DNA of 64,000 bases. Origin: Candidatus Zixiibacteriota bacterium. GTDB lineage: Bacteria; Zixibacteria; MSB-5A5; WJJR01; JAJRUJ01. Within the stretch, counting starts at the first letter, position 1. Each line of letters starts with the position of its first letter. The notes under the pieces were generated by a model. The model was given only the letters and a program-made list of their open reading frames with translations. It did no database searches and was not told where the DNA came from. Made by a program: the position numbers and the translations under genes. The stretch spans positions 1-64,000 of the forward strand of contig JAGVQM010000042.1 in NCBI GenBank assembly GCA_020051695.1, in the 5' to 3' direction. Below are positions 1 through 64,000 of this stretch, piece by piece.

Positions 1-774
1 ACCCGCCGGGACGCGTTCCAGGCAGTGGTCGAGCTTCATCGCCGCGATCACAAATCCCGTGGCAATGTTGTCCACATGTTTTTCGCCGTACAGGACGCGG
101 GCGCCCAGTTCGGTGACAATCTCGGCAATGCTGGGATGGGCAAGCAACTGTTCTTCGGGGATGACCCCGACCAGCTCGATGCCCTCCGCGGACATGCGCT
201 CCACCAGCTCGCTGCGGATGCCCTCGAGTTGTTCACGTTCGACCATGTTGACCATCGCCGCGCGCAGATCGCAGCCACGGTATTCGAATTGTTCCTTGCT
301 CATCACCGCCGAAGCCACGATTTCGTTGACGGTCCGGTCCTTGCCCTTGATAATCATCAGGACGGGCGCCCCGAGGTTGCGGGCAATGACCGCATTGGTG
401 TCGAATTCAAACCACGAAGTGACCCCCTCGTAGTTGGTTCCCTCGATGAGGACAAAGTCGCAGTTCTCCTCGTAGGCCTTATAGCGGTCGATGATGATTT
501 CCATCAGATCATCCAGCCGCCCCCGGGCCACATACTCCTCGGCGGTGGTGGCCGAAACGCCGTACATCAGCTCCGGATCGTCCTCGAGCCGGAAATGGTT
601 TTTAATCAGGTCAATATTCGGATCGATAGCGGCCCCGCCCTCTTTCATCCGGGCGATCGGCCGGAAAAAACCCACGCGTTGAATCGTGCCTTCCAGGAGT
701 TCCATCAGCCCCAGCGACACTGCGCTTTTGCCGCTTTTGGCTTCGTTTATCGTCACATACAGGTTTCTGGACAT
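1..774 (-). CDS. pta: Phosphate acetyltransferase, N-terminal part (runs off the left edge)
   Basis: The 258 codons present have no stop, so the 3' part lies outside the window. The protein begins MSRNLYVT and has a P-loop-like NEAKSGKS at about residues 10-17. This is the BioD-like (AAA_26) ATPase fold found at the N-terminus of long Pta enzymes, and the later part fits the DRTGG regulatory domain. The catalytic PTA/PTB domain is not in view. Pta interconverts acetyl-CoA and acetyl phosphate in the cytoplasm. ATG at 774 is preceded by a good AAGGTGAG ribosome site, and a sigma-70-like promoter lies just upstream. The catalytic half is unseen, so another protein using this N-terminal module remains possible. 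Confidence 0.8.
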   Translation of the reverse strand, partial: MSRNLYVTINEAKSGKSAVSLGLMELLEGTIQRVGFFRPIARMKEGGAAIDPNIDLIKNHFRLEDDPELMYGVSATTAEEYVARGRLDDLMEIIIDRYKAYEENCDFVLIEGTNYEGVTSWFEFDTNAVIARNLGAPVLMIIKGKDRTVNEIVASAVMSKEQFEYRGCDLRAAMVNMVEREQLEGIRSELVERMSAEGIELVGVIPEEQLLAHPSIAEIVTELGARVLYGEKHVDNIATGFVIAAMKLDHCLERVPAG

Positions 775-824
775 CCGGCTCACCTTGTAAAATTTTTCAC
801 AAACCTGCCTTTTGAGACTTTACG

Positions 825-853
825 ATAATATATCGGCACCGTTTGTCCGGCAA
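825..853 (-). promoter_or_regulatory. Sigma-70-like promoter for pta
   Basis: On the minus strand a TTGCCG -35 (848-853) and a TATTAT -10 (825-830) are separated by exactly 17 bases, about 50 bases upstream of the pta start codon. The rest of the 775-1022 gap holds only this promoter and the hairpin near 990-1005. Confidence 0.5.
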
Positions 854-978
854 TGTATGCGCCGTCACGATATCGACAACTGCGGCCGATTTTGACAGGT
901 GTATGGATTTTCCGATCCAGAAAGTGGTACCGGGCCGGGCGGGAAGTGGCGCCGCCTCAGGATTATCGTTCAGCCGCA

Positions 979-1005
979 AAAGGATCAGTCAGGCGTGAGC
1001 GCCTG
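979..1005 (-). terminator. Weak hairpin terminator after the SET-domain gene
   Basis: A 6-bp perfect stem (CAGGCG/CGCCTG, loop of 4) at 990-1005 follows the stop of the SET gene on the minus strand. A run of four T follows about eight bases later. The T-tract is short and offset, so termination is only probable. Confidence 0.35.
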
Positions 1006-1022
1006 CCGGGGGAACGGCGGGT

Positions 1023-1484
1023 TTACCAGGGATAGACAATTGTGCCACGGCAGGTCTCGGCGCCGCAATAACAGGGATAGCGTTCAAGCGCTTCTGCCGG
1101 AGATTCGTCGGATTCGTACTGGTAATCGTAGGTCAGCTCGACACCGGGCTGAATATTGCAGATCGCCTCGATGAAGATCCGGCCGTCCTGGTCGACGGCC
1201 CGGCAATTCGGCGCGCAGGAATGGTTGAGATAACGGGATTCGTTACCGCCCACCGCGGCGTCGATCATTGTGTGTTCGTCAACCTCAAACAACAGAGTGT
1301 GATGTCGGGTCATCCGACCGTCATCGTAACGCCGTGCCGCCTCGTCGGCGGAAATGCGTTCCCCGGTGTATTCGATGATCCGCTGCCCTTTGCGAATACG
1401 GCGGACGGCAAAAGCGCCCAGTCCGGCAATCGGTGATTGCCGTATTTCAAACGGCAGGCTCGTGGTCGTATTTTTTGGCAGCAT
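1023..1484 (-). CDS. SET-domain protein (putative protein-lysine methyltransferase)
   Basis: A 153-residue protein that is almost entirely a SET domain. It starts with a G-x-G-x-F-type SAM motif (GLGAFAV, 21-27), then has the knot motif NHSC at 87-90 and ELTYDYQY at 116-123. A short post-SET cysteine cluster follows (C138, C140, C145), which with C90 or C94 could bind zinc. The family transfers methyl groups from S-adenosylmethionine to protein lysines. In bacteria the substrates are mostly unknown, and nothing here identifies one. It sits between the secreted TPR gene and pta with 123- and 248-base gaps, so it may be transcribed alone. ATG at 1484 has no strong ribosome site. Confidence 0.85.
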   Translation of the reverse strand: MLPKNTTTSLPFEIRQSPIAGLGAFAVRRIRKGQRIIEYTGERISADEAARRYDDGRMTRHHTLLFEVDEHTMIDAAVGGNESRYLNHSCAPNCRAVDQDGRIFIEAICNIQPGVELTYDYQYESDESPAEALERYPCYCGAETCRGTIVYPW

Positions 1485-1607
1485 GGTGCTGAGGCGGGTC
1501 CTCGGGGCTTCGGTTCAGGCGGGTCAAACCGGCAGGTGCAGTCCCGGGCTGATTGTAAGGCCGATGGGGATGTTCGGCGTCGCTGCCGGGCCGCGCGGGC
1601 TGTCGGC

Positions 1608-3074
1608 TTATAATTCGATCAATAATCGCTTCGCGTCGTTTCTGATCAGCGCCAGGTTGAAATCGTTGGTCGTATTAAAATTGGCGGCCTTCAAGCACAT
1701 CTCCCGCGCCTGGTCTTTCCTGCCTGCTCCGGCATGCGCCAGAGCCAGCCGGTAGCAATTGTATGGATTTTCCAGGTTGGCCTGCAGCAACTCGGTGACG
1801 GCCACGTCGTATTTTTCCTCGGCCAAAGCGATGATTCCTCTTAATTCATGAGCCAGCCGCACCTGGTAGGGATTACCGGTCGGTTCAATCCGCCGGTAAT
1901 AATCATCGGCCCGCGCAGTGGCCGCAGCGAAATCGCCTTTGGCAGTCAGGACCAGCGCCGCATTATATAAAAATCCCCGCTGCGCATTTTCCTTCAGTTC
2001 CTGGCCAAGGTTTGATTCTCCAATTATCTGTACAGCCCCTTCAAACGAGGTGAGGGCTTCGTTATGGCGGCCTGATTTCAGCAGAATGTTACCACTGGTG
2101 ATCATGTCCCGCGCCTGGGCCAGAGCGTCATTTTCCTTTTTAGCCAGACTGAGTTCCATGTTCACATAGGCCAGCGCGCTGTCGATTTGACCTTCATCGA
2201 GGAACGATAAGGCTATGCCCGACAAGGCCCGCCGGCGTTGCCCGACATCCTCGGCGTTATTCAGACATTTTTGCAGTTGCTCTCGGGCTTTTTGATATTG
2301 TCCCAGAAAATTGAAATTTGAGGCGATCCCGATATGGGAGGCGTCGAAATCGGGGCTGACGCGCAATGCCTTCTGGTAGAATTCGATTGACCGGGCATAG
2401 TCGCCCATTTTCATCAACAACTCGGCATATGAATCATAGGGATTCGGGTCATCGGGGATCAATTCCACGTATTTCTTGAATACTTTTTCGGCCTCGACAT
2501 ACTTTTCGAGTGCGCGATAGCAATAACCCAGCATGTTGTAGGGGGTGGAAAATTCAGGGTTGATCGTGATGGCCCGTGTATATTGCTCGATTGCCTGCTG
2601 ATAATCCTGCAGCCCGTAATAGCTGGTGCCCAGCAGATTATATGCCCGTTCATCGTTGGGAAATAATTCGGTCAGTTTCTGATAGAAATCCCGCTGCTTG
2701 AGCGGATCACCGTCGTTGGCCGCCTTGACCGCCAGAATCATCAATCGTTCCCCCTCAGATACAGCAGGGGCCAAAGCCAGCGCGCGATTGAATTTGTCGA
2801 AAAAACCCAGGGATGTCGGCTGCGCAAACGACAGGTTCAAATAGGCCAGGGCAAATGCCGAATCTTCATTAACGGCTTTTTCATAAAAAAGCCGTGCTTC
2901 CCGCGCCCGCAGCCGTTCCTCCATGTCGCGGCCCTGGAGATAATATTCCCGGGCCTGGTCCGAGACAGTGGTGATCGGGATTTTACTGTCGCCGCCGGCA
3001 TGGCCGTTTCCTGCACCCCACACCAGGAGCAATAGAATAATCAGCACGCGACTGGTCAGATGATTTATGAACAT
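1608..3074 (-). CDS. Secreted tetratricopeptide-repeat protein
   Basis: A 488-residue protein with an N-terminal signal peptide (MFINHLTSRVLIILLLLVWG, cleavage probably near GHA-G). It is followed by about ten TPR-like helix pairs; repeats such as AYNLLGTSYYGLQDYQQAIE and PYDSYAELLMKMGDYARSIE are clear. The role is probably protein-protein scaffolding in the periplasm or outer membrane; no enzyme domain is seen. The frame stays open upstream to 3305, but ATG 3074 has an AGGAGAGG ribosome site and starts a proper signal peptide, so I used it. The gene follows the TonB-dependent receptor with a 115-base gap and may belong to the same transcript. Confidence 0.8.
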   Translation of the reverse strand: MFINHLTSRVLIILLLLVWGAGNGHAGGDSKIPITTVSDQAREYYLQGRDMEERLRAREARLFYEKAVNEDSAFALAYLNLSFAQPTSLGFFDKFNRALALAPAVSEGERLMILAVKAANDGDPLKQRDFYQKLTELFPNDERAYNLLGTSYYGLQDYQQAIEQYTRAITINPEFSTPYNMLGYCYRALEKYVEAEKVFKKYVELIPDDPNPYDSYAELLMKMGDYARSIEFYQKALRVSPDFDASHIGIASNFNFLGQYQKAREQLQKCLNNAEDVGQRRRALSGIALSFLDEGQIDSALAYVNMELSLAKKENDALAQARDMITSGNILLKSGRHNEALTSFEGAVQIIGESNLGQELKENAQRGFLYNAALVLTAKGDFAAATARADDYYRRIEPTGNPYQVRLAHELRGIIALAEEKYDVAVTELLQANLENPYNCYRLALAHAGAGRKDQAREMCLKAANFNTTNDFNLALIRNDAKRLLIEL

Positions 3075-3189
3075 AACCTCTCCTGTTCCACCCTTCCTCA
3101 ATTGTATTTTACGGCATTGGGCGTGCCGGAGTGCATTAAATTCGGCAATTATTCGAAAATTTCCCGGTCTGACTCGCTCCCGGCAGGAC

Positions 3190-5487
3190 TTAGAATTCAA
3201 ATTCCAGGCCGATAACCGGCAATAGACTCCACTGATAGATGGTGTCCTGCTGTTGTTCGATTTCGTTCCAGTAATATGTCGAAATGTTCTTCCGGTTATA
3301 GACATTCCAAGCCGAGAAAAACATGGTCAGGTTCGAACCGCCGAAGTGGAAGCGCCGGTCGACCCGGACATTCAACGAATGATAATCGGGATAGCGTTCC
3401 ACATTGACTCGATTGCGGTCCAGCACCGAGCGGTTAATCAATTGCGAGGCCTCCAGATCCAGCGGTGTGTACGGCGGGCCGCCGCCGAAAATCCAGCGCA
3501 GGCTGAATTCCCATTTTTCGTTCGGCTTGTAGCCGCCCTCGGCGCTGAGGATCAGGCGGTTGTCGAACATCCGGTCGCGCCAGACGCCGTCCAGGCCTCG
3601 ATACCGCGAAACCGAATACGACCCCCCGAGCAGGCCGTACACGCCCGCGACCAGTTTTTTGCGGACGGTAAGCTCGATGCCGTATGATTCGGCTTTCCCT
3701 TCGTCCCGCAGTTGTTCGAAATTCCCGATATAGTAGCCGTAGGCCAGGCCGTCGACGACAAACAACTGCGGCTGGGCCGGGTCGAGCGGAAAATTGCTGT
3801 ACGATTTATAGTAGCCCTCAATAGTCAGTTTGGTATTGGCGGTCAATAAATAATCAGTACCCAGGACCGTATGCCAGGCCAGCGGGTCTTTCAAGTCTTT
3901 GTACGCTGCACGCTGCGAAATCAAAATCAGCGGCAAACTCTGGTAATAGATCCCCGCCGCCGCGTTGATTGCCATCCGGTCGGTCAGAGCATACGAACTG
4001 GAAAACCGTGGTGAAACATGGCCGTGCCTGTTGAACGAAAAATAGTCGTAGCGCACGCCCCAGGTCGAGGTCAGCCGGGGCCAGGGCCGCCAGATATAAC
4101 TGGCGAAGACCGCGGCCTTCGACGAGGTGATATAATCATCCACGACCAGCGCGGGTACCGTATCACCCAGAACATTGGTATATTCGGGGCTGGCATAATC
4201 GTAGTCGTTGGCAATCTGCTTGGCCTCAATGCCGAAATCGATGGCGTGGGATTCATTATACCGGCAATGATTGACATTCCGTAATTGGAGCGTCTGCTCC
4301 CGGGTATCCTCCTCGATCAGCGCCAGGTTCGATTTGGTCTCGAAAAACATGCCGTCCACGCCTGAACCAAACGTGGAAACCGACGTGAGTGAATACCCCC
4401 CGGTCCCCCAGAGATACCGCCAGGTGGCGCCCAGCGCATATTCCAAACCGTCATAGGTCCCGTAAACAACGTTGTCGTCTTCAACGGATTGGTCTTTTTC
4501 GAATTCGATATAATCGACACCTAGTACGCCGAGGGTGGTCAGCGTATGCCCTGGCGCAAGGTCATAGACAGCTTTTCCCTGATAATCGCTGTATTTGGGG
4601 GCAACGCCGGTGCCGATGGCATCTACCAGCAGATCAAGGAAGCTGCGGCGCACCGACAGCATCCAGGAACCCCGTGGTTTGGCCAGTGGCCCCTCAGCCA
4701 CAAAACCCACTCCGGCAAAATGCAGTTCCAACTGGCCGTCGAATTCCTCGCGGTTACCCTCGCGGAAAGTCAGGTCCATCACGGAGGACAACCGGTCGCC
4801 ATACAGCGCCGGGAAGCCGCCGGCGGAAAATGTCGCATCCTGAATGAAATCGTTGTTCAGCAGCCCGATCGGCCCGCCCGAGGACCCCTGAATCGGATAG
4901 TGGTTGATATTGGGTATTTCAATATTATCCAGGTAAAAGCTATTTTCTCCGGGGTTTCCACCGCGCACGACCAGGTTATTCAACTGATCGTCGATTTTGG
5001 CGATACTCGGCAGACTCAGCATGATGCGGCTGACATCCCCCGCCGAGCCGGGTGCGCGGCGGATTTCCTCGGCGGAGTAACTGGAGATGCTGGTCGGCTG
5101 GTCTTTCTCCTCGGTGAAGTAACCGGACTTGACGACAACATCACCGATTTCCACTGCCGTATACTCGAGTTCGATTTCGACAAAGGTGATCCGCTGCGAT
5201 TTGACAATAACGTCCGTCCGGGACTTCGTTTCATAGCCGATGGAGCGAAATTGCAGGGTATAGTTGCCGACCGGCAGGTCGGCGAGCGTAAAATTGCCCG
5301 AGGTATTCGTGGCAGCGCCGGTGGTTGTACCGACAATGAGAATGCTGGCACCCACGATTGGGGATTTCGTATCGGCATCGAGGACCAGACCTTTGATCGT
5401 CCCGGTCTTGGGCTGATCCTGGGCTAGGGCGCCCGTTTGGCCACTTGACAGCAGGAGCAACAACAACGGCAGGTATACCGATTTCAT
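3190..5487 (-). CDS. TonB-dependent receptor with carboxypeptidase-regulatory-like N-terminal domain
   Basis: Outer-membrane receptor of 765 residues from ATG 5487. It opens with a signal peptide (MKSVYLPLLLLLLSS), then a carboxypeptidase D regulatory-like beta-sandwich (from about GTIKGLVLDADTKSPIVGA), a plug domain with VVRGGNPGENSFYLDNIEIP, and a long barrel ending in an aromatic strand (GLEFEF). Such receptors import scarce ligands using TonB energy; the ligand cannot be read from sequence. The frame extends to a GTG at 5559 that overlaps the TAA of the upstream isomerase (5552-5554), so coupled initiation there is possible. I prefer 5487 because it gives a compact signal peptide, although its ribosome site is weak. 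No TonB/ExbB/ExbD genes are nearby. Confidence 0.85.
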   Translation of the reverse strand: MKSVYLPLLLLLLSSGQTGALAQDQPKTGTIKGLVLDADTKSPIVGASILIVGTTTGAATNTSGNFTLADLPVGNYTLQFRSIGYETKSRTDVIVKSQRITFVEIELEYTAVEIGDVVVKSGYFTEEKDQPTSISSYSAEEIRRAPGSAGDVSRIMLSLPSIAKIDDQLNNLVVRGGNPGENSFYLDNIEIPNINHYPIQGSSGGPIGLLNNDFIQDATFSAGGFPALYGDRLSSVMDLTFREGNREEFDGQLELHFAGVGFVAEGPLAKPRGSWMLSVRRSFLDLLVDAIGTGVAPKYSDYQGKAVYDLAPGHTLTTLGVLGVDYIEFEKDQSVEDDNVVYGTYDGLEYALGATWRYLWGTGGYSLTSVSTFGSGVDGMFFETKSNLALIEEDTREQTLQLRNVNHCRYNESHAIDFGIEAKQIANDYDYASPEYTNVLGDTVPALVVDDYITSSKAAVFASYIWRPWPRLTSTWGVRYDYFSFNRHGHVSPRFSSSYALTDRMAINAAAGIYYQSLPLILISQRAAYKDLKDPLAWHTVLGTDYLLTANTKLTIEGYYKSYSNFPLDPAQPQLFVVDGLAYGYYIGNFEQLRDEGKAESYGIELTVRKKLVAGVYGLLGGSYSVSRYRGLDGVWRDRMFDNRLILSAEGGYKPNEKWEFSLRWIFGGGPPYTPLDLEASQLINRSVLDRNRVNVERYPDYHSLNVRVDRRFHFGGSNLTMFFSAWNVYNRKNISTYYWNEIEQQQDTIYQWSLLPVIGLEFEF

Positions 5488-5551
5488 AATCGTCCGCAGC
5501 AATGTCCGGCAGACAGCCGGTTTTGCCTGGATCTGTTTCGCTGCGATGGAA

Positions 5552-6631
5552 TTAGTCACCGACTTTGCCCAACTCGGTTTTCAGATAATGTATTGCGGTG
5601 ATTGTCGTCGGATCGACACCGTTGAGGAAGGCCAGGTACAGACTTGTCCAATCGCCGAGCTGGATGATCGAGAACAACCGCTGGAGAGGGTTGTCGCCGG
5701 CTGCGTCGATCATTTCGACCGGCGTTTCCTGCTGTGTGAACAACTTGCGGACGATCTCGAAGCGCCGGGCGATTCGCGGGTGATCGTCGGCGCTGCGCAG
5801 GAAAACAGCCGTCAATATATCCATTGCATTTTTCGGCAAGCCCCAGCCGACGACTTCGTTATGGTTGAACTCCGGGGCTTCACCGGCCCAGGCCAGGTTT
5901 TTGGCGTTTTCGCAAAATTGACCTTTCCAGCGCAACGCGGCCACACTCATTGCCCCGGCCGCGCCGTAGATTACCGGGATCCGGCCCTTGATCATTGCCG
6001 CAAGCTGTTTGGCCGGATTTTGCTCGAAGGGGATCTCCGGGGCCAGTTGGTTGTTTCGCGACATCAGGAACCCGGCCAGTTCGTGCAATGCCGGAGCCGG
6101 ATCGGCGACCAGCCCGATGGTGCTCAACAGCAGCAGCAGGGAGGAGAACGAATATCCCAGCGCCGCCCGCGGTGGAAACCCGCCCGGCAAGCGCACCAGA
6201 GGCCAATCATGCGCCCGGGCTTTGTCGGCCAATGTCCCGCCCGAACTTAACGCAATGATGGGGCAACCCCGGTCGTGTGCCACGTCGACCGCGGCGAGGG
6301 TCTCTTCGGTGTTTCCCGAATAAGAGGAGGCGATGACCAGGGTCCGGGGTGAAGCGTAGTGCGGCAACCGATAATCCCGGACCACCTGCAGCGGCAGCGG
6401 CAGTGTCCCGGTCAGATGCGAGCGGACCAGGTCGCCACCGATCGCCGATCCGCCCATGCCCAGGATGATGATTTGGGAGAGGTCCGAGGACGGCCATTTC
6501 GGCCGGCCGACGGCAGCGGCCAGGGCCACACTCTCGCTGAATTGTCCCGGCAGCCGCGTAAGCAGTTCGGTCATGCCGGAGGGGTCGAGCGCCCGGCATT
6601 CAGTCACATTATCAAGAACAGGGTGCGGCAT
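5552..6631 (-). CDS. pgi: Bifunctional phosphoglucose/phosphomannose isomerase
   Basis: A SIS-fold sugar-phosphate isomerase of 359 residues. The first SIS domain has ILGMGGSAIGGDLVRS (about 54-69) and SSYSGNTEET, which bind the sugar phosphate. The second contains the family motif EFNHNEVVGW with the catalytic histidine. This short class, best known from archaea and some bacteria, interconverts glucose-6-P, fructose-6-P and mannose-6-P. It links glycolysis to the GDP-mannose-type precursors needed by the polysaccharide genes at 14-25 kb. It follows ptsI by 30 bases, and ATG 6631 has a CAGGATG ribosome site. No classical long Pgi is present in the window. Confidence 0.9.
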   Translation of the reverse strand: MPHPVLDNVTECRALDPSGMTELLTRLPGQFSESVALAAAVGRPKWPSSDLSQIIILGMGGSAIGGDLVRSHLTGTLPLPLQVVRDYRLPHYASPRTLVIASSYSGNTEETLAAVDVAHDRGCPIIALSSGGTLADKARAHDWPLVRLPGGFPPRAALGYSFSSLLLLLSTIGLVADPAPALHELAGFLMSRNNQLAPEIPFEQNPAKQLAAMIKGRIPVIYGAAGAMSVAALRWKGQFCENAKNLAWAGEAPEFNHNEVVGWGLPKNAMDILTAVFLRSADDHPRIARRFEIVRKLFTQQETPVEMIDAAGDNPLQRLFSIIQLGDWTSLYLAFLNGVDPTTITAIHYLKTELGKVGD

Positions 6632-6661
6632 GAGTTGTCATCCTGCCCGGCCATCACCAGT

Positions 6662-8461
6662 TTAACGCCACCGCTGGCCAAAATGGTCCCGATAGAATTC
6701 CGCAAGCAAATTGTCAACGTCGGTGACTGTTTCCGCGTGCAACACTTTGCGGGCCAGTTTCTTTGCCTCAGCGAACGATAGTTCGCGGACGACGGCTTTC
6801 AGACGGGGGACGACCGTCGGGTGAGCGGACAACTGGTCGACGCCCATGCCGATCAACAGCGGCAGGGCCAGCGGTTCGGAGGCGATTTCGCCGCAGACGG
6901 CAAAGCGGGTTTCGTTGCGGTGCGCGCATTCCAGCGCGTGCGCAATGCTGTGAATAATTGCCGGGTGAAATTGCTGGAATAAATGTGCAACGCGCGGATT
7001 GCCGCGGTCGACCGCCATCGTATATTGAATCAGATCATTGGTCCCCACGGAAAAAAAGTCGACCATTTTCGCCAGCGGTTCGGCGAGCCACACTGCGGCA
7101 GGGGTTTCGATCATGAGTCCGACCTGGACTTCGCCGACCTCATCGCCGCGCGCACACACTTCGCGGCAGGCCTCATCCAATAACAACAACGCCTCGGAGA
7201 CTTCCTCGACCGAGACAATCATCGGGAACATCACCCGAATATTGGTCCCGGCGGCCGCCCGCAGCAGTGCGCGCAGTTGCGCTTTAAACGGGGCCTTTTT
7301 TTGCAGACTGACCCGGATGGCCCGCCAGCCCAGCGCGGGGTTTTGTTCGACCGCACTCCGACCATCATCGAAATATTTGTCGCCGCCGAGGTCAAACGTC
7401 CGGATGGTCAGCGGCCGGGGAGCAAGAACCTGCGCCGCCTCCAAATACGTTTTATATTGTTCGTGCTCGGTGGGGTAGCGGCCCTGGCGCAAAAACAAAT
7501 ACTCAGTGCGATACAAACCCACGCCGCCGGCCCCGGCGGCAAGAACATCCTCCGCCTCGGCGGCCATATCGATATTGGCCAGCAGCTCGACAGAGTGCCC
7601 GTCGACGGTTTCCGCCGGGAGGTCGCGCAGGGCTGCCAGCTTTTTGGGCCAGGGAACAATCGCTTCCCGCTGTTTACGATCATAGACTTCCAGTGTCTCG
7701 GCGTCCGGCGCGATCGTGACCGATCCGGAATGACCATCCACGACGATCCGCGCCCCGAGCGGGATTTTGCTCACCGCATTGGCCACGCCGACCACCGCGG
7801 GGATGCGCAGCGATTTGGCCAGGAGAGTCGTGTGTGAAGTCTGCCCGCCGATTTCGGAGACAATGCCCAGAACGTTTTCCTTTTTCAGTCCGACGACGTC
7901 GCTGGGGGTTAGTGATGTGGCCACCAGAATGGACGGTTCCGCCAGATCGCCCAGCCCCATGGTCGGCAGCCCGAGCAGGTGGTTGATGACGCGGGCGTGA
8001 ACGGCTTCGATCTCCTGCCGCATCCCCCTGAGATAGGCGTCGGGGGAGGCGCTTAGCTTGGTCAGTGTGCCCTGGACGACGCGGTCAAAGGCGCATTCGG
8101 CTGCCGATTTTTTCTTTTCAATCTCTTCCCGCACCGTCGAATCGATTTCGGGGTCGGATAGAATCAGGATCTGGGCATCGAAAATCCGGGCCAGATTGTC
8201 GCCGATCATATCGCCGGCGCGTTCTTTGAGAACACTCAACTCCTGCCGGGTTATTGCCAACGCCTCAGCAAAACGCTTTTTTTCATTTTCGATTTTTTTA
8301 TTGGCGATGGTCCGCGCCGGGACATGCGGGGTTTTGGCGGCGAAGACAAAGGCCGGGCCGATGGCAATCCCCGGCGCGCCCGGGAAGCCGCGCAACACGC
8401 TTTCCGGGAGACGCGTCGGCGTTCGCCGGCCGCCACCCGAATGTGCCGGAACGCTTACCAT
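6662..8461 (-). CDS. ptsI: PTS enzyme I (phosphoenolpyruvate-protein phosphotransferase)
   Basis: A 599-residue enzyme I with the normal domain order. The HPr-binding and swivelling phosphohistidine domain carries GGQTSHTTLLAK with the phosphorylated His at 210. The C-terminal PEP-binding TIM barrel has SVGTNDLIQYTMAVDR and the catalytic-cysteine motif VCGE. It passes phosphate from PEP to HPr, whose gene lies 39 bases upstream. No enzyme II genes are in the window, so the phosphate acceptor may be regulatory or encoded elsewhere. The first 20 residues are rich in Pro, Arg and Gly and precede the usual enzyme I start, so the true start could be slightly downstream. Confidence 0.95.
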   Translation of the reverse strand: MVSVPAHSGGGRRTPTRLPESVLRGFPGAPGIAIGPAFVFAAKTPHVPARTIANKKIENEKKRFAEALAITRQELSVLKERAGDMIGDNLARIFDAQILILSDPEIDSTVREEIEKKKSAAECAFDRVVQGTLTKLSASPDAYLRGMRQEIEAVHARVINHLLGLPTMGLGDLAEPSILVATSLTPSDVVGLKKENVLGIVSEIGGQTSHTTLLAKSLRIPAVVGVANAVSKIPLGARIVVDGHSGSVTIAPDAETLEVYDRKQREAIVPWPKKLAALRDLPAETVDGHSVELLANIDMAAEAEDVLAAGAGGVGLYRTEYLFLRQGRYPTEHEQYKTYLEAAQVLAPRPLTIRTFDLGGDKYFDDGRSAVEQNPALGWRAIRVSLQKKAPFKAQLRALLRAAAGTNIRVMFPMIVSVEEVSEALLLLDEACREVCARGDEVGEVQVGLMIETPAAVWLAEPLAKMVDFFSVGTNDLIQYTMAVDRGNPRVAHLFQQFHPAIIHSIAHALECAHRNETRFAVCGEIASEPLALPLLIGMGVDQLSAHPTVVPRLKAVVRELSFAEAKKLARKVLHAETVTDVDNLLAEFYRDHFGQRWR

Positions 8462-8500
8462 GCGGATATTTCCCGGCGAATGGCTGTCGGATGGAACAAT

Positions 8501-8767
8501 CTAGTTATCATCGAACCTCACGGCGAAGGCCTGTTCCAATGCCTTAACGCATTCTTCTTCGTCCTCGCCTTCCGCCTCGATGGTAATTACCGAGCCCATT
8601 TCGGCGGCGAGCATCATCACGCCCATGATACTTTTACCATTGACCCGCAGATCGCCCCGGCTGAAAAAAACCTCCGACTTGAACCGCGTCGCGGTTTGCA
8701 CAATCAGGGCCGATGGGCGCGCATGAATTCCCAGCGGGTTAGTTATCGTCACTTTTCTTACAAGCAC
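8501..8767 (-). CDS. ptsH: HPr phosphocarrier protein
   Basis: An 88-residue HPr. His15 in GIHARPSA is the site phosphorylated by enzyme I. Ser46 in NGKSIMGV matches the position phosphorylated by HPr kinase/phosphorylase in organisms that have it. The start is GTG 8767, chosen because it places His15 and Ser46 at their standard positions, although no strong ribosome site is visible. It is encoded directly before ptsI and 22 bases after dprA, in one apparent operon. Confidence 0.95.
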   Translation of the reverse strand: MLVRKVTITNPLGIHARPSALIVQTATRFKSEVFFSRGDLRVNGKSIMGVMMLAAEMGSVITIEAEGEDEEECVKALEQAFAVRFDDN

Positions 8768-8789
8768 AAGCTGTACACCAGAGGCCCGT

Positions 8790-9893
8790 TTAGATTAATC
8801 GGTAAAACCGTTTTCCGGCCCCTTGTCCGACCACGCCTACCAGCTCCAAATCCAACAGGATCGTGGATAACTCCCCCACTGTAAGTGCCAAATCTACACT
8901 AAGTTGGTCGATGTGGCAAGGAGTTTCCCCCAGTCCGTCATATACTCTTTGCTGAATCGGCGTGAGCCTGGGCAGGGGCAGTGCATTTTTGGTTGAGACC
9001 GGCTTATTGTGAAAACCCAATCCCGCCAGAATATCATCTACCGAGGTGACCAGTTGTGCGCCCGCTTTAATTAAATTATTGGTGCCGACCGATAGTTCCG
9101 AACCGGCCGGACCGGGCACAGCAAAAACCTCGCGATTTTGCTCCAGCGCATGCCGGGCAGTGGACAACGCGCCGGAAATTTCCCGCGCTTCGATGATTGT
9201 CGCGCACAAGGCCAGCCCGGAGATGATCCGGTTTCGCTTGGGGAAATTTTCCCGGGCCGGGGCCGCACCAAAGGGAAACTCGCTGAGCACGGCCCCGTTC
9301 TCGGTGATGTGTTCGGCCAGTTCTCTGTGTTCCCCGGGGTAAACGATGTCCAGCCCCGAACCGAGGACGGCAATCGTCCTGCCGCCCGCCGCCAGCGCCG
9401 CGGCATGTGCAAAACCATCCACACCATGCGCCAGCCCGGAAACGACAGTCAATCCGGCGCGGGCCACGCCATCGGCCAACTCCGCCGCCATCTTGCGGCC
9501 ATAGGGGGAAGGAGTGCGCGCACCGACAATCGCCACCGCCCGCTCATCGGCCGCAGTGAATGTCCCCCGGTAAAAGAAAAACGGCGGCGCTCCCGGGATG
9601 AGGGCCAGCAGCGTCGGGTAGTCTTCCGCGCCAAAAACAGCCATCGAAGCGCCATATTTTTCCACGGCCTGGAGTTGTCGGTCGACATAAGTGTTTTGCG
9701 GGCCCCGGCGCAAGGCGTCCCCGGTTTTATCGCTGAAACCGGGGAGTGCGGCCCAATCCTCCGGCGCTGCTTCCAACGCTGTGCGCGGGGAGCCAAAGGC
9801 CGAAACCAACTGCATGAACCGCGTCGGCCCGATCCCCGGCAGAGAAAACAGGGCCAGCCAATCGCGAGCATCTGGAGGGATCTTTGCCGACAT
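8790..9893 (-). CDS. dprA: DNA-processing protein DprA/Smf
   Basis: A 367-residue protein of normal DprA length. An N-terminal helical region with a helix-hairpin-helix-like LPGIGPTRFMQL precedes the Rossmann-like DprA core. Core motifs are VSGLAHGVDGFAH, VLGSGLDIVYPGEH and FPKRNRIISGLA. The end resembles the winged-helix (DprA_WH) domain. DprA loads RecA onto incoming single-stranded DNA during natural transformation and is widespread even in organisms not known to be competent. It sits between obg and ptsH in a minus-strand operon. No other competence gene is in the window. Confidence 0.95.
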   Translation of the reverse strand: MSAKIPPDARDWLALFSLPGIGPTRFMQLVSAFGSPRTALEAAPEDWAALPGFSDKTGDALRRGPQNTYVDRQLQAVEKYGASMAVFGAEDYPTLLALIPGAPPFFFYRGTFTAADERAVAIVGARTPSPYGRKMAAELADGVARAGLTVVSGLAHGVDGFAHAAALAAGGRTIAVLGSGLDIVYPGEHRELAEHITENGAVLSEFPFGAAPARENFPKRNRIISGLALCATIIEAREISGALSTARHALEQNREVFAVPGPAGSELSVGTNNLIKAGAQLVTSVDDILAGLGFHNKPVSTKNALPLPRLTPIQQRVYDGLGETPCHIDQLSVDLALTVGELSTILLDLELVGVVGQGAGKRFYRLI

Positions 9894-9960
9894 TATCCTG
9901 ACATCCTCACCTGCGCCAATATCCGGAGGCTGTCCCCGCGCAGATGGGTCGAAGGTAATA

Positions 9961-12129
<2,169 letters not shown>

Positions 12130-12146
<17 letters not shown>

Positions 12147-13281
12147 GAAATTTCCGAAAACATGATTTGACCGTTTGGATGACCCGGTCTATTTCCGCTG
12201 TTTTCTGGTGCGAATACAACGGCAGACTCAGGATATTGTCCGTCACATAGTCAGTAATCGGCAATTGTTGGTTTTTCCGCCGGTATTCTCGGAAAACTTT
12301 CTGCCGGTGCACCGGCGGATAAAAATACTTGCGGGTATCGATGTGCTGTTCGGCCAGGAACGCGGCAAGATCGTCTCGCGTGAACCCCGCTCCGGCGCAC
12401 TCGGGAGCGGGGTCAATCAGGATTGAAAAATCCTTATACGATGACAGGCAATCTGGGGGGATTTTCTGGAAGGTCAAGCCGGGCAGGCCCGCCAGCCGGG
12501 TTTTGTACCGCTCGGCCAGTTTCCGCCGGCGTCCGGCCATTTGGAGGAGGCGCTGCAGCGCGGCCCAACCGAACACCGCGTTGAACTCGCTCATCCGCGC
12601 GTTCATTCCCACGATCCTGCAGTCGTAGTCGCCGGGATTGCCGTAATCGCGGGCGATTTTCAATTCTTTCGCCAACTCGGCGGAGCGGGTGGTGATAATT
12701 CCGCCTTCCCCCGCCGGGGCCAATTTGGTCGGGGACAGCGAAAATACCTCGGCATCGCCGTAATTTCCCAGCGGTTTGCCGCGATACGAGGCCCCAAACC
12801 CGTGCGCGGCATCGAAAATCAGCCGCAGGTTGTGTTTTTTCGCCACGCGGGTGAGGGCAGATACAGCAGCGGGGCAGCCAAAAACATGCACGGCGATGAT
12901 GGCCGAAGTCTTTTTGGTGATCAGGCGCTCGATGGATTTTGGGTCCGGATTGAATGTCTCCGGGTCGCAGTCGCAGAAAACCGGAGTGAGATTATTCCAC
13001 AACAACGGCAGGGCGCTGGCGAAAAAAGTGAATGATGGCACGATCACCTCGCCGGTCAGCCCCAACAGCCGGTTGACCAGCATTAAGCCGGAGGTCGCCG
13101 AGGAGACCGCCACTGCCTGCGGGACGCCCAGCAGTTTTTCCGCGCGTTGTTCGAGTTTGCGGACATATCCGGCGTTGGTCAAAAAGCCGCTCGCGGCGAC
13201 TTTTTTCAGGTGCGGCGCCACGACGGAAAACGGCGGGGTGCTGGGGCGGGTCAGGGGAATACGTGCGGGGTGTTTAGTCAT
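12130..13281 (-). CDS. DegT/DnrJ/EryC1-family PLP aminotransferase (second copy of a pair)
   Basis: A 383-residue paralogue of the next gene and only distantly similar to it. K186 in SPTKLAPAGEGG is the expected PLP lysine and D158 in IFDAAHGFG the ring-contacting aspartate. The start of a minus-strand series lies here: the 192 bases to the divergent gene at 13474 must carry promoters for both directions. The overlap with the downstream aminotransferase suggests the two act in one sugar pathway or as a heteromer, which I cannot test from sequence. The usual partners, such as a sugar-nucleotide dehydratase, are not adjacent. Confidence 0.87.
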
Positions 13282-13473
13282 TTATATTTTTCCTTCCACC
13301 AATTGTCCAATTTTGACCAGAAAGCATAATCCTTTGGCCCGGCGGGGTCAATCGGATTTACAAGATGGTGTCAGGTAAACGGATAGTCGATATTGGACGT
13401 TGTCTGGATGGTGAGATGATGGTTTCATAAAATACGCGATATGGTCCGGGACATTATTGGGTCAGGAAAGCAG

Positions 13474-14358
13474 ATGAGTGTCGCATACAAAACCGCCATC
13501 GCCTGTATTTTGCTCATTTTGGTCATCATATTGGGCAACAATCAATATCAGATACAGGATGTCGCAGAAAACATCGCAATCGCGTCGCCCGATCAATGGC
13601 GGTATCAGGCGGTACAAAATGACGACTGGAAATTTGAGGTTGGAATCCAAGATAAACCGTTCCTGCCGTATGAGACAATTTGGCTGGAAGTAACAGCAAC
13701 CAATATATCAGATACTTTATTAATGAAACCGATTATGAATCCTGGTGAGGTGAATTTGGAGGTGCAGATTCTTGATAAAGGCGGCAATCGGATGTATCCG
13801 CCGAACATGAAAACCTTTGTCGACTATGACTTTTTTCATTGGCCAACGATGAGACCGGGAGAATTCCAGCACAATTACCTCGATCTGCGAACGTATGATC
13901 GGGTGCCCGCCGAAATCATGCACTTGCCGCCAGGCCAGTATCATGCAAATATCAAATATAAACCATTTCCGCGGAATCTGTCCGCTGGAATAGTGAAAAC
14001 ATTGGATTCGATCAGTTGCCTATTTGAGGTTATACCGCCCCTGGGCGATGAGGTCGCAGCGTACGATTTATTCCTGGAATTTTTGGCAGAGTGGGAAACC
14101 GGCGTCATTACAATCCCGCCGGTGTTTTTCCAATTACAGGAGGAGTACCCGGCTGCGCGAAATACCAAATTCGCCTATGAATTTCTGTTATTTCGCTCCG
14201 GCAGGTTTTACAATTTGCCCAAAATGGAAAAGCATCAGTTGGCGGTGCTACGAAAACAGTATTTCGCAAAATACGCCGGGCAATTATGGCATCCCGACTG
14301 GAATAAACTCCGCGAGGTCCAGGTTATCGATAGTGCAGGGAATTGGGCGCCCAAGTAA
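13474..14358 (+). CDS. Unknown protein with N-terminal membrane anchor and beta-rich ectodomain
   Basis: I do not recognise a family. The 294-residue protein starts at ATG 13474, after AGGAAAG. An N-terminal hydrophobic segment (AIACILLILVIILG) acts as signal anchor or signal peptide. About 150 residues that look like an Ig-like beta sandwich follow (LPYETIWLEVTATNISDTLL, then VNLEVQILDKGGN). The C-terminal 90 residues look helical. It is probably periplasmic or surface-attached. The base composition is more AT-rich than its neighbours on both sides, and it is the only plus-strand gene in the first 27 kb, so it may be an insertion. Confidence 0.6.
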   Translation: MSVAYKTAIACILLILVIILGNNQYQIQDVAENIAIASPDQWRYQAVQNDDWKFEVGIQDKPFLPYETIWLEVTATNISDTLLMKPIMNPGEVNLEVQILDKGGNRMYPPNMKTFVDYDFFHWPTMRPGEFQHNYLDLRTYDRVPAEIMHLPPGQYHANIKYKPFPRNLSAGIVKTLDSISCLFEVIPPLGDEVAAYDLFLEFLAEWETGVITIPPVFFQLQEEYPAARNTKFAYEFLLFRSGRFYNLPKMEKHQLAVLRKQYFAKYAGQLWHPDWNKLREVQVIDSAGNWAPK

Positions 14359-14375
14359 ACTGTTGGTGTATTCTG

Positions 14376-15461
14376 CTACGCCAAATCCGTTTTGAGCTGC
14401 CGTACAATGTCGTTCGAGACAGCCTTTTTGGCAAAGATATTGTCGACAACTTTCCGTGGTTTGAACGGCTGCACCATCGCCCGTTTCAGTCGTCGTCCAT
14501 CAAATCCAACCAGCGTATTGTATCCGGCATCGACCAGCAAATTCCATTCAGTCACCGTGCGTACAGTCAGGCAGCGCACCCCTGCCCAATACGCTTCTTT
14601 TTGCACGCCGCCGGAGTCGGTGAGTACGGCATGGGCGTTGGCAATCAGCCACAGTGACGTTTGATGATTAACCGGCGGCAGAACTCTAATATCCGGCATG
14701 CGGGAGAGCCGGGCGAGCAGCTTGAATCGTCTCAGGTTTTTGCGGGTACGAGGGTGCAAAGGCAATACGATTGGCTTATCCAGAATTTCCAGCATGCCCA
14801 ATAGCCGCGCGAGGTTTTCAGGATCATCCACTGCTTCCGCCCGATGCAGCGTGATATAGTAGTACTCGCCCTCGGCAGGCGCCGGTTTGTCTGCGGGAAA
14901 ACCCGGGGGACGGCGTCGCGGCAGCCGAAAAGTCTCGGTCATCAAATCCCCGACCGGGCACACACCTTTGGTAATTCCCTCGGCTTTCAGGTTTCGGGCC
15001 GCTTCCTGTGTAGGGCAAAACAGCCAGCGGGAGAGATGATCGGCGACCACGCGGTTTTTTTCCTCGGCCATGCGTTTATCGAACGAGCGCAGGCCCGCCT
15101 CGACATGTCCCACGGGGATATTTCGTGCCGCCGCCGCCAGCGCTCCGGCCATGGTGGAAGTGGTATCGCCGAAAACCAGCACGGCGCTGGGTTTGGTTTT
15201 GCCAAGGTAAGCGTCCAGCCGTTCGACCATTTTCCCGAGTTGCGTACCGGGCGCACCCCGGCCGACATGCAAATTGACATCCGGCAGCCGCAATTGATAC
15301 TCGGCAAAGAAAGTATCCGACATCTCCCGGTCGAAATGCTGGCCGGTATGCACCACGCGGGAATCGAATGCCCGGTCGAGTTTGCGCAGCAACGCCGCCA
15401 GTTTGATAAACTGCGGCCGCGCGCCGACGACGGAGACAACTATGGGTTTTGCTTTGGCCAT
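14376..15461 (-). CDS. wecB: UDP-N-acetylglucosamine 2-epimerase family, WbpI-like
   Basis: A 361-residue non-hydrolysing sugar-nucleotide 2-epimerase. VVGARPQFIK and VHTGQHFD at the N-terminus, GHVEAGLRSFDKRMAEEKNR in the middle, and LTDSGGVQKEA near the UDP site are family hallmarks. The GARPQFIK form resembles WbpI-type enzymes, which act on UDP-2,3-diacetamido-glucuronate, more than WecB, which usually has GTRPEAIK. With the WbpB-, WbpD- and WbpE-like genes upstream this points to UDP-2,3-diacetamido-mannuronate synthesis. It is separated from those genes by the FKBP gene and a terminator, so it may have its own promoter within 15462-15561. Confidence 0.85.
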   Translation of the reverse strand: MAKAKPIVVSVVGARPQFIKLAALLRKLDRAFDSRVVHTGQHFDREMSDTFFAEYQLRLPDVNLHVGRGAPGTQLGKMVERLDAYLGKTKPSAVLVFGDTTSTMAGALAAAARNIPVGHVEAGLRSFDKRMAEEKNRVVADHLSRWLFCPTQEAARNLKAEGITKGVCPVGDLMTETFRLPRRRPPGFPADKPAPAEGEYYYITLHRAEAVDDPENLARLLGMLEILDKPIVLPLHPRTRKNLRRFKLLARLSRMPDIRVLPPVNHQTSLWLIANAHAVLTDSGGVQKEAYWAGVRCLTVRTVTEWNLLVDAGYNTLVGFDGRRLKRAMVQPFKPRKVVDNIFAKKAVSNDIVRQLKTDLA

Positions 15462-15561
15462 CGCGCGGTAATGTAAGGAGTCAGGGCCAAAAAATCACCC
15501 AAAAGATATCATGCCGATAATCCCGGGCTGTCTGGATTTGAAAAGAACAGTCGTCGAGATT

Positions 15562-15589
15562 AAAAAAAGGCGCCCCGGCGGGGCGCCTT
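15562..15589 (-). terminator. Rho-independent terminator after the FKBP gene
   Basis: A perfect 10-bp stem (AAGGCGCCCC/GGGGCGCCTT, loop of 3) at 15567-15589 is followed on the minus strand by a run of T (15562-15568). It lies 30 bases after the stop of the FKBP gene. Confidence 0.9.
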
Positions 15590-15619
15590 CATTTGCAGGC
15601 ATCTATCGGTAATGAGTCT

Positions 15620-16462
15620 TTACTTCACCTTGAGCAGTTCGACTTCAAAAAGCAGGGTCGCATTCGGCGGAATCGGGCCGCCGGGAGTACCCTGTGCACC
15701 ATAGCCCAGACCCGGCGGGATCAATAATTCGCGCTTGCCGCCGATTTTCATCCCGGCCACGCCTTCATCCCAACCCTTAATGACGCGGCTTTTGCCGAGT
15801 GGGAACGAAAACGGCTGGCCGCGGTCGACCGAGCTGTCGAATTTGCTGCCCTTTTTGCCGTCCACGTACAGCCAACCGGTATAGTGAACATCGACAATCT
15901 GGCCCGCTTTAGCTTCATCGCCGGCACCGGCCACAAGATCACGCCACTGCAACCCGGAGGGGTTCGTCGTGTATGCAATTGTCACGGGTTTTTCCTTTGT
16001 CTCGGCTTTTACCGGGTCAATTTTGATTTCCGGCGCACTGGTTTTGGCGGCCACGGTGCTGTCGGGGGCTTTCGCCTCGGCTTTGGTCAGGGTGAAGGGG
16101 AATTTCTCACCCGATTGAGTGAAATCTCCGGCGATGGTCTTGCCGTCGGCTGCGACCACGCCGGTGAATTTCGGTTCGCCGGGGGTGCCGGGCATGTCAA
16201 AGGCGATGGCGTTGCTATCGAGTTTGATGTTGGCCAGGGGCACATCTTTGGCCTGCTGCACGGGGATGTCGATAGCCCCGGTCAGGCCGCTATCCCCCGC
16301 GGCGAATTTCACCGCAATGCCCAGCTCGGAACCCTGGACGGCAATTGAACCTTCCCAGAGTCCGACAACATCCACACCCGCCGACGCGTTCATCCCGCCG
16401 CAGACGGCCAGCACGAGGGCCACAACCGCACTGCACACTGCTTTTGTTCCTCTTGAAACCAT
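15620..16462 (-). CDS. Secreted FKBP-type peptidyl-prolyl isomerase with an extra N-terminal beta domain
   Basis: A 280-residue protein with a signal peptide (MVSRGTKAVCSAVVALVLAVC). About 90 residues of a WEG...LDIPVQ-like beta domain follow; it starts VGLWEGSIAV and resembles the small domain in front of some alpha/beta hydrolases. Next comes a linker and a C-terminal FKBP domain (VHYTGWLYVDGKKGSKFDSS, VIKGWDEGVAGMKIGGKREL, IPPNATLLFEVELL). FKBPs catalyse proline isomerisation, here in the periplasm. ATG 16462 has a GGGGAGGAG ribosome site. It follows the WbpE-like gene by 40 bases and ends at a strong terminator, so it is the last gene of the polysaccharide transcript. Confidence 0.88.
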   Translation of the reverse strand: MVSRGTKAVCSAVVALVLAVCGGMNASAGVDVVGLWEGSIAVQGSELGIAVKFAAGDSGLTGAIDIPVQQAKDVPLANIKLDSNAIAFDMPGTPGEPKFTGVVAADGKTIAGDFTQSGEKFPFTLTKAEAKAPDSTVAAKTSAPEIKIDPVKAETKEKPVTIAYTTNPSGLQWRDLVAGAGDEAKAGQIVDVHYTGWLYVDGKKGSKFDSSVDRGQPFSFPLGKSRVIKGWDEGVAGMKIGGKRELLIPPGLGYGAQGTPGGPIPPNATLLFEVELLKVK

Positions 16463-16502
16463 AAAGACACTCCTCCCCTGCTGTATGTAATTACCTGCAC
16501 AT

Positions 16503-17609
16503 TTACTTGCCGAAAAACTCCTTGATCGTCTGGATGACAAACGCCTGCTCGGCCTCAGTCAGGTATGGATACACCGGAATCGAGACGACTTCGTTGGCCC
16601 GTTTTTCACAGGACGGGAAATCGCCGGCTTTGTACCCCAGGTTCGCGTAACATTCCTGCAGATGCAGCGGCACCGGATAATAGATCGCGTGGCCGATTTG
16701 TTTTTCTTCAAAACAGGCGACAAGCTTATCGCGCTGGCTGGTGGCGATGGTGTATTGATTGTAGATGTGCCGGCAGCCGGGCATGCGGTAGGGTAATTCC
16801 AGATCGCCGACACCGGCGAGTTCGCGGTCATAGATCGTGGCATGTGCCGTCCGGGCGTCACTCCACCTGTCGAGAAACGGCAGTTTGGCCATCAGAATCG
16901 CCGCCTGCAATGTCGCCAACCGGCTGTTATAGCCGGTGATTTTATGATAGTACTTGGGTCTGGAACCATGTACGCGCAGAATGCGCAGCATGTCGGCCAA
17001 TTCCGGATCGGAGGCGGTCACCATCCCGCCGTCCCCCGCGCAACCGAGGTTTTTCGAGGGGAAAAAGGAAAAACACTCGGTATCGCACAGCGCCCCGGCT
17101 TTGGTCCCCTTGTATTCCGAGGAAAGTGATTGCGCAGCGTCGCCGACGGTCCTGATCTTCCTGCTCCGCGCGACCTCGAGGATCGGTGTCATCTCGGCGG
17201 TCTGGCCGTACAGGTAGACCGGCATAATCGCTTTTGTTTTTCCGGTGATCGCGGCCGCTACGCTTGCGGGGTCGACATTGTACGTGCGCGGGTCGATGTC
17301 CGCAAACACCGGCCGGGCGCCCAGACGGCTGATCGACCCGGCGCTGGCAAAAAAGGAAAAGGCCGAAGTGATGACTTCATCGCCCGGACCGACGCCGCAG
17401 GCCCGCAAAGCCAGCACCAGCGCATCCGAGCCGGAAGCGACGCCGATGGCATGTTTGGCCCCCGTGTAGGCGGCAATTTTCTCCTCGAACTGTTTGACTT
17501 CCGGACCAAGGATGAATTTCGCATGGTCCAGGACTGTATGTACCGCGGCGTCCACCGCGGGTTTTGTCTCGGCGTATTCTCGTTTTAAATCCAGCAAAGG
17601 GACCTGCAT
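16503..17609 (-). CDS. DegT/DnrJ/EryC1 aminotransferase, WbpE-like
   Basis: A 368-residue PLP enzyme beginning MQVPLLDLKREY, typical of WbpE/WlbC and related 3-aminotransferases. The internal-aldimine lysine is K186 in FFPSKNLGCAGDGG and the ring aspartate lies in GDAAQSLSSEYKG. In the WbpA-B-E-D-I route this enzyme aminates the 3-keto UDP-GlcNAc uronate made by WbpB. It lies downstream of the oxidoreductase (WbpB-like) and acetyltransferase (WbpD-like) genes in the right order. The substrate is inferred from this context; the dehydrogenase WbpA is not in the window. Confidence 0.88.
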   Translation of the reverse strand: MQVPLLDLKREYAETKPAVDAAVHTVLDHAKFILGPEVKQFEEKIAAYTGAKHAIGVASGSDALVLALRACGVGPGDEVITSAFSFFASAGSISRLGARPVFADIDPRTYNVDPASVAAAITGKTKAIMPVYLYGQTAEMTPILEVARSRKIRTVGDAAQSLSSEYKGTKAGALCDTECFSFFPSKNLGCAGDGGMVTASDPELADMLRILRVHGSRPKYYHKITGYNSRLATLQAAILMAKLPFLDRWSDARTAHATIYDRELAGVGDLELPYRMPGCRHIYNQYTIATSQRDKLVACFEEKQIGHAIYYPVPLHLQECYANLGYKAGDFPSCEKRANEVVSIPVYPYLTEAEQAFVIQTIKEFFGK

Positions 17610-17717
17610 CTTCCACTCCTGGTCACAGGTACAGACGTTGTTTGACTACCTTTCTTGAAACACAGCTCCCGCCGCCGGCAACCGGCCGGCGCCACATTAT
17701 AAATAACCGCACTCTTT

Positions 17718-18476
17718 TTATTCCGGCCAACCCTGGTTGTCGAGCAACTGGTCTGTGGGTACATCGCGGAATTCTTTGGCAGGCACGCCGGCGACGATCT
17801 TTTTCGCCTTGGTATCTCGGGTGACCAGCGCCCCGGCAGCAACCAGTGTGTCGGCGGCAATCGTTTTGCCAGGCAGGATGGTGGCATGCACGCCGATCCG
17901 CGCCCCGCGTTTGACCGTGACGCCCTTGAAATGCTTGAACCGCTCCTCGGTGCGCCCCACGAAATTGTCGTTGGAGGTAGCGACACAGGGGGCGACAAAC
18001 ACCCGGTCGCCGATTTCCGAATAGGCGGTGATATAGACGTTGGTCTCCAGTTTGCAATAGCGCCCGATGGTGCAGAAATTTTCGATGGCCACGCCGCGTC
18101 CGACGATCGTGAAGTCCCCAATCGTCACATTTTCCCGGACGGTCGATAAATCGGCGATCAGCACTTTGGTGCCGACGACCGCGCCGCGGTAGATCACGGC
18201 CTGGGTGCCGATGATACAGTTGTTGCCGATTTTCGCCGCCGGCAGTTGCTGTTCCTTGGTCACCGCCGAATTGGCTGCCCGCATGGGTTCTTTGCCCAGG
18301 ACGGTATTATCGTCGATCCGCACGTTATCCCCGATGATCGTCCCCGGGTGAATGATCACGTGGTGCCCGATACGGCACCCGGCGCCGACCACAACATCTT
18401 TGTCGATGATACAGAATTCGCCGATTTTGGTTCCTGCGCCGATTCGTGCGCCGGCGTCAATAATGCTGGTACTCAC
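17718..18476 (-). CDS. Left-handed beta-helix acetyltransferase, WbpD-like
   Basis: A 252-residue hexapeptide-repeat protein. Repeats such as IGAGTKIGEF, VVVGAGCRIG and IIGDNVRID run through nearly the whole chain, and it ends with the usual VAAGALVTRD and IVAGVPAKEF. The family transfers acetyl from acetyl-CoA to an amino sugar. In this operon the likely substrate is UDP-3-amino-GlcNAc uronate. It is longer than WbpD/WlbB (about 190 residues) because of extra N-terminal coils. The GTG start at 18476 overlaps the TGA of the oxidoreductase (GTGA), indicating coupled translation. A LpxA-like role is possible but the context argues against it. Confidence 0.85.
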   Translation of the reverse strand: MSTSIIDAGARIGAGTKIGEFCIIDKDVVVGAGCRIGHHVIIHPGTIIGDNVRIDDNTVLGKEPMRAANSAVTKEQQLPAAKIGNNCIIGTQAVIYRGAVVGTKVLIADLSTVRENVTIGDFTIVGRGVAIENFCTIGRYCKLETNVYITAYSEIGDRVFVAPCVATSNDNFVGRTEERFKHFKGVTVKRGARIGVHATILPGKTIAADTLVAAGALVTRDTKAKKIVAGVPAKEFRDVPTDQLLDNQGWPE

Positions 18477-19498
18477 ACTTCATCCTCCGTTGTGGGTTGC
18501 ACTGCAACAGGCGCCCCGCCTTTGTTCAGTGATTCCTGTCCCGCTTCCAACACGCGCAGGGTGCGCAGGCCGTCGATAACGTCCGAACGGGGCTGCACGC
18601 GGTTGCGCACACAGGCGAGGAAATGCTCGACTTCTTCTTTGAGCGGCTCAGCGGTGTTGATTTTGGGGATCATAATGTCACCAGTGCGCAAAGCAAGATA
18701 CTCCGCATAGGTGTCATAATCTAGTTTCGCATCGATACCCTTATCGAAGACCGTCACTTTTTCAGTGGCGGCGGTATCGGCAAAGACCGCCATTTTTTTC
18801 TGCCCCACCACGGTCAGTTGCCGCATTTTGTGGGGGTCCAGCCACGAGACGTGGATCTGGGCCATTAGCCGCCCGCTGTAGTGCAGGGTCATGAACACCA
18901 CGTCCTCGATACCCGGCTGCAGATACGATTTACCGGTCGCCGAGACCCGCACCGGGTCTTCGTTAAGCAAAAAGCGCATGATCGAAATATCGTGCGGGGC
19001 AAACGACCACATGGCGTTTTCGATATCGCGCACCTTGCCCAGGTTGACCCGCGTGGCATACAGGTAATAGATCTCGCCCAGCTCGCGTTTGGCGATGGCT
19101 TCCCGCAGCCACAGGACCGCCGGGTGATAGACCATGATGTGGCCGACCATCAGAATGCGTTCTTTCTTGCGCGCCAGCTTGCGCAAGTGTTCGCCGTCGA
19201 CCGAGCGCAGGACCAGGGGCTTTTCGACGAAGACGTCCTTGCCGGCCTCGAGGGCCGCCCGGCACAACTCAAAATGGGCGGCGGGAGGCGTGGCGACCAC
19301 GACCGCATCAATATCGTCCTTCAGCAAACGTGAAAAATCAGCGGTAGTTTCGATATCCGGGTAGGCCTCGCGAATCCGTTGCAGCGCCACGGGGTTGCCG
19401 TCGCAGCAGACGATCAAATCCGAGGAGTCCGCGGCGGAGAAATGGCGCAACAGGTTTTTACCCCATGCCCCGGCGCCGACCTGGCCGACTTTTATCAT
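18473..19498 (-). CDS. Gfo/Idh/MocA oxidoreductase, WbpB-like
   Basis: A 341-residue NAD(P)-dependent dehydrogenase. The Rossmann motif GQVGAGAWGKNLLRHF is at the N-terminus, VVATPPAAHFELCRAALEAG follows, and FVEKPLVL carries the conserved EKP of the family. In the WbpB/WlbA role it oxidises C3 of UDP-GlcNAc uronate. I placed the start at ATG 19498: the ribosome site AAAGGA lies upstream and the 26-base gap to the Wzz-like stop fits. The frame stays open to 19552. It is first of the three overlapping or closely spaced sugar genes. Confidence 0.87.
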   Translation of the reverse strand: MIKVGQVGAGAWGKNLLRHFSAADSSDLIVCCDGNPVALQRIREAYPDIETTADFSRLLKDDIDAVVVATPPAAHFELCRAALEAGKDVFVEKPLVLRSVDGEHLRKLARKKERILMVGHIMVYHPAVLWLREAIAKRELGEIYYLYATRVNLGKVRDIENAMWSFAPHDISIMRFLLNEDPVRVSATGKSYLQPGIEDVVFMTLHYSGRLMAQIHVSWLDPHKMRQLTVVGQKKMAVFADTAATEKVTVFDKGIDAKLDYDTYAEYLALRTGDIMIPKINTAEPLKEEVEHFLACVRNRVQPRSDVIDGLRTLRVLEAGQESLNKGGAPVAVQPTTEDEV

Positions 19499-19524
19499 TG
19501 TGCAGGTAATCCTTTCCCGGCCGG

Positions 19525-20772
19525 TTATTTCCGGCGTCTCAATCCGAGCCAATCCCGGCGCAACACAGTAAGGGCCGACATGATGAATTCGTATTTTTCC
19601 GGTTCTTTCCGCCGCATGACCACGAAATACTCACCGGCAAAAGACAACGCAATGACCATGGCCAGCGAGGTGGCATACGAGGCGAGTACCAGACGTACGC
19701 GCCGCGGTTGAGAACGCGGACTCGATGCGTCGGCGTAATCCAGAATGGAGAATGTCGGAGTATCCTGAGTTTCCTGGATCCTGGCGGATTCATGTTGTGC
19801 ACTCAGCAGTTCAAGCAATGTTTCTTCAATTTTGACGCTCCGTATCTTTTCGGCAAGACGTAAAGCCAGCAGCGGCACACCCTGCAGACCTGTTTGCAGG
19901 AATAACCGTGTGCTGTCCGTGCCGGATTCCAACTGTTGCAGCCGGCGTCTGGTTTCGCCGACCCGTACTTCCAGGGCGGCGACCTGCGGATTGCGCGACG
20001 ACATATTCTGCTTCAACGCGGAGAGTTCGATTTCATCGGCGGTCAGCTGGGCGTCCAGCGCCGCGATATTTTGAATAACGGCAGTCAATTCATCATCAAG
20101 GGAAATAGTCCCGTGTTCCCGCTGAAAGCATTCCAGGTCGGCCGCGGCTGCAGCCAGGGCTTGTTGCGTTTCTTCGAGACGGCGGCCGATGAACATCCTG
20201 GTGTTTCGCGCCCGGGTATTGACAATCCCGCGATTGATGGCATCGGCACACCCGACAAGTGTGTTGGCCACCAGCGCCGCCCGCTCAGGCGAGTGATCGG
20301 TGACGCCGATGTTCACGATCCCGGTCAGTCCGACATCTACCGTGACGGCCTCACGCAGCCGTTCCATGGCAGCATGCCTGGCCGGAATCTGCCATAATGA
20401 ATCCAGATGCAATGAATCGACAACAGCGGAAAGCACCCGCCGGCTGGTCAGGACCTCCGCCAGAATATCGGACGGTGTGGCCATCAACGGCAGCGCCATG
20501 CCTCCCGCTCCCCCGAGGCCGAACTGGGAAAGCGCCATGCTGCTCAGCGAAATCGTCTGGAAATCCCGGTCGGGTGGCAGGACCGTAACTTTGGCCTGGT
20601 AATATTCCGGTACAACCAGCGCGAATAATGCGATCACCACCGCCACGGCGAGTGGATACCAGATCAGCGCGTGGCGGTTTTTGACTAGGACGGCAAAAAC
20701 CCCCCAGCCGCCGACGTGTCCGGCGGATTCGGTCACCGGCGGCTTTTCCGATTGAAAACGGTCCTGAGTCAT
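19525..20772 (-). CDS. Wzz/GumC-like polysaccharide chain-length protein (no kinase domain)
   Basis: A 415-residue polysaccharide co-polymerase. One transmembrane helix lies near residues 36-54 (LIWYPLAVAVVIALFALVV). It is followed by a periplasmic Wzz-type domain with long coiled coil (about 190-290), a proline-rich SSPRSQPRRVRL and a second transmembrane helix near 365-385. The C-terminal tail is short with no BY-kinase domain. Such proteins set polymer length together with the outer-membrane exporter encoded 11 bases upstream. It sits between the Wza-like gene and the sugar-nucleotide genes in one operon. Confidence 0.88.
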   Translation of the reverse strand: MTQDRFQSEKPPVTESAGHVGGWGVFAVLVKNRHALIWYPLAVAVVIALFALVVPEYYQAKVTVLPPDRDFQTISLSSMALSQFGLGGAGGMALPLMATPSDILAEVLTSRRVLSAVVDSLHLDSLWQIPARHAAMERLREAVTVDVGLTGIVNIGVTDHSPERAALVANTLVGCADAINRGIVNTRARNTRMFIGRRLEETQQALAAAAADLECFQREHGTISLDDELTAVIQNIAALDAQLTADEIELSALKQNMSSRNPQVAALEVRVGETRRRLQQLESGTDSTRLFLQTGLQGVPLLALRLAEKIRSVKIEETLLELLSAQHESARIQETQDTPTFSILDYADASSPRSQPRRVRLVLASYATSLAMVIALSFAGEYFVVMRRKEPEKYEFIMSALTVLRRDWLGLRRRK

Positions 20773-20783
20773 ATGCGCATCGG

Positions 20784-22448
20784 CTATTTAATCGACTGGT
20801 CGACGACAAGGTAAAGAGTTGCGACATTCCCCAGGACCACCATCGCATCGCGAAGGATCGGCCAGAATTGCCGCTCGCGGACGGTCGGAACCACGATGAC
20901 ATCGCCGGCTTCGAGCTGTTTGACTTTCTTCTTTTTCAGCGGTGAACCGGTATTGGCCTTGACGACGAACGTACCCCGGCGGTCGGCACGCCAGGAATAT
21001 CCACCCGCCCGCTCCAGATAATAGTCGGGTCCCCGGTTCGGTTCATACGGGATCAGTCCGGGGTTGGTGACGCGGCCGATCACTTTAATCTGCGGGAGAA
21101 ACCGCGGGACATAGACATAATCCTCGTCCCACAACGGCAGATCATAGGCGACGTCCTGTGTTTCCAGCAGCCGTACCAGATCAATCGACACCTGTCCCGC
21201 GGGCGACAGGGAATGGGCCAGAATCCATTCCCGTTCCGAATCAGTCTGCAACTCCACCGGTATCGAGCGCATTCGTTCGTCGGTATCGGTATCGAGGAGA
21301 AAACCCCGGGAACGCGACAGCGTCGCCCCCGCCAGATCGGCGCGGCTGGTTAATCCGCCGCACATAACGAACAATTCCGACAGGAGTGTCTGGCCGCTCT
21401 GAATCGGATATCTCCCCGGGCGCGCAACTTCGCCGAGGACGGTGACGGTGGCTTTGGGGCGATACTCGAGTTGTGAACGGACGAAAATCCGATCATCGGC
21501 CTGCAACGCCAACTCCCGGCCGCCCTGCGGAGCAGGGGCCGAAAGATCGATAACGCGTTCGACTACCGTCGAGTCCAGCCCGACAAAACGCACCAGTTCC
21601 AAAGAAGTCGTATCGGCTTCAATGGTGAAGCCGTAGGCCAGCTCAATTGCTTCTTGGAGCCGATCACCGGGGACAAATTCAAAAACACCCGGCCGATTCA
21701 ACGTTCCGCTTATTTCGAAAACACCATGGGCGACCCGGGCTTCGGGGACAACAATATGATCACCCTCAGTCAGATACGGGTTGAACGCCTCATTACCGGT
21801 TTGGTTGAACCGTTGTTCATCCACTTGCAGGGTATCATTGCCGCGGAGGATATAAATTCGCCGCCGGGACGAGGAGGGCAGCCAGCCCGCGGCGTCTATG
21901 GCCTCGGAGGCGTGGACATTCGCCGTTACTTCATACATCCCCGGATTTTTGACTGCTCCGGCCACCGCCACTTTCAAGGTTCGTACCTGTACCAGCGTGA
22001 CCGATGACGGGACGCCGGGATACACCCGGCCGATTGCGGTCAGGATGACTTGCTTGGCCCGGTCCAGGGTCAGGCCCAGCAGTGGGATCTCGCCGACTGT
22101 CGGCACGATGGCCGTGGCTTCCGGGGTGATCGGTACATCAAAACCCTTGTGGATTGCGCCCCAAATATTGACTGACAGGCGATCTCCCGGCCCGACCAGA
22201 TATGATGCCGGGTCGATGGAACGGTCCAGGGCTTTGAAATTGAACTGCTTGACCTCGACCGGTTCCTCCGGCTCTTCTGCCGTCTGCCGGAGGACGAAAA
22301 CGGTGTCGGGATTAACCCCCCAGGCCGGGGCCGCACATATAAGACAACCGACAAGCGAAAGCCCGGCCCACAGGGCAGGCCGGATACGGTGGAGGCGGCT
22401 TCTCCACCAAGAGCGGATCGAGTGCAATTTACAGTGGTTATCGCGCAC
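20784..22448 (-). CDS. Wza-like polysaccharide export protein with SLBB domains
   Basis: A 554-residue exporter. After a signal region (ALWAGLSLVGCLICAAPAWG) comes the Poly_export domain with the hallmark YLVGPGDRLSVNIWG. Several SLBB repeats follow (VAVAGAVKNPGMYEV, ISGTLNRPGVFEFV, VLGEVARPGRYPI, VIGRVTNPGLIPYE), and a hydrophobic C-terminal helix near the end probably spans the outer membrane. I chose GTG 22448 because GGGAG lies five bases upstream; the frame reaches a TTG at 22526. LVGC could serve as a lipobox but is not ideal. It pairs with the chain-length protein downstream. Confidence 0.88.
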   Translation of the reverse strand: MRDNHCKLHSIRSWWRSRLHRIRPALWAGLSLVGCLICAAPAWGVNPDTVFVLRQTAEEPEEPVEVKQFNFKALDRSIDPASYLVGPGDRLSVNIWGAIHKGFDVPITPEATAIVPTVGEIPLLGLTLDRAKQVILTAIGRVYPGVPSSVTLVQVRTLKVAVAGAVKNPGMYEVTANVHASEAIDAAGWLPSSSRRRIYILRGNDTLQVDEQRFNQTGNEAFNPYLTEGDHIVVPEARVAHGVFEISGTLNRPGVFEFVPGDRLQEAIELAYGFTIEADTTSLELVRFVGLDSTVVERVIDLSAPAPQGGRELALQADDRIFVRSQLEYRPKATVTVLGEVARPGRYPIQSGQTLLSELFVMCGGLTSRADLAGATLSRSRGFLLDTDTDERMRSIPVELQTDSEREWILAHSLSPAGQVSIDLVRLLETQDVAYDLPLWDEDYVYVPRFLPQIKVIGRVTNPGLIPYEPNRGPDYYLERAGGYSWRADRRGTFVVKANTGSPLKKKKVKQLEAGDVIVVPTVRERQFWPILRDAMVVLGNVATLYLVVDQSIK

Positions 22449-22533
22449 ATTAACTCCCGGCAAACTTTGTAAGTTTAGCGGGCGCTGCCGCTTTGTCAAG
22501 CGAGAAAGGGACCGGGATGTCAACAAGCGTTGA

Positions 22534-25083
22534 TCAGGAGGTCGAGGCCACGCTTACGCCATCCGGCATGTCCCGCCATTGGATAACCAGCCGGCGGTAC
22601 TCCTCGATAAGTTTCGCAACCTGTTGCGAAGTAGCGGCTTCCGCCTGAATATAGAAACTGGCTTGCTGGCGGCTGGGCGCCACCATGACCCACTGGTCCT
22701 CAAAGATTACCCGCACTCCGTCGACGGTGTCCCGCCTCATTTGCGCGGTGTGGTTGATCAGTCGGCGCATTACACGCCCTTTGCGGTTCCATGGGCAGGG
22801 GATATCGAGCGCACCAAAATGTCCGGGTGAATAACGGCGTACTCGCTCGGAGATTTTCAGGTCGGTTAAGGCCAGCATTTCCAGCAGGCGGGCGGCAGCG
22901 TATGCGGCGTCAGCCCCGCGTTGGAACTCGGGAAAAATGAACCCACCGCGGGTACCGCCGACGAATTGGATGCCGGGGTCTTCAGCCGCATCCATCATGG
23001 CCAAATGGTCGTTGCGCACACGAACCAGCTCGAACCCCGACTCCTGCGCCAGCCGGTCCAGAGCCATGGTGGCCACGACCGGCGCGGCCACGCGGGCCGG
23101 CCGACGGGTCAGCGCCACCAAATCGGTCATGACCAGCAGCAGTTCCGGTGAGCTGAGGATGTGCCCGTTTTCGTCGACAACGGTCATCTTTTCGGCCCCC
23201 GGATCGAGGAAGATGCCCAAATCATAGTTCAGGGCGATCACAATCCGCGAGAGGTTTTCCAGGGCGGCGGGAATGTCGGCCTGTACCGCCGCCGCACGCT
23301 CCGGATCGACCGAACTGTTGAGCAGCACGGTCTCGCAATATAACTGGCCCAGGACGGCCGGAAAGATGTCGGCGGCGGCCCCGTGCGCGGTGTCGACCAC
23401 CAACCGCAGTTTGGCATTGCGCAGGGCGTCCCGATCCAGCGACTTGACAAATTCCTGCCGGTAGATATCCCACGGCCGCTGGGGATATTCCATGCCTCCG
23501 ATTTCCGAGGGCTGGGCGCGGCGGAAATTTTCCTGGAAAAACGCCCGTTCGACCGAGCGCGCATTGCCGGAGGGCAGGTCTTTGCCGTTGGCATCGAAAA
23601 AGATGATGTCCAGATGCATGATGTTCACCGGAGAACGCCGGATATACACCCCGGCGACTTCATGTCCGGTTTTGAGAGAATAACGCACGACGGGTATCGG
23701 CAGCCGGCGCAGGTCCATGACTTCAATGCCGGAGGAGGACAGGCCGGCCATCAGTGAACGGGCGGCCACATGTGCCGAGTTGGTGGCATCACGCGAGACC
23801 AGCACCGCGGAGCCCGCCGGGAATATTGAACCGAATGCAGCGCCCAGGCGGGCGGCGAATTCGGGTGTGATCTCCAGGTTCGACAGTCCGGAGACCTTGG
23901 CGTCGGTAAACAATTCGCGGTTCCACTTGTCGCCCCAGACCACGCTGGTGGAGACAATTGCCCCGGCCTCAATTTCCTTTTTGGGCCAGATTTTGCAGTT
24001 GGCCTTGATGACCACGGATCGGCCCACGCGGACGTCCTCCGAGAGGATCGCCTGAGGCAGGATCGTCACCCGTTGACCGACCTGCACACGGTCGCAGAGG
24101 ATGGCCTCGGAGATATCGGAGTTTGCGCCGATGTGGACGTGCGACCAGATCAGTGAATCTCGGATGGCGGCGCCGTCGTCGATCTCACTATGCGAGCCGA
24201 TGACCGAATCGGCGATCCGCGCTCCGGGGCCGATCCGGACCCCGCGGCCCAGGATGACTTTCCCGCTCAGTACGGCTTCTTCGGCGATCGAGACATTTGC
24301 GCCGCAGTAGATTTCCGTACCGTCGGCGCCGGTCATTCGTTCACCGGCGATCTCCACCTTGACCCGGCCGTTGAGGATATCACGGTGCGCGGAGGCGTAT
24401 TCCTCGACATTGCCGATATCCCGCCAGTACCCCTCGGCGACATACCCATGCATCACCCGGCCCTCGCTCAGCCAGCGGGGGAACAGGTCACGGCCGAAAT
24501 CAACAAACCGCCCGGCCGGCAATTCCGCCATGCTGCTTTTGTCCAGGACATAAACTCCGGAATTTATCGTGTCGGAGAACACTTCACCCCAGGAGGGTTT
24601 TTCCAGAAAACGATTGATGCGCTGGTGTTCGTCGGTGATGACCACGCCGAAAGGCAGCGGGTTTTCCTGTCTGGTCAGAACCAGGGTGGCATCGCCCTGA
24701 TGTTCGGTATGGAACCGGAATGCGGCTGTCAGGTCAATGTCGGTCAGGACATCGCCGGAAATGATTAAGAACTGTTCGTCGAGCAGGTCGAGGGCCAGCC
24801 GCACACTGCCGGCCGTCCCATAATCACCTTCGGGTCTGACGTAATGCAGTTTGACGCCCAGCCGCTCCCCGCTGCCGAAGTATTCGGAAATCCGGTCCGG
24901 CTGGAAATACAGCAGCACCACGATCTCGTCAAATCCATGTTTTTTGAGCAGGCGGATAACATGTTCCATCATCGGGCGGTCGGCCACCGGGACCATCGGC
25001 TTGGGTATCGTGGCCGTCAACGGCCGCAACCGGGTCCCGAATCCGCCGGCCATCACCACCGCTTTGGCCTGGGGCGAACTCAC
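22534..25083 (-). CDS. Sugar-phosphate nucleotidyltransferase fused to a degenerate phosphomannomutase
   Basis: An 849-residue three-part protein. Residues 1-235 are a nucleotidyltransferase with GGFGTRLRPLT and a metal-binding ISGDVLTDID. A left-handed beta-helix runs to about 385. A phosphohexomutase-like domain fills the rest. The mutase signatures are lost: the phosphoserine loop TASHNP is IRRSPVN, the metal loop reads FLDPGAEKM instead of DGDADR, and the sugar loop GEQSGH is GTRGGFIFPE. It should therefore act as a mannose-1-P guanylyl- or glucose-1-P-type transferase, with the mutase half structural or regulatory. It begins a transcript ahead of the Wza-like gene; ATG 25083 is preceded by a 168-base gap. 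Confidence 0.88.
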   Translation of the reverse strand: MSSPQAKAVVMAGGFGTRLRPLTATIPKPMVPVADRPMMEHVIRLLKKHGFDEIVVLLYFQPDRISEYFGSGERLGVKLHYVRPEGDYGTAGSVRLALDLLDEQFLIISGDVLTDIDLTAAFRFHTEHQGDATLVLTRQENPLPFGVVITDEHQRINRFLEKPSWGEVFSDTINSGVYVLDKSSMAELPAGRFVDFGRDLFPRWLSEGRVMHGYVAEGYWRDIGNVEEYASAHRDILNGRVKVEIAGERMTGADGTEIYCGANVSIAEEAVLSGKVILGRGVRIGPGARIADSVIGSHSEIDDGAAIRDSLIWSHVHIGANSDISEAILCDRVQVGQRVTILPQAILSEDVRVGRSVVIKANCKIWPKKEIEAGAIVSTSVVWGDKWNRELFTDAKVSGLSNLEITPEFAARLGAAFGSIFPAGSAVLVSRDATNSAHVAARSLMAGLSSSGIEVMDLRRLPIPVVRYSLKTGHEVAGVYIRRSPVNIMHLDIIFFDANGKDLPSGNARSVERAFFQENFRRAQPSEIGGMEYPQRPWDIYRQEFVKSLDRDALRNAKLRLVVDTAHGAAADIFPAVLGQLYCETVLLNSSVDPERAAAVQADIPAALENLSRIVIALNYDLGIFLDPGAEKMTVVDENGHILSSPELLLVMTDLVALTRRPARVAAPVVATMALDRLAQESGFELVRVRNDHLAMMDAAEDPGIQFVGGTRGGFIFPEFQRGADAAYAAARLLEMLALTDLKISERVRRYSPGHFGALDIPCPWNRKGRVMRRLINHTAQMRRDTVDGVRVIFEDQWVMVAPSRQQASFYIQAEAATSQQVAKLIEEYRRLVIQWRDMPDGVSVASTS

Positions 25084-25251
25084 GCAAGGACTCCTGTCAA
25101 GTTTGTCGAATACAGCATCCGGTCGTTACCTCATCCGAGCAATGAACTACCGTACAACCATTCCATCAAAGGGTCTGTCGGCGGAAAAAGCAAGGACGAA
25201 TGGCGGGGGGAGTACCTGCGGTTGCCTTTTTGACGCCCGGCTCCCGGGCGG

Positions 25252-26871
25252 TCAGGGCACTATCGGGTTGTTGCGCAAAGCATCGTACCTGCCCCGGTCG
25301 CGCAGGACCTCCAACGCGACTTTTGTGTCCGGATCGAGTTCAAGATATCGTGAAAGGCATTGTCCGCCCGGTTCCACACCGAAAAGCAGTATTGATTCGG
25401 CCAGCCGGGTTTTGAGCCGGGTTTCCGCGGTGGCATATTCACCGTCATGCTCAGTCGCCAGCGGGCTTTTCAGCCGCGCAAAGACCTGTCCCCATGCTGC
25501 GGCTGCGGGCGAGCGCAGTGCAGTGGATTCGGCCTGGGCAAAGGCAAACTCCAGCGGTGTCTGATATTTCAAGTCGGTTTGCCGGATTTCCGCCGCAAAT
25601 CCGTCCCAGAGCTCCTCAAACGAGCATTGGTCCACCAGATCACTGTGGCCCGCAAGGCAATTAAGGAATGCGCCGTTTTGCATCAATTCGGTTTCCATGA
25701 TCGAAGACCCGGTGTTTTCCACGGTCAGATGGGGGATCAATCCGCCATCCTCGGCGCGATCCTGCTGTTGTCCACTGGTGTCGTCTTCCAGGTTTTTATA
25801 CGAATGATAAAAGGTATAGCCGCCGGGAGTGAAATATCGTCCGGTCGTCATTTGCAGCGCGTAGCGTTCTCCGAGAGTAAAAAACGATTGTACCAGCCCC
25901 TTGCCGAAACTGCGGCGCCCGATGATTACGCCCCGCTTATAGTCGGTCAGTGCCGCGGCGACGATCTCGGATGCGGAGGCCGAACCCTCATCAATCAGCG
26001 CCACTACCGGGATCTCCGTGGAAATCGGCCGGCCAAGACTTACTGTCGTAAATGAGGAGAATCGCCGGCGGCCCCGCGTTTCGCACACCGGAGTCCCCTC
26101 CGGCAAAAAGCAGCCGGCCACCGCCGCGGCCTCGTCCAGGAGTCCGCCCGGGTTACCGCGCAAATCCATAATCCAGCCCGTCGAGCCGGCCGCAACAAAA
26201 TCCTGCAGGATAGAATCAAGCAGGTCCGCTGCCCCGGCGGAAAAGCGAGTCAAGCGAATATACCCGATACCGTCCGCGGTTGTCCCGGCAATGCTCACCG
26301 GCCGCACGAGGACCTCGTCACGCTGCAGTCCGATCAACAGCAGATGTTCCACGCCCGGACGTTCCACGCCGAGAACAACTGTTGAACCCTGCGGGCCACG
26401 AATCCGTTCGGCCGCTTCCATAGAGGTGATATCCGTTGCCGATTCGCCGTCGATTGATACAATCCGGTCACCCGCGCGCATCCCCGCCCGGTGGGCCGGT
26501 GAACCCTGGATCGGAGATACCACGGTAACCGTGCCGTCAAGGATCACCATTTCCACCCCGATGCCGCAATACACACCCTCGGTCTCCTCGCGCATGACCT
26601 CCCAGCGGTCGGGGGGGAGGTATTGGCTGTAAGGATCCAAAGAGGCGATCATGCCGTCGGCGGCGGCCAGGGCCAGCGAATCGGCGCCCGGCGCTTCGCT
26701 GGCCGCCAGAGCGATAATTTTATAGGCCGAGTTAAGCAGCCGCACCGCACGGAATTGCGGATCAGCCACGACCAGGTAACCGGCGAGGAGAATACAACCC
26801 AGCATCGCCACGCCGAGCAAAATGATCGGCGTATCCGGACCGAAGCGCCGTGTCTGATCGGGTGCGTTCAT
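25252..26871 (-). CDS. S41-family C-terminal processing protease with PDZ domain
   Basis: A 539-residue membrane-anchored protease. A transmembrane segment near residues 15-33 is followed by a helical region, then a PDZ domain (GIGVEMVILDGTVTVVSPIQ, then AGDRIVSIDG). The S41 catalytic domain has nucleophile S299 in GSASASEI and catalytic K324 in SFGKGLVQ. A TPGGYTFYHSYKN region follows, then a 150-residue helical tail. The family trims C-termini or degrades envelope proteins in the periplasm. Its ATG overlaps the tmk stop (ATGA at 26868-26871), so the two are coupled. Confidence 0.92.
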   Translation of the reverse strand: MNAPDQTRRFGPDTPIILLGVAMLGCILLAGYLVVADPQFRAVRLLNSAYKIIALAASEAPGADSLALAAADGMIASLDPYSQYLPPDRWEVMREETEGVYCGIGVEMVILDGTVTVVSPIQGSPAHRAGMRAGDRIVSIDGESATDITSMEAAERIRGPQGSTVVLGVERPGVEHLLLIGLQRDEVLVRPVSIAGTTADGIGYIRLTRFSAGAADLLDSILQDFVAAGSTGWIMDLRGNPGGLLDEAAAVAGCFLPEGTPVCETRGRRRFSSFTTVSLGRPISTEIPVVALIDEGSASASEIVAAALTDYKRGVIIGRRSFGKGLVQSFFTLGERYALQMTTGRYFTPGGYTFYHSYKNLEDDTSGQQQDRAEDGGLIPHLTVENTGSSIMETELMQNGAFLNCLAGHSDLVDQCSFEELWDGFAAEIRQTDLKYQTPLEFAFAQAESTALRSPAAAAWGQVFARLKSPLATEHDGEYATAETRLKTRLAESILLFGVEPGGQCLSRYLELDPDTKVALEVLRDRGRYDALRNNPIVP

Positions 26872-27506
26872 TGTCCTTTAAACAGTTCCAGGGTTTTCAT
26901 TTCGATTTCTGCCGCCAACGCGTCGGGGTTGCCCCGTCCCGACAGCAAAATCGTGTTTTTTTCGGTGCGGGTGGCCAACCGGTAGTATTGTCGTATTCGT
27001 GCAAAAAAGGCCGATTTTTCTTTTTCGATGCGGTCCGGCTTTTTCCCTGCGAGCGTCATCCTTTTGCGGGATTCCGCCGGCGTAATATCCAGGATGAAGG
27101 TGATATCCGGCCTAATCGCATGCCGGGCAAAATGATCGGCTGCCTTGACAACTTCTGCGGGCATGCGTCGCCCGCCGATTTGATAAGCATACGTCGATAA
27201 ATGGTACCGATCGGCAATGACGATTTTGCCTGTGGCGAGTGCGGGGGCGATTTTTTCGGCAGTGACTTGAGCGCGGGCCGCCAGGTAGAGAAACACCTCC
27301 GTGCGCGCGTCGATATTCGATTCGCGGGACAACAGGATTCGACGGATTTTCTCGGAGACTTTCGTGCCCCCGGGTTCACGGACCGGAAGCACCTCATACC
27401 CTTGCCGTTTCAACGAGGCCGCCAACCGTCCGGCCTGTGTAGTCTTGCCGCAGTTGTCGACGCCCTCGAGGACGATGAATTTCCCGTTGTTTCTTTTTCC
27501 GGCCAT
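26868..27506 (-). CDS. tmk: Thymidylate kinase
   Basis: A 212-residue dTMP kinase that phosphorylates dTMP to dTDP. The P-loop is EGVDNCGKTTQ, REPGG is the conserved DR/EPGGT loop, and DRYHLSTYAYQ resembles the DRY motif with substrate contacts. An arginine-containing lid lies near RKRMTLAGKKPDRIEKE. ATG 27506 is preceded by GGAG at about seven bases. The frame is open much further upstream, but that part overlaps the divergent lipoprotein gene and looks non-coding. It starts the tmk-S41 pair and probably the polysaccharide operon. Confidence 0.93.
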   Translation of the reverse strand: MAGKRNNGKFIVLEGVDNCGKTTQAGRLAASLKRQGYEVLPVREPGGTKVSEKIRRILLSRESNIDARTEVFLYLAARAQVTAEKIAPALATGKIVIADRYHLSTYAYQIGGRRMPAEVVKAADHFARHAIRPDITFILDITPAESRKRMTLAGKKPDRIEKEKSAFFARIRQYYRLATRTEKNTILLSGRGNPDALAAEIEMKTLELFKGQ

Positions 27507-27711
27507 TTTGCTCTCCATCCAGGGTACCCCGCGGTCAGCCGAAGGGCCAGCAGATATGGTACGAAATTCCCGGGAGACAGCCAGATATTTCAATCCGGAG
27601 GGCAGCCGTTTTTTTATCGAAACACGGGGTTCCTTTGCGGCGGGATTTTTTTTAAACGGGGAATATCGTCGGGCAAAAAATCGTATATATTGTGAAAAAC
27701 AGGAGATGATC

Positions 27712-28599
27712 GTGAAAAAACTCGCGTCATATGCCGGTGTAATCATTCTGGCGATTTTTGCCCTGGGCGGTTGTTCATCAGGTCCGGATATCTGGGACTC
27801 GACGGACGATCTGTTCAAGATCAACCCCTTCCAATTGCGCCTGGGACAAACCATTGTCCTGCCCCCGGATGATGTGCAGGTGACATTTGCCGAGGTGCTC
27901 AATGATTCGCGCTGCCCGGTCGGGGTCCAGTGTTTCTGGGAGGGCATGGCCGAGATTGCCTTGCTCGTCCGCCCGCCGTCCGGGGAAACTCAGCAAGTGA
28001 CAGTGGCGATCTATGGCGGAGGGCCATCAGTGGCCTATCAACGGCTGATCAGCGTCGATACCCTCGGTTACCGGTTCATGCTGCTGAAGTTTGAGCCGTA
28101 CCCGGTGTACGAGCAACCAATCCCCGATTCGCTGCGCGTGGCTACTTTGGCAGTTTTTCCTTTTGAGCCGTTTGATTCGATCGACGGCGAGGTGATGGTC
28201 ACGGACGCCTCACCCCGGTCGCTGCAGGAGGACTGGTTCGGCCTCGATTCAGCGGTGGTGCGGGGGGATGTGCTCCATCTGGCGCTGCAGTATTCCGGCG
28301 GGTGCGAGGCGCATGATTTTGAATTGTACATGGCGCCCGCGGCTTTTGCCGAATCGTTGCCGGTGCAGGCCGACCTGTATGTTTACCATGAGGACAACGG
28401 CGATGCCTGCGAGGCGTTGATCAGGCGCAACCTGCAGTTCGACTTGCGGCCGATCGGCCATGTGTACGATTTGATGTACGACGAACCGGCGGCGATTCGA
28501 TTGAACATTTATCATTATTTCGCGGACACTCCGGGTGAAAAGATTTCGGTGATGTACAACTACCCGCAAGAGTATTGGGTACCGGAGGAGCATCACTAA
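27712..28599 (+). CDS. Lipoprotein of unknown function
   Basis: A 295-residue predicted lipoprotein starting MKKLASYAGV, with lipobox LGGC so that Cys would be acylated by Lgt. The first half has a conserved-looking FAEVLNDSRCPVGVQCFWEG, a motif known from small bacterial lipoproteins. The second half has SGGCEAHDFELYMAP and DNGDACEALIRRNL, seen in other uncharacterised secreted proteins. GTG 27712 is favoured because AGGAG lies six bases upstream; ATG 27706 sits directly against AGGAG. TATATT near 27685 could be its -10. It ends at a strong terminator. Confidence 0.75.
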   Translation: MKKLASYAGVIILAIFALGGCSSGPDIWDSTDDLFKINPFQLRLGQTIVLPPDDVQVTFAEVLNDSRCPVGVQCFWEGMAEIALLVRPPSGETQQVTVAIYGGGPSVAYQRLISVDTLGYRFMLLKFEPYPVYEQPIPDSLRVATLAVFPFEPFDSIDGEVMVTDASPRSLQEDWFGLDSAVVRGDVLHLALQYSGGCEAHDFELYMAPAAFAESLPVQADLYVYHEDNGDACEALIRRNLQFDLRPIGHVYDLMYDEPAAIRLNIYHYFADTPGEKISVMYNYPQEYWVPEEHH

Positions 28600-28632
28600 C
28601 GCATCCTGGCCGGGCCGGCGCAAAAAATACAG

Positions 28633-28660
28633 GCGGGACCGCGCGCGGTCCCGCTTTTTT
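28633..28660 (+). terminator. Rho-independent terminator after the lipoprotein gene
   Basis: A perfect 10-bp GC-rich stem (GCGGGACCGC/GCGGTCCCGC, loop GC) is followed directly by six T. Confidence 0.95.
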
Positions 28661-28766
28661 GTGGCGAGGGGGTGAGTATCGCAGTTACTTTCCGGCCGGA
28701 CAGTAATGAAAGGACCAGCCGCGATGGGTTTTCGGGTGACATTCGCGTTTCGGAAGGGCCAAGGCC

Positions 28767-29435
28767 ATGTCGGTAATTAAACGATCGCTGGTGGCCGGGC
28801 TGATGACCGCAATTCCGTTGTGGATCACCTGGCTGCTGATCAGCTTTTTATTCGAACTGGTCATCGATATCGGTGAACCGGTGGTGTTGTCGTTTTTCAG
28901 CTGGCTGCATGACGCGTTCAACTTGAACATCGACTGGATTTTTCTGCCGGTGGTCCAAAAATCAATTGCCGCGTTGATCGTTGTGGTCTTTTTATTCGCG
29001 CTGGGCTGGATTACGACCAAAGTGTTCGGGCGCAGACTCATCGCCATGGCCGATGCGCTTTTGGATAAAATCCCGATGATTAAAACGGTTTATGGCGGCT
29101 CCAAGCGGCTGCTCCAATCGTTCCAGCAGCAATCGCAGGGAGCGCAGCGGGTGGTGCTGATCAACTACCCCTCGCCGGAAATGAAAACAATCGGCCTGCT
29201 CACCCGCACCCTGACCGACAGCACCTCCGGCAGGCAGCTGGCGGCGGTGTATGTCCCCACCACGCCCAATCCCACCTCGGGTTTCCTCGAGATCGTCCCG
29301 GTGGCCGACCTGGTGTTCACCGACTGGAGTGTGAATGACGCCATTTCGTTTGTCGTTTCCGGCGGGGCCATCGGGCCGGAGGATCTGAAATATGAAAATA
29401 TCATCCCGCCGCCGGAGCGCCCCCGTGGCACTTGA
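28767..29435 (+). CDS. DUF502-family membrane protein
   Basis: A 222-residue protein matching DUF502. Two hydrophobic segments (about 9-40 and 65-90) are followed by LLDKIPMIKTVYGGSKRLLQ and the family motif VYVPTTPNPTSGFLEIVP. The function is not established; relatives are inner-membrane proteins present in many bacteria and plants. It lies after the lipoprotein terminator and before the TauE-type gene, all on the plus strand with short spacers. Confidence 0.92.
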   Translation: MSVIKRSLVAGLMTAIPLWITWLLISFLFELVIDIGEPVVLSFFSWLHDAFNLNIDWIFLPVVQKSIAALIVVVFLFALGWITTKVFGRRLIAMADALLDKIPMIKTVYGGSKRLLQSFQQQSQGAQRVVLINYPSPEMKTIGLLTRTLTDSTSGRQLAAVYVPTTPNPTSGFLEIVPVADLVFTDWSVNDAISFVVSGGAIGPEDLKYENIIPPPERPRGT

Positions 29436-29505
29436 GAACGATGGCACCGTGCTGTCTGATTGTCGATGAAACGGCGCGGGATATTTTTTGCCGAGAGGAC
29501 CGATG

Positions 29506-30459
29506 ATGTTTTTTTCAACTGCCGGCATTGAAGTGGCGTTATGGATTCCACCGCTGGTGGCGTTCGTGATTTCCTTTTTCACTTCCATGGGCGGCGTTTC
29601 CGGGGCTTTCCTGCTGTTGCCGTTCCAAATGTCGGTACTGGGGTACACCCATCCGTCGGTCAGCGCCACCAACCAGGTATTCAACATCGTGGCCATCCCC
29701 AGCGGGGTGTATCGCTACTGGCGCGAGGGGCGCATGGTGTGGCCGCTGACCTGGATTGTGATCATCGGTACTCTGCCCGGCGTCTTTATCGGCGCTATCG
29801 TGCGGGTAACGTATTTGCCCGACGCCAAAGATTTCAAGCTTTTCGCCGCCGGGGTCCTCCTGTATATCGGTTTCAAAATGGTCCTGGATGTATTGCAGAA
29901 AGCTGCAGGCAGCGGCGCCGGGACCACCAGCGAAAAGCGGTTTCAGGAGATGGTGAAAAACGGCCGCACGAAAACCGCCGGGATTTCCGGGGAGGGGCTG
30001 GTACCGGCCACGAGGGTGACTCACTTCAATTTGCGGCGGCTCGGGTTCACTTTCTATGCTGAATCGTTTGACGTTTCATTCTGGAGCATCTTCCTGCTCA
30101 GTTTCATTGTCGGCATTGTCGGGGGGATTTATGGTATCGGCGGCGGTGCCATTATCGCGCCGTTTTTTATCACCTTTTGCGGGCTGCCGGTTTATATCGT
30201 TGCCGGGGCCGCCCTGATGGGGACTTTTGTCACCTCGGTTGCCGGTGTCGTTTTCTATCACGCGCTCGCCCCGTTTTATCCACACTTCTCGGTGGCCCCG
30301 GATTGGCTGCTGGGGGTTCTTTTCGGCATCGGGGGAATGGCGGGAATGTACCTCGGGGCGCGGTGTCAGAAATTCGTGCCGGCCCGGGCGATCAAGTGGA
30401 TGCTGGCCGGTATTATGTTGCTGACGGCGACAAAATACGTCCTTGAATTTTTCGGATAG
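29506..30459 (+). CDS. TauE/SafE-family permease
   Basis: A 317-residue integral membrane protein of the sulfite exporter/TauE family, with two halves each carrying a glycine-rich helix (FFTSMGGVSGAFLLLP and GIVGGIYGIGGGAIIAPF). The family moves sulfite, sulfonates or other organic anions; the substrate is unknown. About 100 residues between the halves form a soluble loop. Two ATGs are adjacent (29503 and 29506); I use 29506 because AGAGGA then lies six bases upstream. It ends three bases before the left inverted repeat that flanks the helicase gene. Confidence 0.88.
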   Translation: MFFSTAGIEVALWIPPLVAFVISFFTSMGGVSGAFLLLPFQMSVLGYTHPSVSATNQVFNIVAIPSGVYRYWREGRMVWPLTWIVIIGTLPGVFIGAIVRVTYLPDAKDFKLFAAGVLLYIGFKMVLDVLQKAAGSGAGTTSEKRFQEMVKNGRTKTAGISGEGLVPATRVTHFNLRRLGFTFYAESFDVSFWSIFLLSFIVGIVGGIYGIGGGAIIAPFFITFCGLPVYIVAGAALMGTFVTSVAGVVFYHALAPFYPHFSVAPDWLLGVLFGIGGMAGMYLGARCQKFVPARAIKWMLAGIMLLTATKYVLEFFG

Positions 30460-30462
30460 CAG

Positions 30463-30480
30463 ACGTGGGGTGAGCACCGG
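30463..30480 (+). repeat. Left imperfect inverted repeat flanking the helicase segment
   Basis: ACGTGGGGTGAGCACCGG lies just after the TauE stop. It matches the reverse complement of 35653-35672 with only two single-base gaps. Whether it is an element end or two copies of an intergenic repeat is open. Confidence 0.6.
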
Positions 30481-30494
30481 CCACCCGAACGGCA

Positions 30495-30533
30495 GCACCC
30501 CATGGTCCCGGAGCAAGTCCGGGGCCGGGGTGC
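30495..30533. repeat. Long hairpin-forming sequence between the TauE and helicase genes
   Basis: GCACCCC (30495-30501) pairs with GGGGTGC (30527-30533). Inside it, CCCGGA (30507-30512) pairs with TCCGGG (30518-30523), with loop GCAAG. No T-tract follows, so it is not a classic terminator. Confidence 0.55.
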
Positions 30534-30566
30534 CTAACCTGCTCATAGCATGGAGACGATTATTAT

Positions 30567-30595
30567 TTGACATAATGCTATTATCTCGCTAATTT
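30567..30595 (+). promoter_or_regulatory. Promoter with internal palindrome for the helicase gene
   Basis: A perfect TTGACA -35 (30567-30572) stands 17 bases from a weaker TAATTT -10 (30590-30595), about 60 bases before the start codon. The spacer contains ATAATGCTATTAT (30572-30584), an inverted repeat placed where a repressor would block RNA polymerase. The palindrome could also be chance in an AT-rich stretch. Confidence 0.45.
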
Positions 30596-30652
30596 GTGTT
30601 ATTTAATGGGTGAAACGGATCCTTTGGGCGAAATGTCTTTTGGGGCAATACG

Positions 30653-33600
30653 ATGAATTCCTCAACGCCCGCAAGCCGAAACGAAAAAGCAATTCGACTA
30701 GTCGAATACCTGCTTCGATTGGCGTCATTGCGCACTAAGCTGATCCGCGACATTGAGTACTACAAGGAAAACGGAAATATCCTCTGGCTGTCGAATATTC
30801 CACATGAGCGGGGCTGCTTCACGCAGGCATGGGGACGCGATGAAGAACACGAGCCGGATGAATGGCTGGAAGTGCAGAAGCAACCGGAGCCGGAATTGCC
30901 CACCGTTCCCGCTCAGTTTAAGGATTGGGTGAATCTTCCGTCGCTCCGCAACAAAGGTGACCTGCCGGAACTCTTCCCGGAAATCACCCGGCAAATCCCG
31001 AATCCCGACTGGCGGGAAAAATCGGACCAGCCGGAAACTGTCCCATACACGGAACGCCTTGAGGATCATCCCGAGGTTCAGCGGGCATGGAATCGGTATG
31101 TCGAAGACAAATGGTTGCCGTGGACGGAAGAACACAATAGGTGGGAGAAAGTACACAAGGTCTATTCAGCGCTCTTCGCCATTCATCAAGAACAACTTCG
31201 GCTGGGCGAGGAATATGAGCTGGTACTTGGCTTGGGGTTGCTGACATGGCAGACGCCCAGTGGACAACGAGTCCGGCGTCATCTCGTTGTGGCTGACGCA
31301 ATTCTGGAGTTTGAAGCCCGTTTGGGGAAATTCACTGTCCATTCCCATACCGAGGGTTCTAAGCTGCGGCCCGAACTCGATATGCTGGATATTGAGGAAC
31401 AACCCGCGCGCGCCGAGGAAACCGCGAAGGTGTCACTTGCCTCTGCGGAAGACGACCCGTGGGAAAAAGACTGTATCGAAAGCGTCCTTAAGGCCTTGGT
31501 ACATTCGATCAACTCACAAGGCCATTATGACGATTCGCTGGAAGGGAAAAGCATCCGCGCCTCGGCGAAGCCCATCGTGGAATATGCTCCGGCTTTGATA
31601 CTGCGAAAGCGTTCCGCCAAAGGCCTTACCGAAACCTTGAGACGGATCAAGGAGCAGATCGAAAACGGCGAAGATATCCCCGGCGAATTCGCGGACCTTG
31701 CGGAAATCCGTCGGAAGGATGACCGCGAACCACCTGATGGGCCGCAAGAGACAAACGCCGCTTTTGACGGAGAGATCTTCTTCCCAAAACCGTCGAACGA
31801 GGAACAACGCCGGATTGTTGATAAGATACGAGCGGCAAGCGGCGTGCTCGTGCAAGGGCCGCCCGGCACGGGGAAATCCCATACCATTGCCAATCTAATT
31901 TGCCATCTACTCGCAACTGGAAACCGCATCTTGGTTACCGCAAAAACGCCAAGGGCGCTGCAAGTACTAGAAGGGCTCATTCCGCCGGAGTTGCGGCCCC
32001 TTTGCGTAAACTTGGTCGGTAGTGGATACAAGGAACGGCAATTTATGGAATCCAGTGTTAAGGGCATCCTACGAAAAATCGGGGAATGGAAAGAGGAACA
32101 CGTCAGGCGAGAGCGTGCAGAGCTTGAAAAGCGTCTACGCGAAATCCGCGAAGAGAAGTCAAAAGTCATCCGGTGGCTTCGCGATATTCGGGAATCTGAA
32201 ACGCATACCCAGTCAATAGCGGAAGGCAGCTATAGTGGCACGGCTGCCAGAATTGCCGAATCTGTCAACCGGGACAGGAATGCCTATGCGTGGTTTAAAG
32301 ACGTTGCTCACTTTTACGATTCTTGTCCCACTACCACGAGTGAATTGTGCTCTGCGGTCGCTACTCTGCGGGGGCTCACGCCGGATAAACGACAGGAGTT
32401 AAAGCTTGAATGGCCGCCTAATTTGCCGAGTATTGACGATATTTCGAAACTTTTCGACAAGGAAAGTCACGCCAAAGTCGAAGAAACCCAGATTGGGAAA
32501 GGTGCGGATGAACAAGTTGCTGGCATACTTTTGCCTTTTGATGGTGGTGCCATTGCGTCATTGGCCCAATGTCTTTCTGGAATACAGCGGGAACGGGCTA
32601 GAATTTTAGGTTTCTCATACGGATGGGTACCTGGTTTTTTGCGTGATGCAGTGGAAAATCGCCTATCGCGGTGGTTAGAGCGATCCAGCATGACGTATAA
32701 AGCCATAAACAGTATAGGTCTGCGAGATACTGTACATATTATTGCATGCCCGGCTTGTGGCCGTGATAACCGCGTACGCCCGCACTCAATTCGTGAAATC
32801 CCTGTTTGTGGATCTTGCCACGCCAGGATCATTGACGATGACAGACTACAATTGGATGGAATGAAGGCGACAACGCCGCCGAATCTTGAGTTGATGAATT
32901 TTGTCGCAGATGTCGACAAAGTAAATTTGGAACTTCCCAACGAAATCAATTCTGAGTCATTGCAGGCCGATGCAGAAATCTTGAAAGAGCATTTCGAGCA
33001 AGGTGGCAAAATCGGTTGGCGTTGGTTTCGTCCGCGCGTGGTCAAAAACCGTGAATACGTATTGAACATTCGTGTGAATGGACAGCGTTGCACCTCACCG
33101 GAGCATTTATCATTATTGCTCGATGTTCTGACTGTGCAAAAAGCCCTTCAAAGCGCATGGGATGTATGGGTGACGTGTGATACCCGGGTTACTGGCTCTT
33201 ATTCATTGCAGCTGCAAGAACTATTGAATCGCTGTATGGTACTGGATGACGCACTCAAATTTGTTGCACTCATTGAAAAAGCACGGCAAGAGATCGTCAA
33301 ATTTCCGCAACTCACTGAGCCAATATGGGATGATCATAGCCGTGTGGCGGAGTTCGTGGCATCGTGCAATCTTGCCCTAGCGCGACAGAGTCGGCTTGCA
33401 GCGCAGGCGGAGATACGGCAATTTGAACGGGATTTGTCATTATTCTGTGCGCAAAATGACGCACATCCGATTGTGAGTGAGGCTTTAGAGTCAATCAAAA
33501 TGCGTGATATAATCGGCTTCGCCCGTTTCTGGAAGAGAATGCAAGAATTGGATGAACAACGAACTCGAATCAATAAGTTGGATGAATATTTGTCGAAACT

Positions 33601-35623
33601 GCATTCAACTCTGCCGAAATTCACGGATGAACTGTGTAAGACCTCCGGGGAATCCTATTGGGATGATCGCACCGCCCAGTTCACAAATGCTTGGCATTGG
33701 GCGCAAGCGCAATATTGGATTGATAATTACTTAAGGGAAGGAGATGCCACAAGCTTGTCCAAGCGTGCCAAGCAGATTGAAGACGAGATTGACTACTGTT
33801 TATGCGAGTTGGCGTCTTCTTATGCATGGGGATTCTGTTTCAAACGGATGGAAAGGAGGCACCGTCGACACTTGGAGGCGTGGCAGCAGGAAATGAGACG
33901 GTTTGGAAAGGGAACTGGAAAACATGCGGCACATCATCGGCGCGAAGCGCAACAGCACCTTAACAAATGCCGTGAAGCGGTTCCTGCATGGGTTATGCCG
34001 TTACACCGGGTCTGGGATACGGTGGACCCAGTGCCGGGGATGTTTGATGTCATAATCGTTGACGAAGCGTCTCAATGTGGTGTCGAGGCCCTTCCGCTTT
34101 TCTATCTAGGTAAGAAGATATTGATTGTTGGAGATGACAAGCAGATTAGCCCGGATGCTGTTGGCGTGCCTCGCGATGCGGTTTTTTATTTAATGAGAGA
34201 ATTTCTCCATGATTTTGAGTATCAATCGTCTTTTGATGTTGAAAGCAGCCTGTTTGGTCATGGCAGACTCCGCTATGGAACTCGGCTCATTAACCTGCGG
34301 GAACACTTCCGCTGCATGCCTGAGATTATCCGCTTCAGCAACGATCTGTGTTATTCCGACACGCCATTAATCCCCTTACGACAATATGGGCGGAATCGAC
34401 TAAGACCCATAAACCATATCTTTGTGGAAGGCGGGTATCGTGAAGGAAGCGGCAATCGTACGATCAATCGGCCTGAAGCCGACGCCATTGTCAAAAAGAT
34501 TGTCGAGTTGTGCGGTGATCGGCGCTACGATGGCAAGACAATGGGAGTTGTTGTACTCCAGGGAGATGCACAGGCGGCATTAATCGAGGGTCAATTGCTT
34601 GAGCGATTGGGAGCCGAAGAGATGGAGCGGAGGCGGCTTATTTGTGGCAATCCCTATAGTTTCCAAGGTGATGAACGTCATATCGTGTTTCTTTCATTGG
34701 TAGCGGCCAGTAACGAGAGAATCGGGCCATTCACGAAAGCAGCTGATGAAAGGCGCTTTAACGTTGCGGCCAGTAGAGGGCAAGATCAGATATGGCTGTT
34801 CCATTCAGTGCGCCGTGAAGATCTAAGTACAACGGATTTGCGGCGGAAGCTGTTAGAATTCTTCGAGGATACTAAGCCGTCGCAATTAGCCGGGATAGAT
34901 ATAATCGAACTGGAGCGCAAGGCCGAGCAAGAAAATCGTACAATTGTAAAGCCGCCGGGACCATTTGACAGCTGGTTTGAGGTCGACGTCGCATTGGAAT
35001 TACTGAGAAAAGGATTTGCCGTTAATCCTCAATTCGAGGTTGCCGGTAAGCGTATCGACCTAGTAGTTGAGGGCGGCCAAACGCGCTTGGCGGTTGAATG
35101 CGACGGCGACCATTGGCATGGCGCCGACCGTTACGAGGCGGACATGCAACGTCAACGGCAACTTGAACGTTGCGGTTGGGAATTCTTCCGTGTTCGTGAA
35201 TCGGCCTTTTATTTAAACAAGGAGGAAGCATTCAGGGGTCTGTGGCGCATGTTGGAGGAGAGGAGCATCTATCCTCATAAGGGCGAAGAGGATACTGCTG
35301 AGGAAACAAGCGAGCCAAACGACGCAGAACCGGAAAGTATAGAGTTACTCAGGACCGGGGACGATATTGTGCCGATTCAAAGCAATGGAACCCCGGACGA
35401 GTCTATCAAGGTTCGGATAGGCTCAACGGTCGTTTATGTCGATGAGGATGACGGGAGAGAATGCCAAGCCTTGATTACCAGCGGTAGTTCCAACCCGGAC
35501 TGGGGTACGATTAATGCCAATACGCCCATTGCCAAAGCGCTTCTCGGTGCGACGGTCGGTCAAGTTGTTGTTGCGCATCGTCCCTTAGGCCCCGTCAGAT
35601 TAAGGGTCATTAAAGTCAGCTGA
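30653..35623 (+). CDS. Giant SF1 helicase fused to a Vsr/DUF559-like nuclease and a GreA/GreB-like tail
   Basis: A 1,656-residue cytoplasmic protein. About 380 N-terminal residues match nothing I know. Walker A GPPGTGKS is at 402-409. A long charged, coiled-coil-like insert and a zinc ribbon (C699, C702, C719, C722) split the helicase core. Motif II is VDEASQ (D1137-E1138), motif III GDDKQ (1160-1164), and later motifs NPYSFQGDERH and NVAASRGQDQ complete an SF1 core. A PD-(D/E)xK nuclease follows, with D1469 and ECDGDHWH (E1482, D1484). The last 65 or so residues resemble the GreA/GreB C-terminal fold. Third positions are visibly more AT-rich than in neighbouring genes. Large helicase-nuclease fusions of this sort are common in anti-phage defence islands; defence is inferred, and I cannot name the system. 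Confidence 0.85.
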   Translation: MNSSTPASRNEKAIRLVEYLLRLASLRTKLIRDIEYYKENGNILWLSNIPHERGCFTQAWGRDEEHEPDEWLEVQKQPEPELPTVPAQFKDWVNLPSLRNKGDLPELFPEITRQIPNPDWREKSDQPETVPYTERLEDHPEVQRAWNRYVEDKWLPWTEEHNRWEKVHKVYSALFAIHQEQLRLGEEYELVLGLGLLTWQTPSGQRVRRHLVVADAILEFEARLGKFTVHSHTEGSKLRPELDMLDIEEQPARAEETAKVSLASAEDDPWEKDCIESVLKALVHSINSQGHYDDSLEGKSIRASAKPIVEYAPALILRKRSAKGLTETLRRIKEQIENGEDIPGEFADLAEIRRKDDREPPDGPQETNAAFDGEIFFPKPSNEEQRRIVDKIRAASGVLVQGPPGTGKSHTIANLICHLLATGNRILVTAKTPRALQVLEGLIPPELRPLCVNLVGSGYKERQFMESSVKGILRKIGEWKEEHVRRERAELEKRLREIREEKSKVIRWLRDIRESETHTQSIAEGSYSGTAARIAESVNRDRNAYAWFKDVAHFYDSCPTTTSELCSAVATLRGLTPDKRQELKLEWPPNLPSIDDISKLFDKESHAKVEETQIGKGADEQVAGILLPFDGGAIASLAQCLSGIQRERARILGFSYGWVPGFLRDAVENRLSRWLERSSMTYKAINSIGLRDTVHIIACPACGRDNRVRPHSIREIPVCGSCHARIIDDDRLQLDGMKATTPPNLELMNFVADVDKVNLELPNEINSESLQADAEILKEHFEQGGKIGWRWFRPRVVKNREYVLNIRVNGQRCTSPEHLSLLLDVLTVQKALQSAWDVWVTCDTRVTGSYSLQLQELLNRCMVLDDALKFVALIEKARQEIVKFPQLTEPIWDDHSRVAEFVASCNLALARQSRLAAQAEIRQFERDLSLFCAQNDAHPIVSEALESIKMRDIIGFARFWKRMQELDEQRTRINKLDEYLSKLHSTLPKFTDELCKTSGESYWDDRTAQFTNAWHWAQAQYWIDNYLREGDATSLSKRAKQIEDEIDYCLCELASSYAWGFCFKRMERRHRRHLEAWQQEMRRFGKGTGKHAAHHRREAQQHLNKCREAVPAWVMPLHRVWDTVDPVPGMFDVIIVDEASQCGVEALPLFYLGKKILIVGDDKQISPDAVGVPRDAVFYLMREFLHDFEYQSSFDVESSLFGHGRLRYGTRLINLREHFRCMPEIIRFSNDLCYSDTPLIPLRQYGRNRLRPINHIFVEGGYREGSGNRTINRPEADAIVKKIVELCGDRRYDGKTMGVVVLQGDAQAALIEGQLLERLGAEEMERRRLICGNPYSFQGDERHIVFLSLVAASNERIGPFTKAADERRFNVAASRGQDQIWLFHSVRREDLSTTDLRRKLLEFFEDTKPSQLAGIDIIELERKAEQENRTIVKPPGPFDSWFEVDVALELLRKGFAVNPQFEVAGKRIDLVVEGGQTRLAVECDGDHWHGADRYEADMQRQRQLERCGWEFFRVRESAFYLNKEEAFRGLWRMLEERSIYPHKGEEDTAEETSEPNDAEPESIELLRTGDDIVPIQSNGTPDESIKVRIGSTVVYVDEDDGRECQALITSGSSNPDWGTINANTPIAKALLGATVGQVVVAHRPLGPVRLRVIKVS

Positions 35624-35652
35624 TCCCGCAGCCAGCGTGTTTCATTGTGCGC

Positions 35653-35672
35653 CCGGTGCTTCACCCCCACGT
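35653..35672 (-). repeat. Right imperfect inverted repeat flanking the helicase segment
   Basis: CCGGTGCTTCACCCCCACGT is the reverse complement of the copy at 30463-30480 apart from two single-base indels. It begins 30 bases after the helicase stop. Confidence 0.6.
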
Positions 35673-35681
35673 TGCCGTAAC

Positions 35682-35705
35682 AAAAGGCGGCCGAGGCCGC
35701 CTTTT
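35682..35705. terminator. Bidirectional terminator between the helicase and ino1
   Basis: A perfect 11-bp stem (AAAAGGCGGCC/GGCCGCCTTTT, loop GA) has A-tract and T-tract arms, so it can end transcripts from both converging genes. Confidence 0.92.
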
Positions 35706-35732
35706 CTGATGCCGATATTTTATTTGTCGGGA

Positions 35733-36899
35733 TTACTCCGAACCGTCCGGGCCTTTGTGCGCCGCGGCGATGCGTTCTTTCAAGTCATCCGGGATGACAT
35801 CCGGGCCGATCTCACTGTCTTTGTGGCCGTAGCGTTCGATGAACTCCTCAGTCATGCGCAACGCCTCGGGATCGGTATACTGTTTCGGCGGGGATTTTTT
35901 GAAATAGGCCGACGGGCCGTACAGCGCGCCTTTCAGCCCGTGATCCAGCGCCAGTTTGCAACAGCGCACGGCGTCGATGACCACACCCGCCGAGTTCGGC
36001 GAATCCCAGACTTCCATTTTCATCTCGATATTGAGCGGCACGTCACCAAACGTGCGGCCTTCCATGCGGATATACGCCCACTTGCGGTCGGTCAGCCAGG
36101 CGACATAATCGGACGGCCCAATGTGGATATTCTCCGCGCCCATGTCATAGTCGAGCTGCGAGGTCACCGCGTTGGTCTTGGAAATCTTTTTCGATTCCAG
36201 CCGCGAGCGTTCGAGCATATTCAAAAAGTCGGTATTGCCGCCGACGTTGAGCTGGCTGGTGCGTTCCAGCCGCACGCCGCGTTCGCGGAATAAACGCGTC
36301 AGTACACGGTGCGTGATCGTTGCGCCGACCTGCGATTTGATGTCATCGCCGATTAGCGGCAGCCCGCGCTCCTCGAAGCGTTTGCGCCAGTATTCCTCGC
36401 GAGCAATAAACACGGGGATACAGTTGACAAACCCGCAGCCCGCTTTCAGGATCTGCTCGACATACCACTTGGTCGCCATTTCCGAGCCGACCGGGAGGTA
36501 GGAGACGACCACGTCGGTGTTGGTCTCCTGCAGCAGCTTGACGATATCGACCGTATCGCCGGGGGCTTTCTCGATGATCCTCGAGAGGTATTTGCCCAGC
36601 CCGTCATGGGTCATGCCGCGCTGCACGGTGACGCCGGCCGTGGGGACCTGGCAGAATTTGTAGGTGTTGTTCGGCTTGGTGTAGATGGCCTCGGCCAAAT
36701 CCTTGCCGACTTTGTTCTTGTCGATGTCGATGGCCGCGGAAAACTCGACATCGGAGATATGATACCCGCCGAGATTGACGTGCATCAATCCGGGGACAAA
36801 TTCATCATCCTTGGCGTTTTTGTAATACTCCACGCCCTGGACGAACGAGGAGGCGCAGTTGCCGACGCCGATGATGGCGACTCTCACTTTACGACGCAT
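35733..36899 (-). CDS. ino1: Inositol-3-phosphate synthase
   Basis: A 388-residue myo-inositol-phosphate synthase of the bacterial/archaeal type. The NAD-binding motif [14 protein letters not shown] is at the N-terminus. [13 protein letters not shown] and the lysine-rich catalytic stretch [16 protein letters not shown] are typical. The enzyme converts glucose-6-phosphate to inositol-3-phosphate. Downstream use is suggested by the CDP-alcohol phosphatidyltransferase two genes upstream in the same operon. It follows the PfkB gene by 32 bases and ends at a bidirectional terminator. Confidence 0.94.
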
Positions 36900-36931
36900 G
36901 GAATACTCCTTATCGACTGCCGATCATATGT

Positions 36932-37840
36932 TCATTGTGGTATGGCGGGGGCGGGCACGGGTAATGTCGCGGCCCGGCGGAGTACCTCGGCCCGCTCGAG
37001 TGTAAAATCCGGCCCGGTCTGCTCGATCATAATCGACGAGGTGCACGACGCAAACCGTCCGGCAGCTTCCAGATCAGCACCGCCCAGATGGGCAAACAAA
37101 AATCCCCCGGCATAGGTATCGCCCGCGCCGGTGGGGTCTGCGGCATGCACGGCGTACGGCGGGATGTCGATAAATTCCTCACCGTCGTAAATCACCGAAC
37201 CCAGTTCCGCCAGCGTGACAATCACAACCTTCGGTCCCCAGGATTTAATTTTCTTTGCTGCGGCCCGCACGTCTTTCCGTGGGTCGATCCCGGTCAATAC
37301 CTCGGTTTCCAATTCATTGGGTTTGACATAATCAAACAGGCCGACAATATCCTCAATGCCTTTCGGGCAGAAATGTTCGATTGACCCGTTGACATGCCGG
37401 CGCAGCAGGCCCTGCGGATCGAGGAACATCAGCCCATCGTATTTCGCGCGCACCTCGCGGATCAGCCCGGCGGTGGTCTCCTGCAGGATCGGGCCGAACA
37501 GCAGTGCGTCGCAATCAAAATACCGCGGCGGAATTTCGGCGATCGGTTCGGCGATGCCCAGCACGGTCAGTTCGCGGTTGCCGCGGTCGTCATAGTCCAG
37601 TTTGAATCCGCCGCTTTCCGGCGACCGGCCGAGGTGATAGTCGATCCCACACCGCCGGAGATGCCGCTCCAGCCCCGGACGTTCGTTGTCGCCGACGTTG
37701 CCGACCATGGCTGTCTGGCCGCCGAGTTTGGCGTACGCCAGTGCGGCATTGGTTGAGCACCCGGAGAGCACGCGACCGTCCGTGTGGACCCAGGGCGTGC
37801 GGATGTCGTCAAAAACGGGGTTACCGATGGCACAGATCAC
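36932..37840 (-). CDS. PfkB-family sugar or inositol kinase
   Basis: A 302-residue ribokinase-fold kinase. GCSTNAALAYAKLGG near residue 27 binds substrate, and DPTGAGDTYAGGF carries the catalytic aspartate and anion hole. The substrate is uncertain. Because it lies between ino1 and a phosphatidyltransferase gene, a role on inositol is plausible; PfkB-type myo-inositol kinases are known in archaea. Adenosine, ribose or fructose phosphorylation cannot be excluded. The ATG overlaps the upstream stop by four bases (37837-37840), showing translational coupling with the phosphatidyltransferase. Confidence 0.85.
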   Translation of the reverse strand: MICAIGNPVFDDIRTPWVHTDGRVLSGCSTNAALAYAKLGGQTAMVGNVGDNERPGLERHLRRCGIDYHLGRSPESGGFKLDYDDRGNRELTVLGIAEPIAEIPPRYFDCDALLFGPILQETTAGLIREVRAKYDGLMFLDPQGLLRRHVNGSIEHFCPKGIEDIVGLFDYVKPNELETEVLTGIDPRKDVRAAAKKIKSWGPKVVIVTLAELGSVIYDGEEFIDIPPYAVHAADPTGAGDTYAGGFLFAHLGGADLEAAGRFASCTSSIMIEQTGPDFTLERAEVLRRAATLPVPAPAIPQ

Positions 37841-38448
37841 TTCTGGTTTTCCTCACGGCGTGGATGTTTGATCAGTTGTACGTACGCAAAGTGCAGACGT
37901 TGTGCCGCGGTAATAAACGAAATTGCGCCCACGGCAATCACCGCGGTGCTGATGGCATAGCCGGGGAAATACAGTTCCAGGGCCAGCCCGACAATCAACA
38001 TGCCGAATTTTTCCAGCCGCCCCACCAGCCCCACGACGCAGTTGGACATCCCGCCCACTGATTCGGCGGCCGCCCGCGTGTAGGACGCCGACAACATGCC
38101 GAACAGCCCGAACAGGACCCAGCCGGCGTGGACATGGCCGGACAGGGCGATGCCCAGCATAATCAGGAATTCACCGACCCGATCGACCGTATGGTCCAGC
38201 ACGCTGCCGAATTTGGTCCCCAAATCGCCGGCCCGGGCCGTGGCGCCGTCCAGCATATCGGCAATGGAGGCCAAAATAATAAAAACCACACCCAGAATAA
38301 AATGTTCTTTCCAGATGGCAACCGCCGAACCGCCCGCCAGCAACAGACCGACCGCGGTCAGGATATTGGGAGTTAATCCCAGCTTTAAGCAGACCCGCCC
38401 GTAGGGGATGGACAGGGCTTCATAGGTCATTCGGCGTTTGCTTTGCAT
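37837..38448 (-). CDS. CDP-alcohol phosphatidyltransferase (likely inositol phospholipid synthase)
   Basis: A 203-residue membrane protein with the complete family motif: DMLDGATAR, then G eight residues later, then DHTVDR. These acidic residues bind the metal and CDP-diacylglycerol. Hydrophobic segments on either side give about six helices. The co-encoded ino1 suggests the acceptor is inositol-phosphate, as in phosphatidylinositol-phosphate synthase of actinobacteria and archaetidylinositol-phosphate synthase of archaea. PgsA- or Pcs-type activity is the alternative. It is the first gene of a three-gene coupled operon. Confidence 0.87.
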   Translation of the reverse strand: MQSKRRMTYEALSIPYGRVCLKLGLTPNILTAVGLLLAGGSAVAIWKEHFILGVVFIILASIADMLDGATARAGDLGTKFGSVLDHTVDRVGEFLIMLGIALSGHVHAGWVLFGLFGMLSASYTRAAAESVGGMSNCVVGLVGRLEKFGMLIVGLALELYFPGYAISTAVIAVGAISFITAAQRLHFAYVQLIKHPRREENQK

Positions 38449-38603
38449 GGCTTTCCCGTTCCGGGATGATACGATCAGGATGGTATCGTTGACTTGATAA
38501 TTTTCAGTACATGTCCCAAACCGTATTCACCCCAAAGAATTAAATATGTCCCTACAACATGCGGTGGTCAAGCTAAAAGCATCGTCAACGGTCAATCATT
38601 GTC

Positions 38604-39425
38604 TCATTTGGCTGCTCGCGCCGGCGGTTGAACGGCCATTCCCGTTCGTTTTCGAAGGATATAGATTGCCACGCCGAAAATGAACAACCCTACGGCAATC
38701 AATTGATTATAGGTGAAAGCGCCCCCGGCGAGCAGCATTTCCGGCTCATAATAGCGGATGAATTCCACCAGAAAACGAAATGCGGCTTCCGCCATAAAAA
38801 ACAGGGCCATGGTTTGGCCGGGAAACTCCCGGCGGCGGTTGACCCTGCGCAACAGAAAGAACAACAGCAGCCCGAAAGCCGAGGTATATAACTGCGCCGG
38901 ATGAATGTGAATATGAGGATACATCGCGCCGGCGGGCGAATCCGGCGGAAAGACTATACCTAGGAAAGATTCGGTCGGCGTCCCGTAACAGCAACCATTA
39001 AGAAAACAGCCGACCCGTGCCAGGAAGATGCCGAAAGCGACGACCACGACCACCGCGTCACTATAATCAAATATTGACAACTTCCGCCGATGGAGGTACC
39101 CCATCCCCACCACAACGGCCAGCACGACACCACCATACAGGTTCATGCCGGCGATCCCGAACTGGCCTTCAACAGCCATGGGATTGATGATGTCCAGCGG
39201 TTCGGCGGTAAAATCCCCAAGGTGGAGCAGGACATACGATAACCGGGCGCCTACCACCCCGATCAGACTGACCAGGAATCCGAGGTTGAATAAGCGCTCA
39301 TAGTCCAACCGCAGGGCGCGGGCTTCATATTTGAGCAGCCACAGACCAAGGAAAAACGACAAGGTCAGCATGACGCCCCACGCCCGCAGGGCAAACATGC
39401 CTACGCGAAAAAATTCGGGAAACAT
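38604..39425 (-). CDS. lgt: Prolipoprotein diacylglyceryl transferase
   Basis: A 273-residue inner-membrane enzyme with about seven helices. It has the Lgt signature around ARVGCFLNGCCYGTP, and HIHPAQLYTSAFGLLL near the end. Lgt transfers diacylglycerol from phosphatidylglycerol to the lipobox cysteine of lipoproteins. Candidate substrates here include the lipoproteins at 27712, 45219 and 49746. It lies three bases after the PAP2 gene stop; a 155-base gap follows, in which only AT-rich non-coding sequence is seen. Confidence 0.94.
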   Translation of the reverse strand: MFPEFFRVGMFALRAWGVMLTLSFFLGLWLLKYEARALRLDYERLFNLGFLVSLIGVVGARLSYVLLHLGDFTAEPLDIINPMAVEGQFGIAGMNLYGGVVLAVVVGMGYLHRRKLSIFDYSDAVVVVVAFGIFLARVGCFLNGCCYGTPTESFLGIVFPPDSPAGAMYPHIHIHPAQLYTSAFGLLLFFLLRRVNRRREFPGQTMALFFMAEAAFRFLVEFIRYYEPEMLLAGGAFTYNQLIAVGLFIFGVAIYILRKRTGMAVQPPARAAK

Positions 39426-39428
39426 GTG

Positions 39429-40457
39429 TTATCGGTCCTTTTGCAGGCCAATGTTTTTCTGGTTGGGGAGCGCAGCTACCGGCCCCTGCTTCCCTGTCTG
39501 GAATCCAACCGGGTACCTCCCGGCCGCCCATACCGCAAAAACGGCGATGATGATACCGCCGACAACGTCGCTGAGGTAGTGAAACCGGCCCCAGACCGTC
39601 CCCAGGCACAACGTGGCGACCAGTGGTAGAGTAACCATCCCCAAGTGCCTGTTATACTTCATGATATAAACTGTCGAGACGATGGCGACTGCCGCATGGG
39701 ATGACGGCATACAACCCCCGTGAATTGCCGCCAGGTGCATGAGTTTTTGAACCAGAGGCACAAAAAGAAAACCGGTCAGTTCGCCGTCGTACAATCCCGC
39801 GAGTTCATACCGGGGGCCCTGAACCGGGCAGACAATAAAACCCAGATAAGAAATGAAAAACGCCAGCGACGTCGCCCAGACCAGTTGCGCGGCATCACGG
39901 TCACGGTGTTTGAAAAACAAGGTCAATAAAGGTGCGGCGATGATGATATAGTACGAAAAATACCCCATCATCATCCATTCGTTAATCAAGGGCTTTTGCC
40001 ACGGCTGAATCCAGAGCGTGGGCGAAACACCGAGCAGACTGCGTTCCCAGGCAATGATCCGGCTGTCCAACCAACCCGGATGAAACAGATGGAGCAGGGC
40101 GGAAGTCTCCTCATAAAAAAAGGTGAGCAGCAGCGGGATATAAAACAAGCGGAGAAAACGGACCGCCCGGTTCTCGTTAGCGGCAAGATAACGGGCAATC
40201 ATGTACACGGCGGCCAGCAGACTCAGATGCACCGCAACTATCGTCCAACGGTGGGCCAGGTTGCTGCCCCACAGCGCGGCTGCCATACCGGTAAGCACCA
40301 AATAGAGGGTGACGGCCCAGTCCGATAACAGGTAATTGCGAAACCCGGCAACGAAGGTATCATGCCGAACGCGGTTGATGCCCCCGGGAATGCTGATCGC
40401 CCCACCCGATGATATCGGCCGGCTGGTCCCGGCAGTATGCTTAAGCGGCGTGCTCAT
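39429..40457 (-). CDS. PAP2/Aur1-like membrane phosphotransferase
   Basis: A 342-residue polytopic protein. The PAP2 motifs are present: HGGCMPSSHAAVAIVS (C2, with catalytic His) and GRFHYLSDVVGG (C3). Six or more helices fit the PAP2_3 group, which contains the inositolphosphotransferases Aur1 and related phosphatidic-acid phosphatases. With an inositol-phospholipid cluster next door it could transfer inositol-phosphate to another lipid, or be a plain lipid phosphatase. It sits in an operon nadE-rsmI-PAP2-lgt. Confidence 0.8.
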   Translation of the reverse strand: MSTPLKHTAGTSRPISSGGAISIPGGINRVRHDTFVAGFRNYLLSDWAVTLYLVLTGMAAALWGSNLAHRWTIVAVHLSLLAAVYMIARYLAANENRAVRFLRLFYIPLLLTFFYEETSALLHLFHPGWLDSRIIAWERSLLGVSPTLWIQPWQKPLINEWMMMGYFSYYIIIAAPLLTLFFKHRDRDAAQLVWATSLAFFISYLGFIVCPVQGPRYELAGLYDGELTGFLFVPLVQKLMHLAAIHGGCMPSSHAAVAIVSTVYIMKYNRHLGMVTLPLVATLCLGTVWGRFHYLSDVVGGIIIAVFAVWAAGRYPVGFQTGKQGPVAALPNQKNIGLQKDR

Positions 40458-40483
40458 GGTCTGGATTAATGTCGGGCTGTGTT

Positions 40484-41176
40484 TTATTCGAGGCCGCCGA
40501 CGATTAACGTGATCTCACCACGGATGTCTGTTTTTGCCGCTGATTCGGCGAGTTCACTTATTGTTCCACGACGAAATTCCTCATGGAGTTTTGTCATTTC
40601 CCGGGCTAGGCACCCCCGGCGATGGCCCAAATATTGTACCATTTCGGTAAGCTCCCGGACATACCGATGAGGCGAAATATAAAAGATGATCGTCCGTTTT
40701 TCTTCCTGTAAGGCCTCCAGCCGCCGCCGCCTTTTGGCGGGGGTCCGTGGCAGATAGCCCTCGAACACAAAACGGTCACTGGGCAGACCGGAGGCGGTCA
40801 GCGCGGCGATTGCCGCGGAGGGGCCGGGGATGGGAATGACGGTAATGCCTGCAGCCAGGGCGGCGTGAGTCAGCGTATACCCGGGATCGGAAATCCCCGG
40901 CGAACCGGCATCGGTGATCAATGCCCCCGAGTGTCCTGTGCTCAGCAATTCGACCAGGTGCTGCGTCTTACGCAGATGATTACGGTCATGATACAACTCC
41001 AGCCGGGTATTGATCTGATGCTGCCGGAGCAGGATTTTGGCCCGGCGGGTATCCTCGCAGGCAACCCAGTCCACTTCGCGCAGGACGGTTATCGCGCGCA
41101 AGGTGATATCCTCGAGGTTGCCGATCGGAGTGGCCACCAGGAAGAGAGTGGCGACCTGTTCAGTGGTTGAGGTCAT
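40484..41176 (-). CDS. rsmI: 16S rRNA 2'-O-ribose C1402 methyltransferase RsmI
   Basis: A 230-residue tetrapyrrole-methylase-fold enzyme that 2'-O-methylates C1402 of 16S rRNA. Motifs: LFLVATPIGNLEDITLRA, EDTRRAKILL, ALITDAGSPGISDPGY, IPIPGPSAAIAALTASG and EMTKLHEEFRRG. Typical RsmI proteins are about 270-290 residues; this one stops after the catalytic domain and lacks the C-terminal helix-turn-helix tail. The gene follows nadE by 12 bases. Confidence 0.93.
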   Translation of the reverse strand: MTSTTEQVATLFLVATPIGNLEDITLRAITVLREVDWVACEDTRRAKILLRQHQINTRLELYHDRNHLRKTQHLVELLSTGHSGALITDAGSPGISDPGYTLTHAALAAGITVIPIPGPSAAIAALTASGLPSDRFVFEGYLPRTPAKRRRRLEALQEEKRTIIFYISPHRYVRELTEMVQYLGHRRGCLAREMTKLHEEFRRGTISELAESAAKTDIRGEITLIVGGLE

Positions 41177-41188
41177 GGACGCCGGTCA

Positions 41189-41977
41189 TCAAATATCGGG
41201 ATGGGCAATTTCGGGCAATTGACCCTTAAAACGGTTGACGTGCACCAGCCGGACGATACGCCGGACTACTCGCGGATCAAAACCATCGTCGATTACCTCA
41301 CGGGCGGTCTTGTTCTGATCGAACAGTCGATAGAGGACCTGATCGGCCAGAGCATAGGTGACGCCCAGTTCGCCTTCGTCGGTCTGGCCGGGCCACAAAT
41401 CGGCCGAGGGTGGTTTGTCGATGATGGCTTTAGGGATTTTCAAATACCGGGCCAGTTGCCGGACCTGGGCTTTGTACAATCCGCCGATTACATTCAAAGA
41501 GCAGGCCGTGTCGCCATACCAGGTGCCATACCCCAGCATAAGCTCCGTCCGATTCGACGTCCCCAGCACCAGCCGTTTGGTCGAAGATGAATAATCAAAC
41601 AGGCAGATCATGCGCAAGCGGGCCAGGACATTCCCTTTGCGCACGCGGCTGTGCATCGGGATTTCCTCAAACAGCCGGTCGGCAAAGGGGGTCAACGGCA
41701 GTTCGATAAGCTCGAGATCAAGCCGACGCGCCAGTAATTGCGCATGTCGTGCAGAAAGGGGATCGGATGCCGCATAGGGCATGAACAACCCGGTCACCCT
41801 GTCGGCGCCCAGGGCGCGCACGGCAATTGCCGCGCTCACTGCCGAATCGATCCCGCCGGAGATGCCTAAGACCACGCCGCCGAACCCGCGCCGTTCGATC
41901 CGGTCGATGAGAAAGTCCGTCAAACCCCGCAACACCTTGGCGGAGTTGATTTTCAGTTCGTGTATCATCCTGTTCAC
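41189..41977 (-). CDS. nadE: Ammonia-dependent NAD synthetase
   Basis: A 262-residue NadE with the PP-loop LGISGGIDSAVSAA and the later GTSNRTELMLGYGTWYGD and KPPSADLWPGQTDEGELG. It forms NAD from deamido-NAD, ATP and ammonia. No glutaminase domain is present, so ammonia is the donor. GTG 41977 and ATG 41968 are both possible starts; AAAGG lies too close to the first and rather far from the second. It starts an operon and diverges from the ssb gene. A second NAD gene, nadD, lies at 49.2 kb. Confidence 0.93.
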   Translation of the reverse strand: MNRMIHELKINSAKVLRGLTDFLIDRIERRGFGGVVLGISGGIDSAVSAAIAVRALGADRVTGLFMPYAASDPLSARHAQLLARRLDLELIELPLTPFADRLFEEIPMHSRVRKGNVLARLRMICLFDYSSSTKRLVLGTSNRTELMLGYGTWYGDTACSLNVIGGLYKAQVRQLARYLKIPKAIIDKPPSADLWPGQTDEGELGVTYALADQVLYRLFDQNKTAREVIDDGFDPRVVRRIVRLVHVNRFKGQLPEIAHPDI

Positions 41978-42079
41978 AACCTTTTTTTCACCGATAATTT
42001 CGTCCCTTCGGGATATGTGCTCACCGGGGAATGTATGTCAACCACTGTTGATTACAAAACGGTTTTTGCGGGGAAATGA

Positions 42080-42108
42080 TTGACATTCAAGCACCCGCTG
42101 TCCATAAT
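42080..42108 (+). promoter_or_regulatory. Strong sigma-70-like promoter for ssb
   Basis: A perfect TTGACA (42080-42085) stands 17 bases from CATAAT (42103-42108), with transcription expected near 42115. This is 62 bases before the ssb ATG. Confidence 0.75.
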
Positions 42109-42169
42109 TACCGGCGAACAACGGCCACACTGGCTGACGCGGAACCGGCAGGTATCGAAAGGAATACAG

Positions 42170-42589
42170 ATGGCCTCACTGAATAAAGCACTGTTAATCG
42201 GGAATCTGGGCAAAGACCCGGAATTGCGCTACACGCCCTCCGGCAAGGCCGTGGCAAGTTTTTCCATCGCCACGACCAACCAGTGGAAAGACAAAGACGG
42301 TCAAAAACAAGAGCGTACAGACTGGCATAATATTGTCGTGTGGGGCAGGCAGGCGGAAATCGCCAAAGACTACCTGCGCAAAGGGAAACAGATCTACCTC
42401 GAGGGACGGATCCAGACCCGGAACTATGACGACAAGGACGGCAACAAGCGCTGGATTACCGAAATTGTCGCCGACCGGTTCCTGATGCTGGGCCGCAAGG
42501 GCGAGGGTGACGCCGGCGATGAATTTCCTCCGCCTCCGGCCGAATCCGACGCTCCCGGCGCAGGCAATGAGGACGACCTGCCGTTCTAG
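42170..42589 (+). CDS. ssb: Single-stranded DNA-binding protein
   Basis: A 139-residue SSB. The OB fold begins NKALLIGNLGKDPELRYTPSG and includes DWHNIVVWGRQAE and YLEGRIQTR. An acidic proline-rich tail ends DDLPF, the peptide that recruits replication and repair partners. ATG 42170 has AAAGGA nearby. The frame extends upstream to 42080, but that part covers the promoter and is not coding. The 192 bases before kdsA hold no gene I recognise. Confidence 0.96.
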   Translation: MASLNKALLIGNLGKDPELRYTPSGKAVASFSIATTNQWKDKDGQKQERTDWHNIVVWGRQAEIAKDYLRKGKQIYLEGRIQTRNYDDKDGNKRWITEIVADRFLMLGRKGEGDAGDEFPPPPAESDAPGAGNEDDLPF

Positions 42590-42781
42590 TGCAGCCCGAT
42601 GCCCGGCGCACGCGGCGGTGGCCGCGAGGTCCGATGGGGGGCAAACCTGTCGAGGCAGAACCCTTGCCCTGGCGCACTGCGTGGCCGCGACGATCGGCAT
42701 CACCACCCGGCAGGCGAATTTTTCTACCGGCACTTGACCTGCGGCCGGTGATTGCTCACCTTTACTCCGCGAGGAATGAAT

Positions 42782-43606
42782 ATGGCCCGGACGATTACGA
42801 TCGGCAGCATACCTATCGGCGCAGGACACCCGCCGGCGTTTATTCTGGGCCCCTGTGTGGTCGAATCTGAAAAAATTACCCTGACCATTGCCGAGCGGCT
42901 GCGCGAAGCGGCCGAACAGCTACACGTGCCGATTATCTTCAAGGCGTCCTATCAAAAGGCAAACCGGACGAGCGCAAAATCTTTTTCCGGATTGGACTTT
43001 GGGCAGGCGCTGGGTATTCTGGCACGGGTCAGGGAATCCTGCGGATTGCCGGTCCTGACCGATGTTCACACAACCGAGGAAATTGCGGACGTGGCCGCAG
43101 TGGCCGATTGCCTACAGATCCCGGCGTTCTTGTGCCGTCAAACCCGGCTGATCGCTGCCGCGGCGGCAACCGGCCTCCCGTTGAATATCAAAAAGGGGCA
43201 ATTCCTCTCCCCGGCGGATATGCTGCATGCTGCGGAGAAAGCCCTGCCGGGGAGAGGCGGGGTGATGTTCACCGAACGGGGAACGACCTTCGGCTATGGC
43301 GACCTGGTCGTAGATCTTCGCGGTTTGGTGATCATGCGGGGGCTGGGTTATCCGGTGTGTTATGACGCCTCGCACAGCGTGCAAAAACCGGGGGCCGCAG
43401 GCGGCAAATCCGGCGGCGCACGGGAATTTACTCTGCCATTGGCGCGCGCGGCGGCAGCGGTGGGGATCGATGCCTTATTTTGTGAGGTCCATCCCGACCC
43501 GCCGGCGGCCTTGTCGGATGCCGCGACCCAATGGCCGCTGGACCGGGTGGAAGAACTGCTGCATAACGTCCTGGAGGTCCATCGGGCAGCCGGGAAACTG
43601 GGATAG
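42782..43606 (+). CDS. kdsA: 3-deoxy-8-phosphooctulonate synthase
   Basis: A 274-residue KdsA, which condenses PEP with arabinose-5-phosphate to Kdo-8-phosphate, a step in making the LPS inner core. Motifs: FILGPCVVESE, FKASYQKANRTSAKSFSG, LTDVHTTEE and YDASHSVQKPG, which includes the metal and substrate residues. ATG 42782 has GAGGA six bases upstream. It begins the kdsA-kdsC-kdsD-lptC series, which supplies Kdo and helps export LPS. Confidence 0.95.
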   Translation: MARTITIGSIPIGAGHPPAFILGPCVVESEKITLTIAERLREAAEQLHVPIIFKASYQKANRTSAKSFSGLDFGQALGILARVRESCGLPVLTDVHTTEEIADVAAVADCLQIPAFLCRQTRLIAAAAATGLPLNIKKGQFLSPADMLHAAEKALPGRGGVMFTERGTTFGYGDLVVDLRGLVIMRGLGYPVCYDASHSVQKPGAAGGKSGGAREFTLPLARAAAAVGIDALFCEVHPDPPAALSDAATQWPLDRVEELLHNVLEVHRAAGKLG

Positions 43607-43611
43607 CACAC

Positions 43612-44148
43612 ATGAAAACGACAACAGCGGGCCGGCCCCCGTCACCAGCCCGGCTTAAAAAAATCAAGCTGACGATTTTTGATTTCGATGGGATCTTCAC
43701 CGACAACTTTATCTATCTCGGCGCGGATAACAGCGAATTGAAGAAGTTTTATGTGCCGGACGGTGTGGGCATCTGGCTGCTGCATGAAGTGAAAATTCCC
43801 GTGGCCATTGTCACCGGCAACAACACTAAAACGACCGCGGTGCGCGCCAAAAGACTGCGGATAAAATATGTGTATCAAAATGTCCGCGATAAGACAAAAC
43901 CGTATCAGGAACTGAAGAAAAAACTCGGGGTCCGTGACGACGAATGCCTGTATATGGGCGACGATTTGACGGATTTAAAGACGATGCAACGAGTCGGGAT
44001 CGCCGTCGCCCCGGCCGACGCGCACCCCGAGGTAAAAAAAGCTGCCCACTGGGTCACTAAACAACCGGGCGGGCACGGCGCAATCCGCGAAGTGGCCGAG
44101 GCACTCCTGGCCGCGCGCGGACAGTTGTTGAGTGTTTTTGACGAGTAA
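43612..44148 (+). CDS. kdsC: Kdo-8-phosphate phosphatase
   Basis: A 178-residue HAD-type phosphatase with the KdsC layout. IFDFDGIFTDN carries the nucleophile D24 and acid D26, IVTGNN is motif II and MGDDLTDLKTM is motif IV. It releases phosphate from the KdsA product. It has no cap domain, as expected for this tetrameric family. The start lies five bases after kdsA. Confidence 0.94.
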   Translation: MKTTTAGRPPSPARLKKIKLTIFDFDGIFTDNFIYLGADNSELKKFYVPDGVGIWLLHEVKIPVAIVTGNNTKTTAVRAKRLRIKYVYQNVRDKTKPYQELKKKLGVRDDECLYMGDDLTDLKTMQRVGIAVAPADAHPEVKKAAHWVTKQPGGHGAIREVAEALLAARGQLLSVFDE

Positions 44149-44163
44149 GCGAAACAGACTATC

Positions 44164-45144
44164 ATGTCCGATAAACAACCATCCCCGCGGCAGCAATGCG
44201 CCGCCCGCGTGATTGCCCGGGAGGCCGAAGCCATCGCCGCCTTGGCCAGGAAGATCGACGATCGGTTCGATTGCGCGGTGGATTTGATCCGCAATTGCCG
44301 GGGCCGGGTCATTGTCACCGGGATGGGCAAATCGGGATTGATCGGCAAGAAAATCGCCGCGACGTTTTCGTCCACCGGCATCGCCTCGTTCTTCCTGCAT
44401 CCCGCGGAGGGGGGGCATGGCGATCTGGGACTGGTCTCGGCGGATGACGTGGTGCTGGCGATCAGCAAGTCCGGTGATTCCGACGAACTGGTGGATATCC
44501 TGCCGCCGTTGAAACGGCTGGGCGTGCCGATTATTCTGATTACGGGTCGTGTCGATTCTCCGCTGGCCCGCAGCTCGGATTGTGTGCTGGATGCCTCGGT
44601 CAACGGCGAAGCCGGGTTGGACAACCTTGTTCCGACCAGTTCGACCACCGCCGCGCTGGTGCTGGGTGATGCGCTGGTGATGGCGCTTTTGGAGGAGCGC
44701 GGGTTTACCAAAGAGGATTTTGCGCGGCTGCACCCCAAGGGGCAGCTGGGGCGGCGGTTGCTGTTAACTGTCGGTGATATTATGCACACCGGGGACGCGG
44801 TCCCGGTTGTCCGCCACGACGCGCCGATGAAAGTAGTCATCCTTGAGGTGACCGCCAAGCGGTTTGGTTCGACCGCGGTCGTGGATGATAACGGCAGATT
44901 GATCGGCATTTTCACCGACGGCGACCTGCGCCGCTGGGTGGAAAAGAAAGCCGACCCGTTTGCCGGGACAGCCGCCGAGGCGATGACCCGCAACCCCAAA
45001 ACGATCAAAGCCGAAGAGCTGGCGGTCAGCGTACTCAACCGGATGCAGGAACACAAAATCACTTGTCTGCTGGTCGTGGATGACACAAGCCGGCCGATCG
45101 GCATTGTGCATTTGCACGATTTACTGGCGGCGGGTGTGGTTTGA
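44164..45144 (+). CDS. kdsD: Arabinose-5-phosphate isomerase
   Basis: A 326-residue enzyme joining a SIS domain (GMGKSGLIGKKIAATFSSTG, LAISKSGDSDE, PTSSTTAALVLGDA) to two CBS domains (from about VGDIMHTGDAVP to the C-terminus). It converts ribulose-5-phosphate to arabinose-5-phosphate, the KdsA substrate. The CBS pair probably senses a nucleotide or pathway ligand. It completes the Kdo set upstream of lptC. Confidence 0.95.
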   Translation: MSDKQPSPRQQCAARVIAREAEAIAALARKIDDRFDCAVDLIRNCRGRVIVTGMGKSGLIGKKIAATFSSTGIASFFLHPAEGGHGDLGLVSADDVVLAISKSGDSDELVDILPPLKRLGVPIILITGRVDSPLARSSDCVLDASVNGEAGLDNLVPTSSTTAALVLGDALVMALLEERGFTKEDFARLHPKGQLGRRLLLTVGDIMHTGDAVPVVRHDAPMKVVILEVTAKRFGSTAVVDDNGRLIGIFTDGDLRRWVEKKADPFAGTAAEAMTRNPKTIKAEELAVSVLNRMQEHKITCLLVVDDTSRPIGIVHLHDLLAAGVV

Positions 45145-45218
45145 CTCGGCAGCGGTCTTTCCAAATGGCGGCCGATTGCGGGGTGGAACCTTTTGCAGCG
45201 AAACAACGTGGAACGGAT

Positions 45219-45812
45219 ATGGCCTTGCGACATAATCATGGAATCGGGATCATACGCCGGGGTTTTCTATTGGCTGTCGGCGGTTTGCTGATATTTGCGT
45301 TGTTACTCGGCTGCGGCAAGCAGGACGTGCCACGGTCCGAGGAGGCGCTCAGCGGGGAGTTCCCGACCTCGTGGGCCCGGAATACGGTGACGGTTTTCAC
45401 AACTGGGGGAACCAAGACCACGGAAATTTTCTCCGACAGTGTGGTCAATTTCGCCGAAAAAGATTCCACTCAGGCCTATACTCTGCGCGTGATGTTCTAT
45501 GACGCTGATGGCGAGTGGATGTCACAGCTTACCGCCGATTCGGGGATTATTCGCGAAAACAGCGAACGCTTGGAAGTGTTCGGGCGGGTGAATGTCGCCA
45601 CGCGTGATTCGGTCCGGCTGCAAACTACGCAACTGGCCTGGGATCCGGCCCGGGCCAAGATTGTCTCCGAGCAGTATGTGCAAATCGACCAGCGGGGCAG
45701 TCTGGTCGCCGGGTATGGCTTCGAGTCCGATTCCGATTTGAAAAACATCAAGCTCAAGCGCCAGGTCACCGGCGAAATCCAGGATTACGAGAAAGCGGTT
45801 GATTCGCTGTAG
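45219..45812 (+). CDS. lptC: LptC-like LPS export protein
   Basis: A 197-residue protein with an N-terminal hydrophobic segment ending in lipobox LLGC, then an LptC/OstA-type beta-jellyroll (SDSVVNFAEKDSTQAYTLRV, RLEVFGRVNVATRDSVRLQT). LptC carries LPS from the inner-membrane ABC transporter to LptA. The lipobox would make it a lipoprotein rather than the usual single-pass anchor. The frame can start at TTG 45141, overlapping the kdsD stop, but ATG 45219 has GGAACGGA and a better signal. LptA and LptB are not in the window. Confidence 0.85.
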   Translation: MALRHNHGIGIIRRGFLLAVGGLLIFALLLGCGKQDVPRSEEALSGEFPTSWARNTVTVFTTGGTKTTEIFSDSVVNFAEKDSTQAYTLRVMFYDADGEWMSQLTADSGIIRENSERLEVFGRVNVATRDSVRLQTTQLAWDPARAKIVSEQYVQIDQRGSLVAGYGFESDSDLKNIKLKRQVTGEIQDYEKAVDSL

Positions 45813-45937
45813 GTCGAGAACCTGTGGGTGCGGCGATCTGAAAGATGTCTCGTCGGGAGGATGTGGAAAGGTTATCAACCTCTCGTCGTGTTTCTCGTTT
45901 CGTCACGCTTGCGGCGGGACTTCGCTCGGAACCCGAC

Positions 45938-46726
45938 TTACTCCTGCTTCAAAATCTTCGTTATTTCCAACTGGTGTTTCGCGTTGAACAGGGAGCGGTA
46001 AATCAGCAGCGCAATGAGGATGCACCCCGAGGCAGTCGAAGCAGTCAGCATAAACATGACCACGATTTGGTATTTGGCCGCTTCCACCGGATTAACCCCC
46101 GCCAAAACCTGGCCGGTCATCATGCCGGGGATAAACACGATTCCCACGACGAGCATCGAGTTGATCGTCGGAATCATCCCCCGCCGGATGCCGTTGGCCA
46201 GCACATCGCGGGCGGCCTCCCAGCGGTTTGCGCCGAGGGATAATTCCATTTCGATCAGATTGCTCTTATCTTTGAACGATTCGAGGATCGAGTCTACCGC
46301 CAGGGAGATGCCGGTCAGCGAATTGCCCAGGATCATCCCTAAAAACGGAATGACGTGCGGCAAGCTGTACCACGGATCGACTCTAAGGACTGCCCCGGTG
46401 ACCGCAAATGTCGTGATCAACCCACAGGCGGCCAGAGTCAAAAACGACAATCCGACGGCGCCTTTGAATGTATAGGTTGACCGTTTAATTGCCGCGCGCG
46501 CGGCCACGCCTACCATAAATAAAACCAAAGGCAGCAGGACCCATGGACTGTCCAGCCCGAAAACAATCTTCAACGAATAGCCTAGGATGAACAACTGGAT
46601 AACCGTGCGCACCATGGCGATCAGTAAACGGCGTTCTAACCCCAGTTTCATGACTAAACTGACCGTTCCGGCCACCAGCACCAGCGCCGCCGAAATCGCC
46701 AAATCTGTAGTGCTCAGATAAATCAT
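45938..46726 (-). CDS. fetB: FetB-family ABC transporter permease
   Basis: A 262-residue polytopic protein of the UPF0014/FetB family with about seven helices. It shows HVIPFLGMILGNSLTGISLA and VVGIVFIPGMMTGQVLAG. In Escherichia coli FetAB exports iron and helps resist oxidative stress; the metal here is assumed by homology. The ATG overlaps the stop of the ATPase gene (ATGA at 46723-46726). Confidence 0.9.
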   Translation of the reverse strand: MIYLSTTDLAISAALVLVAGTVSLVMKLGLERRLLIAMVRTVIQLFILGYSLKIVFGLDSPWVLLPLVLFMVGVAARAAIKRSTYTFKGAVGLSFLTLAACGLITTFAVTGAVLRVDPWYSLPHVIPFLGMILGNSLTGISLAVDSILESFKDKSNLIEMELSLGANRWEAARDVLANGIRRGMIPTINSMLVVGIVFIPGMMTGQVLAGVNPVEAAKYQIVVMFMLTASTASGCILIALLIYRSLFNAKHQLEITKILKQE

Positions 46727-47424
46727 TCAGCGTGGTCCTCCCGCCGGAGCAGTAGCGGTGTCAGATCGACGATCCGGTCACACAAGCGTTCGGCCTGCGC
46801 GGCATCATGCGAAACAATCAGCGCCGAGAGTTTTCGATTTTCACGCTCGGACATGAGCAAACGCTCCACCGCCGCCGTCGCTTTTTCATCCAGGGCCGAG
46901 GTCGGTTCATCCAGCAGCAGGACCTCCGGTTTGACCAGCAGGGCCCGGATGAGGCAGACCCGTTGTTTCTGCCCCTCGGACAGCGACCGCGCCGGCTGGT
47001 TCAGCCGCTCGCTCCCGACCAGCAACAGCTCCAGCAGTTCGCCCGCCCGCCGGACCGGAAAATCACCGCAGGCCGTTTTGTATTGAAACGGCCGCTGCAG
47101 GTTTTCCTCGATTGTGCTTTCCACCATCGACGGGATCTGCTGGACATACACTACCCGGCGGCGATACGCCGGGATATCGGAACCGGCCTGAGTGGGAAAC
47201 GGTTCCTCGAAAACGATTTCACCCGCCAGCGGGTTTTCCAGTCGCGAGACCGCGCGCAACAGCGTCGATTTGCCGCAGCCGGAAGGGCCGCGCAACCCGA
47301 CAAATTCGCCCTGGCCCAGGGTCAGGTTTAATCCTTCGAGCAGACGAGTGGCGCCATGTCCGATCGCCAGACCGTTCAACTGGAGGACGGCCCGCGGCGG
47401 GGCGATTGTCGGACCACTATTCAT
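46723..47424 (-). CDS. fetA: FetA-family ABC transporter ATPase
   Basis: A 233-residue ABC ATPase. Walker A is GPSGCGKSTLL, the signature is SLSEGQKQR, Walker B is VLLLDEPTSALD and the H-loop is VSHDA. Overlap with the permease gene supports FetA. No iron-responsive promoter box could be recognised upstream. Confidence 0.9.
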   Translation of the reverse strand: MNSGPTIAPPRAVLQLNGLAIGHGATRLLEGLNLTLGQGEFVGLRGPSGCGKSTLLRAVSRLENPLAGEIVFEEPFPTQAGSDIPAYRRRVVYVQQIPSMVESTIEENLQRPFQYKTACGDFPVRRAGELLELLLVGSERLNQPARSLSEGQKQRVCLIRALLVKPEVLLLDEPTSALDEKATAAVERLLMSERENRKLSALIVSHDAAQAERLCDRIVDLTPLLLRREDHAE

Positions 47425-47533
47425 GGTGTAAACATATTCTGCTTGCGGAAATGAGCACAGAGAATTCGCGTGTGCTTCTGATGACCTTGTCGTCGCTGAT
47501 CGTCCCTGCGACTATGAGATTGAGGGTCCCGAT

Positions 47534-48274
47534 TTACTCCACGGCTTCGATCTTATTCCAGCGGTCTAAAACCATCAACAGATATTCGCGGACTTTATCA
47601 ATGGCGCCCCGGCGGTAGCGCACCGCCTTTTCCCGGTCGAAATCAGGCGCACCCTCGCCGTCCTTGTAAATCAGCACCGGGCCGGGGTAGGGATACGGTG
47701 CAACCGCCGGCGAGACCAGGAATACCAAATCGTCGCTGTAATCCTCGGGTTTGACCATCGCCGGATCGAGTGCCAGGATATACCCGTTTTCATCACACCC
47801 GGCATGGCCGCCCGCCTGGCCGTAGACTTCCCGGCACACGTCTTCGGCAAGGTACCACCAATCGAGCACAATATATTTTTTCCGGGTGAGATCGTGCGCG
47901 GCATAGGCGGCGTTTTTCAAGGCGCTGGTATTGCCGCCGTGACCGTTGAGAACGATGATGCGTTCGAATCCGCGGCGGGCCAGTTCGGTCAGGACTTCGG
48001 TGACATACGCCGTGAACGTCGCATCCGACACCGGTATTGAACCGGGATAGCCGGCCAGCCCCTTGACCAGCCCGTAAGGGATCGGCGGGCAAATGACGGC
48101 CTTAAGTTCATCGGCGATCTCCGCGGCGAGGTCGGCGGGGATCAGGTTGTCGGTGCCGATCGCGCACACGCCGTGCGCTTCCACGGTCCCGATGGGAATA
48201 ATGGCCACCGGGTATGTGCGCGGCACCAGCCGGCGAAAATTCTGCCAGGTCAGTCGTTCCAAATATGTCGGCAT
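47534..48274 (-). CDS. Creatininase-family amidohydrolase
   Basis: A 246-residue metal-dependent hydrolase of the creatininase fold. The first metal ligands lie in IGTVEAHGVCAIGTDNL, then come IVLNGHGGNTSALKNA and GGHAGCDENGYI. The last motif replaces the usual HAGExxTS. Members hydrolyse creatinine, formamidopyrimidines or cofactor precursors (MftE). No substrate is evident from the neighbours, fetA and a DUF2064 gene. No partner pathway genes are present. Confidence 0.87.
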   Translation of the reverse strand: MPTYLERLTWQNFRRLVPRTYPVAIIPIGTVEAHGVCAIGTDNLIPADLAAEIADELKAVICPPIPYGLVKGLAGYPGSIPVSDATFTAYVTEVLTELARRGFERIIVLNGHGGNTSALKNAAYAAHDLTRKKYIVLDWWYLAEDVCREVYGQAGGHAGCDENGYILALDPAMVKPEDYSDDLVFLVSPAVAPYPYPGPVLIYKDGEGAPDFDREKAVRYRRGAIDKVREYLLMVLDRWNKIEAVE

Positions 48275-48348
48275 AATGCATGCTCCCTCAACCGGACGGG
48301 TCCGAGACGTCGCGAACCGCTCCGCGGATCAGACACGTGCTGCCCGGT

Positions 48349-49110
48349 TCAGATCGGCTGTTCTTTCCCCGGTTCCAGGTACCGGGTCAACACTTCCTCG
48401 GTCGCGCGCGCGGAATATTCGTTCCCGGTCAGGCGGAATTGATTGATGTCACGAATAATGAATTCGATATCCTCCTGATGCGAGATATCATACCAGAGGT
48501 CGAGTTCTTTCCAGGCGAGATGGGCCTCGTGCAGCCGCCGGGCAATGACGGCATAGGCGTCGTCGGTGCCCACCGGCACATCGTCGAACAACCCCGGATG
48601 GACGGCGTCCACACCGACCAGATAAAAGCTGCCCCGGATGGTCGGGCCGAGAATAATCGAATGTTTATTCATCTCCTTCAGAGCCGTCTTAAGCAGCGTG
48701 CCGGTGATCGTCGGGTTGTAGCCGCCGATCACCAATACCCGCTGATATCCCGCAGCCAGTTCATGCTCCACCGCATCGCGGATCCGCTCCCCCAGCGGGG
48801 CAAGTTCCTGGACGAGGATCTCCAGCCGCCGGCCCAGCGAGGAGATCGCCGGTTCTCCGGGGTGACGGTGCTGAAGATTGGCAATTGCCCGCTCGACCAT
48901 TTTCACCCGCTCTCGGGGCGCGACCGATATTTTCAAGTCTACACCATCCAGACGGGCACAGGTGCAGAGAGTATCTTCAACGAAGGCCGTGCGCAGTTCC
49001 AGCATTTGTTCGTCAGTGAACACGCGCAAGGCCTGCGGCCTGTCATCATCGGTGATGGGGTTTTTTACCGAGATAATCAGCGCAGCCGTTTTCTTTTTGT
49101 CTTTGGCCAT
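48349..49110 (-). CDS. DUF2064-family GT-A-fold protein with a changed nucleotide motif
   Basis: A 253-residue protein of the DUF2064 (CofC-like) nucleotidyl/glycosyltransferase fold. GERIRDAVEHELAAGYQRVLVIGG, LGPTIRGSFYLVGVDAVHPGLF and VPVGTDDAYAV follow the family pattern. The family's N-terminal PxxGxVKTRL is replaced by DDRPQALRVF, and the usual GSDCP is GGYNP, so nucleotide binding may be altered or lost. The function is unknown. It stands alone between nadD and the creatininase gene. Confidence 0.72.
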   Translation of the reverse strand: MAKDKKKTAALIISVKNPITDDDRPQALRVFTDEQMLELRTAFVEDTLCTCARLDGVDLKISVAPRERVKMVERAIANLQHRHPGEPAISSLGRRLEILVQELAPLGERIRDAVEHELAAGYQRVLVIGGYNPTITGTLLKTALKEMNKHSIILGPTIRGSFYLVGVDAVHPGLFDDVPVGTDDAYAVIARRLHEAHLAWKELDLWYDISHQEDIEFIIRDINQFRLTGNEYSARATEEVLTRYLEPGKEQPI

Positions 49111-49176
49111 GCCGAAAGATATATAAAAAACTCCGCGAGGACAACCCCCGGCGTTGCCCGCAATGCGGTTGTCGGT

Positions 49177-49749
49177 TTATGGGCGGTATAACTGGTGGCG
49201 TTCGATATATTCGGCCACCGCTGCCGGCATCAGGCCGGTAAGCGGTTCTCCGGCACGCACCCGCCGGCGGATGTCGGTGGCGGAGATATCTATCGGTTCC
49301 ATCGGGACCACGGACATGCGCCATGCGCCCCGGGTATCCTCGTGATGGTCCGAACGCGGCGCCACCAATAACCGGACCAATTTCGCGAGGCGGTCCGGCG
49401 ACTTCCAGGTCCCGATTTCCTCGGCGGTGTCGGCCCCGATTAACAAATAGACTTCACTGCCGGGATGCCGCGCCTTCAGGTACTCCACCGAGTCTATGGT
49501 ATAGGAGATACCGCCGCGTTCCCGCTCCAGATCGGTAAGCGCCACGCCGGGAATGTCGGCGAAGGCCAGACGGGCCATGGCCAGGCGGTGGGCAAACGAT
49601 GCGCCTGTTTGTTCTTTGTGCGGTGGCTGATAGGCCGGAACAACATACAACGGCGCGAGGTCAATGTGGCGCAGTGCCGCGCGGACCAGCGTCAGATGAC
49701 CGTGATGCACCGGGTCAAAGCTGCCCCCGTACACCCCGATCGCGTTCAC
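49177..49749 (-). CDS. nadD: Nicotinate-nucleotide adenylyltransferase
   Basis: A 190-residue NadD. GVYGGSFDPVHHGHL holds the nucleotidyltransferase HxGH motif, PPHKE follows, and ISATDIRRRVRAGEP is the ISSTxIR-like motif. It adenylates nicotinate mononucleotide in NAD synthesis. The GTG start overlaps the TGA of the BamD-like gene (49746-49749), so the pair is coupled. Confidence 0.94.
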   Translation of the reverse strand: MNAIGVYGGSFDPVHHGHLTLVRAALRHIDLAPLYVVPAYQPPHKEQTGASFAHRLAMARLAFADIPGVALTDLERERGGISYTIDSVEYLKARHPGSEVYLLIGADTAEEIGTWKSPDRLAKLVRLLVAPRSDHHEDTRGAWRMSVVPMEPIDISATDIRRRVRAGEPLTGLMPAAVAEYIERHQLYRP

Positions 49750-50540
49750 AGGGAATCACCTGGACTCTCACCGGACACCTCCGGCAGGAGGGGCTGCAAT
49801 TTCGCGATCCGTTTTCTGGCGCGGGGGGTCACGGGGTCCTCAGGATAAAGGTAAATGAGTTTCTCGTACCAGACAACAGCGGTATCGTAGATGCCCATTC
49901 CACGGTAGGTTTCACCCATGCGATATATTGTCTCGGGGATCAGCGGCGAAGCGGGATACTGGTCCAACACGAGCTGGTAATAGACTCCCGCCGCGCGGTA
50001 AACTTTCAAGCGCTGGTATAATCTGCCCGCGTCAAAGTCCTTTTTGGACAGCCGCTCCCAGCACAAAGACAGCAGGGAATCGGCGGCGGGCAGCAGTTCG
50101 CTGGTGGGATGATCATCCTTGAAGGTTTGCAGGATGTTGATACAGGTTTTCGTATAATCCTGATCGAGACCGGTGTTGCCCGGAGCGCCGTCCAGATAGC
50201 ATCTGGCGCGCATTAACTCGGCGTCATCGACCAGCGGACTGGTCGGATACTGCACATAAAACCGCTGGAACTCTCCGGCCGCCAGCTCATATTCGTGTTG
50301 CTCAAAATAGCAGGCCCCCACCAGGTATTGAGCGGAATCGGCCACCACCGATCCGGGGTTGTCAAAAATCACCGATTCGAACATCATCCGCGCCGTTTCG
50401 AATTTGCGCTCCTCATACAGCTCAAGGGCATTGCGGAATTTCTCCATGACCGGCATTGGCGTGGATACTTTGTTCCCGGCGCAGGAAACCGCCAAGACAA
50501 CCGTCACAACCAGCAGTATGCCCCATGTGCAGCTACGCAT
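49746..50540 (-). CDS. bamD: BamD-like outer-membrane lipoprotein with TPR repeats
   Basis: A 264-residue lipoprotein (signal MRSCTWGILLVVTVVLAVSC, Cys acylation expected). Five or so TPR-like repeats follow, including ALELYEERKFETARMMFESV and AAGVYYQLVLDQYPASPLIP, with the spacing of BamD/YfiO. BamD belongs to the outer-membrane protein assembly complex. ATG 50540 has AGAGGG seven bases upstream, whereas ATG 50555 lacks one. Other TPR lipoproteins look similar, so the BamD role is inferred. Confidence 0.75.
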   Translation of the reverse strand: MRSCTWGILLVVTVVLAVSCAGNKVSTPMPVMEKFRNALELYEERKFETARMMFESVIFDNPGSVVADSAQYLVGACYFEQHEYELAAGEFQRFYVQYPTSPLVDDAELMRARCYLDGAPGNTGLDQDYTKTCINILQTFKDDHPTSELLPAADSLLSLCWERLSKKDFDAGRLYQRLKVYRAAGVYYQLVLDQYPASPLIPETIYRMGETYRGMGIYDTAVVWYEKLIYLYPEDPVTPRARKRIAKLQPLLPEVSGESPGDSL

Positions 50541-50669
50541 CTTGTGCCCTCTCATGTTCTTCACCGACCCTCCATCGACGGGGCATAATAACACCCGGCC
50601 CCGTCTGCCTCAAGCAAAAACCCTGACATTACTCATAACCCCCAGGGTCGCGGAAGTTCAGCGGGGCGA

Positions 50670-51293
50670 TCAACGCACGGAAAAAAACAGGAACGTGAGC
50701 AAACCCAGGCCGGTTCCCACTGCCGCCGGGGCCGCCCAGCGGCTGATGAAATCCGCAGCTGGTGGGGTCGTGAGCCCGGAAAATTCGGCCGTGCGGAACC
50801 GCTCCAGGTCCGCAGCCGGGAACCAGCCGGAATATGTCCGGCACACCAACGACCCGTCGTTGCCGGTGACTGCCACTGCGGAGGGGTAGTCCACAGTCAG
50901 GCCGACAGTCAATGCTCGCTGCACCCACATGCGGCCGAACAACCCGCGACGAGTCTTGCGCACCAGTGTGAATTGCAGGGAGTCGACACGGCAGGCAATA
51001 ATGCACCGCGCCTCCTGCATACCGGGGACGGCCGCGGCGAAAGCCCCGGTCACCCATTGATGACCGAATGCCTGTTCGTCGACCGCAACGTGGCACGTCT
51101 CACGCTGAGCGGGCGACAGACCGGTGATGATTTCCGCGGCCAGCGTTTGCAACGCGTGTTCGATAAAGACGGCATGCGTCTGATGTGCCGTGGACGTGTC
51201 GAGATCCACGGCAAAGCCGTCAGCCGCAAGCCAGGGCAGACTTACCAACAGCACACAATAAATATATTTCGACAAACAGTGAGAAACGTTACG
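50670..51293 (-). CDS. Unknown secreted protein, C-terminal hydrophobic segment
   Basis: No family recognised. About 207 residues with a signal peptide (near SKYIYCVLLVSLPWLAADGF). The middle contains the positively charged VRKTRRGLFGRMWVQR, and a C-terminal hydrophobic helix (AAPAAVGTGLGLLTFLFF) ends at the last residues. The protein is probably envelope-attached. The start is uncertain: TTG 51293 is a guess that avoids overlap with the transglycosylase gene; the frame is open to 51371 and further inside that gene. No good ribosome site is visible. Confidence 0.5.
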   Translation of the reverse strand, partial: RNVSHCLSKYIYCVLLVSLPWLAADGFAVDLDTSTAHQTHAVFIEHALQTLAAEIITGLSPAQRETCHVAVDEQAFGHQWVTGAFAAAVPGMQEARCIIACRVDSLQFTLVRKTRRGLFGRMWVQRALTVGLTVDYPSAVAVTGNDGSLVCRTYSGWFPAADLERFRTAEFSGLTTPPAADFISRWAAPAAVGTGLGLLTFLFFSVR

Positions 51294-51300
51294 CAAGGAG

Positions 51301-52002
51301 TTATTGGATGGTCTTATCGAATTGCACCGGTTTCCAGGGAACCTGTGGGCCGAACTGTTCGCGTAAAACATAATAGTTATTCTTTACCCGTTCGAAATAC
51401 TCTGACGGCAGACGCTGTCCGGTCTCAATGCGCCAGTTCACCGCCGTCTCACCGCAATTATAAGCAATAATCGCCCGTTTGACACTGCCGAATCTGGCCA
51501 CGAGTTCGAACAAATAGTGGGAGCCGAGGCGGACGTTATACGCCGGATCGAACAACTCCTCATCGTTGATCCAGCGCATGCCGCTCCGCTCGGCGACCGC
51601 GCGGGCGACAGACGGTTTGATTTGCATCAGCCCCCGGGCCCCCATCTGCGATACTTCGGCAGAGCCAAAAGAAGACTCGGTGATAATCATGGCGACCAGG
51701 AACAACGGATCAGAACCATATTGCCGAGCTTCTTCCACGAGCACCGGGGCAATCTGGGCACGGTCGATGTCGGACAACTGATGGTCCAGCCGATCGATGA
51801 TTTGTGCCATCAATGATTTTTCATCAAGCGCCGCCGTTGCGATTTTCTGACGGTACAGCATCTCTCCCTGCGGTAAAAAGTGCCGGCTGGGGGTCACGAT
51901 ATTGGTGTACCCGATAATGATGGCCAGTGCAAGCCCGACGCCGCCGATGCTCCGGACGGTCCTAAAACGGCCGATGACGATTTCACGGACGCAACTCCCC
52001 AT
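51301..52002 (-). CDS. Membrane-anchored lytic transglycosylase
   Basis: A 233-residue peptidoglycan lytic enzyme. A basic N-terminus and a transmembrane segment (GGVGLALAIIIGY) lead to the SLT domain, with the catalytic Glu in MIITESSFGSAEVSQ, GARGLMQIKPSVARAV, then YNVRLGSHYL and AIIAYNCGE. It cleaves glycan strands in the periplasm. ATG 52002 lacks a strong ribosome site. The frame continues upstream to 52254, so GTG near 52068 is an alternative start. Confidence 0.88.
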   Translation of the reverse strand: MGSCVREIVIGRFRTVRSIGGVGLALAIIIGYTNIVTPSRHFLPQGEMLYRQKIATAALDEKSLMAQIIDRLDHQLSDIDRAQIAPVLVEEARQYGSDPLFLVAMIITESSFGSAEVSQMGARGLMQIKPSVARAVAERSGMRWINDEELFDPAYNVRLGSHYLFELVARFGSVKRAIIAYNCGETAVNWRIETGQRLPSEYFERVKNNYYVLREQFGPQVPWKPVQFDKTIQ

Positions 52003-52822
52003 TTTGCGGCTCAATCTGCCGCATGGGCCTGAACATGTGCGCCAATATGTAACCAAGCCATGGTACACGACTGTCACCTTGCGTTTTCGGGCAGTGGTAT
52101 TTTGGGTTAATTGAACAATTATAACGCTGTTTTGGCGTAGCAAGTCAAGTAAAAAATGCCTGCGACACCGTGCGCGTCTGTCAACAAAACCGGGGGATAT
52201 TTGATTGGCTGGTTTATCTCGTTGTTGATAAAGGGTATATGTTCGTGTCGGCAAATCCCCTTGTTTGATTCCGGCGCCCTGACTTAAACGAACAAGAACA
52301 AGATTTGTTTGATTTTAGTCGTTGCATAAAACCCCTGATGGCGCCCTTGCACCAAAGTAGTTCAATCCAAGCCACTTATCATGCAATTGCAAGGACGTAA
52401 AATCGACAAACACGTCGGGGATGCTGCCTCGTCGCCGAAATCACTTCGCGAATTTCCGCGCAGTGAACCGCTTCATTAACAATGCGATATGTTGCATCTG
52501 TGCAATTCGGACCACTTTCAATCATCGTGCACGATAGTCATAATTGCAGCAAGATTTGCAAATGCTGATGTCGAGAATGATGACGGTGTTGTTGGCGTAT
52601 GATTGCGGAGATAAAAATGGCATGACTCGCTGCAACGATGGCATGAAGCATATGGTCACGATCGACACGAGTATCAATCATATTGCGCCAAACAGAAAAG
52701 AATCGTCAATGTGGACATCGAAGATATCATTAACTCCGGATGTGCGGTTAACCATTGAATCCCGGGCGTCGGACTCATGGTGTGAGCATCGCCGGCCGTA
52801 TTTAAAAATACGCGACATAAAA
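52003..52822. other. Gene-free stretch with a possible decayed coding remnant
   Basis: I see no intact gene here. On the minus strand, codons between the stop at 52315 and about 52690 form a protein-like reading with in-frame TGA at 52441-52443 and 52522-52524. Its 3' part includes RRGSIPDVFVDF and KWLGLNYFGAR. The composition is more AT-rich than the flanks. A 111-codon plus-strand frame at 52544-52879 looks non-coding. Confidence 0.3.
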
Positions 52823-52852
52823 GGGGTTGTTTATCGTCGGACAAACAACCCC
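52823..52852 (-). terminator. Terminator after the dockerin-bearing propeller gene
   Basis: A perfect 10-bp stem (GGGGTTGTTT/AAACAACCCC) with a 10-base loop follows the stop at 52876 on the minus strand, then a run of four T. Confidence 0.8.
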
Positions 52853-52875
52853 GGATGCTTCGATACGTTGTCCGG

Positions 52876-55800
52876 CTAGGGCAGGCACCCGTTACAGATG
52901 GCGTTTTGTGACTTATAAACTGCATTGACCAGATAAGCCATATCCAGCGGGGTGACTTGTCCGTTACAGTCGAGATCACCGATGGCGTAGGGGCAATTCG
53001 GCGCCGGGCATAAGGCGTTCAATGACAAATACACGAACTTGACCAGGAAGGCCACATCGACCGGAGTGGTATTGCCGCTGCAATCCATGTCTCCGGCGAA
53101 TCCGCAGTTGCAGGTACAGCCGAGGCCCAACGCCCCGATCAGGACCGCACAGCTGTTATTCGCCGGCAAGCAGGGGGATGATTCGTCGGCCAGGCCGATA
53201 TCGCCGATGTCGACGTTACAGCATAATGGATCGGCGGAAAAATTGCCGTTGATCCCGTTTTGCCCGGCGATGGCCCCGACCCAATCGCCGCCGGCGTTGC
53301 CATAAACGTCGCAACAGGCACATGTCGCGCTGCTTCCCGAGGTGCTGTACACCGGTTGACCTCCCGCATTAAAGGCAACCAGACATTTGTCGGGAGCCAC
53401 AATGGACGAGGCATTGAGAAACAATGCGGAGCCTACAGTAGCCGAATTGCCGGCAAAGGAACAGTTAATCAACTTTGGTTTGCCGCGATAGGCATACAGC
53501 GCACCCCCGGCGGCGGCCTCATTGCCGATGAATACACAATTTTTTATAGTTGGTGAAGTGATGTTGAAAAACATGGCTCCGCCTGATGAGGTATAATTGT
53601 ACGCCGGGCCATATCCGTTACGGATCGTGAAACCATCAACAATGAAGGTAGAATCTTCGCCGTTTTCGAAAGTGAACGCGCGCCGGGGTGATGCGCTGCT
53701 GCCCTGGCAATCAATAATCGCAAGTTGGGGACCGTTCTCCGCACGTAGTATGATGTGGCGGCCGCGAAAATCAAGCACCCAGTTTCCCTCGCCGGTATAC
53801 ACGCCGTCGGCGACAAGTACCGTATCGCCGTGGGTGGTCGAATCAATCGCGGCCTGGATCGTCGGTGCCTCACCCGAGCCATCGGCCTGCACATACCAGG
53901 TCTCGGGCACTTCGCAGCTGTCGCCGATCCAGTTGAAGTTAATATCTTCCTGTTCGGGATTATAGGTCGTTGGGCAATTATCGCAGGGGTCCCCGACACC
54001 ATCGAAGTCGGCGTCATCATTCGGCACGTTGAAGACATAAGGACAGTTATCGTCCTGGTTCAGGTAGCCGTCCCCGTCGTTATCCTGCACTGCCCAATCG
54101 AGATCGATCCTGGTGATAAAGACATCGCCGCCCCGGTCTTCGCCCCAGCTGGGTTCGGCAGGGCCGTTGTATGTTTCGTCATAGGCCCATTCGCCATACG
54201 CCAGCGCGGTGGTTGGGAAATCCGCCGAACCCGTAATTCCTGCAACATAGACAACATTGTCGTCGTCTGAGACAATCGAGCCGATACATTCATTCTCACT
54301 GCCGCCCAGGTGCGTGGACGCGGTCATGGTCTGCAGATCGCCGTCAAGTCGCGAGATGAATCCATCCTCCAGGCCATTATAACTTGGATCATGTGCATCG
54401 GCCGTGCAGGGGAACCCCCCGTCCTTTGTTGCGCCGGCCACGATGACATTGCCCCCGCCGTCGACAGTAATTGCGGTACCGTTTTCCCAGCCGGTCCCGC
54501 CGAGGAATGTCGAGCTCAACAGTGTCGTCAAATTGCCGTCGAATTTCGAGACGAATACATCATCGTTGACTCCTTCCACTCCCACACTGCCATCAGCATA
54601 GATTTGATCGTAGGCGCCGATGGTCGTCGGGAAACCGAGGGTCGTACTGGAAGACGCGGTATGTCCGGACACATAGACGTTATTGTCCGCGTCCAGAGCC
54701 AGGGCATAACCGAAGTCCCATTTGTTGCCTCCCAGATAAGTGGATGCCACAAGGGTGGTAAAATCGCCATTAATCCTGGAAACAAAGGCATCATACGATC
54801 CGCCTCTATAGGACGGAGCATATGAGCCGGGACTAGTGGGAAAAGTTGAAGAATTTGTCCACCCCGTGAGATACACATTGCCGCCTTGATCCAGCTCAAC
54901 GTCTTCCGGATAATCGTTGGCGGTCCCGCCGAGGTATGCGGCGGCAAGGAGTGTCGTCAGATCATCATCCAATTTGGCAAGAAAGACATCGGCAGGGTAT
55001 GGCCCGCCGGCGTCGCCGTTATAGCTGCCGTCGATCACCCCAGTGGTGACCGGGAAATCAGCCGAACCGGTCGCGCCCGCGAGGTAAACATGTCCCGCTC
55101 TGTCGGAAGCGATGGTAATATAATATTCGTTCTGACTGCCGCCAAGGTATGTCGCCGCCATCAGTGTAGTAAGATCGCCACTGAGTTTAGCGATGAATGC
55201 ATCGGCATCAGTGGCAGGATGGGTTTCCTGGTATGCGCCGGATGTTGTGGGAAAATCAGTCGAATTGGTTTTGCCGGCAACAAAGATGTTGCCGTATTCA
55301 TCCATCGCCGTCGCGACCCCGGGCCATTTCCCCTCGTCGCTGCTTCCGCCCAGAAAGGTGGCGGCCAAAAGGGTTGTCAAGCTGGGATTGAATTTGGCAA
55401 CGAATATATCCAGATAGCCGCCATTATAATCCTCGTCGTACACCCCGATTGACACCGGGAAATCTGCAGAACTGGTGCGGCCGGCCACATAGATATTGCC
55501 GTACTCATCCCGCAGCAGCGGAGTCTCATAAAGACCATCGCGTGCACTCCCGCCGATAAATGTGGAGGCCAGCAGAGGGTCGATAACCAGCGCCCGGCTC
55601 GGGTCGTAATCGCCAACAGTAAAACCATATTCGTCACCGGAGACGGCATAGGCGACGTCGACGGATTCGAAGATCCCACGGTCATCCTGGTAGGCCACGG
55701 GCTTGGTAAATGTCACGAGACCCAGTTGGGTTTCAACCTCAAGCTCTCCTTCGTCGTTCACCCGCAGGCCGCCGGTTCCCGATACCCGGAGGCGGATGTC

Positions 55801-56388
55801 CCCCACGGTCGCGCCGGGTTCGATATAAAAAAGTTTTTCCACATTGTTGCCGTGTGCCCGCATAGCGAAACCGATGCCGTCATACACCTCCCCGAAACTG
55901 ATGGAATTGTAGGACGGCACACCCCGGCGCCAGTGCTCCGGATTACTACCGGTGAAATATGAAATTGTTGAGGCGGTCTGGCCCTCGCCATGAAGTTCCC
56001 CTATTTTTCCGCCCACGAGTTCTTCCCGCAGGGCCAGACCGTCGTGATGTTCGACATCCTGTTGGAGAGCACACCCCGCCATTGTCGATCCGGGACCGTG
56101 ATCGGCCATGGGCAGGGAGTAGACGATTTCTCCCGTCGCGGTCAGAAAAACCGTGCCACCAAAGGTCCTCGCAAAGAAACTGACACGTTCATCGGTCAGA
56201 CCGCCATTGGCCATAAAGGGGAACTGCATATCCGTCGCTGCGGCGCCAGGCGGTACATCGGCACTCCCATTAGTTGTTTGGGTTTGAACTGACTGTTTAA
56301 TGTGTCCGTTGTCCGGGCGATATGCCGCCAAAAGGACCACCATTGCCAGAAAGATAAATCCGCCACACCTCACACTCAACCGGTTCAT
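52876..56388 (-). CDS. Secreted SBBP beta-propeller protein with TSP3, beta-helix and dockerin-like tail
   Basis: A 1,170-residue exported protein (signal near FIFLAMVVLLAA). An N-terminal domain that usually precedes SBBP propellers (about 50-270) is followed by a series of SBBP repeats, each with DYGNIYVAGR-like and TTLLAATFLGGS-like strands. Then come thrombospondin type 3 calcium repeats (DNDGDGYLNQDDNCPY), a right-handed beta-helix with PTIKNCVFIGNE, and two dockerin-like calcium loops at the end (DMDCSGNTTPVDVAFLVKF and DLDCNGQVTPLDMAYLV). It is probably surface-exposed or secreted. ATG 56388 has GGGGGAG. The tail from about residue 810 is duplicated in the next protein. Confidence 0.9.
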   Translation of the reverse strand: MNRLSVRCGGFIFLAMVVLLAAYRPDNGHIKQSVQTQTTNGSADVPPGAAATDMQFPFMANGGLTDERVSFFARTFGGTVFLTATGEIVYSLPMADHGPGSTMAGCALQQDVEHHDGLALREELVGGKIGELHGEGQTASTISYFTGSNPEHWRRGVPSYNSISFGEVYDGIGFAMRAHGNNVEKLFYIEPGATVGDIRLRVSGTGGLRVNDEGELEVETQLGLVTFTKPVAYQDDRGIFESVDVAYAVSGDEYGFTVGDYDPSRALVIDPLLASTFIGGSARDGLYETPLLRDEYGNIYVAGRTSSADFPVSIGVYDEDYNGGYLDIFVAKFNPSLTTLLAATFLGGSSDEGKWPGVATAMDEYGNIFVAGKTNSTDFPTTSGAYQETHPATDADAFIAKLSGDLTTLMAATYLGGSQNEYYITIASDRAGHVYLAGATGSADFPVTTGVIDGSYNGDAGGPYPADVFLAKLDDDLTTLLAAAYLGGTANDYPEDVELDQGGNVYLTGWTNSSTFPTSPGSYAPSYRGGSYDAFVSRINGDFTTLVASTYLGGNKWDFGYALALDADNNVYVSGHTASSSTTLGFPTTIGAYDQIYADGSVGVEGVNDDVFVSKFDGNLTTLLSSTFLGGTGWENGTAITVDGGGNVIVAGATKDGGFPCTADAHDPSYNGLEDGFISRLDGDLQTMTASTHLGGSENECIGSIVSDDDNVVYVAGITGSADFPTTALAYGEWAYDETYNGPAEPSWGEDRGGDVFITRIDLDWAVQDNDGDGYLNQDDNCPYVFNVPNDDADFDGVGDPCDNCPTTYNPEQEDINFNWIGDSCEVPETWYVQADGSGEAPTIQAAIDSTTHGDTVLVADGVYTGEGNWVLDFRGRHIILRAENGPQLAIIDCQGSSASPRRAFTFENGEDSTFIVDGFTIRNGYGPAYNYTSSGGAMFFNITSPTIKNCVFIGNEAAAGGALYAYRGKPKLINCSFAGNSATVGSALFLNASSIVAPDKCLVAFNAGGQPVYSTSGSSATCACCDVYGNAGGDWVGAIAGQNGINGNFSADPLCCNVDIGDIGLADESSPCLPANNSCAVLIGALGLGCTCNCGFAGDMDCSGNTTPVDVAFLVKFVYLSLNALCPAPNCPYAIGDLDCNGQVTPLDMAYLVNAVYKSQNAICNGCLP
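52880..53960. repeat. Paralogous C-terminal module, copy 1
   Basis: Encodes the beta-helix and dockerin tail of the SBBP protein. It is similar to 56485-57560 at protein level and nearly identical at DNA level over the last 450 bases or so (for example around 53040-53070 against 56645-56675). Bounds are approximate. Confidence 0.85.
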
Positions 56389-56481
56389 GACTCCCCCTGT
56401 CTACAGGTATCCACTCTCATTTGTTTTCTTACTACACCAGCCGGGACACGGCGATCGCTCATATTCCCGGAAATTGATTGT

Positions 56482-58536
56482 TTACATTCCGCACCCATCA
56501 CAGATCGCGTTCTGTGATTTATAAACCGCATTGACCAGGTAGGCCAGATCCAGCGGGGTGACCTGTCCATTACAATCGAGATCACCGATGGTATAGGGGC
56601 AATTCGGCGCGGGGCATAAGGCATTCAATGACAGGTACACGAACTTGACCAGGAAGGCCACATCGACGGGCGTTGTGCCTCCGCTGCAGTCCATGTCTCC
56701 GGCGAATCCGCAGTTGCATCCACACCCCATGCCCAGTGCCCCGATCAATTCGCCGCAGTTGTTATTGCCCGGCAGACAGGGAGAGGTTTCATCGGCCAGC
56801 CCCACATCTCCAATGCCGGCATTGCACATGAGGGGATCAGCGGAGAAATTGCCGTTAGTCCCGTTTTGGCCGGCGATGGCCCCCACCCAATCGCCTCCCG
56901 CATTGCCGTAGACGTCGCAGCAGGTTAACGTCGCGCTGCTGGAGAGCAGACACGTTACCGGCTGCCCGCCCTGATTGAAGGCGATCAGGCAGTTTTCAGC
57001 CTCGACTGCGGCCTGCACGTAACCGAATATGGCGGCGCCGTAGGATGCCGAGTTATCGGCAAAAGTGCAATTAATCAGCCAGACCGGTTTCCGATATGCG
57101 TAGATCCCGCCGCCGTACACGGCAGCGTTGCCTACAAATACGCAATTTTTTATCGTGGGTGAACAATTCTCGACCAGTATCCCGCCGCCGCTGCTGCCCC
57201 CACTGAAAACTTCACCATACCCGCCGGTAATAGTGAAACCATCGATGACGAATGTTGAATCTTCATCGTGGTTAAAGGTGAACGCCCGACGCGGCGTTGT
57301 TGTACTACCCTCGCTATCAACGATCGTGTTTTGGGGTCCATTTTCCGCATATAACAGGATTCCCTGGCGGCCGCCGAAATTTAAATTACGATTGCGTTCA
57401 CCTGAGTAACGTCCATCGGCGACAATAATTGTGTCTCCGTGTGTACTGGAATCGATGGCACTCTGGAGGTCCGTGACATCTCCGGAGCCGTCGAGATGAA
57501 CATCCCATGATTCCGGTACCTCACAATAATCACCGATGCCGTTGCCGTTAATATCTCCCTGATCGGGATTATATCCGTTGGCGCAATTGTCACATGGATC
57601 ACCGACACTGTCCAGATCCAGGTCTTCCTGCCCCGGATTATAGTGATAGGGGCAGTTGTCATCAATATCGACCAGGCCGTCTTCATCGAAGTCGCGTTGG
57701 TAGATATCCGGGACAAATACTACAGTATCCTGGTAAAAGCAGGGAACGGCCAGCATTTGGTCGCGCTGATTATAGTGAATCCCGGCCGGCCAGCCGTCCA
57801 CATCATAAAACATTACCGGCGTCTCGGTAAATGTCGGCTCATAGCGATAGATGTAGCCGCCATTGGTCGTGGCCACATAGATATTATCCTGGCCATCAAT
57901 TGTGATCCCGTCGAAATTCCCAAAGGTAGTGGCGGCCAAAATGGAAACTGCACCACTGGCAAGATCGATACCTTTGATCGGCGAATTGCTGTAAAATTCC
58001 ACGGCGACCAACCGCTCGTGATCACCATCGTAGACACAGGCTTGCAGGCCGTTGGCCAATCCGGTGCTCGCGAACACCGAATATGATAAGTCGCTGATTT
58101 TTACTTTGAAAATTTTGCCACCGGTGTCCACAACATACAGATAGGTCGTGCCGTCAGACGTGATGCCGTCAATACTCCTGCCGGCGTAAGCCGGGAGCGT
58201 CAATTCAACGACCAGTTGGCCGGTGACCAGGTCGAAACCGTGCAGGATGCGCTGGCTGAGGTCTGACGTATTTCCGGAAACATATAATGTATCACGGACG
58301 ATACATGATCCTCCGAACCAGAGATCATCTTCCGGATCGCTTTGGTAGAAGTAACTTTGTGTGCCGTCTTCGTCGACCTGGACAATTGTCCCACCGCCGA
58401 CGTTGGCCACCAGATAGCGGTTGCGCGCCGCATCGAAAACAACACTTTCCGGCATGCTGTACAATCCGCCGGCCATCGCGCTCGCCGGCGCGATGTACAC
58501 CAGAAAAAACACCCCAATCCACCTCACCTTGCGCAT
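56482..58536 (-). CDS. Secreted SMP-30/NHL-like protein with TSP3, beta-helix and dockerin-like tail
   Basis: A 684-residue exported protein (signal MRKVRWIGVFFLVYIAPASAM). The first 290 or so residues are a six-bladed-propeller-like region (SVVFDAARNRYLVANVG, IDGITSDGTTYLYVVDTGG). It is followed by TSP3 repeats (DFDEDGLVDIDDNCPY), a beta-helix and the same dockerin-like ending as the neighbour. ATG 58536 has GGAGGG. It lies directly upstream of the propeller gene and both probably belong to one transcript. The substrates or partners are unknown; no cohesin domain is seen in this window. Confidence 0.87.
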   Translation of the reverse strand: MRKVRWIGVFFLVYIAPASAMAGGLYSMPESVVFDAARNRYLVANVGGGTIVQVDEDGTQSYFYQSDPEDDLWFGGSCIVRDTLYVSGNTSDLSQRILHGFDLVTGQLVVELTLPAYAGRSIDGITSDGTTYLYVVDTGGKIFKVKISDLSYSVFASTGLANGLQACVYDGDHERLVAVEFYSNSPIKGIDLASGAVSILAATTFGNFDGITIDGQDNIYVATTNGGYIYRYEPTFTETPVMFYDVDGWPAGIHYNQRDQMLAVPCFYQDTVVFVPDIYQRDFDEDGLVDIDDNCPYHYNPGQEDLDLDSVGDPCDNCANGYNPDQGDINGNGIGDYCEVPESWDVHLDGSGDVTDLQSAIDSSTHGDTIIVADGRYSGERNRNLNFGGRQGILLYAENGPQNTIVDSEGSTTTPRRAFTFNHDEDSTFVIDGFTITGGYGEVFSGGSSGGGILVENCSPTIKNCVFVGNAAVYGGGIYAYRKPVWLINCTFADNSASYGAAIFGYVQAAVEAENCLIAFNQGGQPVTCLLSSSATLTCCDVYGNAGGDWVGAIAGQNGTNGNFSADPLMCNAGIGDVGLADETSPCLPGNNNCGELIGALGMGCGCNCGFAGDMDCSGGTTPVDVAFLVKFVYLSLNALCPAPNCPYTIGDLDCNGQVTPLDLAYLVNAVYKSQNAICDGCGM
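56485..57560. repeat. Paralogous C-terminal module, copy 2
   Basis: Second copy of the module described at 52880-53960, in the same orientation. The copies diverge more in the beta-helix part than in the dockerin part. Bounds are approximate. Confidence 0.85.
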
Positions 58537-58662
58537 GCGCCCTCCTCAAGTCTCTTTCCCTCGACCACGGTCCTTTCATTTTCAACCGGGTTGCACGGGG
58601 CGGGCAAATCTTTCAGAAAAAGAGATTATTTTGGGGGGCGGCAGCGGATTTTGCGGAAGCTG

Positions 58663-58691
58663 TTGTCCCGCCGCGGGTGTTTGTTTATACT
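58663..58691 (+). promoter_or_regulatory. Promoter for the sigma/anti-sigma pair
   Basis: TTGTCC (58663-58668) and TATACT (58686-58691) are 17 bases apart, and transcription would start about 20 bases before the sigma ATG. It resembles a housekeeping-sigma promoter rather than an ECF-type one. The 58537-58715 gap must also hold a promoter for the divergent secreted protein. Confidence 0.55.
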
Positions 58692-58715
58692 CCCTCATTA
58701 TAACATGGGGAAGAT

Positions 58716-59261
58716 ATGGCCGAATCCGAACTCAACGCACTCTATCGTCTTGTCCAGGATGGAGATGCATCTGCCGAGGAACGATTGTTTCAGGGTTTGG
58801 GTGAAAGATTCGGTTATTTTGCGCAACAAAGGGTAGGGAACGTGCAGGATGCGGAAGAACTGGTGCAGGAGTCGCTGATGGTCATCGCTGAAAAATACCG
58901 AGAGATCGAGATCACGGCGAGCTTTACGGCCTGGGCGTATAAGATACTTGAGAACAAGCTGTTGTATTATTACCGGACCAAGAAGAATCGCGCGGGCAGG
59001 TTTGTCGCGCTGGAAGACGCTGTCCCTTCCCCGGATTCCTCCACGTCCGATCCGTCGTTTAAGCGGCGGCTGTTGCTGTGCCTGAAAAGAATCAACCGGA
59101 TCAATACCCGGTTCGCGCGCCTGCTCAATTTGCAGCACCAGGGGTATACTGTGGAGGACATGTGCGATAAATTGGGAACTACTCGTAACGCCATATACAT
59201 CATTCTTTCCCGGGCCCGATCGATGTTGAAGACTTGTCTTGAAAAGGGGGATGTGGAGTAA
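58716..59261 (+). CDS. ECF-like sigma-70 family factor
   Basis: A 181-residue two-domain sigma factor. Region 2 spans about 10-80 with VQDAEELVQESLMVIAEKYR and FTAWAYKILENKLLYYYRTK. Region 4 spans about 115-175 with a helix-turn-helix (TVEDMCDKLGTTRNAIYIIL). It redirects RNA polymerase to a small regulon. The stop overlaps the ATG of the anti-sigma fusion (TAATG, 59259-59263), which supports control by that protein. GGGGAAG precedes ATG 58716. Confidence 0.92.
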   Translation: MAESELNALYRLVQDGDASAEERLFQGLGERFGYFAQQRVGNVQDAEELVQESLMVIAEKYREIEITASFTAWAYKILENKLLYYYRTKKNRAGRFVALEDAVPSPDSSTSDPSFKRRLLLCLKRINRINTRFARLLNLQHQGYTVEDMCDKLGTTRNAIYIILSRARSMLKTCLEKGDVE

Positions 59262-61555
59262 TGAGCGGTTGCCAGGATCCGCGGATTGCGCACCTGCTGA
59301 GTGCCTACGAATTGGGCATGCTCAGGGACGAGGAACGCCGGGAGGTCGAATTGCACCTGCTCGATTGCGATGCGTGCTATGCGGAACTCCGGCAGTTTCA
59401 GCATGCGGTCCGGCTGCTTAAACAGGATCGGGATGTCCGGCAAGCTGTTCGGCTCATGGCGCAGGAACCTGAAGAATCAGTGTCGGGACTTGAGGAGAAG
59501 ACACCTCGGCACGGCGCATGGTCAAGGCCGATCACTGCCTTGTTGGTAGCTGCGGCGGCCATGCTGCTTTTAATTCTCCAACCGTGGGAGGTCGAGTTTC
59601 ACCCGACCCAGGAGGCGGTGGCCGTCGGCCCTCGGCTGGCCATCATGTATCTTGAGAATCTGGCCGATCGGGAGGACGAGCAGCGGTTGGGCGAAATTGC
59701 CGCCAATCTGCTGATTACCGATTTGTCCGAATCGGGGCATTTGCAGGTGGTTTCCGGGCAACGCCTGTATGACATCCTTAAATTGTTTGGCCGGGAAGGT
59801 CAAAAACAAGTTGACCGGGAGACCGCCCGGCAAATCGCCGATACTGCGGGCGCGAACATCATCCTGCAGGGTAGTATCCTGCAAGTCGAACCATATTACG
59901 TGCTTACAGCCAATCTGGTGGACGTACGTACGGGCAACGTCCTTGCCGCACAACATGTCACGGGTGACGCCCATGACGATATCTTTGTCCTGGTAGACCG
60001 GTTGACGGCAAAGATCAAGCTAGACCTTGCCCTTCCCGCCGCAGCTGAGACGGAACCGGACCGACAGGTGGCCGAGGTCACGACTCATTCGCCGGATGCG
60101 TATCGGTATTACCTGCAAGGGATTGAACTGCTCCAAAAGTACTACCACCGGGAGGCGGCGGAGAATTTCCATGCGGCCGTGGCGCTCGATTCCACGTTCG
60201 CCATGGCTTTTTATTATTTGGCCGAACTGGAAGATGGGCATTTGATCGACCAGGCGATGCTGTACATCAATCATGCCGGCCAAAAAGAGCGACATTTGAT
60301 CCGGAGCCGCCACGCCGTATTCGCGGGGGACGCCGAAAGAGCGATTGCTGAATTGCAGGATTTGATTAAACGATATCCGGATGAAAAAACCGCGCATTAT
60401 CGGCTGGGGTTACTTTACGATGCGCGAGGAGATTATGCGCAGGCGGTCGGTTACCTTGAGACGGCGTTGACCATTGATCCCATGTATCAGCAGGCCATCA
60501 ATCGCCTGGCATACACCTATGACCGCATGGGCCGGTACGAAGACGCCATCGGGGCAATCAATCGCTATCTTGCCCTTTCGCCCAATGAGCCGAATCCATA
60601 CGACACCCGCGGGGATATCTATGCCCGAAACGGCAAAGTCGATCAAGCCATTGAATCATATCGTCAGGCGCTGGAGATCAAACCCGATTTCACCGCTTCT
60701 TTGTATAACCTTGGCCATATGTATGTGATGAAGCATGAATGCGAACTTGCGGACAGTGCATATCGGATGCTCACTATTGGCAACGATACCAATAACCGGT
60801 CCCTGGCCCGCATTTACTTGCCGTATCCCGCATTCTGTCGCGGGCAATTTGTCGCAGCCATTGAGGTGATAGACTCTGCGCTGGCTATCGACAGCACCGA
60901 CGGATTGGCCGATGCGCGCTCCGCCTTCGTCGGATGCAAGCATTTCGTCAAATCCCGGGCTTTGATGGAGCAAGGCAAAGCAGCCCGAGCCATCGAGGAG
61001 TATGAACGATATGCGGCAATCTATCTTCAGACGTATCCTGACGCGATTAACCGTGAGCATGGGTATTATGTCCAATTATTGGCGGAGGCCGGTGAACTGC
61101 CTCATGCCGCGGCGGTGGCGGAATCACTGAAGGTTGCGCTGGAGCAGGAGCAGGCAGTCCTGGATCCTTACTGGCATGCACGCGGGGCCGTTGGGCTGTT
61201 TGAAGGAAATCCGACCGCCGCGATCGCCGCGTTTCAGCAAATATCCGCCGCATCCATGGATTATCCCAAACAATTTCTGCTGGCCCGGGCTTATCTGGAA
61301 GCAGGCCAACTGGCCGAGGCGGCCGCGGCATTTGAGGCGTTGCTTGTGAATTATTCCAGCACCCGCGCCTTCTGGTGTATCTGGGATACCAAGGTCCGTT
61401 ATTATCTGGGTCGGGTCTATGAAGAGTCCCGCTGGTACGGCAAGGCGGTCATTCAATTCGAGGAATTTCTCAAAATCTGGAAAGACGCTGACCCCGGAAT
61501 TCCGGAACTCGACGACGCCCGGGAACGCTTGGTGCGGCTGAAACAACAAAGCTAA
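59261..61555 (+). CDS. Anti-sigma (zf-HC2) membrane protein fused to a TolB-like and TPR ectodomain
   Basis: A 764-residue predicted regulator. Residues 1-60 are a zf-HC2 anti-sigma domain with the HLLDCDACY zinc motif. A single transmembrane helix lies near 88-108 (ITALLVAAAAMLLLIL). The outer part begins with a TolB-like or adenylate-cyclase-associated domain (AIMYLENLADREDEQRLGEI, then QGSILQV) and continues as eight or more TPRs to the end. The zinc domain would hold the co-encoded sigma factor at the membrane; the ectodomain presumably senses an envelope signal. That division of labour is inferred from the order of domains. Confidence 0.87.
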   Translation: MSGCQDPRIAHLLSAYELGMLRDEERREVELHLLDCDACYAELRQFQHAVRLLKQDRDVRQAVRLMAQEPEESVSGLEEKTPRHGAWSRPITALLVAAAAMLLLILQPWEVEFHPTQEAVAVGPRLAIMYLENLADREDEQRLGEIAANLLITDLSESGHLQVVSGQRLYDILKLFGREGQKQVDRETARQIADTAGANIILQGSILQVEPYYVLTANLVDVRTGNVLAAQHVTGDAHDDIFVLVDRLTAKIKLDLALPAAAETEPDRQVAEVTTHSPDAYRYYLQGIELLQKYYHREAAENFHAAVALDSTFAMAFYYLAELEDGHLIDQAMLYINHAGQKERHLIRSRHAVFAGDAERAIAELQDLIKRYPDEKTAHYRLGLLYDARGDYAQAVGYLETALTIDPMYQQAINRLAYTYDRMGRYEDAIGAINRYLALSPNEPNPYDTRGDIYARNGKVDQAIESYRQALEIKPDFTASLYNLGHMYVMKHECELADSAYRMLTIGNDTNNRSLARIYLPYPAFCRGQFVAAIEVIDSALAIDSTDGLADARSAFVGCKHFVKSRALMEQGKAARAIEEYERYAAIYLQTYPDAINREHGYYVQLLAEAGELPHAAAVAESLKVALEQEQAVLDPYWHARGAVGLFEGNPTAAIAAFQQISAASMDYPKQFLLARAYLEAGQLAEAAAAFEALLVNYSSTRAFWCIWDTKVRYYLGRVYEESRWYGKAVIQFEEFLKIWKDADPGIPELDDARERLVRLKQQS

Positions 61556-61569
61556 CCCGGTCACCGGGT
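61555..61569. repeat. Short perfect hairpin at the end of the anti-sigma gene
   Basis: ACCCGG (61555-61560) and CCGGGT (61564-61569) form a 6-bp stem with loop TCA overlapping the stop codon. No T-tract follows, so termination is doubtful. Confidence 0.3.
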
Positions 61570-61651
61570 CAGTTCCTCATCATTCTTGCATGGATTGCCT
61601 GCCCGCAGATGGGTTTGGCAGAGAGGATAATTTACAAAGAGTGCCGAGTCT

Positions 61652-62995
61652 CTAGACCGCAGTGCCGAACAGGTCGCAGCCATCGGCATCCTCGACGAGG
61701 ACGTCGATAAACCCCGGATTGTTCTTCCCGTTGGTCGTGACAAAAATCGTGCCGTCGATCTCCGGTGCGTCACCTACCGTGCGGCCTTCCCAGAGCCCCG
61801 GGTGAATATCGGAGGGTGACTCCAGCAGGGTGCGGATACGGGAACCGATGAGCCGCTGGGACCGCCGGGTGACAATCGATTCGTGGACCATTTGCAGGTG
61901 TTCTACGCGCTGGTCGGTGACCGCCGGCGGGGGCGCATCAGTCCGGGCAAATGATTTGGTCCCCTCTTCCGGGGAATAGGCGAACGAACCCAGCCGGTCG
62001 AACTCAAAATCCTCGACGAAGGAGACCAGCTCATTGAACGCTGCTTCGGTCTCCCCGGGGTGGCCGATCAAGAAGGTGGTCCTGATGGCCACGTCTTTGA
62101 TGGTCTTGCGCACGCGCGTCAGCCGGTCTTCAATTTGTCGGCGGGTGATGCGCCGGGCCATGATCTTCAACACATCATCAGAGATATGCTGCAACGGGAT
62201 GTCCATATAGGGCACGACTTTTTCGCATGCGGCGCAAGTGTCGATGATTTCATCGGTCAGATTCGCCGGGTGCAGGTACAGCATGCGGATCCAGAAATCA
62301 CCGGGGATGGCATTCAACTGTTTCAGCAGGGCGGGCAACTGGTGTTTGCCGTTTTCCGTCCCGTAGGCCGCGGTATCCTGTCCGACCAGAATTATCTCGC
62401 GAACACCGCCGTCGATGAATTGCTGTACTTCCTGCCCGATGATTGCGGCCTCACGGCTGCGCAGTCCGCCGCGGATCACGGGGATAACACAATATGTACA
62501 GCGGTTGTCGCAGCCGTCGGAGACTTTGATATACCCATAAACGGAGTGTGGGGCCGGGCGGATCTGCATGTCCAGCGCACCCTGGGTGGCGGGGGAACCG
62601 ACCCAGCACACCCGGCCGTCAACCGGCTTTTCGTCGCCGTTAAGAACGCGCACCACCAGGTCGGGACGCTGCAGGCCGATAATGGCATCGGCCTGGGGAA
62701 TTTGTTCGTACAGCTCCTTACCGTACCGCTGGGCCAGGCAGCCGGTGATGACAATCCGCCCGCCCATTTGCTTGCGGCGGAAGACGGCTTCAAAAATCGC
62801 TTCGATGGATTCCGATTTGGCCTGGCTGATGAAGCCGCAGGTGTTGATAATTTCGGAGGTCGCTTTTTCGGGTGTTTCCACGATCTGCCAGCCGGCGCCG
62901 ATCAGGTGCGCCGCGAGGACGTCGCCATCAACTTCATTTTTTGGGCAGCCCAGAGAGTTAATGTAGACTGTTTTTTCCGCCTGTGGGATATTCAT
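61652..62995 (-). CDS. rimO: Ribosomal protein S12 methylthiotransferase
   Basis: A 447-residue radical-SAM methylthiotransferase. The N-terminal MTTase domain supplies C17, C53 and C86 for the auxiliary cluster. The radical-SAM cluster binds C162, C166 and C169 in DGCDNRCTYC, and a TRAM domain closes the protein. RimO rather than MiaB is suggested by SLGCPKNEVD at the start and by the VIPVIRGGLRSR following the cluster. It methylthiolates an aspartate of S12. The 167 bases between lolA and rimO hold no recognised feature. Confidence 0.95.
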   Translation of the reverse strand: MNIPQAEKTVYINSLGCPKNEVDGDVLAAHLIGAGWQIVETPEKATSEIINTCGFISQAKSESIEAIFEAVFRRKQMGGRIVITGCLAQRYGKELYEQIPQADAIIGLQRPDLVVRVLNGDEKPVDGRVCWVGSPATQGALDMQIRPAPHSVYGYIKVSDGCDNRCTYCVIPVIRGGLRSREAAIIGQEVQQFIDGGVREIILVGQDTAAYGTENGKHQLPALLKQLNAIPGDFWIRMLYLHPANLTDEIIDTCAACEKVVPYMDIPLQHISDDVLKIMARRITRRQIEDRLTRVRKTIKDVAIRTTFLIGHPGETEAAFNELVSFVEDFEFDRLGSFAYSPEEGTKSFARTDAPPPAVTDQRVEHLQMVHESIVTRRSQRLIGSRIRTLLESPSDIHPGLWEGRTVGDAPEIDGTIFVTTNGKNNPGFIDVLVEDADGCDLFGTAV

Positions 62996-63162
62996 CAGTG
63001 TTTGCCGTCAGGTGTCTCGCGTATCGCGACGAGGTACTGGTTTTTGTCTTTTGCCCGCCGCAAGTGTGAACGTGTCCATATGCACCAGTGCGGTGGCGGT
63101 AGCTTGAAATACCGGCTGTCGTGTCCCGGCCAATTCCTTCCCTTCATCGTACCGACGAAACT

Positions 63163-63873
63163 TTAACGCGGAGTATTGGAGTTTTGCTGGTGTTTTTTTT
63201 GGGGGAAGGTGACAACTTCCGCAGAATCAGGAAAATCCGGAGAGTACCTAAGTGATGTATCGACCTTATCTTCCGCCACCGGAGAGAACTCCAGCTCGAC
63301 CCGGTCGTCATTATAATCGGTATACTCCGCGCGGCGCACGACATACTCCAAGGCATTAATCCAGATCGTCAAATGCTGAATGGCCGCCGTATTCGTCTTC
63401 GCGGTCGCCCGGACTTTGTGGCAAACCGCTCCTCCGATTGTATCGATGTTGCAGTCCATGGGCAAAAAATCGCGGCGCAGCGTCCAGAGAAAATCGGTTG
63501 GCCAGCCCGATTGGGCGGCCGAATCAACCTCCCGGATGGTCACCTGATTATAGGCCGGGATCCAATGCCACAGCGTATCGTTGTTTTTGACGAATGTTTC
63601 CTGCGGGGTTTCCACGCGGAACCGGCCTGCCGCATCAAGCCAGACCCGGCCCGATTGGACTGATTCATCATTAAAAACCGCCGAGATGGTGCGCTGCTTA
63701 AACGTGAAGGTTATTGATCCGCGCTGACGATAGCTTTGTTCCAGGCGGTCCAGGGCAGCGACGGCCCCGCAGGCGGTCTGCGCGGAATCGATCGCGGCCG
63801 GTGAGACCGCGGGGAACAGCCAGGCGGTCCCGGCAACCAGGATCAAAGTGATCTTTATTATTCGTTGTCTCAT
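63163..63873 (-). CDS. lolA: LolA-like lipoprotein carrier
   Basis: A 236-residue periplasmic protein with signal peptide MRQRIIKITLILVAGTAWLF. The half-barrel LolA fold shows SITFTFKQRTISAVFNDESV, GRVWLDAAGRFRVETPQ and NDTLWHWIPAYNQVTIR. It carries lipoproteins from the LolCDE exporter to the outer membrane. The frame reaches GTG 63921; ATG 63873 gives a clean signal peptide but has no strong ribosome site. Sequence between 63874 and 63907 would be the spacer from the upstream gene. Confidence 0.88.
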   Translation of the reverse strand: MRQRIIKITLILVAGTAWLFPAVSPAAIDSAQTACGAVAALDRLEQSYRQRGSITFTFKQRTISAVFNDESVQSGRVWLDAAGRFRVETPQETFVKNNDTLWHWIPAYNQVTIREVDSAAQSGWPTDFLWTLRRDFLPMDCNIDTIGGAVCHKVRATAKTNTAAIQHLTIWINALEYVVRRAEYTDYNDDRVELEFSPVAEDKVDTSLRYSPDFPDSAEVVTFPQKKHQQNSNTPR

Positions 63874-63907
63874 AACCAGTGCCGGTTGTGGCGGACGCCG
63901 CTTTCTT

Positions 63908-64000
63908 TCATACCAGTTCACTCATCTTGTTTATATGATAAGTCGGCCGGTAAGGTTCAAAACTCGCTTTGCCTTTTGCCGCGCGGGCGGCAGACCGACA
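63908..64000 (-). CDS. Possible 3' end of an upstream gene (partial, right edge)
   Basis: On the minus strand 30 sense codons run from the window edge to a TGA at 63908-63910, ending KMSELV. If real, this is the C-terminus of the gene upstream of lolA. The piece is too short to identify, and a second frame ending near 63932 is also open, so the call is tentative. Confidence 0.25.
   Translation of the reverse strand, partial: CRSAARAAKGKASFEPYRPTYHINKMSELV

Follow-up and report, generated by a model that had tools for sequence, protein, structure and literature searches.

In a 64,000-nucleotide window of a Candidatus Zixiibacteriota genome (assembly GCA_020051695.1, contig JAGVQM010000042.1, positions 1 to 64,000 of the forward strand), we identified an apparently recently acquired gene whose product joins an SF1 helicase, a Vsr-like nuclease and a GreA/GreB C-terminal domain (GreA-C), and whose relatives have exchanged the tail that follows the nuclease. 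We lean toward reading it as a horizontally mobile anti-invader helicase-nuclease whose exchangeable tail would select the target, here probably the host RNA polymerase (RNAP).

Domain architecture and motifs

The open reading frame begins with ATG, has no internal stops and occurs as one copy in the 3.53 Mb assembly. Its parts are as follows (window coordinates).

30653-35623, + strand: whole gene, helicase-nuclease-GreA-C fusion (1656 aa)
30653-31780, + strand: conserved N-terminal domain, alpha/beta with a 48-residue helix at 140-187 (residues 1-376)
31793-32200, + strand: AAA_11, SF1 helicase N-lobe with Walker A (residues 381-516; Pfam, above the curated cut-off)
32201-33982, + strand: helicase insert (residues 517-1110)
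32744-32845, + strand: zinc-ribbon insertion (residues 698-731; C699, C702, C719, C722; Pfam matches sub-threshold only)
34061-34798, + strand: motif II (DEASQ, residues 1137-1141) and SF1 C-lobe AAA_12 (residues 1198-1382; Pfam, above the curated cut-off)
34976-35254, + strand: MTES_1575/Vsr-like nuclease (residues 1442-1534; Pfam, 98.6 bits against a cut-off of 38.2)
35255-35407, + strand: linker, mostly predicted disordered, low pLDDT (residues 1535-1585)
35408-35620, + strand: GreA/GreB C-terminal domain including the N1624-T-P1626 loop (residues 1586-1656; Pfam, 47.1 bits against 26.9)

With Pfam matches above cut-offs and intact motifs, this architecture bears out an earlier sequence-only reading, which had described an SF1 helicase with an insert, a Vsr-type nuclease and a GreA/GreB C-terminus. 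Walker A (GPPGTGKS, residues 402-409), motif II and motifs V/VI are all intact in the alignment, and the helicase, its core interrupted by the long insert at residues 517-1110, is of the Upf1/Sen1 type within SF1, Sen1 and Upf1 being the closest solved helicases by sequence. The putative nuclease has the acidic residues E1443, D1469, E1482, D1484 and D1486, of which E1443, D1469, E1482 and D1486 are invariant across 46 sequences, and its fold resembles the I-Bth0305I catalytic domain (TM 0.79 on the target). AlphaFold predicts both the nuclease and the GreA-C domain confidently, with a low-confidence linker between them.

The same reading had assigned the first ~380 residues to no family and proposed structure prediction of the N-terminal part and the tail. 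A Pfam search of residues 1-385 matched no family, comparison of the domain with the PDB by sequence and by fold gave nothing better than E 0.4, and its top viral match was weak (a phage AAA protein, E 2e-3). AF2 nevertheless predicts this domain confidently (46 sequences, pLDDT 85.7), and the tail was predicted as a GreA-C fold.

The helicase insert differs most from the relatives. Residues 551-1000 are far less conserved in the window protein than among relatives, with ~35% identity to them versus ~50-67% among the relatives themselves. As for the zinc ribbon claimed earlier, its four cysteines are present, but its Pfam matches remain sub-threshold and no aligned relative has it. Along the gene, GC3 is lowest at residues 622-1035 (0.435-0.46) and highest in the first 414 residues (0.60). 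Given this divergent, low-GC3 middle part and a zinc ribbon unique among aligned relatives, the gene looks mosaic as well as foreign.

Acquisition at the window locus

The upstream neighbor is a TauE-like permease gene and the downstream neighbor a convergent inositol-phosphate-synthase-like gene, so that the placement between housekeeping genes described earlier was roughly right. Thymidylate kinase and inositol-phosphate synthase genes flank the region, separated in the window by 7.8 kb with four genes; the same two flank genes are adjacent in all six order-level relatives (G001, G002, G003, G004, G005 and G008), with a gap of ~200-350 bp in five of them. The helicase-nuclease gene is absent from the locus in all six, in the very comparison with relatives that had been suggested alongside the claim of recent acquisition. 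Within the phylum, the core could be clearly recognized, at least in part, in 4 of 132 genomes, one of which is the genome that contains the window; in G087, the copy does not lie beside the thymidylate kinase and inositol-phosphate synthase genes. The AT-rich codon use claimed for the gene was confirmed on 464 kb of the genome, where its GC3 is 0.519 versus 0.672 +/- 0.071 in 229 sampled ORFs (10th lowest) and its codon distance is the third largest among 57 long ORFs. Recent acquisition is thus supported by an empty site in relatives and by atypical codon use.

Separately, we observed that the G001 gap (L118, about 10588-13391, G001:C86) measures ~2.8 kb and holds a transposase-like and a lipoprotein-like ORF, and that the space between the thymidylate kinase and inositol-phosphate-synthase genes appears to be a hot spot for insertions. 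A further window ORF (13441-14358, + strand) has a GC3 of 0.54, among the twelve lowest sampled, and was negative in the PADLOC scan.

Two hairpins lie around the gene.

30471-30545, no strand: GC-rich upstream hairpin, one occurrence in the genome, not a repeat
35682-35706, no strand: hairpin with a T run between the gene and the convergent gene, a probable shared terminator (by sequence and fold)

Two other features that had been taken as marks of acquisition were not confirmed. Between the flanks, no direct or inverted repeats longer than chance were found that could mark an insertion, the upstream hairpin being unique in the genome; and the promoter scan gave 5 promoter-like sites versus 4.8 expected, with an exact TTGACA at about 30567 but no acceptable -10. 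The neighbor scan found no defense genes beside the window gene, its sole candidate match being the thymidylate kinase, and no phage remnant adjoins it.

Family distribution and tail exchange

Relatives occur in about 16 phyla and are carried on chromosomes, plasmids and phages (63 loci in a genome-contig scan, several hundred partial matches in a plasmid collection), with closely similar cores in Pseudomonadota, Synergistota, Planctomycetota, Nitrospirota, Chlorobiota, Verrucomicrobiota and others. The N-terminal parts of close relatives are mostly ~70-80% identical to that of the window protein. Most loci have the core in full (residues 1 to about 1541), while the part after the nuclease varies. 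GreA-C tails are found in the window protein, L033, L038, L040 and L056 and, more distantly, in L030 and L091 (the latter below the Pfam cut-off); a Rhizobium plasmid DUF4011-type protein (L125) likewise ends in nuclease and GreA-C. The commonest tail among the closest relatives is winged-helix-like, a label that comes from its helix pattern, with no Pfam match, and others end in a DUF3320 tail. At L084 the tail (14200-14719) matches the Lsr2 DNA-binding domain below the Pfam cut-off, and L059 has a look-alike (about 7150-7450); Lsr2 is a xenogeneic silencer, and Lsr2-like tails would be suited to recognizing AT-rich DNA of foreign origin. Tail-less relatives exist (L049, L053 and L041), and the tail is therefore not indispensable.

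Some candidate assignments were discarded. Scoring L035, L037, L039 and L054 as tail-less was rejected, as their frames are interrupted and a winged-helix tail lies past the stop, and the labels of three of the four were corrected in the tree ahead of the final AU test. What looked like a GreA tail in Sphingomonas (L126) had no Pfam support and was rejected. Interrupted frames, split over at least two ORFs, occur in 16 of 68 loci (e.g., L035, L044, L048, L087), part of which may stem from assembly error or second copies, and the Rhodococcus loci L073 and L074 each hold two family copies in close succession.

On the core tree, a single clade of the five close GreA-tailed proteins was rejected (p-AU 0.0028), so that GreA tails are polyphyletic there, consistent with an exchange of tails among relatives. 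In the first core tree, drawn before the labels were corrected, L091 with its distant GreA-C tail groups with support as sister to a protein that ends in DUF3320. A core tree can be distorted by recombination inside the core; a pair of phages provides a case independent of the tree.

A natural tail swap between two phages

On each of two related viral contigs, L150 and L151, genes for portal, minor head, neck and major head proteins are present along with a DNA methyltransferase gene, and the helicase-nuclease occupies the same position in the head-gene cluster of both. Their DNA is ~75% identical end to end except for the tail-coding part. The differing stretch (bases 12385 to 12817 in L150, 12385 to 12865 in L151) is exactly the tail-coding part, encoding GreA-C in L150 and a winged-helix-like tail in L151. 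Identity runs at ~65-90% along the gene, falls to ~45% exactly at the tail and recovers in the next head gene. Immediately before the junction it reaches 95-98%, a near-identical stretch peculiar to this pair; a clade-wide recombination hot spot at the junction was considered and rejected, fourfold-site identity not being raised there.

An HTH_17/excisionase-like gene overlaps the helicase-nuclease start by 4 bp in both phages (at 7645-8004 in L150, with the DNA methyltransferase gene at 5173-7569; L151 likewise) and also precedes L033 and L034, suggesting a possible regulator or partner.

These contigs bear on the idea that the gene is a phage-borne interference gene for phage or plasmid competition, with bacterial copies as a remnant of prophage traffic. 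L150 and L151 are phage sequences, L033 and L038 are fragments of phages of this kind, and part of a minor-head gene still adjoins the L056 copy, yet many relatives sit on chromosomes or plasmids with no detected phage genes, one lies within a BREX operon, and the window copy is free of any neighboring phage remnant; we consider this origin improbable.

Defense context of the family

The sequence-only reading had placed the gene in anti-phage defense. Its relatives' contexts agree, but no defense genes were found beside the window gene itself. In L043 (7052-17660), a family member with a winged-helix-like tail is part of a BREX operon. It has an SNF2-type helicase on one side and PglZ and BrxA on the other, and it overlaps PglZ, which BrxA follows. 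Next after L040 comes a Fic protein that matches the SoFic model; RloB and AAA genes lie close to L091. The survey of homologs' neighbors proposed earlier (96 ORFs) turned up defense matches at several loci, which, with no matched control, we treat as context and not as enrichment.

In profile searches against defense models, the nearest matches among curated models were to anti-phage proteins (PDC-S37, ProA, MkoC and Hhe); scores against named models fall far below curated cut-offs. The best PADLOC match was PDC-S37 (190 bits, best stretch residues 737-1562); the NCBIfam models ProA and Hhe scored 185 versus 1500 and 123 versus 2000 bits, and Mokosh (MkoA/MkoC) matched over the helicase part only, with no full-length match. 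In the open-access literature, we found no published phage assay of any family member. Overall, the family context of a BREX operon, phages, plasmids and patchy cross-phylum transfer suggests a role in defense.

The GreA-C tail and RNA polymerase

The tail matches GreA_GreB (PF01272) at 53.6 bits in a whole-genome profile search, and its FKBP-like fold matches GreA, Gfh1 and GreB (Foldseek E 1.2e-7 to 8e-4, prob 1.00). The docking loop N-S/T-P is kept, N1624 and P1626 corresponding to N123 and P125 of E. coli GreA (residues counted by hand), and its N and P are invariant in 8 GreA-C tails from four core lineages. In Gre factors, the globular domains bind the beta' rim helices of RNAP, and in GreA the 121-125 region takes part in this binding, which S121P lowers (PMC7527559). 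As a GreA C-terminal domain lacking the coiled coil, the tail probably docks on these beta' rim helices. Against such docking, the coiled coil and the globular domain of E. coli GreA both seem necessary for specific RNAP binding (PMC7527559), and in the window protein the acidic-tip N-terminal coiled coil of GreA/GreB transcript-cleavage factors is absent, GreA-C being preceded by nuclease and linker. The earlier suggestion that the tail could tie the nuclease to RNAP gains weight from GreA-C tails having been acquired more than once with the N-S/T-P loop kept, but is still an inference.

The tail could instead serve an anti-invader helicase-nuclease as a regulator, binding RNAP or another partner and either keeping the nuclease inactive or sensing phage takeover of transcription and triggering cell suicide. 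Such a role would fit the description by Kaur et al. 2021 (PMC8195603) of GreA/B-C as a module that senses invaders and is paired with variable effectors, the disordered linker on which the tail sits and the existence of tail-less relatives. DNA-binding tails (winged helix, Lsr2-like) at the same position suit targeting better than RNAP sensing, and we regard regulation as unlikely.

A horizontally acquired, non-defense factor of housekeeping type, acting in transcription-replication conflicts or RNAP recycling like HelD, UvrD or Mfd, is less likely still. Sen1, one of the closest solved helicases along with Upf1, acts on RNA polymerase II. In HelD, also an SF1 NTPase, the Gre-like N-terminal region enters the RNAP secondary channel (PMC7749165). 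The patchy distribution in the phylum (4 of 132 genomes), the phage and BREX contexts, the attached nuclease, the turnover of tails and the interrupted copies (16 of 68 loci) all speak against such a factor.

Proposed mechanism

In the targeting mechanism that we prefer, the protein would be a stand-alone effector in which the Upf1/Sen1-like SF1 motor translocates along nucleic acid while the Vsr/EDxHD-fold nuclease, held beside the motor, cuts invader nucleic acid. A flexible linker would bear the exchangeable C-terminal targeting domain. The GreA-C (FKBP-like) tail would dock on the beta' rim helices of RNAP, which may bring the helicase-nuclease to foreign DNA that is being actively transcribed or is stalled, or to R-loops on it; winged-helix or Lsr2-type tails may bring relatives straight to DNA. 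Extended more tentatively to the whole family, a step we rate at somewhat under an even chance, this would make it a group of single-protein immune helicase-nucleases that pick prey by swapping a C-terminal cassette, with RNAP (via GreA-C) as one address and winged-helix/Lsr2-type DNA binders as others, and with phages re-tailing the gene at a fixed accessory site.

An open question in the field is how single-protein helicase-nuclease defenses recognize DNA as foreign rather than their own. If the tail is the addressing part, this family supplies natural swaps in which the rest of the protein stays homologous, among them the phage pair with genes that differ mainly at the tail, and the question can then be put to a direct test. 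Coupling a nuclease to transcription would be an unusual way to tell self from non-self.

Comparison with known systems

Among defense models, PDC-S37, a PADLOC candidate single-gene defense family for which we found no tested function, shares the order of SF1 C-lobe and nuclease, but its match stops before the GreA tail. ProA (NF058533), Hhe (NF042953, DUF4011) and Mokosh MkoC/MkoA share the SF1 helicase core, and the ProA and Hhe models cover the nuclease region too; the window protein differs in having no DUF4011 and another N-terminal region, and the matches stop short of GreA-C. The MTES_1575 nuclease with DUF3320-type winged helices was defined by Anantharaman et al. 2013 (PMC3710099). 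Proteins of that type share the nuclease family and end in a winged helix that overlaps DUF3320, a feature also seen in several relatives, whereas the prototype has extra HEPN and transglutaminase domains and GreA-C is unmentioned there (PMC3710099).

On the transcription side, GreA, GreB and Gfh1 share the GreA-C fold and loop, but the window protein is without the catalytic coiled coil. HelD likewise joins an SF1 NTPase to a Gre-like part and shows that such a combination can work on RNAP (PMC7749165), although its Gre-like part is a coiled-coil arm and it has no nuclease.

Also related are the TPR-GreA/B-C-PIN conflict proteins, stand-alone predicted counter-invader proteins in which GreA/B-C has variable partners (PMC8195603) and was predicted by Kaur et al. 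2021 to be an RNAP-targeting module (PMC8195603). There GreA/B-C is constant and is accompanied by a PIN RNase and an N-terminal effector that varies, whereas in the window family the helicase-nuclease is constant and GreA-C variable; Pfam matched neither TPR nor PIN domains in the window protein. In the main texts of the open-access literature, we found no paper on a helicase-nuclease-GreA-C fusion or on exchange of its tail. GreA-C has thus already been predicted in conflict proteins of another architecture, while the tail swap between helicase-nucleases and the natural phage pair appear to be new.
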